Shown: positions 1 to 38,772 of the stretch, in pieces | Position numbering within the stretch: the first letter of the stretch is position 1 | Layout of the letters: each line of letters starts with the position of its first letter | Source of the DNA: Candidatus Hydrogenedentota bacterium | Lineage (GTDB): Bacteria > Hydrogenedentota > Hydrogenedentia > Hydrogenedentales > JAGMZX01 | Direction: 5' to 3' | Length of the DNA: 38,772 nt | Assembly (NCBI GenBank): GCA_029556545.1 | Contig: JAKQEQ010000025.1 | Span: 1-38,772, forward strand | Program-made: the position numbers and the translations under genes | Notes under the pieces: generated by a model | What the model was told of the DNA's origin: nothing | The model's database searches: none | Seen by the model: only the letters and a program-made list of their open reading frames with translations

Positions 1-105
1 GAGGGCGAAGGCGAGGGCGAAGGCGAGGGCGAAGGCGAGGGCGAAGGCGAGGGCGAAGGGGAAGGTGAGGGGGAGGGGGAGGGCGAAGGCGAGGGCGAAG
101 ACCCG
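1..105 (+). repeat. 12-bp minisatellite coding for a Gly-Glu linker
   Basis: The unit GAGGGCGAAGGC is repeated in tandem with small variants and is read in frame as E-G-E-G. It continues upstream out of the window. A shorter copy lies at about 533-565 in the same gene and separates the P domain from the C-terminal repeats. The linker is probably flexible and acidic. Copy number is likely to vary between strains through slippage. Confidence 0.9.
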
Positions 106-873
106 TGTGTTCTAGTGTTCGAAAGTTTCGAGTCGCAGATCATCGGCGATTACACGATAATTACTTCATCCATTGACGTTCCGGACTCGGCCACCGTTCA
201 GGACCTTGACGTCACGCTCAATGTGCATCACGGCTCGATTGCACAGCTTGTCGCGCAATTGGAGCCGCCCTCGGGCGTGCCGGTTACGCTGTTCACTCGT
301 TTGTCAGGAGACGGCGCGGACCTCATTGATACGACGTTCGATGATGAAGCGGATATCCCCTTCACTATGGGCGCAGGCCCTTATAGCGGCCATTACCGGC
401 CCTACTCGCCGCTCCGGCAACTGGACGGACGGGACATAGAGGGTGTGTGGACACTCACCATTTCCGACACGATGTACGGAGTAACGGGGACGCTGGAGAG
501 TTGGGCGCTTCGGGTTAACATTTGCCTGCCTGCCGAGGGCGAAGGGGAAGGCGAAGGCGAAGGGCAGGCGCCGCCGGGTTATCACGCTTCGGACTATGCA
601 CCCGCCGATTGGCTTGTCTCGCTCTCCGAACTGCTGCGCTTCATTCAGTTTTACAATAGCACCGGATTCCACTGCGACCCGCTCACGGAAGACGGATACA
701 CGCCCGGTCCGGGGGCGCAGGATTGCCTGCCGCATTCCGGGGACTATGCGCCTCATGACTGGGTCATCGAGATGAGCGAACTGCTGCGGATCATTCAGTT
801 TTACAACTCCGGCGGCTACCATATCTGCATCGATGGCGAAGACGGGTACTGCGCAGGGCCGGGACCGCAGTAG
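1..873 (+). CDS. Secreted P-domain protein with dockerin-like C-terminal repeats (5' end missing)
   Basis: The frame is open from base 1, so the gene starts before the window; a start at 115 is only the first internal ATG. About 35 residues of alternating Glu-Gly come first. Residues 45-178 read as a P/Homo B (proprotein convertase P) beta-sandwich: an early 'SSIDVPDSATV' strand and a late 'DIEGVWTLTISDTM' and 'GTLESWALRV' are typical. A second short Glu-Gly linker (about residues 179-190) leads to two repeats of about 47 residues (nt 580-720 and 721-870). Each has D-Y-A-P-x-D-W, then S-E-L-L-R-x-I-Q-F-Y-N-S, then E-D-G-Y-x-x-G-P-G. These resemble dockerin/EF-hand-like C-terminal modules, although the calcium ligands are not canonical. 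P domains usually accompany subtilisin-like peptidases, so the missing part may be a peptidase or another exported enzyme. That is inference. Confidence 0.8.
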   Translation, partial: EGEGEGEGEGEGEGEGEGEGEGEGEGEGEGEGEDPCVLVFESFESQIIGDYTIITSSIDVPDSATVQDLDVTLNVHHGSIAQLVAQLEPPSGVPVTLFTRLSGDGADLIDTTFDDEADIPFTMGAGPYSGHYRPYSPLRQLDGRDIEGVWTLTISDTMYGVTGTLESWALRVNICLPAEGEGEGEGEGQAPPGYHASDYAPADWLVSLSELLRFIQFYNSTGFHCDPLTEDGYTPGPGAQDCLPHSGDYAPHDWVIEMSELLRIIQFYNSGGYHICIDGEDGYCAGPGPQ

Positions 874-1818
874 CCGCAGCGGGATCCGGCGGCCACGACA
901 CAAACAGTTGCAAGCGCTCGCAAATCACCATAACAGTCCGCAAGCAATCATAAAGACACGCTAACGCACATACCACAAATCGCGAGGTCCGCAGCAGGGC
1001 CGTTGGCCGCAACCCCGCTCTGACTTGCCTCGGCGAGCGTAGCGAGAGACACAACGGGGCAAGAAAAGGACCATAGGGACCGAAGGGACCAAGAGGGACC
1101 GAAGGGTGCAGCGCGGCCTTCGATCCCGACCAAGACCTGACAAGAAGTCACTCGCCAGACGCGCAAATTCCTCGATACCCCGGTCTTCGGAATCCTCTAA
1201 CCCGCTTGTCGTCTCCCGAGGTCTTGCGCAGGGCGTGTCTTGGGCCACTCTTTGTCTCGCGACGACCTCACACGGACGGTCGCCTGACTGGCGCAGTCTG
1301 ATTCTCTCCACGAGGAGCGTTGCACGTTCATCGGGGGAATCTTCAGGCGTAGCATATCTCCCTCTGGGTATGGGCTGGCCGTGCACCGGCGGCGGGGGAG
1401 GAGGGACCGGGCAGTTTCGGATTGCATCTCGGGGATTGCTGGGAGGAGGCGTGGGATGAGTTCCTCGTGGAGTGCGTGAGCGGGTGCGTGGAATTCGGGG
1501 TAGGACTGTGCATGAGTGCCAGCGACGCGCACCGGAAAGGCTTCCGGCATGACTGCTTCACATTGCCACACGATAAGAATCTACTGAACATCGTGCGGTT
1601 GGCCCGATCCGGAGAGGTTTTCTCATGATCGTAAGTTCTTTTCATATAAGCTCATAGACGCCAGAATCGGTCATAGTTTCTTAGGTGCGTATATGACATG
1701 GTTTCGATGGCGGGAAGTGGGTTGTGGCGCGCGAAGTTGGGGTATCTCTTGACTGCTTCAGGATGAATCACCGATCAGGGGTGTAGCTGGCGGCGATTCT
1801 GCGGAGCGTGAATAAAAC

Positions 1819-1832
1819 ATAATATATATTAT
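1819..1832. repeat. Perfect 14-bp AT palindrome
   Basis: ATAATATATATTAT equals its own reverse complement. It is an AT island in an otherwise GC-rich region and could be a regulator site or promoter core. Nothing else supports a function. Confidence 0.5.
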
Positions 1833-1904
1833 CAGACACTATAACGCCGTCCCGATATCCCCGCCCTTGGCCGGAGTTACGGGAACGCTGTGTCGAAGCC
1901 GCCA

Positions 1905-1955
1905 CGTCGCCCGCGCCCATCGAGGAACGCCGGGACCTCTGCCGCGCTGGCGACG
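1905..1955 (-). other. Large stem-loop just downstream of zapA
   Basis: Outer arms CGTCGCC (1905-1911) and GGCGACG (1949-1955) pair perfectly. After one mismatch the stem extends by GCGC/GCGC, and an inner GAGG/CCTC pairing is possible. It begins 11 bp past the zapA stop. No U-tract follows on the minus strand, so it is not a standard intrinsic terminator. It could be a transcript-end hairpin or part of a structured RNA. Confidence 0.5.
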
Positions 1956-1966
1956 CCCCCGAGCCC

Positions 1967-2317
1967 TTACAGCAATCGCGGTCGGGATTTCGGCTTCGGT
2001 TTCGGCGCGGGCGGCGGGCTGCTGTCGCGAGCTTCTAGCATAATCGACTGCAGCCGCGTGTGGATACCGTCCAGTTCGGCGATGAAGCGGTTGTTCAGGG
2101 CACGGAGCTCATCTTCGAGTTCGCGGACGCGGACGGCGAATTCGTAAGCGGTGCGTAGTTGAAAGGCCAAGGTGTCGACGCGGATGCTGCTATCCTCGAT
2201 TTGCTTGTAGCGGGCGGTGACCTGGTCGGCGACTTCCTGGGAGTGGCGGGCGTCGATGTACTCGGGGACGGGGACGGCGATGCGGTTTATGGAGACGGTG
2301 ATGGGTTTGTCGGTCAT
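1967..2317 (-). CDS. zapA: Cell division protein ZapA family
   Basis: 116 residues. The N-terminal 'ITVSINRIAVPVP' and the following helix-rich stretch, with 'R...Y......R.....LAFQLRTAYEFAVRVRELEDELRAL', match the small ZapA fold, in which a beta strand and helix lead into a long coiled coil. The Pro/Lys-rich tail (last 18 residues) is unusual. ZapA binds FtsZ and crosslinks protofilaments at the cytoplasmic division ring. The start overlaps the upstream gene's stop in an ATGA, and GGAG lies 8 nt before it, so it is translationally coupled. A zapA after pheST is also seen in Firmicutes, which supports the call. ZapA sequences diverge strongly, so the assignment rests on fold pattern and context. 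Confidence 0.75.
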   Translation of the reverse strand: MTDKPITVSINRIAVPVPEYIDARHSQEVADQVTARYKQIEDSSIRVDTLAFQLRTAYEFAVRVRELEDELRALNNRFIAELDGIHTRLQSIMLEARDSSPPPAPKPKPKSRPRLL

Positions 2318-2637
2318 TGGAGGAACTCCCCCGTCAGTCGCTTGGTGAATTGCAGGATTCGCGTGAGGCGCTCGTGAAGTTCGGCATAGGCGTCCTCGAA
2401 ACGGGCAAGGCGCTGTTGAAGGACGTCATAGTGCGGGACGGTGTCCCGGAGCGCGGCGAGTTCCTGGCCGACGTCCCAGTAACGCTGGCGGAGGTCGTCG
2501 GCCAGGGTCTCCTGGGCGCAGGCCGTCTCGCGAAGGTCTGTCAGGAGGTCGCGCATGGCCTCCAGGTCCCGGTGGACCTGGTCCAGTTGGGCCTGGAGCA
2601 TTGGGCCAGGCTCAGCGAAGCTCCGCTTGATAGGCAT
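2314..2637 (-). CDS. Coiled-coil protein between pheT and zapA
   Basis: 107 residues, which I do not recognise as a named family. Nearly the whole protein is predicted helix with heptad-like Leu spacing (residues 14-105), rich in Asp, Arg, Gln and Leu, and without signal peptide or membrane segment. The chosen ATG at 2637 has AGGG 9 nt upstream and lies 26 nt inside the pheT end. An internal ATG at 2601 would start after the pheT stop but lacks a clear ribosome-binding site. Its stop overlaps the zapA start (ATGA). The tight coupling suggests a cytoplasmic partner in division, perhaps ZapB-like in role. That is inference from position and coiled-coil character only. Confidence 0.7.
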   Translation of the reverse strand: MPIKRSFAEPGPMLQAQLDQVHRDLEAMRDLLTDLRETACAQETLADDLRQRYWDVGQELAALRDTVPHYDVLQQRLARFEDAYAELHERLTRILQFTKRLTGEFLQ

Positions 2638-5008
2638 GTTTGAGGGCCCTGAGTATCTTGTCGCAGGCTTTTTCCGTGTCGGCGTCGATGAGCGTGCGGT
2701 CGGGCGACTGGAAGACGAAGCCGAGGGCGACGCTCTTCTTCCCCGCCGGGACCTGCTTGCCTTCGTAAATGTCGAAGATTTCGACCCGCTGCAAGAGCTT
2801 CCCTCCCGCGCGACGCGCCGCCTCGCAGATGGCCCCCGCGGGGACTTCGGCATCCACGACGACGGCCATGTCGCGCAATGACGGCGGAAACGCGGGGATA
2901 GACTGGAACTGGCTGTAGCGTTGCGGTAGGCGGAGCAGCGGGTCGAGGTTAAGCTCAAGTAAGTAAACGTCTTGCGGTATATCGAGGGATCGAAGGACAT
3001 GCGGATGGATGCGGCCGCAGCGTCCGATAACTTCGCCGTCTGCGGCGATGTTCGCGCCTTGGCCCGCTTGGAAGAGCGCGCTTTCGGACACGGTGAACTC
3101 GAACCCCGCGCCGAAGTGTTCGATGACGCGCTCGGCGAGTCCCTTGAGGTCATGAAAATCGACCGCGCGGGGCGCGCGGCTCCAGTAGCGGTCCTCCGCC
3201 GCGCCGCTCAAGGCAATGGCGAGGCCGGGTGTCTCGTCCGGTAGTTCCCGGTCGGCACGGGGCCGATAGACGGGCCCAATCTCGAAGAGGGCGAGATCGT
3301 TTGAGCCGTGGCGGATGTTGAACGCGACATTATTGAGGATGCCGGGCGCAAGAGAGGACCGCATGGCGGCCTGTCTCTCCGAGAGGGGGTTTTCGAGGCG
3401 GACCATGTCAAGGTAGGCGTCTTCGAGGCCGCAGTTGCGCACGGCGTCGTCGGAACTGAAAGTCCAGTTACATACCTCGGTGAGACCATAGCCGACCAGC
3501 AGGCGGCGGAGCGCGGCAAGGGCGTCGTGTTCGGGAGCGAATCGCACCTCGATGGGACGCACGGAGGGCACCGTGACGGGGATATGCTCGTAGCCGTGGA
3601 AGCGGGCGATTTCCTCGATGAGGTCTGCTTCCTCGGCGACGTCGTGCCGCCAGGTGGGCACGCGGACAGTGCAAGTGTCCGGGGATTCGTTCACGACCTC
3701 GAAGCCAAGGTCGGTCAGATACTTGCGCTGATTATCGGGGGGGACATGCGCGCCCAGGAGGGCGTTGTTGCGATCATAGCGCAACGTGACTTCGCGGCGG
3801 GGAACCGGCTCGGGATAGGCGTCGAGGAGCCCTTGGGCGACTTCGGCGGAGGCCAACTCCTGCATGAGCGCCGCGGCGCGGTTGATGGCGTATTCGGCCA
3901 TTTCGGGGTCCGCTCCGCGCTGGAAGCGCTGGGACGACTCGGTCATCAGACCCAAGGCGCGCGACGTGCGCCGTATCGAGACGGGGTCGAAATAGGCGCT
4001 TTCGAGGAAAACGGTGGTGGTCCCCTCCCCCACTTCGCTGTGCTCGCCGCCCATGATGCCGGCGACGGCCTGGGGACGCTCCGCATCCGCGATGACAAGC
4101 ATCTGGTCGGTCAGCGTGCGCGCCTCGCCGTCGAGGGTGCGCATGGTCTCGCCGGGCTTGGCGCGGCGTACGATGACGCGGTGCTCGGCGAGGAGGGAGT
4201 AGTCGAAGGCGTGAAGGGGATGCCCGGTTTCGAGGAGCACGTAATTCGTGACGTCGACGACGTTGTTGATGGGTCGCTGGCCGGCGGCGAGAAGGCGCTT
4301 GCACATCCAGTCCGGCGAGGGACCGACCTTCACCCCGTTGAGCACGCGCCCGATATAGCGCGGGCACAGCACGGGCGCTTCATTGGTGACGGACGAAAAC
4401 TGGGAAGCGGGTGTGGCCATCTCCTGGAGTTTGATGGCCGGGACGTGCAGGGGGCGTCCGTAGCGCGCCGCGAGTTCGCGAGCTACTCCGATCATGCTGG
4501 CCCAGTCGCCGCGATTGGGCAGGACCTCGATCTCGAACACGACGTCGTCGAGGCCGAGGTACGGTTTGGCGTCCCTGCCGACGGGCGTCGCCGGGTCCAT
4601 GATGATGAGGCCGGAGTGGTCCTCGCCGAGGCCGAGTTCGTCGGCGGCGCACATCATGCCGTAGGAGTCAACGCCGCGCATCTTGCGTTTGGTAATTTCG
4701 AAGCCGCCGGCAAGCTTCGCGCCGACGACCGCCGTGGGGACCTTATCGCCCACTTTCATGTTCTTGGCGCCGCAGATGATCTGGAGCGGCTCTCCGTGGC
4801 CGACATCCGTCTTGCACACGACGAGATTGTCCGCGTCGGGGTGCGGTTCGATGGAGAGAATCCGCCCGACGAACACGTTGGTAATGTCGGCGCCGAGTTG
4901 CTCGACGGCCTCGATTTCGAGCCCGAGCATCGTCATGTCTTCGGCGAGTTGGTCAGCGTCGACGTCGATATCCACGTAGTCTTTCAGCCAATTGAGGGAA
5001 ATGCGCAT
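2612..5008 (-). CDS. pheT: Phenylalanine--tRNA ligase beta subunit
   Basis: 798 residues, the usual length for bacterial PheT. It starts 'MRISLNWLKDYVD', which is characteristic; the frame stays open further upstream but that part is not PheT-like and overlaps pheS. A tRNA-binding EMAP-II-like domain follows (about 40-150, with 'VGRILSIEPHPDADNL' and 'ICGAKNMKVGDKV'). Then come the B3/B4 editing domain (about 205-375), the B5 domain (about 400-475), the catalytic-like core, and a C-terminal FDX-ACB anticodon-binding domain (about 705-798, 'FPPSLRDMAVVVD'). With PheS it forms the alpha2-beta2 synthetase charging tRNA-Phe. The start is 2 bp after the pheS stop. Confidence 0.97.
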   Translation of the reverse strand: MRISLNWLKDYVDIDVDADQLAEDMTMLGLEIEAVEQLGADITNVFVGRILSIEPHPDADNLVVCKTDVGHGEPLQIICGAKNMKVGDKVPTAVVGAKLAGGFEITKRKMRGVDSYGMMCAADELGLGEDHSGLIIMDPATPVGRDAKPYLGLDDVVFEIEVLPNRGDWASMIGVARELAARYGRPLHVPAIKLQEMATPASQFSSVTNEAPVLCPRYIGRVLNGVKVGPSPDWMCKRLLAAGQRPINNVVDVTNYVLLETGHPLHAFDYSLLAEHRVIVRRAKPGETMRTLDGEARTLTDQMLVIADAERPQAVAGIMGGEHSEVGEGTTTVFLESAYFDPVSIRRTSRALGLMTESSQRFQRGADPEMAEYAINRAAALMQELASAEVAQGLLDAYPEPVPRREVTLRYDRNNALLGAHVPPDNQRKYLTDLGFEVVNESPDTCTVRVPTWRHDVAEEADLIEEIARFHGYEHIPVTVPSVRPIEVRFAPEHDALAALRRLLVGYGLTEVCNWTFSSDDAVRNCGLEDAYLDMVRLENPLSERQAAMRSSLAPGILNNVAFNIRHGSNDLALFEIGPVYRPRADRELPDETPGLAIALSGAAEDRYWSRAPRAVDFHDLKGLAERVIEHFGAGFEFTVSESALFQAGQGANIAADGEVIGRCGRIHPHVLRSLDIPQDVYLLELNLDPLLRLPQRYSQFQSIPAFPPSLRDMAVVVDAEVPAGAICEAARRAGGKLLQRVEIFDIYEGKQVPAGKKSVALGFVFQSPDRTLIDADTEKACDKILRALKHAYQAELR

Positions 5009-5010
5009 GG

Positions 5011-6027
5011 TCAGAACTGCTCCAGGAATCGGACGTCGTTTTCGTAGAGGAAGCTGATGCTGCTGATGGCGTGGCGAAGCATCGCGATCCGGTCGACGCC
5101 CATGCCGAAGGCGTATCCGGTATAGGTTTCGTAATCGTATCCGGCGTAGCCGAAGACGTTCGGGTGCACCATGCCGCAGCCGAGGATTTCGAGCCAGCCG
5201 CTGTGCTTGCATACCCTGCATCCGGCGCCGCGGCACACCGAGCACGAGATGTCCATCTCGGCCGAGGGCTCGGTGAAGGGGAAGAAGTGCGGGCGGAACC
5301 TGGCCTTGGTGTCTGGGCCGAAGAAGCGGCGGACAAAGAGCGCGAGGGTGCCCTTCAGGTCCGCGAAGGTGACGCCGTGGTCCACGAGGAGACCCTCGAT
5401 CTGATAGAACATGGGGCTGTGGCTGGCGTCGTTGTCCACGCGGTAGGTGCGGCCCGGCACGACGATGGCGACCGGCGGCTGGGTGCGTTCCATGACGCGC
5501 ATCTGGACGGGCGAGGTGTGGGTGCGCAGGACCACGCCGGGCTTGACGAAGAAGGTGTCGTGACTGTCGCGCGCGGGATGGTCGGACGGTGTGTTCAGGC
5601 TGTCGAAATTGTAGTATTCCGTTTCGACGTCGGGCCCGGCGGCCACTTGAAAGCCCAATTCGACGAAGATGCCCACGATATCGTCGATGACCTGGTTGAT
5701 TACGTGCATGTGACCCTGCCGCGGGCGGCGCCCCGGCAGGGAGAGGTCGACCGCTTCCGCGGCGGCGCGGGCCGCGAGATCGCGGGCCTCGAGTTCCTGC
5801 TTGCGCGCTTCGAGCGCGCTGGTCAGTGCTTCCTTGACCTCGTTGATGGCTTTGCCGAGGGCGGGCCGGTCCTCCGGCGACGTCTCGCCAAGGAGGCGCA
5901 TGAGCGCCGCGATCCTGCCCTTGCGCCCGAGGAAACGGACGCGCGACTCTTCGAGCGCGCGCAGGTCCTCGAGGGCGTCGATTTCCTCCATCGCCGCCTG
6001 ACGAACGGCCTCACAGTCCGCGTTCAT
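5011..6027 (-). CDS. pheS: Phenylalanine--tRNA ligase alpha subunit
   Basis: 338 residues, full length. The N-terminal helical coiled coil (about 1-85, with 'FLGRKGRIAALM') binds tRNA-Phe. Class II motif 2 ('FDSLNTPSDHPARD' followed by 'DTFFV', about 150-170) and motif 3 near the C terminus ('GMGVDRIAMLRH') are intact. It forms adenylate and charges tRNA-Phe with PheT. The ATG at 6027 has GAGGAG 5 nt upstream. A palindromic repeat lies between it and yggS, so the pheST-zapA part could have its own transcript, although no gene or clear promoter intervenes. Confidence 0.97.
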   Translation of the reverse strand: MNADCEAVRQAAMEEIDALEDLRALEESRVRFLGRKGRIAALMRLLGETSPEDRPALGKAINEVKEALTSALEARKQELEARDLAARAAAEAVDLSLPGRRPRQGHMHVINQVIDDIVGIFVELGFQVAAGPDVETEYYNFDSLNTPSDHPARDSHDTFFVKPGVVLRTHTSPVQMRVMERTQPPVAIVVPGRTYRVDNDASHSPMFYQIEGLLVDHGVTFADLKGTLALFVRRFFGPDTKARFRPHFFPFTEPSAEMDISCSVCRGAGCRVCKHSGWLEILGCGMVHPNVFGYAGYDYETYTGYAFGMGVDRIAMLRHAISSISFLYENDVRFLEQF

Positions 6028-6042
6028 TACGACTCCTCATGT

Positions 6043-6096
6043 TTCGGGGGCGAGATGCCCGTGCTCCAATCGGGGGCAGGATGCCCCCGCTCCTAT
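6043..6096. repeat. Double copy of the GC-rich palindromic repeat
   Basis: Two adjacent palindromes, GGGGGCgagaTGCCC-GTGCTCC and CGGGGGCaggatGCCCCCGCTCCTAT, each end in CTCC(TAT). The second supplies the stop codon of yggS (TAG at 6093-6095 on the minus strand), so the repeat abuts the coding end exactly. The same family occurs at several other places in this window. Confidence 0.85.
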
Positions 6097-6806
6097 ATAA
6101 ACAAGGCCGTGCCTATGCGCACCTGCGTGGCCCCTTCCTCGATGGCCGTCTCGAAGTCGTCCGACATGCCCATGGACCGCTCCGGCAGCGCGAAGCGGTC
6201 CGCCAATGCGCGCAGGCCGCCGAATACGCCGCGGAGCACGACCTCCGGCGCGCCAAAGGGGGCCATGGTCATGAGCCCTTCGACACGGAGCCGGTCCAGG
6301 CCGCTTATGTGTTCAAGCGCGGCCTCGATCGCGTCGGGGGCGAACCCGTGCTTTTGCGATTCGCCGGAAACGTTGACTTCGATGAGCACCCGGAGCCGCC
6401 GATCCTGTTCCATGCAGCGCTGCTGGAGCGCGTCCGCGAGTTCGAGCCGGTCCACGGCGTCCACGGTGTCGAACAAGGCCGCCACGTCCCGCGCCTTCCG
6501 GCGCTGTACAGTCCCAATCATATGCCAGCATGGGCGGTACTTTTCCAGTTCGGCGATTTTGATTCTGGCCTGATCGACGCGGTTCTCACCGAGGTCGGTC
6601 ACGCCGAGGGCGATAAGCGCGCGGATTTCCTCGATGTCGACGGTTTTTGTAACGGCCACGAGTCGCACGTCCTCGGGGCGGCGTCCCGCGCGTGCGGCGG
6701 CGTCGGCGATGCGGTCGCGCACAGCGGCAAGATTGCTCGCGATGTTTTCAAGAGTCGGCACGAGGTCGTCTTTCTCCGCGTTGGGCCGCGCATTCGCGGT
6801 CGGCAT
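6093..6806 (-). CDS. yggS: YggS/PROSC family PLP-binding protein
   Basis: 237 residues from the ATG at 6806, which sits 4 bp after the upstream stop; the frame could start further upstream but would then overlap that gene. It has the single alanine-racemase-like TIM barrel of the family: 'VRLVAVTKT' with the PLP-binding Lys near residue 49, 'LGENRVDQA', 'WHMIGTVQRRKA' (usually HFIGxLQxNK), 'VNVSGESQKHGF', 'GLMTMAPFG', and 'SMGMSDDFETAIEEGATQVRIGTALFI' features. This family handles PLP homeostasis in the cytoplasm and has no known turnover reaction. It lies in the same run as recF and dciA. Confidence 0.93.
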   Translation of the reverse strand: MPTANARPNAEKDDLVPTLENIASNLAAVRDRIADAAARAGRRPEDVRLVAVTKTVDIEEIRALIALGVTDLGENRVDQARIKIAELEKYRPCWHMIGTVQRRKARDVAALFDTVDAVDRLELADALQQRCMEQDRRLRVLIEVNVSGESQKHGFAPDAIEAALEHISGLDRLRVEGLMTMAPFGAPEVVLRGVFGGLRALADRFALPERSMGMSDDFETAIEEGATQVRIGTALFI

Positions 6807-6810
6807 CACC

Positions 6811-7143
6811 CTATAATTCCTCATCATCGGGTTCGAGCGTGACAAACAAGTCGCTGATCAGTTCCTTGCCCGCCATGCGATTGATGCGCTTGATGATGCC
6901 CCACTTGTCGTAGCAGAAGCGATGCATCCAGACGGCGCTGTCGGCGCGGACGCGCAACTGGCCGTCCTTGACGGTGTAGGGTTGGCCGTGTGCGCTGAGG
7001 CGCTTGCCCGCGAGTTCGTCCCAATGCTCCCAGATTCGGGCGAGTTCGAGGTTCTTCGCGAGCTTTCCTGAAGCGGCAAGCTTGGCGATGATATCGGCGA
7101 CGGGCGTAACCCCGTCAAATCGCTTGGACCGTTCCTCGTTCAA
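6811..7143 (-). CDS. dciA: DUF721 / DciA-like protein
   Basis: 110 residues. 'IIAKLAASGKLAKNLELARIWEHWDELAGKRLSAHGQPYTVKDGQLRVRADSAVWMH' and a later 'IIKRIN' match the compact KH-like DUF721 domain, with the typical tryptophan pair and a 'G.L.V...S..W' motif. Family members (DciA) recruit or load the replicative helicase in bacteria lacking DnaC or DnaI. The only fitting start is TTG at 7143, inside the recF 3' end (29 bp overlap), with GGCGGAA a short distance upstream, so expression depends on recF translation. The recF-DUF721 order is a common one. The functional claim is by family. Confidence 0.8.
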   Translation of the reverse strand: MNEERSKRFDGVTPVADIIAKLAASGKLAKNLELARIWEHWDELAGKRLSAHGQPYTVKDGQLRVRADSAVWMHRFCYDKWGIIKRINRMAGKELISDLFVTLEPDDEEL

Positions 7144-8188
7144 TGCGAAATTCCGCCCAGTCCGCCCCGAATCGACCGGGGCGCGGTTCGAGTTCCGTTG
7201 TGGTGACGAGGCACTGGGTTTCTCGGGGAATCGCCGCGACGAGGCGCCTCGCGCGCGCCTCGTCGAGTTCCGCCAGGACCTCGTCCAGCATCAATACAGG
7301 ATACTCTCCCGCGCGCGCCTTGACCAATTCGAGTTCGGCGAGCTTGAGAACGAGCGCGGCGGTCTTCTGCTGGCCCTGCGAGGCAAAGAGCCGGGCGGAT
7401 TTGTCGGCGATGTGGATATCCAGGTCGTCCCGGTGCGGTCCCCGGGTCGTGGCCGCGCGTTTGAGGTCGGTGTCGCGCGCCTTGACGAGGGCGGCGGCGA
7501 GTTGGTCCGGATCGGGCACGTCGGGACGATAGGCCAGCGCAAGCGGTTCCTGTTCCGCAAGGCGGGCATAGGCGTCGGCCCCGTGCCGCGCCAGTTCCTG
7601 GATGTAGGCCTCCCGTTCGCGCATGAGCGTGGCGCCGTCGCGTGCGAGTTGGGCCTCCCACACATCGAACATCGCGGGGTCCGATTCCTGGCGGCGGAGC
7701 AGTTCGTTGCGCTGTCGGAGCGCCTGCCGGTATTGCTGCAAGGCGTTCAGGTACGGCGGACTCACCTGCGAGATTTCCATATCGAGAAATCGCCGCCGGA
7801 TTGCTGCGCCGCCCCGGACGAGTTCCGCGTCTTCGGGGCAGAACAGAACGACGTGAATCTTGCCTAGGATGTCGCTCAGGCGCGTCTGCGGCACGCCGTT
7901 CACCTGAAATCGCTTGATGCCCTCCCGCCAGCGCGCGTCGATGGTCACCTCACGGTCCGCGCGCAGCGCATCGAGGCGCACGTGGAACCCGGGGCACCCG
8001 TGGCGGACAAGTTCGGCGTCCTGGTTGGTGCGGTGGCTTTTCGTGACGGCCGCGAAGAGCACGGCCTCGAAGAGCGAGGTCTTACCTTGCGCGTTGGCTC
8101 CGCGCAAGAGGGTAGTGCCGGGAGCGGGCTCGAAGGCGGTCTCGGCGAGGCAGCGAAAATCGCGGCACGCGACGCGAATCAGGCGCAT
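7115..8188 (-). CDS. recF: DNA replication and repair protein RecF
   Basis: 357 residues, the usual length. Walker A is 'GANAQGKTS' at residues 30-38. The family signature around 'FCPEDAELVRGGAAIRRRFLD' is present, as are 'GPHRDDLDI', an ABC-type signature region 'FASQGQQKTAALVLKLAE', and Walker B 'YPVLMLDEVLAELD' near residue 310. RecF is an SMC-like ATPase that works with RecO and RecR in RecA loading at gaps and stalled forks. The ATG at 8188 has TAGGAGG 7 nt upstream, overlapping the stop of the HDOD gene. It is followed by dciA as in many genomes; dnaN and gyrB are not here. Confidence 0.96.
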   Translation of the reverse strand: MRLIRVACRDFRCLAETAFEPAPGTTLLRGANAQGKTSLFEAVLFAAVTKSHRTNQDAELVRHGCPGFHVRLDALRADREVTIDARWREGIKRFQVNGVPQTRLSDILGKIHVVLFCPEDAELVRGGAAIRRRFLDMEISQVSPPYLNALQQYRQALRQRNELLRRQESDPAMFDVWEAQLARDGATLMREREAYIQELARHGADAYARLAEQEPLALAYRPDVPDPDQLAAALVKARDTDLKRAATTRGPHRDDLDIHIADKSARLFASQGQQKTAALVLKLAELELVKARAGEYPVLMLDEVLAELDEARARRLVAAIPRETQCLVTTTELEPRPGRFGADWAEFRIERGTVQAI

Positions 8189-8198
8189 GGCGCGCCTC

Positions 8199-9056
8199 CT
8201 ACGCGGCCAGGCTTACCAGTTCTTCCACGAGCGCATACTGGTCGAGGAAGCTCTGGAAAATCGCGGGCTGGGTTTCCGAGCGAACGCCGGCGAGCGCCCA
8301 GATATCCTCGGCGGGCGCGTAGCGCGCTTCGGGCGCGGCATGGAGGCCGCAGGCGCCGCAGATATAGTCGGCCACGCCGACGCTCGCGGCGAGGACGCGG
8401 GCGGATTCGTCGGCACAGCGACTCAGGTCGTGATGGCTGTCGATAGCGTGGACGAGTTGGGGCGCCAATTTCCATTTCTCCGCCAAACGCGCGCCGACCT
8501 GGGCATGGTCCACGCCGAGTAGCGCCCGTTCGGCCTCGTACCAGGTGACGCCGCGCGCGCGCATGACGGCGGGTATCTTCGCCGTCTCGGCGGGGAGGAA
8601 TTCCTCGATGATGACCTTGCCGATGTCGTGCAGGAGACCGTAGACAAAGGCTTCGTCCGGGTTGGTGTGCCTGGACAGGGCGACGGCGGAACTCTCGGCG
8701 AGCGTGCGCATGAGTGCACCGCAGGCGATACTGTGGCGCAGAAACACGCTGGTGCCAGTCTTGAACGCATCGAAGACGGTGGCGGTGAGCGCGAGGTTCT
8801 TGATGACCTTGATGCCCAGCAGCACGACGGCGTGTTCAAGCGTGGTCACGTGTTGGCCGAGACCGTAGTAGGCGGAATTCACGAGACGCAGGGTCTTGAG
8901 CGAGAGTGCGGGGTCGGCGGCAATGACCGCAGCGACCTCCTTGAGGCGGCACTCAGGGTTCTCGACCATCTGGGTGACACGCACCACGGTTTCCGGGAGG
9001 CTTGGCAGCGTGACGACTTCGTCGAGGAAGTGCTCGATGTCGTACTGCGTGCTCAC
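8199..9056 (-). CDS. HDOD domain protein
   Basis: 285 residues. The HDOD fold (about 10-210) shows 'LPSLPETVVRVTQM', 'VAAVIAADPALSLKTLRLVNSAYYG', 'TLEHAVVLLGIKVIKNLALT' and 'GLLHDIGKVIIEEFLP'. HDOD proteins resemble HD phosphohydrolases but generally lack full metal sites and act in signalling or regulation; here the HD pair 'LHDIGK' is present, so activity is open. The GTG start at 9056 is preferred over ATG 9095. The short upstream frame keeps coding-like GC-rich third positions to its stop at 9053, giving a GTGA overlap, while the 9095 extension does not. RecF follows after 10 bp. Target unknown. Confidence 0.88.
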   Translation of the reverse strand: MSTQYDIEHFLDEVVTLPSLPETVVRVTQMVENPECRLKEVAAVIAADPALSLKTLRLVNSAYYGLGQHVTTLEHAVVLLGIKVIKNLALTATVFDAFKTGTSVFLRHSIACGALMRTLAESSAVALSRHTNPDEAFVYGLLHDIGKVIIEEFLPAETAKIPAVMRARGVTWYEAERALLGVDHAQVGARLAEKWKLAPQLVHAIDSHHDLSRCADESARVLAASVGVADYICGACGLHAAPEARYAPAEDIWALAGVRSETQPAIFQSFLDQYALVEELVSLAA

Positions 9057-9211
9057 GGGGCGCCGTCCACCTCGCCCGGCGGCGGCAAGTTGCATGCGCC
9101 GAAGGCGCGCTCCTGCATACCCAGGATATCGGCGACCTGCCGGGGATGGAAGAGGGACAAGACGGCGGAAAGCATCTGCGTTTGCGGCCCCGATCCTTCT
9201 TCCCCAGGCAT
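9053..9211 (-). CDS. Small hypothetical ORF coupled to the HDOD gene
   Basis: Up to 52 residues from ATG 9211, or 40 from ATG 9175; the frame is open back to 9355. Its third codon positions are strongly G/C from about 9175 to the stop, as in neighbouring real genes, and it ends in a GTGA overlap with the HDOD start. 'HPRQVADILGMQERAFG' resembles the first half of an excisionase/MerR-type helix-turn-helix. No good ribosome-binding site is visible. It may be a real small protein, a leader for HDOD translation, or the end of a decayed gene. Confidence 0.4.
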   Translation of the reverse strand: MPGEEGSGPQTQMLSAVLSLFHPRQVADILGMQERAFGACNLPPPGEVDGAP

Positions 9212-9239
9212 CACCGCGGCGGCCCCTTTCGGATTCTGG

Positions 9240-9260
9240 CGTGGTCCCACTAAGACCACG
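9240..9260. other. Inverted repeat downstream of the TIGR04073 gene
   Basis: Arms CGTGGTC and GACCACG pair perfectly around a 7-nt loop, about 70 bp past the TIGR04073 stop. There is no U-tract on the minus strand. It may cause transcript pausing or processing, and it argues against extending the small ORF upstream of about 9211. Confidence 0.5.
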
Positions 9261-9332
9261 TTACAGGGACGCCCCCCCAACAACGTGAGCGCCCCAACCA
9301 TAGCGGGACCCTGACGCCTCCACTGGATAGCA

Positions 9333-9716
9333 TCAGAATATGAATTCGGGCTCAAGGACGGCTTCGTAATTGACGTCGTGGTCAGAGAAGGGAAAGGTAA
9401 CTACCTCGAAGACGCCGGTCCCGGTGCGGACCACCGCCCGGGCGGTTCCGAGTACGGGAGCGACGCCCACAAGATATCCCAACGGTTGGCCTTCTTTGAG
9501 CTTGCGGTCCCAAGTGACCGGGATTTCGGCCCACCCGAGCAGGATATTCGAGATGCCGCGCCCCAGCTTGGTCAGCACCTTTTCGAAGCCGGTCGGCTTG
9601 GGCAGGTCCAAGTCGGGATTGAAATGCTGGGCAACGGCCAATGGGGTCTCCAAGAGAATGCCCACCGTTAACATGACCACCACCACGGTCAGAACCCGCT
9701 TCTTACGCTTGTTCAC
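9333..9716 (-). CDS. Exosortase system-associated protein, TIGR04073 family
   Basis: 127 residues from GTG 9716, chosen because AAGGAGG lies 8 nt upstream; the ATG at 9803 is upstream of the promoter and is not used. A basic start (residues 2-7) and a hydrophobic segment (8-30, ending near 'AVA') form a signal peptide. The mature part shows the family's pattern: 'KLGRGISNILLGWAEIP', 'GVAPVLGTARAVVRTGTGVFEVVTFPF', and the end 'VLEPEFIF'. This small exported family is associated with genomes that have exosortase/PEP-CTERM sorting; its molecular role is unknown. No exosortase gene is in the window. Confidence 0.85.
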   Translation of the reverse strand: MNKRKKRVLTVVVVMLTVGILLETPLAVAQHFNPDLDLPKPTGFEKVLTKLGRGISNILLGWAEIPVTWDRKLKEGQPLGYLVGVAPVLGTARAVVRTGTGVFEVVTFPFSDHDVNYEAVLEPEFIF

Positions 9717-9774
9717 CTCGACGCCCTCCTTAAGGCGGTGTCGCCGCTTCACTTCCGCTTTCACCAACAACGGC

Positions 9775-9803
9775 AGTCTAGCATACTCCCTTAGCGCTGT
9801 CAA
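9775..9803 (-). promoter_or_regulatory. Sigma70-type promoter for the TIGR04073 gene
   Basis: On the minus strand, TTGACA (9803-9798) and TAGACT (9780-9775) are separated by exactly 17 bp. Predicted transcription starts near 9768, about 50 nt before the GTG start with its strong ribosome-binding site. It may also serve part of the downstream run of genes. Confidence 0.75.
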
Positions 9804-10052
9804 TTGTTTACCGCAGGCCGATGGCTTGCGCGGGACGCCGGGGTCGACATCGCACCATAATGCAGCGACGGTATTTCAAATCAGAACGAAAGTGTGGTCT
9901 GGGGTCGGGAACAGGACGCCCGGACAATACTCTTAAGCTCCGGCGCGGTCGTGACTTACGCCGAAAATGAATACTTGGCACGCCCCGTGCGTCTTTTCAG
10001 GTGCGCCATTGCGGCGCGGGACGGCGAAATCTTAGCAGGAGGCCATTCTGCA
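9804..10052. other. Intergenic region before the hsp20 remnant
   Basis: The open frame across this stretch (from 9894) has no recognisable product until it enters the hsp20-like part. The only clear element is the ribosome-binding sequence AGGAGG at about 10036-10041, ahead of the ATG at 10053. Confidence 0.5.
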
Positions 10053-10308
10053 ATGACGACGCTGATGATGCTGCCGCGCGGACCGCGGCGCGTCTCCCCC
10101 GCGTTCTTTCAGATTGACCGCGAGATGGCGGGCAACCTTTTTGGTGATGACGGGATTATGGATGACAACGGGCCGGTTTCCGCGGCGGACCTGCCCGAGA
10201 CGAATGAAGGCGAATGTCAACGCGACGTTCAAGAACGGCGTTCTTAAGGTGACGATTCGGAAGTCGGAGCAACGAAGAAGGAAGCGAGTCAGAGCGCAAG
10301 CAAACTAA
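10053..10308 (+). pseudogene. Small heat-shock protein (Hsp20) remnant with internal deletion
   Basis: An ATG with AGGAGG about 11 nt upstream begins an Hsp20-like N terminus that ends in 'ADLPETNE', equivalent to the 'PADIxETDE' that opens the alpha-crystallin domain. The sequence then passes, in another frame, straight to 'KANVNATFKNGVLKVTIRKSE', the last strands of that domain (usual form I-K-A-x-F-K-N-G-V-L-x-V-x-x-P-K). About 60-70 residues of the domain core are missing and the frames do not join. The first frame stops at 10247 and the second at 10308. I therefore call it a decayed chaperone gene. Confidence 0.7.
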
Positions 10309-10361
10309 GTCTTCTACACCCTCATACACCCATCCCACCGCCCCCGCGTGGCCTCCCCCTC

Positions 10362-10388
10362 CCCCCGCGCGGGGGCCAAATTTATTGG
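10362..10388 (+). terminator. Possible terminator hairpin
   Basis: The perfect palindrome CCCCCGCGCGGGGG (10362-10375) is followed by an AT-rich CCAAATTTATT. It lies past the hsp20 remnant and before the tetR promoter. The T-run is weak, so this is tentative. Confidence 0.35.
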
Positions 10389-10443
10389 GGGCGGGACGCG
10401 CGCATTCCTCGGGGGCCAGGGTTTTGGAGACATCTCGCGTCCG

Positions 10444-10473
10444 TTGCGCCAACGATATCGTGCGTTCTATACT
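10444..10473 (+). promoter_or_regulatory. Candidate promoter of the TetR gene with embedded palindrome
   Basis: TTGCGC (10444-10449) and TATACT (10468-10473) are 18 bp apart, about 40 bp before the ATG. The perfect 10-bp palindrome ACGATATCGT (10452-10461) sits between the two boxes, a position suited to an autoregulatory operator. Confidence 0.45.
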
Positions 10474-10514
10474 TTCCTCACTTTCCTCATGACGGCACGA
10501 CGAAGGGCATTCTT

Positions 10515-11162
10515 ATGAAGTCTTCAGATGGGCCGGCGAACGCGAGCACGGCCCGGATTCTTCAGGTGGCCACGGCGCTATTCGCCGAGCGCGGATTCCA
10601 CGGCGTGACCACGCGCCAGATTGCCTCAGCGGCGGGTCTTAACATCGCCACGGTTCACCACCACGTAGGGACCAAGCGCGAACTGTACCGGAAGGTCTAT
10701 CAGGCGTTCGCGGAAGAAGACGAGGCGTTCGTACACGAGATTGAAGGGCTTTTCGCGCGCGTGGACCCGGGCGACGGCGACGCGATGCGTTGCTTGCTGG
10801 AGCACGTCGCGGACCGGGTAGTGACGTTCGCCGTCGAGCGACCCGTTCGCGCGCGGCTCATGCTGCGGCATTGGCTCACGCCGGACAAGGATTTCGTCGC
10901 GTTTGACGCCGATCACTCCCTCAAGATGTTCAAGCGCGTTCGCCAGTTAGTCGCGTCGGCGCGAAAAAAGGGGACGCTGCAGCCGCGGCTGGACATCGGC
11001 CTGTTGCTGCGGAGTCTGGACTGGCTTGTTTACGGGTACGTGGTGTCGGGCGCGTTCGACTGGAAGACGTGGCGGGAGGATCCGGCCAGCGCGAAGCATC
11101 TGCGCGCGTTCAAGGGGCTCGTGCGCGAGTACCTGGTTTGCATGTGCGGTCTGGACGGCTGA
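10515..11162 (+). CDS. TetR/AcrR family transcriptional regulator
   Basis: 215 residues. The N-terminal TetR helix-turn-helix (about 12-58) is typical: 'ILQVATALFAERGFHGVTTRQIASAAGLNIATVHHHVGTKRELYRKVY'-type spacing, with Gly in the turn and the recognition helix around 'NIATVHHH'. The all-helical C-terminal part (about 75-205) should bind a ligand and form the dimer; it contains 'VERPVRARLMLRHWL'. The ligand is not predictable. The gene stands alone; its downstream neighbour is convergent, so it may regulate itself or distant genes. A palindrome in its own promoter fits autorepression. Confidence 0.9.
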   Translation: MKSSDGPANASTARILQVATALFAERGFHGVTTRQIASAAGLNIATVHHHVGTKRELYRKVYQAFAEEDEAFVHEIEGLFARVDPGDGDAMRCLLEHVADRVVTFAVERPVRARLMLRHWLTPDKDFVAFDADHSLKMFKRVRQLVASARKKGTLQPRLDIGLLLRSLDWLVYGYVVSGAFDWKTWREDPASAKHLRAFKGLVREYLVCMCGLDG

Positions 11163-11163
11163 G

Positions 11164-11208
11164 GATCGGACAGATCAGACGGATCAGACGGATCGGACGG
11201 ATCGGAGG
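11164..11208. repeat. Tandem 9-bp GATCGGACG repeat array
   Basis: Five consecutive units (GATCGGACA, GATCAGACG, GATCAGACG, GATCGGACG, GATCGGAGG) begin two bases after the tetR stop and fill the junction with the convergent PLP-enzyme gene. Similar arrays lie at 17077-17146 and 28856-28893. Each unit carries GATC. Confidence 0.85.
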
Positions 11209-11211
11209 ATA

Positions 11212-12402
11212 TCAGAGAAAGCACCAGCCTTGGCCGCGATAGGTGGGCGTTTCCTCGATGATTCTGCCGCGAGACACGAGCAGGAGCGTGTTGAAGCGCT
11301 CGCAGAGTTCCCCCGCTTTCGCGTGTCGCATGAACACCGGGTCGCCCAGCCCGAGCTTCTCTGGGCCGTCGTAGCGTACCGGCGTCTGGACCTCGCCCGC
11401 GCCTTCCTGGACGATCAACCGCGCACCTTCCGGGAGATAGGGCTGCGGCAGCTTGTCCGGGGCCGCCGCGCCGGACGCGATATAGCCGCCGCCCTGGCAG
11501 GTGTAGACGCCGGGTTCGGGCCGCCGCACCACCTCGACGGCGAATCCCGCGGCGGGGGCGTGCTTGAAGCGCTGATAGTGGTCAAAAAGCGCGGGACTGA
11601 AGAAACCTGACCCGACGGTCAATTCCGTTACGGTCGCGTCCTCGCGCGTCGATTCGACGCTGCCCGTGCCACCGCCATTCACGAAGCGAGGTTCGAACCC
11701 GTCCTCCCGCAGCGCCGCCACCACAGCGGCGCGTCGCCGCGCGACCTCCTGAATCGAGCGCCACTTCAATACGGCGACCAAGCCGTTCTTGAGCACGGCG
11801 CGCGGCGCGTAGTCGGGGAGCCCGGCAATTTGCGCCTCGTAGCCCATCAGGCCGTCCAGGGAGACGTGCTTGCATCGTCGAATATACCGCGCGACGGCGA
11901 CCGCCTGGTCGGGCGTACGGACGGGGGAGCGCCGCACGCCGAAGTATATGCCGGGAAAGCGGGACGCCATGTCGATGTCGAGGCACACGGGAATCTTGAC
12001 GCGGGCGTCGGCCCCGGCGCGTTCGAGCCGGCGGACGTGATCGTTGCAGTCGATCATGAGGACGATGCGCTTGCCGGCGCGGATCGCGTCGCACACGCCG
12101 GAACTCGTCACTTCGCTCAGAACCGGGTAGGCGACGAGGATGTCGTCGAAGCCCTCGGCGGCGAGAAGCGCGGCCTCGCGGGCACTGTAGGCCATAACAC
12201 CGCGGAAGTGCGCATCGTCTTCGAGGATGCGCCGCATCAACGCCACGCAACGGATGGATTTCGACGCGATGCGCACCGGCGCGCCGTTCGCGCGGGCGGC
12301 AATGGCCTTCGTGTTCTCGTCGAACAGGTCGAGGTCGACGTAGGCGAAGGGCAGCGGCCTTCCGCGAAACACCCGTTTGTAATAGCGATACCGGTCTTGC
12401 AT
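11212..12402 (-). CDS. D-threonine aldolase / D-serine dehydratase-like PLP enzyme
   Basis: 396 residues. The N-terminal alanine-racemase-type TIM barrel begins 'PFAYVDLDLFDENTKAI' and has the PLP lysine in 'VRIASKSIRC' (about residue 48). 'KHVSLDGLMGYEAQI' and a glycine-rich phosphate-binding region 'NGGGTGSVEST' follow. The C-terminal D-serine-dehydratase-like domain ends with 'FMRHAKAGELCERFN', which supplies the His/Cys metal ligands of the family. Members use PLP and a divalent metal to cleave D-threonine or related 3-hydroxy amino acids or to deaminate D-serine; the substrate cannot be fixed here. The gene runs divergently from the acetyltransferase gene and convergently to tetR. Confidence 0.82.
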   Translation of the reverse strand: MQDRYRYYKRVFRGRPLPFAYVDLDLFDENTKAIAARANGAPVRIASKSIRCVALMRRILEDDAHFRGVMAYSAREAALLAAEGFDDILVAYPVLSEVTSSGVCDAIRAGKRIVLMIDCNDHVRRLERAGADARVKIPVCLDIDMASRFPGIYFGVRRSPVRTPDQAVAVARYIRRCKHVSLDGLMGYEAQIAGLPDYAPRAVLKNGLVAVLKWRSIQEVARRRAAVVAALREDGFEPRFVNGGGTGSVESTREDATVTELTVGSGFFSPALFDHYQRFKHAPAAGFAVEVVRRPEPGVYTCQGGGYIASGAAAPDKLPQPYLPEGARLIVQEGAGEVQTPVRYDGPEKLGLGDPVFMRHAKAGELCERFNTLLLVSRGRIIEETPTYRGQGWCFL

Positions 12403-12488
12403 GCGCCGCGCGGTCCCTTTGCCAATCCATTGATTGATATCTTATCGTAACGGCGGACACGCGCGCATGCCGCGTGCGGGGAGTTTCG

Positions 12489-12944
12489 ATGTTCATGAAA
12501 CCGCGTTTCGCTTCGCTGGACGAGATTCTTCCGCTGCGTCAGGCGGTGATTATCGCGGGCACGACCCGCGACAGCCCGTTTTTCCCCGGCGACCGCGACG
12601 CGACCACACGGCACGCCGGTGTTTTCGACGGCGACCGCTGCATCGCGTGCGCGACGTTTCTGATCCAGCCGTTCGAGGGCCGGCCCGCATGGCAGTTGCG
12701 CGGTATGGCCACGGCGCCGGAGCGGCGCGGTCAAGGACTTGGCCGCGCGCTGATCGCGTTCGCGGAAGCGACCTTGCCCGCGGAATCGGGCCTGGGTGTG
12801 CTATGGTGCAACGCCCGGGAACCGGCCGCCGGCTTTTACGAGACACTGGGTTGGCGGAGGGTGTCCGGCGTGTTTGACGTGCCCGGTGTGGGGCCGCACT
12901 TTCGCATGGTCCGGCAATTGCCGGACGAGCACGAGGACGCCTGA
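12489..12944 (+). CDS. GNAT family N-acetyltransferase
   Basis: 151 residues. The acetyl-CoA-binding motif A is clear: 'LRGMATAPERRGQGLGRALIAFAE' (Q/R-x-x-G-x-G/A as 'RRGQGLG', about residues 75-83). It is followed by 'LWCNAREPAAGFYETLGWRRVSGVFDVPGVGPHFRM', the usual motif B region. The acceptor is unknown. ATG 12489 is preferred because GGGGAG lies 7 nt before it; an ATG six bases later is also possible. The symporter gene starts 22 bp downstream, so they may share a transcript. Confidence 0.88.
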   Translation: MFMKPRFASLDEILPLRQAVIIAGTTRDSPFFPGDRDATTRHAGVFDGDRCIACATFLIQPFEGRPAWQLRGMATAPERRGQGLGRALIAFAEATLPAESGLGVLWCNAREPAAGFYETLGWRRVSGVFDVPGVGPHFRMVRQLPDEHEDA

Positions 12945-12966
12945 TGCGCGCGACAGGAGCAACACC

Positions 12967-14685
12967 ATGATCGCCGCAGATTACCTGATTGTAGCCGGCT
13001 TCTTTGTGGTCATGCTGGGGATTGGCGTGTTCTTCGCGGGGCGCATGCGCAATTTGACGGATTTCTTCGGCGGAGGGCAACAGGTTCCGTGGTGGGTATC
13101 CGGCGTCTCGTTGTACATGACCAGCTTCAGCGCCTTCGCCATCGTCAGTTACTCGGCCCTCGCCTACACGGACGGCTTCGTCGCCGTTATCATTTGGTGG
13201 CTTGTGGCGGTGTGCTGCGTCATCAGCGCGCGGTTCTTCGCCGCGCGGTGGCGGCGCGCGGCGGTCACCAGTCCCCTCGAATTCGTGGAGCGCCGCTACG
13301 GTGCGGCGCTGCGCCAGGGGTTCGCGTGGGCGGGCGTGCCGCTGCTGATTATCGACGACGCGCTCAAGTTGTTCGTGATCGGGACCATGGTCAACGAGAT
13401 TCTGGGTATCGCGCCGGGCGACAACCTGGTCGTTGCGATCGCCGCGTGCGGGCTGATCATGCTGGCGTATACGCTGCTCGGCGGTCTGTGGGCGGTGATG
13501 ATTACCGACTTCGTGCAGTTTGTCGTCATGGGCGTCGTGGTCGCGGTTCTCGCGCCGCTCGTTCTGGCGAGCGTCGGCGGGTTGGGCGCGCTCTTCGAGG
13601 GACTACCGCCGGAGACGTGGACGCCCACATCGCCAAAGTACCCTTGGTATTGGGTGCTTTCCTTCTTCACGGTCATGACGTTCTCGTACACGGTGAAATG
13701 GCCCCTCGTGCAGCGGTACTACGCTGTGCGGACCGACAGCGACGCGCGGCGCGTGGGTTACCTGGTCGCCGTGCTGACGCTGGTCACTATGCCGTTGATT
13801 CTCCTCCCGGCGTTCGCGGCGCGACTGTTGCCGGAGACGATCGCGCCCAATTCCGTTTATGCGACGGTCTGCAAACAGTTGCTGCCCGCGGGGATGGTCG
13901 GCATGGTCATCGCGGCCATGTTCTCGGCGACGATGTCCACGCTTTCGAGCGATTACAACGCGGCCGCGGCGGTGATCACGAAGGACATCTACGCGCGCCT
14001 GTTCACACGCGACGGAGAGCCGCGCGCGCCGGTGCTGGCGGGCCGGATCGCGACGCTGATCGTGGGACTGATCGCGCTGGGGATCGCGCTGCTGCTCGCG
14101 CGGTTGCCGGGCGAGGTGGAACTCGTCAAGATCATGGCGGAGTTGTTCAGCGTGCTGTTGCCTCCGGTGGCGGTGCCGATGATGTTCGGTTTGCTGACGC
14201 GTCGCGTATCGAACGCGGGCGGGCTCGGCGGATTTCTGGCGGGCGCGTGCTGCGGGCTGGCGGCGTATGGCGCGAGTTTCGTCGGAGAGTGGGCGTTTCT
14301 GCGCGGTGTGCCGTGCATGACCTGGATAACGGTCCTTCCCACGCTCGGGGTCATGGGCGCGCTGAGTTTCCTTGTGCCGGATCCGCCGCGGAAGCAGGAA
14401 GACGCAGCGCGCTTCGTACAGGGGCTTTCCGGGGCGGTTCCGCCGCGCGAGCGCGTTCCGGCGGGCGAAGCAAGCAACGCTGCGCCGGCGGCGCTCGAAA
14501 TCATCGGCTGGTCCGGCGGCGCGATGGGCGCGCTGCTTCCGTTGTCGATACTTGTGACCGGTACGTCGCCTGTGCCGTGGCTCTCGGTGGTTGTGGGCGC
14601 GGCGCTCATGACGGCGGGAGGCGCGGCGGTCGTCGGGTCGCGCCTGCTCCGGCGCAGGTCCGCGGAAAACGCTGAGAGGAGGTAG
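12967..14685 (+). CDS. Sodium:solute symporter (SSS family)
   Basis: 572 residues with about 13-14 hydrophobic segments from residue 5 onward. Family features include 'DFFGGGQQVPWWVSGVSLYMTSFSAFAIVSYSALAY' (segments 1-2, with the unwound region), 'LGGLWAVMITDFVQFVVMG', and 'GMVGMVIAAMFSATMSTLSSDYNAAAAVITKDIY', where the Ser/Thr pair of the second sodium site is expected. It should import a small solute with sodium across the inner membrane. AGGAG lies 7 nt before the ATG. The next two genes encode an oxidoreductase and an aminotransferase, so the substrate may be a polyol, sugar acid or amino sugar (inference). Confidence 0.92.
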   Translation: MIAADYLIVAGFFVVMLGIGVFFAGRMRNLTDFFGGGQQVPWWVSGVSLYMTSFSAFAIVSYSALAYTDGFVAVIIWWLVAVCCVISARFFAARWRRAAVTSPLEFVERRYGAALRQGFAWAGVPLLIIDDALKLFVIGTMVNEILGIAPGDNLVVAIAACGLIMLAYTLLGGLWAVMITDFVQFVVMGVVVAVLAPLVLASVGGLGALFEGLPPETWTPTSPKYPWYWVLSFFTVMTFSYTVKWPLVQRYYAVRTDSDARRVGYLVAVLTLVTMPLILLPAFAARLLPETIAPNSVYATVCKQLLPAGMVGMVIAAMFSATMSTLSSDYNAAAAVITKDIYARLFTRDGEPRAPVLAGRIATLIVGLIALGIALLLARLPGEVELVKIMAELFSVLLPPVAVPMMFGLLTRRVSNAGGLGGFLAGACCGLAAYGASFVGEWAFLRGVPCMTWITVLPTLGVMGALSFLVPDPPRKQEDAARFVQGLSGAVPPRERVPAGEASNAAPAALEIIGWSGGAMGALLPLSILVTGTSPVPWLSVVVGAALMTAGGAAVVGSRLLRRRSAENAERR

Positions 14686-14691
14686 TGCGCC

Positions 14692-15738
14692 ATGGCGAGG
14701 GAGGATACGCTGGGCGTCGGCATTATCGGTTCGGGGTTTATGGGTCAGACCTACGCGCGCACGGTCCGGGATATGGTCGATGGCGCGACGCTGGTGGCCG
14801 TGGCGGGAGGCACTCGCGCCGGGGACCTGGCGCAAGAATACGGCATCGCGCAATGCGCCACGTATCAGGAACTGGTCGAACGCCGCGACGTGGACCTCGT
14901 CTTCATCGCAACGCCGCACGCCTTGCACGCGGAGCAGGCAATCGAGGCAGCCCGCGCCGGGAAGCATTTGTTGATTGACAAGCCGATGGCCTGCACCGTC
15001 GCGGCCTGCGACGCAATCCTCGATGCGTGCCGCGCGGGCGGTTTGAAATGCGGCGTCACGTTTACGCAGCGGACGCGCGTGGGTTTCGCGAAGGCGCTTG
15101 CGTTGATCGCCACGGGTCGGCTTGGGGCGGTTCTCCACGTACGGACGTATCAGGTCGTGCCGGAAGGGCTCGGGGTCGTGCCGCGATGGCAAATGTCGGC
15201 GGAGAATATCGGGCTGCTCTTCGGCCACGGCATCCACAACATCGACGCGGTGCGCGCGATCACGGGGCAGGAGATTCGATCCGTCTTCGCGAAGACGCGC
15301 ACGTTCAGCGGCGCGCCGGTGGATGGCGTATCGGACGTGCTGCTGACGATGGGCGACGGGTCGGTTCATTACGTGTTCTGCTCGTTCGAGGCGCCCAAGC
15401 CCGGTTTCCCGCGCAACGGGTTCGGGGCGCGCATTCTTTGCGAAAGAGGCCTCATCGACTTGGACGGCTACGGGGAGACGCGGGTCTCTGTCGAAGGCGA
15501 CCCTTGGGAGACGATCGCGGTGCAACCGCCGGTCGATTGGGCGGGGGCGGGTTTCCTCGACCCGAACCGCCTGGAGGCGTACGGGCTGTTGATCCAGGAC
15601 CTGGTCAACGCGATTCGAGAGGATCGCGATCCGGCGATTACGGGCTGGGACGGGCGACAGGCGGTGGCGGCGGCGCTCGCCGCATACGAGTCGAGCCGCA
15701 CCGGGGCGGAAATCACTCTTGATATGTTTGCCAACTAA
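14692..15738 (+). CDS. Gfo/Idh/MocA family oxidoreductase
   Basis: 348 residues. The N-terminal Rossmann fold has 'GVGIIGSGFMGQTYA' (about residues 8-22) for NAD(P). 'DLVFIATPHALHAEQAIEAARAGKHLLIDKPMACTV' follows, with the family's conserved Lys-Pro pair as DKP rather than the usual EKP. The C-terminal alpha/beta domain contains 'GHGIHNIDAVRAITG', whose His is the likely catalytic residue of the G-H-x-x-D/H-x-x-D motif. Enzymes of this family oxidise or reduce sugars, inositols and related hydroxyls. AGGAGG overlaps the symporter stop, so translation is coupled. Substrate unknown. Confidence 0.92.
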   Translation: MAREDTLGVGIIGSGFMGQTYARTVRDMVDGATLVAVAGGTRAGDLAQEYGIAQCATYQELVERRDVDLVFIATPHALHAEQAIEAARAGKHLLIDKPMACTVAACDAILDACRAGGLKCGVTFTQRTRVGFAKALALIATGRLGAVLHVRTYQVVPEGLGVVPRWQMSAENIGLLFGHGIHNIDAVRAITGQEIRSVFAKTRTFSGAPVDGVSDVLLTMGDGSVHYVFCSFEAPKPGFPRNGFGARILCERGLIDLDGYGETRVSVEGDPWETIAVQPPVDWAGAGFLDPNRLEAYGLLIQDLVNAIREDRDPAITGWDGRQAVAAALAAYESSRTGAEITLDMFAN

Positions 15739-15762
15739 GTATATTTTGGAGAATGCTGCTTT

Positions 15763-17076
15763 ATGATACACGATCGGTCCAAAGCGCTTTACGAACGCGC
15801 GTGCCGCGTCACTCCGGGGGGCGTGCACAGCAACGTGCGGCTTGCGGCGACGCCGGTCCCGCTCTTCTACGAGCGCGGCGAAGGCGCGCACCTGTGGGAC
15901 GTGGATGGGAACGAGTACATTGACTATGTCATGGGACAGGGCCCGATGCTGCTGGGGCATACGCCGCGCCCGGTAATCGAGGCGGTCCGGGCGGAACTCG
16001 ACAAGGGCTTCGTGCCGGCGGGCCAGACGGAACTCGAAGTCCGCGCGGCGGAGTTGATTTGCGAACTGGTCCCGTGCGCCGAAATGACGCGCTTCAACTG
16101 TACGGGGAGTGAGGCGGTGATGGCGGCGGTCCGCGCGGCGCGCGCGTACACGGGGCGGCCCAAGGTGCTGCGCTTCGAGGGCCACTATCACGGCTGGCAC
16201 GACGGCATCGCGTGGAATTACAGCGTGCTGGACAAGGAGGCGCAGGGGCCGCCGGAAGCCCCGTTGCCGCAGGCTTCCTCGGCGGGGCAGGACCCCGCGA
16301 GCGGAGACCATCTGCTCGTGTTGCCGTGGAACGACTTGGCGCTGGTCGAGGACCTGTTCGCGGCGCACGGAAGCGAGATTGCCGCCGTTATCTGTGAACC
16401 GATGATGTGCAACTGGTGCGGCATTCTCCCGTTGCCGGGCTATCTCGAAGGTCTGCGGCGGTGTTGCGACCGCCACGGCGTGCTGCTTATTTTTGACGAG
16501 GTGATCACCGGGTTCCGGCTGTCGCTGGGGGGCGGGCAGGAATACTTCGGCGTCACCCCGGACCTCTGCGTGCTGGCCAAGGCGCTCGGGGCGGGCATGG
16601 CGGTAAGCGCCGTGGCCGGGCGCGCGGACGTGATGCGCGTCTTCGTTGACGGGAAGACGGTGCATGCGGGCACGTACAATGCAAACCGCCCGGCCATGGC
16701 CGGGACCGTGGCGGCGCTCGAGATGCTTCGCGCCGACGGCGGGGCCGAGTTGCGCAAGGCGCACGCGGCGGGAACCGCGCTTATGGAGGGGTTGCGCGCG
16801 CTGGCCGAGGAGACCGCGACGCCGCTGGTCGTACGGGGATTGCCGCCGGTATTCCAGGTCTCGTTTGTGCCGGAGGACGCGCCGCCGATCGTGGACTTCC
16901 GAAGTTCGCTGGTGACGGACTTCGAGGCCGACCGCCGCTTCTGGCGGGCATTACACGAGCGGGGCGTGCGCTGTACGGCGCGCGGCCTGTGGTTCGTTTC
17001 GACGGCCCACAGCGCCGAGGACGTGGAAAAGACGTTGGAGATCGTGCGGGACGCGCTGATGACGCTTCGAGGCTGA
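15763..17076 (+). CDS. Class III aminotransferase, glutamate-1-semialdehyde aminomutase-like
   Basis: 437 residues. It reads as a HemL relative throughout: 'TPGGVHSNVR', 'DVDGNEYIDYVMGQGPMLLGH', 'FNCTGSEAVMAAVRAARAYTGRPKVLRFEGHYHGWHD', 'LIFDEVITGFRLSLGGGQEYFGVTPDL' and the PLP Lys273 in 'LAKALGAG'. It may not be the haem-pathway enzyme: the region after the lysine ('AGMAVSAVAGRADVM') departs from the usual GGG-x-P-x-G-A-x-G-G, and the gene lies with a transporter and a dehydrogenase. That points to transamination or amino-group shift on an imported or oxidised compound (inference). GGAG precedes the ATG. Confidence 0.88.
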   Translation: MIHDRSKALYERACRVTPGGVHSNVRLAATPVPLFYERGEGAHLWDVDGNEYIDYVMGQGPMLLGHTPRPVIEAVRAELDKGFVPAGQTELEVRAAELICELVPCAEMTRFNCTGSEAVMAAVRAARAYTGRPKVLRFEGHYHGWHDGIAWNYSVLDKEAQGPPEAPLPQASSAGQDPASGDHLLVLPWNDLALVEDLFAAHGSEIAAVICEPMMCNWCGILPLPGYLEGLRRCCDRHGVLLIFDEVITGFRLSLGGGQEYFGVTPDLCVLAKALGAGMAVSAVAGRADVMRVFVDGKTVHAGTYNANRPAMAGTVAALEMLRADGGAELRKAHAAGTALMEGLRALAEETATPLVVRGLPPVFQVSFVPEDAPPIVDFRSSLVTDFEADRRFWRALHERGVRCTARGLWFVSTAHSAEDVEKTLEIVRDALMTLRG

Positions 17077-17146
17077 CGGATCGGACGGATGGGACCGATC
17101 GGACCGATCGGGCGGATCGGGCGGAGCGGACGGATCGGACGGGGAG
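17077..17146. repeat. GATCGGACG / GGACCGATC repeat array
   Basis: About seven 9-bp units directly after the aminotransferase stop. Units of the GATCGGACG type and of the inverse GGACCGATC type are mixed, so parts of the array can pair with one another as RNA. It precedes the PfkB gene by about 120 bp. Confidence 0.85.
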
Positions 17147-17267
17147 TTGTCGTGGGTTTCCCGCAGCGGGTTTTCCGCGCGTTGCCCCGGTGCGATCCAG
17201 GTGCTATACTCGGGCCAGGGTAGACGCCGTCATGGCGGCGTTATCACGGTTTTTTGAGGGTTTGCGC

Positions 17268-18206
17268 ATGGCGGCGGACTTGGTGACTTTGGGGCTCGTC
17301 TGCGCTGACGTAATGGTTCGCCCGGTAAACGCGATCCCGGAACGGGGCAAGTTGAGCCTAGTGCCGGAACTCGCGATGCACTTGGGCGGGCTGGCGGGTG
17401 TTACGGCGGCGGTCTATTGCCGTCTTGGCGGTAGGGCCGCGTTCATCGGCAGCGTCGGCATGGACAGCTTCGGCGATCATCTTTTGAGCAGTCTCGCGTC
17501 GGCGGGCGTGGATACGCGGGGCGTGCGTCGCGATCCATCGGCGCGGAGTTCCGCGACGGTGGTGCTTATTTCGGACGATGGCGAACGCACGTTCCTGCAC
17601 CACATCGGCGCTACGGCCGCGCTTTCGGAGGATGACGTGGACTACGACGTCATAGGCGGCGCCAAGGTCCTCCATTGGGGCGGTCCGGGCGTGACGCCGG
17701 GGTTGTCGGGCGGGCCCATGGGGCGCATCTTTGAGCGAGCGCGGGCGCTCGGCGTAAAGACCTCCGTGGATACGTGCTATGACGGCGGCGCCACGTGGCT
17801 GCCGCTCATCGAGCCCGCCCTGCCGCACCTGGACATTTTCATGACGAGCCTCGAAGAGGCCCGGCACTACACGGGGCAAGAGACGCCCGAAGCGATCGCG
17901 GTGTTCCTTCGCGGCTACGGCGTGGAACAGGTGCTGGTCAAGTTGGGCGCGGAGGGCGTCTACTATGCGAGCGAAGCGGCATCCGGTTTGGTCCCGGCGC
18001 ACAAGGTGCGGGTAGTGGACACGACGGGCGCGGGCGACGCGGCGTGCGCCGGTTTCCTTTACGGTTATAACCAGGGATGGGACATCGAGCGCTGTGCGCG
18101 CCTCGCGAACGCGGTGGGCGCGCTCACGGTGCAGGCGATGGGCGGCGCGGGAGGCGTGCGGTCGCTCGAACAGGCCCTCGAACTTATGGAGGCGACATCG
18201 CCATGA
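17268..18206 (+). CDS. PfkB family carbohydrate kinase
   Basis: 312 residues from ATG 17268, which has GAGGG 7 nt upstream; the ATG at 17232 is less well placed. Ribokinase-fold features are the N-terminal 'LVTLGLVCADVMVRPV', 'MHLGGLAGVTAAVYCRLGGRAAFIGSVGMDSFGDHL' (family signature 1), and C-terminal 'VRVVDTTGAGDAACAGFLYGY' (signature 2, with catalytic Asp and the anion-hole Gly-Ala-Gly). It should phosphorylate a sugar or nucleoside with ATP; the substrate cannot be inferred. Its stop overlaps the start of the following small gene in an ATGA. Confidence 0.92.
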   Translation: MAADLVTLGLVCADVMVRPVNAIPERGKLSLVPELAMHLGGLAGVTAAVYCRLGGRAAFIGSVGMDSFGDHLLSSLASAGVDTRGVRRDPSARSSATVVLISDDGERTFLHHIGATAALSEDDVDYDVIGGAKVLHWGGPGVTPGLSGGPMGRIFERARALGVKTSVDTCYDGGATWLPLIEPALPHLDIFMTSLEEARHYTGQETPEAIAVFLRGYGVEQVLVKLGAEGVYYASEAASGLVPAHKVRVVDTTGAGDAACAGFLYGYNQGWDIERCARLANAVGALTVQAMGGAGGVRSLEQALELMEATSP

Positions 18207-18457
18207 GGCAGTGGGTGGTCCTTTTCGGCGTTGTGGCGGTGTTGGCGGGCGGCGCGGCGGCGCAAGACCAGGCCGCTGCCCCGCAGGTGCAAGAGGAAGC
18301 CGGCACGGCGCAGCCGGACGCGAGCGAGACCGCCGCGCCGCAAGCGGCAGAAACGGATGCGCCGAAGGCGGAAGGCCAACCGGAGCAACCGGAAGCGGCG
18401 CCGGCAGGTTCGGCCAAGCCGGTCGCCGCATTCTGGTTTTTGATTCCGGGCAAGTAA
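18203..18457 (+). CDS. Small secreted Ala/Pro/Glu-rich protein
   Basis: 84 residues, no recognised family. Residues 1-20 are a signal peptide ('VVLFGVVAVLAGGAAAQ', with an A-x-A cleavage site). The rest (21-72) is low-complexity Ala, Glu, Gln and Pro, probably disordered, and ends with a hydrophobic 'AAFWFLIPGK'. It is translationally coupled to the PfkB gene (ATGA) and precedes the LptD-like gene by 26 bp. It could be a periplasmic accessory to outer-membrane assembly, but only its position suggests this. Confidence 0.65.
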   Translation: MRQWVVLFGVVAVLAGGAAAQDQAAAPQVQEEAGTAQPDASETAAPQAAETDAPKAEGQPEQPEAAPAGSAKPVAAFWFLIPGK

Positions 18458-18483
18458 CATACCGTCTTGAAGTGGGAGCGAGC

Positions 18484-21400
18484 ATGCGTCACGTGACGGC
18501 TATCATCCTTGTTCTATACCTGTTCGGCGCCGGGGCGGCGTCGGGTCAGCCCGCGTTTCAGACCCAGGGCGTCCGCGCGCAATTCCGGGATGCCGTACTC
18601 GATCCCGCAAGCGGCCGACTGTATGTCGCGGTTTATAACTGGGATGAAGTATGGGTGTATGACCCGGCGACACTTGAGCGCCTGGCGCGCATCGCCGTCG
18701 GCGACGGACCAACCGCGATTGCCCTTTCGCACGACGGCGCGACCGTGGCCTGCGTCAATCATCTCGCGGGGAGCGTTGCGCTTATCCGAACCTCGGACGA
18801 CGCCGTGAAGGCAGTTGTGCCGTGCGGCAAAGGGGCTGCGGCTGTCGCGGCGACGCGCGAAAACGCGTTTGTGGTCGTGAGCCCCTTCGAGGACAGCGTC
18901 GTCACGGTGTCGGCGACGGGCCAAGCGCAACCGACGCCGCTCGCGGGCGCGCCGGCCGTGCCAGTGGCCGTGGCGGCGGGCGAGACGCTTATCGCCGTGG
19001 CGGGACGCGCCGAGGCGTCGCTTGTGATGTTCTCGCCTGCGGGTGATCGTGTCGGGGAAGCGCCGTTGCCCGAACCGGCCACACGGCTGGCGGCCCTGGA
19101 GGGCGACCGCTTTCTCGTGGCGATGCGTTCGGGATTGGCCGTGATTGACGGTACGACTCGCCGTGTTGCAGCACAGATTGCGGACACGGCGGACGATGTG
19201 GCGGCAGCCGACGGCAAAGCATATGCCCTTGCGGGAGATCGGGTGCGTGTGCTCGATGCGCGACTGCGGGATGTCGATGCTTGGACACTATCGGCGCCGG
19301 CACAGGCGCTGGCCGTCGCGCCGGGCGTGTATGTCGCCCTCGCGCCGCAGCGGAAGGAATGGCAGGTCTGGAACGCCGCCGGAACCGGCGCGACGGCGAT
19401 TGCGATGTCCACAGAGGAGGTGGGGCGTCCCACGCCAGAAGAGGACGGGGGCGAGACGCCCCCGCTCCTATCCGAAGACTCGATTCCCACTGTCGAGGCC
19501 GAGGCAGTCGAGGACGTGCCCGAGATTGTCGCTGAACCGCCTTCCGCGGAGACTGAGGAGATGGTGGAGGCCACGGAGGAACCTGCCGCGAGCCAAGAAG
19601 ACGGGGACGAGCCCCCCCCGCTCCTATCGGAAGCCGCTCCCGCGCAGGAAGACGGGGCCGAGACGCCTCTGATCGTATCGGAGGCCCCTCCCGCGGCGGA
19701 GCGGCGTCCCCCCGCCCCCACGCCCGCCAAAGTTGATGAGTTGCAGGTCGTGGGCGGCGAGATTCGCGCGCCGCGTCTCGGCAGGCGGCCTTCCGCTGTC
19801 CCGATGCAGGACTTCTCGGGTCCGACGCTGGCGGATGCGTTGAGCACAGGCGCGGATTTCGGGGCCGCCGAGAGCCTGTTCCAAACGCCGGACTGGACGC
19901 AGCCGTTGCGGGACCTCGAAGCGGACGAGATGGGCGGCAGCTTTGACGGGGACACGATCGAGGCCACGGGGAACGTCCGGCTTCGGCTGGGCGAGACCTT
20001 GTTCAGTTCTGACTACTACTCGTTCACGGAAAGCATCGGCGAGATGCACGCCAGAGGCAACGTGCGCATGGAACAGCCGACGGGCAGTTTCACGGCGGAT
20101 GAAGTGTATTACACGCTGCCGCCGGAGGCGGAAGTCCCTCCCCCGATGTTGTTCGAGTTGACTTCCGAGCAGGAACGGGCGAAGCGGCGGCTTTCGCTGG
20201 GCCGCCTCTCGGCGACGGACGTGCGGATCGTCGAGCCATGGCGCGAACTCGTGGCGGACCACGTGGATTATGACGCGGTGACGGAGACGGGCGAGTTGCT
20301 GGGCGTGCGCGGGCGCAACGGCGACTTCTACTTCGGCGCGGCGAAGCTGCGTGTGCTCGGGCCGCGCAGTTTCGAGGCGGAAGAAGTCTGGCTTACCACG
20401 TGCGACACCGAGCCCGCGCCGTACAAGATTCGGCTGAAGGAACTCACCGTCACGGACGGGGTTCCGGTCCACGGCAAGCACGCGCGGCTCCAGCTTCGCA
20501 ATCTGAATACGCCGCTCTACATGCCGTTCTGGAAGCGGGACGCGCGGGCGGGGTACCCGTGGAGCGTTGATTTCGACAGCGGACGGCGCGCCGAGATTGG
20601 GTTCTTCGTCAACGTGGGACAGCGCTTCCACTTCACGCCGAACGTGGCCGCGGGCCCCCGCCTTTTCATCACGCAGAAGGAAGGCGTGGGCATCGGCGGC
20701 GACCTCGAATACGATTTCATGGAAGCGCCGGCATCCCGGCTCTTCCGGTCCCGGGGAGAACTGCACGGCTTCGAGACCACGGAGGGCCGGGGCTACGTTC
20801 ATTGGTATCATCGGTTCGAGCCGAACGACGATTTTGTGGTGCGCATGCAAGCCGAGCAGTGGGGCGACCGCGACTTTTACAAGGACTTCTTCTACCAGGA
20901 GTTCCGGGACCGCACCACGCCCCGCACCTTCGTCAACGCGACGTACACCCGGCCCACCTACGTCGCGACGGCGACCACCCGGCTCAACACGCACAATTGG
21001 GTCACCGAGACCGAGCGGCTGCCCGAAGCGTCGTTCCATCTCATCGATCGCCGGATCGCGCCCCGGCTCTACTTCACGTTCGACTCGGTGGCGGGGTACA
21101 ACGATCGAGAACCCGTCGGCGGCGACGCGGTCCGAACGGTCAATACCTCGCGATTGACCTATGAGATCGACCTCGGGCACGCCCTGAGCCTTACTCCCTT
21201 CTGGGAAGCGGATGTCGCCTGGTACTCGAAGGAACGCATCGAGGACGACGCGAGCTTCCGTTTCGGCAACACGGTCGGCGCCACGCTTCAGACGCGATTC
21301 CACAAGAACTACGCGGGACGTTGGGGCTTCTCCGGTTTCAAGCATGTCGTCGTGCCTTCGATTACCTACTCGTATCGCCCCGAGAATGCGCTGAGCTTCG

Positions 21401-22110
21401 ACGAAACGCCGCGGTTCGACGCCCTGGACAACGCCTTTGGACGCAGCCGGATCGAGACGAAGCTCGACAACGTCGTATTCGGGCGCGACGCGGAGACCGG
21501 CGAGGTCTGGCAGGTGGGTCGGCTTACGCTGTATCAGGGGAACGATTTCTGGAACGAGATTCGTAAGTCGGACCACTACGAAGTGGAACTCGATGTGCGC
21601 CCGCGCCCGTGGTGGGGCGCGCAACTGGTCGGGGAGCGTCACGTCGTGGCGGGCGGCCTCACCATCGACAACCCCTTCTTCCTCCAGCAGATCAACCTGC
21701 GCGCGTACGAGGCCCTCGTCGGCAAGCCTTACGATGCCGAGGCCATTTACCAATACGACGCGGCCTTCGAAGACTATGCCCGCGTATTAGCACAGTTTTA
21801 CTACAATGATACGTTGCTTGACGGGCCGTGGCAGGCGCGCGTCGGCTTCGCGTACACCGAGACGGGCGACGATGTCTTCAACCGCGAAATCCTTTACGGT
21901 GCGGGATACAAACTGAGCGAGAAGTGGGGCGTCGCGTTCGAGCACCGGTACGACCTCGAGGACGACACGCTCCGTTCCCAGAGTTACGAGGTTCGGCGCA
22001 CGTTCTCCTGCTGGGAATCCGCACTGCGCGTCCGCGATCGCGAATCAGGGACCGACATCGACCTTGAATTCAGCATCAAGGCCTTCCCCGGCACCCGTGT
22101 CAAGTTCTGA
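18484..22110 (+). CDS. lptD: LptD-like outer-membrane assembly protein with N-terminal beta-propeller
   Basis: 1208 residues; typical LptD is 750-1000. A signal peptide (1-22) is followed by repeated beta-propeller blades of YVTN type (about 25-310; e.g. 'YVAVYNWDEVWVYDPATLERLARIAVGDGPTAIALSHDGA'-like blades). A 140-residue acidic Pro-rich linker (about 310-450) holds three copies of a palindromic repeat in frame. An OstA/LptA-like strand domain follows (about 484-560, 'FDGDTIEATGNVRLRLGETLFSSD'), then a large aromatic-rich beta-barrel to the C-terminal Phe. LptD inserts lipopolysaccharide into the outer leaflet. GGGAG precedes the ATG at 18484. The propeller fusion is unusual. The barrel is assigned by pattern, so a related OstA-family barrel is possible. 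Confidence 0.8.
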   Translation: MRHVTAIILVLYLFGAGAASGQPAFQTQGVRAQFRDAVLDPASGRLYVAVYNWDEVWVYDPATLERLARIAVGDGPTAIALSHDGATVACVNHLAGSVALIRTSDDAVKAVVPCGKGAAAVAATRENAFVVVSPFEDSVVTVSATGQAQPTPLAGAPAVPVAVAAGETLIAVAGRAEASLVMFSPAGDRVGEAPLPEPATRLAALEGDRFLVAMRSGLAVIDGTTRRVAAQIADTADDVAAADGKAYALAGDRVRVLDARLRDVDAWTLSAPAQALAVAPGVYVALAPQRKEWQVWNAAGTGATAIAMSTEEVGRPTPEEDGGETPPLLSEDSIPTVEAEAVEDVPEIVAEPPSAETEEMVEATEEPAASQEDGDEPPPLLSEAAPAQEDGAETPLIVSEAPPAAERRPPAPTPAKVDELQVVGGEIRAPRLGRRPSAVPMQDFSGPTLADALSTGADFGAAESLFQTPDWTQPLRDLEADEMGGSFDGDTIEATGNVRLRLGETLFSSDYYSFTESIGEMHARGNVRMEQPTGSFTADEVYYTLPPEAEVPPPMLFELTSEQERAKRRLSLGRLSATDVRIVEPWRELVADHVDYDAVTETGELLGVRGRNGDFYFGAAKLRVLGPRSFEAEEVWLTTCDTEPAPYKIRLKELTVTDGVPVHGKHARLQLRNLNTPLYMPFWKRDARAGYPWSVDFDSGRRAEIGFFVNVGQRFHFTPNVAAGPRLFITQKEGVGIGGDLEYDFMEAPASRLFRSRGELHGFETTEGRGYVHWYHRFEPNDDFVVRMQAEQWGDRDFYKDFFYQEFRDRTTPRTFVNATYTRPTYVATATTRLNTHNWVTETERLPEASFHLIDRRIAPRLYFTFDSVAGYNDREPVGGDAVRTVNTSRLTYEIDLGHALSLTPFWEADVAWYSKERIEDDASFRFGNTVGATLQTRFHKNYAGRWGFSGFKHVVVPSITYSYRPENALSFDETPRFDALDNAFGRSRIETKLDNVVFGRDAETGEVWQVGRLTLYQGNDFWNEIRKSDHYEVELDVRPRPWWGAQLVGERHVVAGGLTIDNPFFLQQINLRAYEALVGKPYDAEAIYQYDAAFEDYARVLAQFYYNDTLLDGPWQARVGFAYTETGDDVFNREILYGAGYKLSEKWGVAFEHRYDLEDDTLRSQSYEVRRTFSCWESALRVRDRESGTDIDLEFSIKAFPGTRVKF
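19446..19471 (+). repeat. Palindromic repeat, in-frame copy 1 in lptD
   Basis: GGGGGC-GAGAC-GCCCCC followed by GCTCCTAT, read as 'GGETPPLLSE'. It matches the intergenic copy at 6071-6096 almost base for base. Confidence 0.8.
19602..19627 (+). repeat. Palindromic repeat, in-frame copy 2 in lptD
   Basis: CGGGGACGAGCCCCCCCCGCTCCTAT, read as 'GDEPPPLLSE'. The frame is the same as in copy 1. Confidence 0.75.
19652..19678 (+). repeat. Palindromic repeat, in-frame copy 3 in lptD (degenerate)
   Basis: ACGGGGCCGAGACGCCTCTGATCGTAT is a diverged copy, again in the same frame ('GAETPLIVSE'). Confidence 0.65.
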
Positions 22111-22121
22111 GACCCGCAGCC

Positions 22122-23324
22122 ATGAGTACCACCCTGCGTGAGACCATTACGGCGCTGCTGCCCGAAATTGCCGCGCTGCGACATGAACTGCACCAGCATC
22201 CTGAAATCCGCTTCGAGGAACGCTGGACCTCGGACCGCATCGCGCGGTTTCTGGAGGACGCGGGCCTCTCCTGCACGCGCGGCTGGGCGCGCGGCACCGG
22301 CATCGTCGCGGAGATTGGCCCCATGGAGAACGGGGTCGTGGCGCTTCGCGCGGACATGGACGCCCTCGAAATTCAGGAAGAGACGGGCCACCCGTACGCC
22401 TCGCGCATTCCGGGCCGCATGCACGCCTGCGGTCACGACGGGCACACGGCTATACTCTGCGGCGTCGCGAAGGCGCTCGCGCTGCGGGCTGAACTGTTGC
22501 GCGGCGGCGTGCGGTTCCTGTTTCAGCCCGCGGAGGAGATCGCGGGCGGCGGCAAGGACATGGTCGCGGAAGGGGCCGTGGACGGCGTCGGCGCGGTCTT
22601 CGCGCTCCACGCCTGGCCCGGCATCCCGGTGGGCAACGTGGGCATCCGCGCGGGGTGCGCCATGGCAAGCGCGGAATTCTTCCGCATCGAGGTCGCGGGC
22701 AAGGGCGGACACGGGGCGACGCCCGCGTCCTGTATCGACCCCGTGGTGGTCGCCGCGCACATCATCACGGCGCTGCAGACCATCGTGAGTCGTGAGCGGC
22801 CGCCGTGGGAAGCCGGTGTGGTAACGATAGGTCGCGTGGACGCCGGAAGCGCCTCGAACATCATCCCGGACCGGGCGATCCTGGAGGGCACGTTGCGCGC
22901 CCTCGACGCGGCGCAGCGCGCCGAGATGGTCGCGGCTCTTCGCCGCATCGCGGCGTGCACGGCGGAAGCGTTCCGCGCGCGGGCGGAGGTTTTCGTGAGC
23001 GAGACGGGCTATCCCCCACTCCATAACAATCCCGCTTGCGTCGCGCTTGCCCACGAGGCCGTGACGGCGGCGTTCGGGCCGGAAGCTGCGCATGCCGTGG
23101 ATCATCCCCACATGACCGCGGAGGATTTCGCCTACTATCTCGAAAAGACGCCGGGGGCCTTCCTGTTTCTCGGCAACGATCCGCCCGATGCGACAGACAC
23201 GCCGCCCCTGCACAGCCCCCGATTCGACTTCAACGACGCCGCCCTTGCCGTCGGCATCGAGACGCTCGCGAGCATCGCGGTTCGCTTTCATGAGCAAGGG
23301 CGCGCAAGGACCACCGCATCATGA
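22122..23324 (+). CDS. M20 family amidohydrolase (IAA-amino acid / hippurate hydrolase type)
   Basis: 400 residues, full length. 'LRHELHQHPEIRFEE', 'VALRADMDALEIQEETG', 'MHACGHDGHTAILCG' (metal ligands Cys and His), 'FLFQPAEEIAGGGKDMVAEG' (catalytic Glu pair), 'GKGGHGATP' in the dimerisation domain and the late 'DHPHMTAEDFAYY' ligands are all present. The family hydrolyses N-acyl or N-carbamoyl amino acids and related amides in the cytoplasm using two metals. No signal peptide. It starts 12 nt after the lptD stop and overlaps the next gene (ATGA). The exact substrate is unknown. Confidence 0.93.
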   Translation: MSTTLRETITALLPEIAALRHELHQHPEIRFEERWTSDRIARFLEDAGLSCTRGWARGTGIVAEIGPMENGVVALRADMDALEIQEETGHPYASRIPGRMHACGHDGHTAILCGVAKALALRAELLRGGVRFLFQPAEEIAGGGKDMVAEGAVDGVGAVFALHAWPGIPVGNVGIRAGCAMASAEFFRIEVAGKGGHGATPASCIDPVVVAAHIITALQTIVSRERPPWEAGVVTIGRVDAGSASNIIPDRAILEGTLRALDAAQRAEMVAALRRIAACTAEAFRARAEVFVSETGYPPLHNNPACVALAHEAVTAAFGPEAAHAVDHPHMTAEDFAYYLEKTPGAFLFLGNDPPDATDTPPLHSPRFDFNDAALAVGIETLASIAVRFHEQGRARTTAS

Positions 23325-23704
23325 ATACGCAGAGCCTGTATTTGCGCATTGCAAGCGTTCTCGGCGGTCTCGCCGTCGCGTTGGGCGCGTTCGGCGCGCA
23401 CGGCCTCAAACAACGCCTTCCGGAAGAGATGCTGCAAATCTTCGAGGTCGGCGTGCGCTACCAGTTCTATCACGCCCTCGCCATGCTCGCGATCGCGGTC
23501 GTCGCGACGCGCCTTTGGGAAAGCCGCCTCACGAGCGCGGCCTGCGCCGCATGGACCCTCGGCGTGATCCTCTTTTCCGGAAGCCTGTACTTGCTGGCCT
23601 TGACCGGGGCGCGCTGGATCGGCGCGATCACGCCTTTCGGCGGCATGGCGTTTATCGTCGGCTGGGCCATGCTGTTCTTCGCGGCGGCGGCGACGCTGCG
23701 CTGA
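23321..23704 (+). CDS. DUF423 family membrane protein
   Basis: 127 residues with four hydrophobic segments. 'GGLAVALGAFGAHGLKQRLPEEMLQIFEVGVRYQFYHALAMLA' is characteristic of DUF423 (YgdD-like), as are 'FSGSLYLLALTG' and 'ITPFGGMAFIVGWAML'. It is a small inner-membrane protein of unknown function. The start overlaps the amidohydrolase stop in an ATGA. It converges on the second PfkB kinase 27 bp away. Confidence 0.93.
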   Translation: MNTQSLYLRIASVLGGLAVALGAFGAHGLKQRLPEEMLQIFEVGVRYQFYHALAMLAIAVVATRLWESRLTSAACAAWTLGVILFSGSLYLLALTGARWIGAITPFGGMAFIVGWAMLFFAAAATLR

Positions 23705-23731
23705 TCGCGACGGCGCTTCCGGCGTCCCTCG

Positions 23732-24928
23732 TCAGGCCCGATCATTCGGACCGCGCCACAACGCGATCTCGGCGTCCCAGCGCCAGCCCGTTGCGTCGAT
23801 TTGCGCGTCGATGTGCGGCATGCGTTCGTCGAGCAGCGCGGTCGTCTCCTCCCAGGAACGAATGCCGCTGACCGCGTCCAGCACCTGTACGTTCTGCCAG
23901 CCGCAGCACGTCGCGCAGCGGAGCGCCTGCTCGATGGTGCATCCGCGCACATAGGCGGCGAGGAAACCGGCGATCGCCGAGTCGCCCGAGCCTGTGGCGG
24001 AGCCGAACTGAGGCACGACGAACGCGGGGGCCCACAGTTCGCGGTCCGCCCAGTTCTCCGGGTCGCCGGGTCGCGCGGCGCCCATGCCGTCGAAGGCCGC
24101 CGCCGGGCCCGTGCGCAGGTAGAACCCGCGATGGCCGGTCTTGAGCGAGACCATCTTCGCGCCCATACCCAGCGTTTCCGTCGCCATTTCCGAGTACAGC
24201 GCGGGATCGACCACGTCGATAAGGTCCGCATCCTGATGTTCCCGTTTCATGCGCAGGAAGCGGTCGGGGTCGAGCATATAGAGCGTCTCCTCGACCGAGG
24301 GGAGGAATATGTCCACGTACGGCAGCACCCGTTCGAGGATGCGCCGCCAAGGCGCGCGCCCCGAGGGCGAATCGGCGTCCGGGAGGGACATGTCGCACGA
24401 CGTCGTCGCGCCAGCCTCCTTTGCGATGCGAAGCACGGTTTCGAGTCCCGCCCCCTCGTTCGCGTACATGCCCTCCATCAGCGGCGGATAGCCAAAGTGG
24501 AAATGGCGGCATCGCGCGATGAGGGCAGGGTCGAGGTCTTCCAGGCCGAAGGTGTCGTTCGTTCCCGGATTGTGGAGGAATATCCGGTCGATGCCGGGCG
24601 GCGCGATGACCACCGTGTATGAACTGCCCGCGCCCGACACGACGTGCACCCCTTCCGCGTGCCCGCTCGCGCGCAGGAGGTCTATCGTCAAACGCCCGAA
24701 CGCGTCGTCGCCGACACGGGCGCAGAAACAGACGCGCGCGCCGAGGGTCTTGAGGTTGATGCCCGTATTCGACACGGGACCGCCCGTGCTGATCCGGGCC
24801 GGGCCCACGTTCACCAGTTTGCCGGGCCGCAGCAGACGGCCGATGTCCCGCGCGCCCGTATCCGCGAAGCGCGGTATGACGTCCAGACACAGGTGCCCCG
24901 CCGCCATCACGTCGAATTCCCGTTCCAT
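23732..24928 (-). CDS. PfkB family carbohydrate kinase (second)
   Basis: 398 residues from ATG 24928 ('MEREFDVMAAGHLCLDVIP'), with GGGGAG 10 nt upstream; the frame is open to 25009. It shows 'GPARISTGGPVSNTGINLKTLGARVCFCARVGDDAFG' (signature 1) and 'FGSATGSGDSAIAGFLAAYVRG' (signature 2; G-x-G-D with catalytic Asp, the usual Ala replaced by Ser). It is about 80 residues longer than a normal PfkB, with an insertion around 230-310 and a C-terminal extension ('ATGWRWDAEIALWRGP'). Substrate unknown. It runs divergently from ilvE. Confidence 0.9.
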   Translation of the reverse strand: MEREFDVMAAGHLCLDVIPRFADTGARDIGRLLRPGKLVNVGPARISTGGPVSNTGINLKTLGARVCFCARVGDDAFGRLTIDLLRASGHAEGVHVVSGAGSSYTVVIAPPGIDRIFLHNPGTNDTFGLEDLDPALIARCRHFHFGYPPLMEGMYANEGAGLETVLRIAKEAGATTSCDMSLPDADSPSGRAPWRRILERVLPYVDIFLPSVEETLYMLDPDRFLRMKREHQDADLIDVVDPALYSEMATETLGMGAKMVSLKTGHRGFYLRTGPAAAFDGMGAARPGDPENWADRELWAPAFVVPQFGSATGSGDSAIAGFLAAYVRGCTIEQALRCATCCGWQNVQVLDAVSGIRSWEETTALLDERMPHIDAQIDATGWRWDAEIALWRGPNDRA

Positions 24929-25082
24929 GTAGTCGTTTCTCCCCGTGTCGCCGCCCGTTTCGGGCGCGCTTGCCGCCGACATCCGCCGATCCGCCGGCAA
25001 TCGTACCATGCCACGCCCTGATTAGCACAGCCGCGTCCGTAATGCGCGCGTGCGAGGCATGTAAGGAGCGAGGCGCGGAAAT

Positions 25083-25112
25083 TTGCATTTTTGCGCGGGA
25101 TTTGCCGATACT
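25083..25112 (+). promoter_or_regulatory. Candidate ilvE promoter
   Basis: TTGCAT (25083-25088) and GATACT (25107-25112) with 18-bp spacing in the AT-richest part of the divergent region. The resulting leader of about 85 nt contains two stem-loops. Confidence 0.45.
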
Positions 25113-25128
25113 ACGGTCCATTCCGCCG

Positions 25129-25181
25129 TCGCCAAATGGCGAGTCGTGTGCGCATAGGCGGGCGCTCTCATTGAGGACGCC
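25129..25181 (+). promoter_or_regulatory. Two stem-loops in the ilvE leader
   Basis: TCGCC-AAAT-GGCGA (25129-25142) is a perfect hairpin. GGCG...CGCC with inner CTC-ATT-GAG (25161-25181) is a second. They lie between the candidate promoter and the ribosome-binding site GGAGG. I see no leader peptide or known riboswitch core. Confidence 0.35.
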
Positions 25182-25205
25182 GGGGTACGCCTCGGAGGTA
25201 ACGTT

Positions 25206-26153
25206 ATGGAGATTCATCAGATGGCCGAAATGCATCCCGGGGCTATCGCGTACCACGAGGGTCGGTACCTGCCCGTCGAAGAAGCGCGAATCAGCATTCT
25301 CACTCACGCATTCAACTATGGCACTGGTCTGTTCGAGGGCATTCGCGGCTATTACGCGGAGGAGGAGGACAACATCCTCGTGTTCCGGCTCAAGGAGCAT
25401 ATCGACCGGTTCGTGCGGAATTTCAACATCATGTGCATGGAAATCCCGGAGACGGCTGCGGATATCGAGACGGTGTGCCTCGAGGTGGTGCAGCGGAGTG
25501 GTTTCCGCGAGGGCGTGTACATCCGTCCGATCTGCTATAAGAGCGAGCATTCGCTCGGGCCGACGGTTCGCGGCGTGAAGAGCAGCTTTTCCTGCTACAT
25601 CATCAAGCTGGGCGATTACGTGAATATCACGGACGGTCTGGACGTGGCGGTGTCTTCCTGGCGGCGGCTTTCCGATAATGCCATCCCGAGCCGCGCGAAA
25701 TCGACGGGCAGTTACATCAATTCGTCATTGGCCGCGACGGAAGCGAAGCAGGCGGGCTTTCATGAGGCCATTTTCCTTCGCGAGGACGGGACGGTCGCCG
25801 AAGGCAGCGCGATGAATCTGTTCATGGTCCAGAACGGCGCGCTCGTCACGCCGCCGCCGACAGCGGACATTCTGGTCGGCATTACGCGGAATACGGTAAT
25901 GGAACTGACCACGGCGGAACTCGGGCTGCCGGTCATCGAGCGCCCGATCGCGCGCACCGAACTCTACGTGTGCGACGAATTGTTCTTCTGCGGCACGGGC
26001 GCGCAGGTGGCGCCGGTGCGGTCGGTGGACCGTCGGATCATCGGCGGGGGCACGGTGGGACCGATCACGAAACAATTGCAGGACCTGTATTTCGAGGTCG
26101 TCACGGGCAAGGTGGCGAAGTATCGCGGGTGGTGCACGCCCGTGTACGGATGA
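25206..26153 (+). CDS. ilvE: Branched-chain amino acid aminotransferase
   Basis: 315 residues. Class IV fold features are 'ISILTHAFNYGTGLFEGIRGY', 'VFRLKEHIDRFVRNFNIMCMEIP', 'GVYIRPICYKSEHSLGPTVRG', the PLP-bound Lys in 'SRAKSTGSYINSSLAATEAK' (about residue 165), 'AEGSAMNLFMV' and 'CGTGAQVAPV' near the end. It transfers amino groups between glutamate and the 2-keto acids of Leu, Ile and Val. The ATG has GGAGG 5 nt upstream. No other ilv gene is nearby. Confidence 0.95.
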   Translation: MEIHQMAEMHPGAIAYHEGRYLPVEEARISILTHAFNYGTGLFEGIRGYYAEEEDNILVFRLKEHIDRFVRNFNIMCMEIPETAADIETVCLEVVQRSGFREGVYIRPICYKSEHSLGPTVRGVKSSFSCYIIKLGDYVNITDGLDVAVSSWRRLSDNAIPSRAKSTGSYINSSLAATEAKQAGFHEAIFLREDGTVAEGSAMNLFMVQNGALVTPPPTADILVGITRNTVMELTTAELGLPVIERPIARTELYVCDELFFCGTGAQVAPVRSVDRRIIGGGTVGPITKQLQDLYFEVVTGKVAKYRGWCTPVYG

Positions 26154-26163
26154 GGTTCTGGCA

Positions 26164-26565
26164 GTGTCGCGAAGGCTGTCCATTCGGGTCTTGCGCAACC
26201 GCTGGTTCTGGGTGAACTATGCCGCGACGCTGGGTCTGACGTGTTGGATACCCCTGCTCTCCCTCACGCCGGTGGTCGTCCAAAGCGCCCCTGAAGCGTG
26301 GGAAGGCGGGGCTAATACGGCCGAACTGGCCGTCGCCTCGACACCGCCCGGCATCGACACGCCGGGCGCGACGGTGCACCGCGGGCCGACGACGCGGATC
26401 CCCCTGTATACGTGTTACTGGCGCGTGTTCCAGGGCGGCTTCCGCCATTACCTCTTGCCGGTGGCGCTGCACCTTGCGCTGTGTTTTGCGATCTCCTTCG
26501 TGGTTTGGCGCAGCGTCCTGCGATCGGCCACGGGACCCGCGAGCAGCCCGCCCGACCAAGGGTAA
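26164..26565 (+). CDS. Small two-helix membrane protein, unknown function
   Basis: 133 residues from a GTG at 26164, 10 bp after ilvE. A basic N terminus (residues 1-13) leads to a membrane segment (about 17-40, 'YAATLGLTCWIPLLSLTPVVV'). A polar loop follows (41-90), then a second segment (about 98-118, 'YLLPVALHLALCFAISFVVW') and a Pro/Ser tail. Both termini are probably cytoplasmic. I do not recognise a family. It is likely cotranscribed with ilvE and converges on the S45 gene. Confidence 0.65.
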   Translation: MSRRLSIRVLRNRWFWVNYAATLGLTCWIPLLSLTPVVVQSAPEAWEGGANTAELAVASTPPGIDTPGATVHRGPTTRIPLYTCYWRVFQGGFRHYLLPVALHLALCFAISFVVWRSVLRSATGPASSPPDQG

Positions 26566-26578
26566 GCAAGAGCGCCGC

Positions 26579-28735
26579 CTACAAGCCGGCGTACCAGGGG
26601 TCGGGGCCTTCGCCGGGGCGATACTCGGCCTTGAGGTTTGCGCGCACGTCGTTTTCCGTGAGCCAGACGGGCTTCGTGCGTTCTTCGGCGAATAGTGGGG
26701 CCTGATCGGCGTAATGGGGCGAGGCCGTGTCGACCGTGGCCGCGCCGAACTGGTGAATGCTCTCCGAGCGGACGCGGCCCTCGCTGTCCCATTCGACCAT
26801 CATGAAGTAGCAGTCGCCGTTGATCGCCATGTAGCGTCCGTCGTCCCCCATTTGCGGATCGATGGCGCGCAGGCAATCCGGGCCGCCGCCTAGACCAAGA
26901 TCGAGGCTCCCGCGCCGCAGGCGCATCATCTCGGCCCACGGCGGATCGATTCGGCCATGGTCCCGCAGCAGCGTCTCCGCCGCCTCGCGCAGGGAGACCG
27001 TCGGGTCGGCGGGGCTGGCCGCGCGGGCGCGGCGATGCATCCGCCACGCCAGAACGGCGAGCGCGGCGGCGGCGCTGTCCTTTTCGGTGACGCGGTCCCA
27101 GCTCAGCACCAGGTCGCGCGCCTTTGCGGTTAACGCGTCCGCGGGCGCGTCCTTCGCCCGGACATTCTCCAGAAATCGGGCCATGTCGGAAAGATCCGAG
27201 TACGTCTTGTCGTATTTGTATCTGTAGAACTCGTCGCGCGTGATGGACGGGTCGCCGCCGTAAAGTTCGAGGGCGCGCCAGGCGCGATTGGTCATATAGG
27301 TCTCGATGCCCATCGTCTGGCTGAACGCCTCGGGAGCGGGATTCCCCTCCCCCACCGTGGTGTGGAACGGCGAGTTGTTGCAGGACTGGAGCATACCCGA
27401 GGGCGGGTTCAGTATCTGGGGCACATCACGGAACGAACGGAATTGGGTCCACACGAGTTCCGGTTTGTCGCCGGGGAGATACGCCCGCCAATCGTGACCT
27501 TCCTCGCGCAGCGGAAACTTGCCGTTGTACGCGTAGAACAGGTTACCGTCCTTGTCCGCGTACATGGTGTTCAGTGACGTGAGGCGCATTGTGTTCATGG
27601 CGGCGAGGAACTCGTCCAAGTTGCGCGCCTTGTTCATGCGGTACCACTGCTCGATGTGCCCCACTTCGCCGTAGCCGACGAAGCGCAGCGCGAACACGCC
27701 GCGCTTGGTGCGAAAGACGGGGCCTTGCACGGACCAGAGCATTTCGCGTCTGATCGTGAGGCGGAGCGGCCCGAGCACTTTCACGCGTAGGCGCGCGCGT
27801 TCGCGATCGAAGTTGCGCCACGCGCCGTCGAACCAGTACTGATTCTTGTTGTCCGGGTTGACCTGCAATTCGAAAATGTCCACGAGGTCGGGCCGATTGA
27901 TCGTGTGGCACCAGCCCTTGTCCTCGTCGTGGCCGACGAAGATGACCGGCCCGCCGGGAAATGTGCCGCCGGCCATGTTCCAGCCTTCCTCACTGTGCAC
28001 GTGCGTCTCGTACCACGCCACGGGGCCGGTCCAGGGCTGATGCGAGTTGATGGCGAGGCGCGTGGTGCCGTCGGCGGACCGGGAGGGGCCGACGGCGAAG
28101 GCGTTCGAACCGAACGATTCGCCCAGGCGTGTGTACGGCGTCGTGCGGGCGGCGCGCCGCCCCATCTCGCCCTTCTCGCCGATGAGCACGCCGCCGTCGT
28201 CGAGCAAGGCTTGCAGATGGGCGTGGAGTTCGTAGAAGAAGGGCGCCTTGAAGGTCGCCCCGGCCACGACGTCCTTGCCGGTGACGGGCAGTACGATGTG
28301 CGGCATTTTCTCGGGATGCAGCGCGGCATAGTGGTTAACACCGTCGGCGTAGGCTTCGCACAGCGCGCGCACGTCCGCACTTAATTCTTGATCGTATTTC
28401 GCCTCGACAAACTCGCGGACGCGAAACAATTGGACGAGATAGTCGAATTTGGCGAACTCGCGACCGAGAGCCGCCGCCATCTGTGCGCGCGCCGTCAGTA
28501 CGGCCCCTTCGACGTGCTCCCAGTCGTCCTCGCAGTGGGCGTAGGCAAGCCCGTAAACGGCGTCTACGTCGCGTTTGCCGAAGACGTGCGGCACGCCCCA
28601 CGTGTCGCGCAGGATGCGCACGTCGTATCTGTCTGAGGGTGGGATGAACGCGGAGCGGTCGTCGTGCGAGGGACAGGCGCACAGGGTCGCAACGACAACA
28701 CCGGCGAGCAACCGTACCGAAACATCACGTGGCAT
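26579..28735 (-). CDS. Penicillin acylase family (peptidase S45) lipoprotein
   Basis: 718 residues from ATG 28735. Residues 1-21 are a lipoprotein signal with lipobox L-C-A-C. 'DVRILRDTWGVPHVFGK' opens the alpha chain. The autocleavage site is Gly-Ser210-Asn in 'LGESFGSNAFAVGPSRS', so Ser210 becomes the N-terminal nucleophile of the beta chain. 'NSHQPW', 'GGTFPGGPVIFVGHDEDKGW' and 'NTMYADKDGNLFYAYNGKFPLR' are typical. Relatives hydrolyse amides such as aculeacin A, acyl-homoserine lactones or penicillins; this one acts outside the cytoplasm. The frame continues to 28813, but that part is a palindromic repeat, and the ATG itself lies at the repeat's edge without a ribosome-binding site. Confidence 0.88.
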   Translation of the reverse strand: MPRDVSVRLLAGVVVATLCACPSHDDRSAFIPPSDRYDVRILRDTWGVPHVFGKRDVDAVYGLAYAHCEDDWEHVEGAVLTARAQMAAALGREFAKFDYLVQLFRVREFVEAKYDQELSADVRALCEAYADGVNHYAALHPEKMPHIVLPVTGKDVVAGATFKAPFFYELHAHLQALLDDGGVLIGEKGEMGRRAARTTPYTRLGESFGSNAFAVGPSRSADGTTRLAINSHQPWTGPVAWYETHVHSEEGWNMAGGTFPGGPVIFVGHDEDKGWCHTINRPDLVDIFELQVNPDNKNQYWFDGAWRNFDRERARLRVKVLGPLRLTIRREMLWSVQGPVFRTKRGVFALRFVGYGEVGHIEQWYRMNKARNLDEFLAAMNTMRLTSLNTMYADKDGNLFYAYNGKFPLREEGHDWRAYLPGDKPELVWTQFRSFRDVPQILNPPSGMLQSCNNSPFHTTVGEGNPAPEAFSQTMGIETYMTNRAWRALELYGGDPSITRDEFYRYKYDKTYSDLSDMARFLENVRAKDAPADALTAKARDLVLSWDRVTEKDSAAAALAVLAWRMHRRARAASPADPTVSLREAAETLLRDHGRIDPPWAEMMRLRRGSLDLGLGGGPDCLRAIDPQMGDDGRYMAINGDCYFMMVEWDSEGRVRSESIHQFGAATVDTASPHYADQAPLFAEERTKPVWLTENDVRANLKAEYRPGEGPDPWYAGL

Positions 28736-28803
28736 GGGCAACTTGCCCATGTCCGCCGCAGGCGGATTGAGCCACGGGCGGGACGCCCGTGCCACGGTCA
28801 GAC
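28731..28803. repeat. Palindromic repeat cluster at the S45 gene start
   Basis: CATGGGCAACTTGCCCATG and CACGGGCGGGACGCCCGTGCC are two palindromes of the same family, joined by a smaller CCGCCGCAGGCGG hairpin. The first contains the start codon chosen for the S45 lipoprotein. Confidence 0.8.
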
Positions 28804-28830
28804 GCAGACGCATGTCTTACCCTCCGTGTG

Positions 28831-28855
28831 GGGCGGGGGCGTCCCGCCCCCGATT
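28831..28855. repeat. Single palindromic repeat upstream of the PP2C gene
   Basis: GGGCGGGGGCGTCCCGCCCCCGATT forms a hairpin with arms GGCGGG and CCCGCC. It belongs to the same family. Confidence 0.75.
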
Positions 28856-28893
28856 CGGACCGATCGGACCGATCGGTCTGGTCGGACGGATCC
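28856..28893. repeat. Short GGACCGATC / GATCGGACG repeat array
   Basis: About four 9-bp units immediately next to the palindromic repeat, resembling the arrays at 11164 and 17077. The two repeat families are juxtaposed here. Confidence 0.75.
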
Positions 28894-28982
28894 TATTCCT
28901 CTCCGCTGGGGAGAGTGGATTGGCCGCCGGTCCGCGGGTCGGACTGGCGGGACCGCGCCGAGGTTTCGCGGCGCTCGCACGG

Positions 28983-29012
28983 TTGCCGAAAGTCCGCCGG
29001 TTGTGCTACCTT
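28983..29012 (+). promoter_or_regulatory. Weak candidate promoter of the PP2C gene
   Basis: TTGCCG (28983-28988) and an extended TGCTACCTT (-10 hexamer 29007-29012) with 18-bp spacing, 23 bp before the ATG. Confidence 0.35.
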
Positions 29013-29035
29013 TTCGATTGAATGGGGCAGTGGGT

Positions 29036-29977
29036 ATGCGTTTGGATATCGCCGCTCAGACCGATACGGGCCGCCGTAAGACCCGCAACGAAGACGCTTA
29101 CGGCGTCTTTCGAGAAGGAATGCCCGGTATCCGCCTCTTCCACGAAGGCGCGTTGTTGTGCGTCGCCGACGGCTTGGGCGGCCACACCGCGGGTGACATC
29201 GCCAGTAAGTTGGCGGTTTCCCTTATCAAGGACATGCTTAAGGAAAAGCCCCCGCCCTTCCCGAGGCACGATAACGACCTAGATGAGCGGGACGAGGGCC
29301 CCCTCCCGGTCATGCGCGCGGCCATCGAAAAGGCCAACGACAGCCTTTACCAGACGAACCTCGATCTCGTCGCGCAGGGCCGGCCCATGGGCACGACCGT
29401 GCTCGCCGCGCTTGTCCTGCCCCGCAAGGTCTATATCGCCAATGTCGGCGACTCGCGCTGCTACCACATCCGCGACGGCGAATTGATCGCGCGCACCGAG
29501 GACCATTCCTGGGTCGATGAGCAGGTCAAACAGGGCCTCATGTCAAAGGCTGAGGCGGAACTTGACCGCCGCAAGAACATTGTCACCCGATGCGTCGGTA
29601 CGCACCCGGATATCACAGTGGACACCTACCGCTGGCATATCGTTCCCGGCGACATGCTGCTGCTTTGCAGCGACGGCCTGGTCAACATGGTCAGAGACAC
29701 CGAAATCACCGCCGAGTTCCGGCCCAGCCGCACCGCGGCGGAAATCGCGCAGCGGCTCGTGGCCCTGGCGAACGAGAACGGCGGAAAAGACAATATCACC
29801 GTCATCGTCGCTAATGTCAGTCCCCACTTCTTCCGTATGGTCTACCTGCGCCTGCGCGCGTTTCTGCGGCGGCACGGCTTCTCGCTGTTCTGGATGATAT
29901 TCCTGCTGCTATACGGCGCGGGCGCGGGCGCGCTCGGCTATTTCCTCCGCGATCTCTTCCCCCTGCTGCCCCTCTGA
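29036..29977 (+). CDS. PP2C-type serine/threonine phosphatase with C-terminal membrane anchor
   Basis: 313 residues from ATG 29036. The metal-dependent phosphatase motifs are complete: 'RKTRNEDAYG' (Asp ligand), 'VADGLGGHTAGD', 'GTTVLAALV', 'IANVGDSRCYHIRDGEL', 'TEDHSWVDE', 'LLLCSDGLVNMV' and 'GGKDNITVIV' (last Asp ligand). The catalytic domain covers about 1-260. A basic stretch and one membrane segment (about 282-304) follow, so it is tethered with the enzyme in the cytoplasm. Such phosphatases usually oppose Hanks-type kinases, but no kinase gene is in this window. Confidence 0.94.
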   Translation: MRLDIAAQTDTGRRKTRNEDAYGVFREGMPGIRLFHEGALLCVADGLGGHTAGDIASKLAVSLIKDMLKEKPPPFPRHDNDLDERDEGPLPVMRAAIEKANDSLYQTNLDLVAQGRPMGTTVLAALVLPRKVYIANVGDSRCYHIRDGELIARTEDHSWVDEQVKQGLMSKAEAELDRRKNIVTRCVGTHPDITVDTYRWHIVPGDMLLLCSDGLVNMVRDTEITAEFRPSRTAAEIAQRLVALANENGGKDNITVIVANVSPHFFRMVYLRLRAFLRRHGFSLFWMIFLLLYGAGAGALGYFLRDLFPLLPL

Positions 29978-29982
29978 TTCGG

Positions 29983-30066
29983 TGGCATGGCCGTCTTGCC
30001 CATGATCCCACGGGAGGCATGGGCATCCTGCCCGTGATCCCACGGGCGCGACGCCCCGCACCTCTA
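29983..30066. repeat. Palindromic repeat cluster between PP2C and cytochrome genes
   Basis: Several palindromes of the same family (CATGGCCGTCTTGCCCATG, CATGGGCATCCTGCCCGTG, and CACGGGCGCGACGCCCCGC with CCTCTAT) fill the 108-bp convergent junction. They could form strong hairpins in both transcripts and protect or end them. Confidence 0.8.
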
Positions 30067-30085
30067 TCCGCGCGCCGGTGCGCGA

Positions 30086-31111
30086 TTAGTGGCAGGCCGT
30101 GCAGCGCGCCGTACTGTTCAGCGGATGCGGCGCGAGGTAGGGAACGCCGCCGGGATGACACAAGCCGCACGCGCCGGGATACAGCCCGAAATTGTGCGGG
30201 GAAGGCATGGCGCCGCGATGCTCGACCGACTCGTGGCAGACGGTGCAGTTTGATCGTTCGGGCGGGAAGTGGCATGAGACGCAGTGCCGGTTCATCGGGT
30301 GCCCCCAGCCGCCGCGGTGCGAAGCCGGCTGCGTGTTCTCGTGGCACTCGATGCACGAATCCTCCTCATGGCACACAACACACTTGGATCGGTCCACCGT
30401 GGCGTGAAAGCCGTGCCCCTTGCGCCGCCATGAGACGGTATGATTGCGTGGCGGATTCGATCGATGGCACTCCTCGCACGAGGCCGGCGTGTCATGGCAT
30501 AGGGCGCAATACGCCGGGTCGATGCGCGCCTCCTTCCCGTGAAGGTGCTCCCAGATAGCCGGCGCGTCGTGCTGGATACGGCTGCCGAAGCGGTACAGCG
30601 GCCGCACGTCCTTGTTCAGCGTCTCGTGGCACACTTGGCACTCGTTCAGTTTCGGGTCCGTGGCCTGGTGGCAGTCCATACAGAAGGCCTTCGTGGCCTT
30701 CTTGGGAAGGATCCGCTGATCGGGGTCTTCGTGGCACACGCCGCATTCGAGCCCGGCGGCCACATGCGGATCATGGCTGAACTTGATCTCACCCGCGGGC
30801 AATACGGACGATCGTGCATCGAGCGCGTAATCCTCGCGCGTATGGCACATGCCGCATTGCTCCGGCGTCGGATTGTCCGTGTCGATGTCGTGACAGGTCG
30901 AGCACGTTTCGTGGTCCGGAATCAGTCCCTCGGGCCGCGACATGTCGTGACAATCCGTGCACCCGAGATCGTCGGCGTGCGTGGCGTGGGGAAATCGCAA
31001 CCCGCGGTCGCGACGCGTGCCCGCGCCTTTGGTGAAAGAGGCGCACGCGACGACAAAGCAGAGCAGCAGCGTCCCCAGCACCAGATAGCGTTCCGCGTTG
31101 CGTCGCGACAT
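30086..31111 (-). CDS. Multihaem c-type cytochrome lipoprotein (14 CXXCH)
   Basis: 341 residues from ATG 31111, with GGGAG 8 nt upstream. Residues 1-22 are a lipoprotein signal (V-V-A-C). I count 14 CXXCH sites: CTDCH, CSTCH, CGMCH, CGVCH, CMDCH, CQVCH, CALCH, CEECH, CVVCH, CIECH, CVSCH, CTVCH, CGLCH and CTACH, about one haem per 23 residues. Many extra His residues ('FPHATHADD', 'KFSHDPH', 'GWGHPMNRH') suit distal ligands. It resembles the tandem cytochrome c3/c7-like multihaem proteins of metal- and nitrogen-oxide-reducing bacteria. It is third in the cytochrome-porin-cytochrome unit, 19 bp after the porin. Periplasmic or cell-surface side is undecided. Confidence 0.9.
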   Translation of the reverse strand: MSRRNAERYLVLGTLLLCFVVACASFTKGAGTRRDRGLRFPHATHADDLGCTDCHDMSRPEGLIPDHETCSTCHDIDTDNPTPEQCGMCHTREDYALDARSSVLPAGEIKFSHDPHVAAGLECGVCHEDPDQRILPKKATKAFCMDCHQATDPKLNECQVCHETLNKDVRPLYRFGSRIQHDAPAIWEHLHGKEARIDPAYCALCHDTPASCEECHRSNPPRNHTVSWRRKGHGFHATVDRSKCVVCHEEDSCIECHENTQPASHRGGWGHPMNRHCVSCHFPPERSNCTVCHESVEHRGAMPSPHNFGLYPGACGLCHPGGVPYLAPHPLNSTARCTACH

Positions 31112-31130
31112 GCGTTCGTCTCCCGAAGCT

Positions 31131-32732
31131 TCAGAATCGAATAGTATAGCCTGCCCGCACGCGCCAGTAGGGGGAGTCAGGCCCTTCGTCCTCTTCATAA
31201 GTAACGGTCAGAGAGACATCCTGGTTTTCCCGTACCTGCCACTTCAAGCGCGCGTACACCGAGTAGATGTTCTCATGAGTCGTCACGGCGTATTGATCGA
31301 ACAGCAGCACCACCGGGTTGTAGCCCGCGAAATAGCCCGGCACAAAGGCGATCAGCAGGCGGTCCGCGATGCCGAGCGGCGCGTAATACCGCGTGATGCG
31401 GTCTTCGTACCGCTCGTAGTCCGCCCCGAGGGTCACCGCGATCGCATCGCTCCAGTGGTACGTCATCTCGCCCGTGAGCGTCCACGTCCCGTCGCCGCCG
31501 CTCACGTCCCACTTCTCGACCGCCAGCGTCACGTCCGTCTTCTTGAAGATCGGCGTCACGCTCAGTATCGCGGCGTAGCGGTTATAGTCGCGGTTCGCCG
31601 TTTCCCAGTCATCATCGGCGTTGTGGAACTCGGCTTCGAGGGAAAGCGTGATTCGCTCCGAAAGCGGCTTATGCAGCGCCGCCAGCACATTGTGATATTC
31701 GGTGAAGCCGCCAAGCACCGAGTAGAAAGCGGTCAAGTCGTCCACGCGGTCCGAGGCCGTCGCGAAACGGCCGCGATAAGAAACCTCATAACTGAGGTCG
31801 GCGCCCGGCCAAAAGCCGACCAACTGCGCCGTGATTTCGTCCAGGTCGCCGTCATGAAGCCGTATGCGGCCGAAGAAGCTCGTGTTCGGCGTGAGCTGCC
31901 GCCACAGGCTCAGCGCGACCAGGTTGTCCCCGAGGTCCCGCTTGAGTCGGCGGGGATACTCCCGGCCCAGCAGCACGGAAATCAGGTCCGGGCGCACCGC
32001 GTCGTCCCGTTCCCGGTGTTTCTCGCCCCAGTAGGCGTCCAGACTGATGCGCGTGCGCGCGTCGGGCCGGAACGAAACGCCGCCGCCCGCCGTCAGGTCG
32101 TCGAAGGTCGAGTCGTAGACCGACGCGCGCGCGCCTCCGAACAAATACCACTCCCACCGCCCCATTTTGCGCGAAAAATAGATGCCGTCGATACGGTTGT
32201 ACGCCGCCCCTTCCTCGATGCGCTGGCGGCCAATCCGCAGCGTGGAATCGCCCCATACGTCGTCCACTTCGAGATACAAGAGGTACAGCCGCGCGCGCAC
32301 CGCCTCGCCCGATCCGTCGTTGATGTCGCGCAGCACGCTCGAGCGCGCCTCGCTCGAATCGAGGTCCTCATGTACACGCAGCAGCCCGCGCAGGTGCAGG
32401 CGCGGATGACTCGCCGGATCGATGTTCAACCGCAGCGTCTGGCTCATGTCCAGGTCCGAGTCCCTGTCGGACCAAGAGGCGTCCAGTTCGTTCCTGAAGC
32501 TGCCGGATATCCACTCCCTGCCCCCTGCCGCGTGGGCATCCTGCCCATGGTCGTCCGCCGCCGGGGGGGCGCTCACCGTGCCATCAGCGTCCTGCGCAGC
32601 GTCTTCCATCACGGGCGAGACGCCCGTGCCGCCATCCGCGAACACGCCCCCCGCGAGACAACCCGCAACCAGGACCATCCCCAAGGCAGTCCATCGCCCG
32701 CGTTCCGTCTTCTTCACAAACGTTTCTCTCAT
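31131..32732 (-). CDS. Outer-membrane beta-barrel protein of a porin-cytochrome unit
   Basis: 533 residues from ATG 32732 (GGAAGGG 9 nt upstream). A signal peptide (about 1-33, 'LGMVLVAGCLAGGVFA') is followed by a 35-residue low-complexity linker made from a palindromic repeat. About 20-23 amphipathic strands follow, such as 'RLHLRGLLRVHEDL', 'RWEWYLFGGARAS' and 'TWTLTGEMTYHW', ending 'VRAGYTIRF' with the C-terminal Phe needed for outer-membrane insertion. Acidic loops alternate with the strands. No CXXCH. Its place between two multihaem cytochromes suggests a sheath like MtrB or Geobacter Omb proteins, but I see no direct sequence signature of those families. Confidence 0.8.
   Translation of the reverse strand: MRETFVKKTERGRWTALGMVLVAGCLAGGVFADGGTGVSPVMEDAAQDADGTVSAPPAADDHGQDAHAAGGREWISGSFRNELDASWSDRDSDLDMSQTLRLNIDPASHPRLHLRGLLRVHEDLDSSEARSSVLRDINDGSGEAVRARLYLLYLEVDDVWGDSTLRIGRQRIEEGAAYNRIDGIYFSRKMGRWEWYLFGGARASVYDSTFDDLTAGGGVSFRPDARTRISLDAYWGEKHRERDDAVRPDLISVLLGREYPRRLKRDLGDNLVALSLWRQLTPNTSFFGRIRLHDGDLDEITAQLVGFWPGADLSYEVSYRGRFATASDRVDDLTAFYSVLGGFTEYHNVLAALHKPLSERITLSLEAEFHNADDDWETANRDYNRYAAILSVTPIFKKTDVTLAVEKWDVSGGDGTWTLTGEMTYHWSDAIAVTLGADYERYEDRITRYYAPLGIADRLLIAFVPGYFAGYNPVVLLFDQYAVTTHENIYSVYARLKWQVRENQDVSLTVTYEEDEGPDSPYWRVRAGYTIRF
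32531..32635. repeat. Palindromic repeat cluster inside the porin gene
   Basis: CGTGGGCATCCTGCCCATGG (32531-32550) and ATCACGGGCGAGACGCCCGTGCC (32609-32631) match intergenic copies at 30017-30036 and 28775-28797. On the coding strand they read 'GGTGVSPVMEDAAQDA' and 'DDHGQDAHAAGG', in frame, directly after the signal peptide. Confidence 0.8.
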
Positions 32733-32756
32733 CAACGAAGACCCTTCCCACACCCT

Positions 32757-33590
32757 TCACCCTTCACCAACCGTCCCATATCGCGTGTCATACAGGATTT
32801 GCAGTAGTTCGTTGTGCTCCCGCAGTTCCACGTCGAACACCGGCGCCGTCGCCACCCCGCCGTCGTGACACCCCGCGATCCCCGAACACGAATTCGCCGG
32901 CGTCGGCGTAACGCCCTCTTCCGCCGCCACGTTCGACGCGATAGGCGGCACGGGGCGCATCGTGTGGCTGTGCGGCCCATCGAACGGATTGAGGCGTTCG
33001 AGCGGGACCATGTGGCACGCCGCGCAACGGCTTGCGCCCGTGCCCGCCGGGTCCACCGAGTGGTGCGTGTGCGCCCGGACCTCCGCGTCCGTCGCGAAGC
33101 CATAGGGGCCGTGACATTCCAGGCAGAGGCTGTTGTCCGTGTAGCGCGCCACAGTCCGGTCGCCCCCGTGAACGTCGTGGCAGTCCTTGCAGGCCACCGC
33201 CCCGCTTGCCCCGTGCCCGCTCTCCATATGCCCCTTCGTCTCCGCCTCATGACACTTCCGACACAGCGCGTAGACGTCGCCGTCGTTCTCAAGCGCGCGA
33301 ATGAACAGGCCCCCGCGGCCCCCGTTCCGAACGTGCATCAGGCCCGGCCCGTGACACGTCTCACAGCCAATCCCCAAATGCGCGCTCATGACGAAGCCCG
33401 ACCGGTCCGGTGCGAGCCGCCCGTCGTGGCACCTGAGGCAGACACTCGTACCCACCGTGCCCGGCCCGTCCGGGCAGCCGCCAAGGCCGCCCACAACCAA
33501 TAACAACGCGCAGAGACGGCCCGACGCGATAACCGAGCGCGTGACATGTCCGCGCAACCATCCGCTACTTCCCAAGACAAGTCTCCCCAC
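32757..33590 (-). CDS. Multihaem c-type cytochrome lipoprotein (six CXXCH plus one CX5CH)
   Basis: 277 residues from GTG 33590 (AGGA 9 nt upstream; GTG 33545 is an alternative). Lipobox L-G-G-C lies at about residues 36-39. Haem sites are CLRCH, CETCH, CRKCH, CKDCH, CLECH and CAACH, with an unusual CSGIAGCH near residue 246. 'SVCLRCHDG', 'SAHLGIGCETCHGPGLMHV' and 'ESGHGASGAVACKDCHDVH' resemble the repeats of MtrA/DmsE-type cytochromes, which sit in or against an outer-membrane porin. It heads the minus-strand unit, 24 bp before the porin. The last 35 residues lack haem sites. Confidence 0.88.
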   Translation of the reverse strand: MGRLVLGSSGWLRGHVTRSVIASGRLCALLLVVGGLGGCPDGPGTVGTSVCLRCHDGRLAPDRSGFVMSAHLGIGCETCHGPGLMHVRNGGRGGLFIRALENDGDVYALCRKCHEAETKGHMESGHGASGAVACKDCHDVHGGDRTVARYTDNSLCLECHGPYGFATDAEVRAHTHHSVDPAGTGASRCAACHMVPLERLNPFDGPHSHTMRPVPPIASNVAAEEGVTPTPANSCSGIAGCHDGGVATAPVFDVELREHNELLQILYDTRYGTVGEG

Positions 33591-33640
33591 AGGCCAAAAT
33601 CCTGACCCTTAGCCTACACCACCTCCCCGCCCCAATTCAT

Positions 33641-33655
33641 CCGTGTAAAACACGG
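33641..33655. promoter_or_regulatory. Inverted repeat in the divergent cytochrome control region
   Basis: CCGTGT-AAA-ACACGG, perfect 6-bp arms, 50 bp upstream of the minus-strand cytochrome start. Its dyad and position suit a regulator-binding site shared by the two divergent units. No named motif is recognised. Confidence 0.45.
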
Positions 33656-33684
33656 AAAACATTACCCGCCCCACGCGCAAGGAC

Positions 33685-33704
33685 GTTGTCGAGAGGCCGA
33701 CAAC
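33685..33704. promoter_or_regulatory. Second inverted repeat in the divergent cytochrome control region
   Basis: GTTGTCG-AGAGGC-CGACAAC, perfect 7-bp arms. It is followed by an AT-rich stretch (33710-33800) with a possible -10 element TATACT at 33793-33798 for the plus-strand unit. I find no convincing -35 box. Confidence 0.45.
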
Positions 33705-33882
33705 CCGGATCAGAAACGATTTGCGTAATTTATACGGAGTAAGTTGATAAGGATTGGTTCTTTCCCCGGATGTATATCGGATAGCGGTGTCCTATACTTC
33801 CGAGCGGCGAATGGCGCGGCCTGGCGGACGCCAGCCCCGCTGCAAGGAAATGAACCGGCAAATGCGGCCTTGGAGTCAGCGG

Positions 33883-34509
33883 ATGTCACGAATCCCCAGG
33901 ATCAAGAATATCCTTTACCGATGCGCCGCGGCGCTTTGCTCCGCCCTTGTGTTCTCGGCCTGCCCGAGTTCGCCCGCCCCGGACGCTGCGGCCTCGCTTT
34001 ATGAGCGGGATGTCTCGGCGGGCATCCACGACATCACGCCGCTGCGCGGCGAACGCGGGCCGCTACGCCTCCACGTGGACGACGACGCGTTCGAGTGCTC
34101 GGGTTGCCACGACGGGTTTTCCGGCGATCTTTCGGAGGCCGCGATCGAGGGAGAGCATAAGAACATCGTGTTCGCCCACGGCAGAAACCTGCTGTGTCTC
34201 AATTGCCATCACCCCGAGAACAGCGACGTCTACCTGGACCACGGCGGCGGCGAAATCCCCGGCGACCAACCCACGTTGCTGTGCGCCAAGTGTCACGGCC
34301 CCCACTATCGCGAGTGGGAACACGGCGTCCACGGCCGAGTAAACCACTTCTGGGATGCGCGCTTCGGCCCGGAGAAGAACCTCGACTGCATTCAATGCCA
34401 CGACCCGCACCACCCCCGAATCCCCGAAATGAAACCGGAGCCGCCTCCGGTGCTTACCCGATTTGACCATCCAGCCAAGGGAGACTCCGCGCATGAGCCG
34501 GGAGCATGA
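33883..34509 (+). CDS. Tetrahaem c-type cytochrome lipoprotein
   Basis: 208 residues from ATG 33883, chosen because GGAG lies 8 nt upstream and the signal peptide then starts normally; the frame stays open to 33754. The lipoprotein signal (1-25) ends F-S-A-C. Four CXXCH sites (CSGCH, CLNCH, CAKCH, CIQCH) lie at about residues 66-174, with extra His in 'CHHPEN' and 'HGVHGRVNHFW'. A four- or five-haem electron carrier is the usual partner of NrfC/NrfD-type modules, passing electrons between the quinone-linked complex and the periplasm. The stop overlaps the next gene by 17 bp. Confidence 0.9.
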   Translation: MSRIPRIKNILYRCAAALCSALVFSACPSSPAPDAAASLYERDVSAGIHDITPLRGERGPLRLHVDDDAFECSGCHDGFSGDLSEAAIEGEHKNIVFAHGRNLLCLNCHHPENSDVYLDHGGGEIPGDQPTLLCAKCHGPHYREWEHGVHGRVNHFWDARFGPEKNLDCIQCHDPHHPRIPEMKPEPPPVLTRFDHPAKGDSAHEPGA

Positions 34510-35467
34510 CGAGCACAAGGATAGCCGCGGCGCGCAGCCGCCGAGGACGACGGATCCCAACTCCAGCGGACGCCGCACGTTCCTGAAGGCGGGTCTCGGG
34601 ACCGCCGTGGCGCTGTCGACTGGCGCGTTCGTGGCCGAACCGTTGCGCGGGCTCAAAGACAGCCCGACGCTGCATGAACTGCTGCGGAAGCATTACACCA
34701 AGCTTACCCCTGACTTGATGGACCAGGTGCTCCGCCGCATCGAGCGGCAGGTGGCCGCGAACTACTGCGCGAAGGTCCGCGTCAACGACCCCAAGCCGCT
34801 CGACGGCGTCGAGTACGCCTATTGCCTGAACTTGAGCCGGTGCAACGGGTCACGCCGATGCGTCACGGCCTGCATGCGGGAGAATAACATCCCGCCGGAC
34901 CACCCGGAAATGGCCTATATCCGCGTCATCGAGATGCCGAACGACACGCTCGACCTCGAAGACGGCAATCCCCTCTACGCGCACGAGACCATACCGGACC
35001 AGGGCAAGTTCTACCTTCCCATGTCGTGCCAACAGTGCCGGCAGCCTCCCTGTACCAAGGTGTGCCCCACACACGCGACCTGGACCGAGCCGGACGGCGT
35101 GACGGTTATCGACTACAACTGGTGCATCGGCTGCCGCTGCTGTCTCGCGGCCTGTCCTTACGAGGCGCGCCGGTTCAACTGGACGCGCCCGGAGATCAGA
35201 CCCGAGCAGATCAACCCGGACATGGGCTACCTGAGCAATCAAATACGGCCTCGCGGCGTGCCGGAGAAATGCCACTTCTGTCTGCACCGGACGCGCCTGG
35301 GCAAGAATCCCGCGTGCATGGAGGTATGCCCGACCGGCGCGCGCGTCTTCGGCAACATTCTGGACCCGAACGGGAAGATTCAATACATCCTGAAGAACAA
35401 GCGGGTCTACATATTGAAGGCGGAGGCGCACACCTTCCCCCGTTTCTACTACTTCTTCGAGAAATAG
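34493..35467 (+). CDS. Tat-exported four-cluster iron-sulfur protein (NrfC/HybA-like)
   Basis: 324 residues from ATG 34493 (AAGGGAG upstream). A twin-arginine-type signal 'SSGRRTFLKAGLG' lies at about residues 25-37. Four ferredoxin-like Cys groups follow. The first is C117-x2-Ser120-x2-C123-x3-C127, with Ser in place of one Cys and C111 nearby. The second is 'CQQCRQPPCTKVCP', the third 'CIGCRCCLAACP', and the fourth CX2CX11CX3C in 'CHFCLHRTRLGKNPACMEVCP'-type spacing. Such proteins relay electrons between an NrfD-type membrane subunit and a periplasmic cytochrome. It lies between the tetrahaem cytochrome and nrfD genes. The periplasmic side is implied by the signal. Confidence 0.92.
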   Translation: MSREHDEHKDSRGAQPPRTTDPNSSGRRTFLKAGLGTAVALSTGAFVAEPLRGLKDSPTLHELLRKHYTKLTPDLMDQVLRRIERQVAANYCAKVRVNDPKPLDGVEYAYCLNLSRCNGSRRCVTACMRENNIPPDHPEMAYIRVIEMPNDTLDLEDGNPLYAHETIPDQGKFYLPMSCQQCRQPPCTKVCPTHATWTEPDGVTVIDYNWCIGCRCCLAACPYEARRFNWTRPEIRPEQINPDMGYLSNQIRPRGVPEKCHFCLHRTRLGKNPACMEVCPTGARVFGNILDPNGKIQYILKNKRVYILKAEAHTFPRFYYFFEK

Positions 35468-35489
35468 CCACACGAGGAGCCCATTCGCC

Positions 35490-36749
35490 GTGCGTAACTA
35501 TCTGGTCTTTCTTGGACGATCCTTTCTGCTCAGTTTCTCGGGCAGTCCCCTCTTCTACGCGTGGATGGGATTCCTGACCGTGCTCTCGGCCATAGGCGCG
35601 CGGGCATTCACTCGGCAACTGGTGACGGGCCTCAGCATGACGGGCATGACGGACCAGGTCTCGTGGGGCATCTACATCGCCAATTTCACGTTCCTGGTCG
35701 GCCTCGCCGCCGCCGCCGTCATGCTGGTCATTCCCGCGTACATCTATCGCAAGAAAGAAATGCACGACGTCGTCATCTTTGGGGAACTCCTCGCCATTGC
35801 GGCCATCATCATGAGCCTCCTCTTCATCATGGTGGACCTTGGACGACCGGACCGCTTCTGGCACATGATCCCCATGATCGGGGAGTTCAATTTCCCCTAT
35901 TCGATGCTTTCCTGGGACTTCATCGTGCTGAACGGCTACCTGCTGGTGAACCTGCACATCTGCGGTTATCTCCTGTACATGAAGTACCTCGGACGCAAGC
36001 CGAGCGCCTTTATTTACATGCCCTTTGTCATTCTGTCGATTGCGTGGGCCATAAGCATCCATACGGTCACCGCGTTCCTGTTTGTGGGCCTCGTCGGACG
36101 CCACTTCTGGAACACGGCCATCGTCGCGCCCCGGTTTCTCGGGTCCGCGTTCACCGCCGGCCCGGGCATCCTCATCATCGCCTTTCAAGTGATTCGCCAC
36201 TTCTCCGGCTACCAGATCAGCGACCGGGCTATTCACATCCTGCGCAATATCGTGACGGCTTCGCTGCTCATCAACCTCTTCCTCCTGGCGTGCGAAGCCT
36301 TCAAGGAGTTCTACGCCTTCTCCTCCCACGGCAGTTCGGCGCGCTATCTCTTCTTCGGCCTCGAGAGCCACGGCGAGTATTACAGCGCGCTCGTCCCCTA
36401 TATCTGGGTCGCCATCCTCATGGAAGTCGCCGCGGCCATTATCCTCATCATCCCGCCCATCGCGCGCCGCATGCTCTACCTCAACATTGCGTGCGTCCTG
36501 GCGAACGTCGGCATCTGGTTTGAGAAGGGCATGGGACTGGTCATTCCCGGCTTCATCCCGTCGCCGCAGGGAACCGTCGTGGAATATGCCCCCTCGTCCA
36601 CGGAATGGCTCGTCACGATGGGCATATGGGCCTTCGGATTGCTCCTCTTCTCGTGGATGCTGCACCTGGCCATTCACATTATGAAAGGTGATTTCCACAT
36701 TTTGGCGGACGAACCCACGCGCGGCTTGCGGGAGCAAGCCGTCGGCTAA
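35490..36749 (+). CDS. nrfD: NrfD/PsrC family membrane subunit
   Basis: 419 residues from GTG 35490 (GAGGAG 10 nt upstream), 22 bp after the iron-sulfur gene. About ten membrane segments are seen, including 'WGIYIANFTFLVGLAAAAVM' and 'DLGRPDRFWHMIPMIG', both hallmarks of the family, then 'SWDFIVLNGYLLVNL' and 'FPxFxxSxHTVTAFLFVGL'-like segments. Family members bind menaquinol or ubiquinol in the inner membrane and pass electrons to the iron-sulfur partner, without haem. The length and ten helices fit the long type found in multi-subunit complexes. It completes a cytochrome/FeS/NrfD unit comparable to Geobacter Cbc4-type complexes (analogy only). Confidence 0.94.
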   Translation: MRNYLVFLGRSFLLSFSGSPLFYAWMGFLTVLSAIGARAFTRQLVTGLSMTGMTDQVSWGIYIANFTFLVGLAAAAVMLVIPAYIYRKKEMHDVVIFGELLAIAAIIMSLLFIMVDLGRPDRFWHMIPMIGEFNFPYSMLSWDFIVLNGYLLVNLHICGYLLYMKYLGRKPSAFIYMPFVILSIAWAISIHTVTAFLFVGLVGRHFWNTAIVAPRFLGSAFTAGPGILIIAFQVIRHFSGYQISDRAIHILRNIVTASLLINLFLLACEAFKEFYAFSSHGSSARYLFFGLESHGEYYSALVPYIWVAILMEVAAAIILIIPPIARRMLYLNIACVLANVGIWFEKGMGLVIPGFIPSPQGTVVEYAPSSTEWLVTMGIWAFGLLLFSWMLHLAIHIMKGDFHILADEPTRGLREQAVG

Positions 36750-36834
36750 TCGCGGCGTGGTACGCGACGGCGGATTCCGCACGGTCGCGATCCGGCGGCG
36801 GGAAAGCCGCGCCGCGGTGGACGGGACGACGGCA

Positions 36835-38598
36835 ATGAGTGATCCCTATCGATCACTGGAGAGCAGGCTCGAACGCGTCGCGGATGAAGTACGTAGTCTT
36901 GGCGCGAGAGTCGATCAACTCGCGCGCCGGCTCGATACTCCGGAGGCGACGCCGCCCCGCCACCGTGAGTCCGGCAATGACCCGGATCTCGCCCCGATCT
37001 CATTGCTCGGCTCTCCGGTCTCCCTCGCGCCCACCAAGCTTCTTACCGGCACGGCATTCGTATGTTTCATCCTCGTGATCGCGCTTTCGCTTCGGACGGT
37101 AGTGGACAATGCCATCGTCGATAAGCCCCTCGGCACGGTTTTCGGTCTGGTATACGCCCTTTGCGTGCTTCTCCACGGTTACCACCGGGCGGCACGAGGG
37201 CGGCCATTCGCCGTCCTGTCGATTGTCTGCGCGATAGTCCTGGTCTGCTCCATCGTCCTGGAAGCGCACCACCGCTTCGGCGTCTTTTCCTCGGGAACGG
37301 GCTACGGCATCCTAGCGAGCGCACTGCTGCTGATCCTGGGCGGCGCCTTGCGATACAAGACGCATCTCGTCCTGAACTTCGCGGTCCCGTCGATGACGAT
37401 GGTCGCCCTCGCGATGGATTTCCCGAACCCCGCTTTTCTCCCGCTCGCGGCCTTCATAGCCTTCGTCAATGGCATCGCGTTCGTGTTGGCGCGAGACCGC
37501 CGCACGCGGTCCTTGTGCTGGTCCACGTTCGTGATCACGTTGTTCTTCTGGTTTTTCTGGGCGATGAAGCTGCGCGGCCTGCTCCCCCGCCAAGACGCGC
37601 CGCCCCCTGAATTGGCCGCCTTGTGGTTCACTCCGATCCTGATCGCTTTCGCCGTCGGCCACCTGGTCGCCGTCGTAGCTGCGGTAGTTCATCCCGCATG
37701 GCCGCTAGGGGCCTACGAGACGGCGCTGCCGATCCTGAACGCAGCGTACGTCTATCTAATCGCGCGACTGGCCGTCTCCCCGCTCGGGATCAGTGCAGCC
37801 GGCCTGGGAGCGGCGTGCCTGCTTGCGGCGGCCATCCAACTCCTGATGGCGACCTCTCTGGCCGCGGCGGGCGAGAAAGGCCGCCGGGCGGCGTCTTCGA
37901 TGAGCACCGCGGTCTTTCTGCTTCTGGCCGTGTCGCTCCATCCAATCACCGGCAACTCGCTTTGGAGCCTGATCTTGTGGTCCTTGGCGGCCATTGCCTT
38001 TGCGATCACCTTGGCGAAACGCCTCGACCCGCTTGTTCAAGGCGTCGCCTGTCTGTTTCAAGCATACCTCTGCGCCATGAGCCTTCACTTCGGCGCGTTG
38101 AGCGTCGGGGGAGCCGCGCCCGCCATGCAAATCCTTACCCTGACCGCGCTCTGCGCGCTATGCACGGTCCATTACGCGGCGTTACGCGCGGGCGCCGCCA
38201 AGAACGGGAACCGAACGGGCCGGCCCGTGGTCCACGAAGTCGTGGTGGTGGTGCTCGTCGCCGCAATCGTCTTCGGATTCGGCGCGCTGCGCATCGCGCT
38301 GCACATGATCCTGCCCCGGCTTGTTGCCGACGTGTACGCCCCGTTCCAATGCGGCCAGTCGATCATCATCAACTTCGGCGCCCTGGCTATCGCACTCATC
38401 GGCCTTCATCGCCGAAGCAGCGAATTGATCACCGTCGCGGCCCTGCTCGCCGCCGCCGGCGCCGTCAAGGTCTTTGCCTTCGACCTGCTCAACACACAGG
38501 GGCTGCCCCTCGTCCTCAGCGTGCTCGTCTTCGGGATTACGACCATCCTCGGGTCGTTCATCTGGAACCGGTGGCAACACCGGGAAACATCGGCCTGA
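36835..38598 (+). CDS. Large polytopic membrane protein (DUF2339-like)
   Basis: 587 residues. The ATG at 36835 is preferred; the frame also runs through the end of nrfD. A charged helical coiled coil (about 5-40, 'SLESRLERVADEVRSLGARVDQLARRL') precedes about 15-16 hydrophobic segments. The C-terminal pattern 'VKVFAFDLLNTQGLPLVLSVLVFGITTILGSFIW' resembles DUF2339 membrane proteins, whose function is unknown. No enzyme motif is visible. It follows nrfD by 85 bp on the same strand, so it might share its transcript, but a role in electron transfer is not supported by sequence. Confidence 0.7.
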   Translation: MSDPYRSLESRLERVADEVRSLGARVDQLARRLDTPEATPPRHRESGNDPDLAPISLLGSPVSLAPTKLLTGTAFVCFILVIALSLRTVVDNAIVDKPLGTVFGLVYALCVLLHGYHRAARGRPFAVLSIVCAIVLVCSIVLEAHHRFGVFSSGTGYGILASALLLILGGALRYKTHLVLNFAVPSMTMVALAMDFPNPAFLPLAAFIAFVNGIAFVLARDRRTRSLCWSTFVITLFFWFFWAMKLRGLLPRQDAPPPELAALWFTPILIAFAVGHLVAVVAAVVHPAWPLGAYETALPILNAAYVYLIARLAVSPLGISAAGLGAACLLAAAIQLLMATSLAAAGEKGRRAASSMSTAVFLLLAVSLHPITGNSLWSLILWSLAAIAFAITLAKRLDPLVQGVACLFQAYLCAMSLHFGALSVGGAAPAMQILTLTALCALCTVHYAALRAGAAKNGNRTGRPVVHEVVVVVLVAAIVFGFGALRIALHMILPRLVADVYAPFQCGQSIIINFGALAIALIGLHRRSSELITVAALLAAAGAVKVFAFDLLNTQGLPLVLSVLVFGITTILGSFIWNRWQHRETSA

Positions 38599-38772
38599 GG
38601 GCGGGCGAATCGACAGGGCAATCGCACTAAAAAGTACGAGCATTCCGCTTCGATGTGCATAATTACTCCGGGACATATGCGAACTCGATGTGTGGGTGTC
38701 TTGCCCTAGGTCCGCGTCGCGCGCTGGAGTTCCCGCATTTAGGGCCGAAGGCCCATGACATAGTAGCCCAGG
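38599..38772. other. Non-coding end of window
   Basis: I see no gene, terminator or repeat with confidence here. CCTAGG palindromic bases near 38705 and the repeated GGCC-rich tail are not informative. Confidence 0.4.

Follow-up and report, generated by a model that had tools for sequence, protein, structure and literature searches.

Genes C, B and A, which lie in this order on the minus strand of the analyzed window (the whole 38,772-nucleotide stretch, contig JAKQEQ010000025.1 of a Candidatus Hydrogenedentota genome), probably encode a trans-outer-membrane electron conduit of the porin-cytochrome (Pcc) kind, a reading to which we assign a probability of roughly 0.72: the β-barrel B would insulate or dock the 14-haem cytochrome A, the lipoprotein cytochrome C would be an exchangeable component, an MtrC-family cytochrome would act in trans, and the quinone-side modules would be exchangeable as well. 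The reading builds on gene content, haem and ligand conservation, a modeled strand count, linkage and co-occurrence.

Divergently from C-B-A, genes D, E and F lie on the plus strand, and all six are found where the preliminary description of this locus had placed them, with the haem motif counts it gave. A (30086..31198, minus strand) encodes a 370-aa c-type cytochrome lipoprotein with exactly 14 CXXCH motifs; B (31131..32753, minus) an outer-membrane β-barrel with a signal peptide and a C-terminal phenylalanine (...GYTIRF); and C (32757..33590, minus) a 7-haem lipoprotein cytochrome with six CXXCH motifs plus one CX5CH (CSGIAGCH), a GGLGGC lipobox and an MtrA/DmsE-like domain. On the opposite strand, D (33754..34509, plus) is an NrfB-like tetrahaem cytochrome lipoprotein with four CXXCH motifs and an FSAC lipobox, E (34463..35467, plus) a Tat-exported four-cluster ferredoxin with an RRTFLK Tat motif and 18 cysteines, resembling DsrO, QrcC and NrfC, and F (35490..36749, plus) an NrfD-family membrane quinone subunit closest to DsrP. 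Signal peptides point to revised starts for four of these: that of A is more probably the ATG at 31111 (MSRRN...), and those of B, D and E are likely the ATG at 32732, the ATG at 33883 and position 34493, respectively, so that A and B would no longer overlap; the start codon of C is uncertain.

In an AlphaFold2 model (mean pLDDT 76, pTM 0.68) B has 22 strands, with the barrel blocks mostly at pLDDT 80-96 and the low-scoring part mainly at the N terminus, well clear of the 16 strands or fewer that had been named beforehand as too narrow to hold a cytochrome. By the standard barrel formula, 22 strands correspond to a backbone radius of about 20 Å, and TonB-dependent receptors of that strand number enclose a folded plug domain some 150 residues long, so that a cytochrome could fit inside B. 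The sequence itself has no significant match in Pfam, NCBIfam or the PDB: similarity to Porin_4 is weak (E 0.03-0.04), the MtrB model TIGR03509 does not match, and among 30 B homologues family matches are stray, PF11854 (MtrB_PioB) being hit in 2 of them with a best E of 0.0015. Foldseek searches with the model return generic barrels (OccD, AlgE, ushers), all listed TM-scores being low, and MtrB is not among the best 50 matches. With no MtrB or MtrB/PioB match above cut-off for B or, using two models, in 68 Hydrogenedentota genomes, an identity of B with MtrB is ruled out, in keeping with the initial impression that the barrel is not obviously MtrB-like.

Within the phylum, B occurs in 29 of the 68 genomes at 30 loci, the 28 other genomes carrying it at 36-74% identity to the B of the window. 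The matching named records are Candidatus Hydrogenedentota MAGs except for one labeled 'Nitrospiraceae' and one 'uncultured bacterium'; the former, MAG OTbin.67 (L078), matches a genome (G045) that the genome collection places in Hydrogenedentota, and its label looks wrong. A lies downstream of B, always with 14 CXXCH motifs, in every locus on a long enough contig, and C lies upstream with 6+1 or 8+1 motifs in all complete loci but G021; G051, too, has a fragment of A. On this evidence C-B-A, as predicted from sequence, is a real, conserved porin-cytochrome module, as the preliminary description had it. In G021, C is replaced beside the barrel by a fragment (L056:2-1285, plus) in which the CXXCH motif recurs 21 times. 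A tetrahaem gene, absent in the window, follows A in 13 related loci (L032, L036-L039, L041, L042, L048, L049, L051, L052, L057, L058), and that of L051, the sole one scanned, is c554-like.

Both cytochromes of the module bear the marks of electron wires. The 14 CXXCH motifs of A and exactly 14 further histidines are invariant across 29 related proteins, which suggests bis-His ligation of every haem and hence a wire rather than an enzyme; family searches match A to c7-type families and PDB profile searches to c7/ActA/GSU1996-type cytochromes, and the protein is a candidate for a wire that threads or docks at the barrel. In 24 related C proteins all seven motifs, CX5CH included, exactly seven further histidines and the lipobox cysteine are invariant, which would again mean bis-His ligation throughout and a wire, not an enzyme. 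The CX5CH motif (CSGIAGCH, residues 235-242 of C), an unusual spacing for haem attachment, is paired with the seventh invariant histidine, suggesting that it does bind haem. The conservation of motifs and histidines among the relatives of A and C argues that these patterns are not due to chance. C is probably an exchangeable second cytochrome at the barrel, placed at the outer face or handing electrons off to it.

A pattern scan of contigs with the barrel alignment had found only Hydrogenedentota-type loci and so suggested a phylum-restricted B family, but this was overturned by a more sensitive barrel profile search of 386 genomes (318 from outside the phylum), which detected weak B relatives in 13 genomes. 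Each outside barrel with downstream sequence is directly followed by an A-type cytochrome, a weak 5-haem match in L119 and L120; conversely, at 14 loci picked by A similarity and open-frame length alone a barrel relative lies directly upstream in 14 of 14, as judged with a broader barrel profile that contains distant barrels from the first one, which makes this a less independent test than the first search. B and A are thus adjacent on one strand at all 26 comparable outside loci, most pairs being separated by a few bases or, going by open-frame bounds, overlapping, and their distances correlate across 21 outside loci (Mantel r=0.72, 0/2000 permutations). The Hydrogenedentota sequences form one clade, with a support of 0.89 for B and 0.44 for A. 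C-like genes beside the outside pairs are either missing or widely varying in length (182-1216 aa). Because A always accompanies distant barrels while C-like genes vary or are missing, the predicted B-A pair is an ancient core and C an exchangeable part; and since the constant neighbor of the barrel across phyla is the A-type cytochrome, not C, the arrangement put forward earlier, with a 7-haem inner and a 14-haem outer cytochrome, is probably reversed. NCBIfam names at the distant loci include no Omb or Ext label, and weak profile matches extend to loci ordered barrel-8h-9h (L123) and 11h-barrel-5h-5h (L119). In L132, from another phylum, an octahaem tetrathionate-reductase-like gene (L132:4523-6067, minus; TIGR04315, 113.9 bits) stands divergent from the B-A pair.

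The module travels with a surface cytochrome and a quinol dehydrogenase. OmcA/MtrC-family proteins exceed their cut-off in 27 of the 68 genomes, and 24 of these 27 have B; five genomes have B alone, three the MtrC family alone and 36 neither (Fisher p=1.6e-10; 1.9e-8 at genus level), where the genomes are related and so not fully independent, a kinship that the genus-level test lessens and does not remove. The five B-bearing genomes without a full MtrC-family match, which count against the proposed reading, include the 99% complete G025. In the genome studied here the family member is encoded outside the window on contig C183 (441.7 bits against a cut-off of 209.3); this gene (L072:8905-11040, minus) specifies a decahaem lipoprotein in which a collagen-like GPQGPTGPQGPEGPEGP... 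linker connects the lipid anchor to the cytochrome domains. An MtrC-family gene lies near C-B-A at 15 loci (14 stretches, plus G015 at about 12 kb). A NapC/NrfH-type quinol dehydrogenase with five CXXCH motifs and one CX3CH occurs together with B in 26 genomes (p=2.9e-11). The gene divergent from C is of the MtrC family in four loci and of the NapC type in five, and D-E-F takes that place only in this genome. Near the module in some relatives (L035:9243-11225, plus; L042:7923-10739, minus), 11 or 19 CXXCH motifs are fused to a cytochrome b561-like membrane domain, possibly as further quinol dehydrogenases.

Set against known conduits, the predicted B-A pair best fits the Geobacter-like Pcc kind and not MtrAB, the likeness to OmbB/OmaB being judged by architecture. 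Pcc systems are defined by a porin of 18-22 strands and a 5-14-haem periplasmic cytochrome (Shi 2014, PMC4245776), and in the two-gene Pcc clusters of Anaeromyxobacter and Kuenenia a 12-14-haem, 338-344-aa cytochrome stands beside the barrel (PMC4245776). As in OmbB-OmaB-OmcB and the two-gene types, a barrel with a strand number in the Pcc range adjoins a multihaem cytochrome: A, with its 14 haems, immediately follows the barrel gene at all complete loci, whether within the phylum or beyond it. Most Pcc members also have an outer-membrane lipoprotein cytochrome in the cluster, to which C, a lipoprotein with an invariant lipobox cysteine, may or may not correspond. The system described here differs in lacking an OmcB-like protein and having instead a small 7- or 9-haem MtrA-like lipoprotein and an MtrC-family cytochrome. 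Since the C-B-A architecture lies inside the published definition (PMC4245776), the earlier designation as a new conduit type is too strong. Geobacter extABCD and extEFG, which encode barrels predicted to have 18 (ExtB) or 21 (ExtE) strands alongside small lipoproteins with five haems (ExtC/ExtF) and a periplasmic cytochrome with twelve (ExtA/ExtG) (PMC6148476), share by description the combination of barrel, multihaem periplasmic cytochrome and small lipoprotein cytochrome, whereas A has 14 haems instead of 12 and the gene order differs. Unclassified barrels beside multihaem cytochromes are likewise described for Verrucomicrobia porin-MHC loci, with at least 20 strands (PMC5615132), and for PCC3/PCC4 (PMC5566968), but there, compared again by description, the partners carry 8 haems or very many. 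With MtrCAB of Shewanella the module has in common its overall logic, an MtrC-family decahaem protein in the B-bearing genomes and, in C, a distant MtrA/DmsE relative; it departs from it in the lack of MtrB in the phylum, a barrel modeled with 22 instead of 26 strands (PMC12133095), a lipid-anchored C carrying 7 or 9 haems versus a decahaem MtrA, and the additional 14-haem A. The mtrCAB clusters reported by Baker et al. (PMC8805035) come from three phyla, Hydrogenedentota not among them, and searches of the open-access literature for Hydrogenedentota turned up Cyc2 homologues and no conduit of the C-B-A kind.

A further point against the Pcc reading is that it is C rather than A whose closest PDB match is MtrA, in profile and fold searches alike: 6r2q_A is the top profile match (E=3.6e-21) and also the top, if weak, Foldseek match of the C model (pLDDT 79.5; probability 0.98, E 0.015), C partially matches the DmsE/MtrA family TIGR03508 (58 bits, below the cut-off of 192.2), some of its homologues have 9 haems, and the cytochrome-barrel-cytochrome order recalls mtr. 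An MtrAB-like topology, in which C would thread the barrel and A would act either as the outer cytochrome, as first suggested for this locus, or as a periplasmic wire feeding C, could accommodate these likenesses, but we consider it unlikely: at distant barrels A is always adjacent whereas C-like genes are absent or divergent in size, profile searches match the same pentahaem-type domain of C to extracellular OcwA and to many nitrite reductases as well, and the published two-gene Pcc clusters consist of a barrel and a 12-14-haem cytochrome (PMC4245776). From linkage, we infer that A is favored over C as the barrel occupant by about three to one. Far less probable still is that B is an ordinary solute porin whose neighboring cytochromes are solely periplasmic; the faint Porin_4 similarity and the generic Foldseek barrels would suit such a protein, but no family exceeds its cut-off in the search for the solute-porin homology that the preliminary description had named as refuting, no fold match is significant, and neither the retention of barrel-cytochrome adjacency across phyla nor the co-occurrence with the MtrC family would be expected of it.

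The D-E-F genes call for a separate judgement. Like NetBCD/NrfBCD and DsrOP (of DsrMKJOP), they combine a multihaem cytochrome, a four-cluster protein and an NrfD subunit, but D is tetrahaem, against pentahaem NrfB (PRK11659, 32.8 bits, cut-off 184) and trihaem DsrJ (no match), and E, which matches Fer4_11 at 61 bits, stays below the cut-offs for DsrO (160.7 bits, cut-off 200) and NrfC (97.2, cut-off 377.6); the NetB score is 10.2 bits against a cut-off of 380. F matches PF03916 (126.9 bits) and, at 397.6 bits, exceeds the equivalog cut-off of 350 of the NCBIfam DsrP model NF045798 though D and E are unlike DsrJ and DsrO, so that automatic annotation could mislabel these as sulfate-reduction genes. 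E orthologues occur in 13 of the 68 genomes, three of them without B, and D-E-F is linked to C-B-A in this genome and in G032 only; in the sister genome G040 the divergent position is occupied by a NapC/NrfH-type gene. Given this linkage in just two genomes and the NapC-type replacement, D-E-F is probably an interchangeable quinone-side module, an exchange that has a precedent in CymA and NetBCD as alternative quinol dehydrogenases for mtrCAB (Baker et al., PMC8805035), and a conserved six-gene route, as originally envisaged, is ruled out beyond these two genomes. Of the earlier interpretation the C-B-A module is supported; the six-gene route, the haem topology and the new type are not. The narrow linkage and the B-free genomes also lend themselves to another reading, one that concerns D-E-F only and is compatible with C-B-A as a conduit, namely that D-E-F is an independent DsrOP/NrfBCD-like respiratory module that serves another periplasmic reductase and is a neighbor by chance. 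We hold this to be a serious possibility somewhat short of even odds; against it, E orthologues are enriched with B (10/13, p=0.011) and with the MtrC family (10/13, p=0.004), G032 places D-E-F after MtrC-family and NapC-type genes on one strand divergent from C-B-A, and an Nrf-like NetBCD is accepted as a CymA alternative beside mtrCAB (PMC8805035).

In the Pcc-kind conduit that we propose, most genomes would oxidize quinol with the NapC/NrfH-type cytochrome, the genome studied here probably with D-E-F as well; electrons from the quinone side would pass to A, which would carry them through or beside the 22-strand B across the outer membrane and on to C and/or the MtrC-family protein, the OmcA/MtrC-family decahaem lipoprotein serving in trans as the surface terminal reductase, and thence to an outside acceptor, possibly minerals or humics. 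Outward flow is likelier than inward; complex formation, the identity of the cytochrome in the barrel, topology, direction and substrate are all parts that we infer.

What is new here is probably the use of a Pcc-type core with an MtrC-family surface cytochrome, an unusual combination of known parts. Whether Hydrogenedentota in fact operate such a hybrid conduit, in which a 14-haem wire, a 7-haem lipoprotein with its CX5CH motif and an unrelated barrel of 22 strands serve an MtrC-family surface cytochrome in place of MtrAB, we regard as evenly balanced. As the barrel of the cross-phylum pair matches no Pfam or NCBIfam model, current annotation misses this barrel-cytochrome pair. The data suggest that a barrel other than MtrB can partner MtrC-type surface cytochromes; if the hybrid conduit is real, the Mtr and Pcc lineages would be free to swap surface terminal reductases and trans-membrane cores with each other. 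If the conduit reading is right, about two fifths of the sampled Hydrogenedentota species would be able to exchange electrons with the outside.
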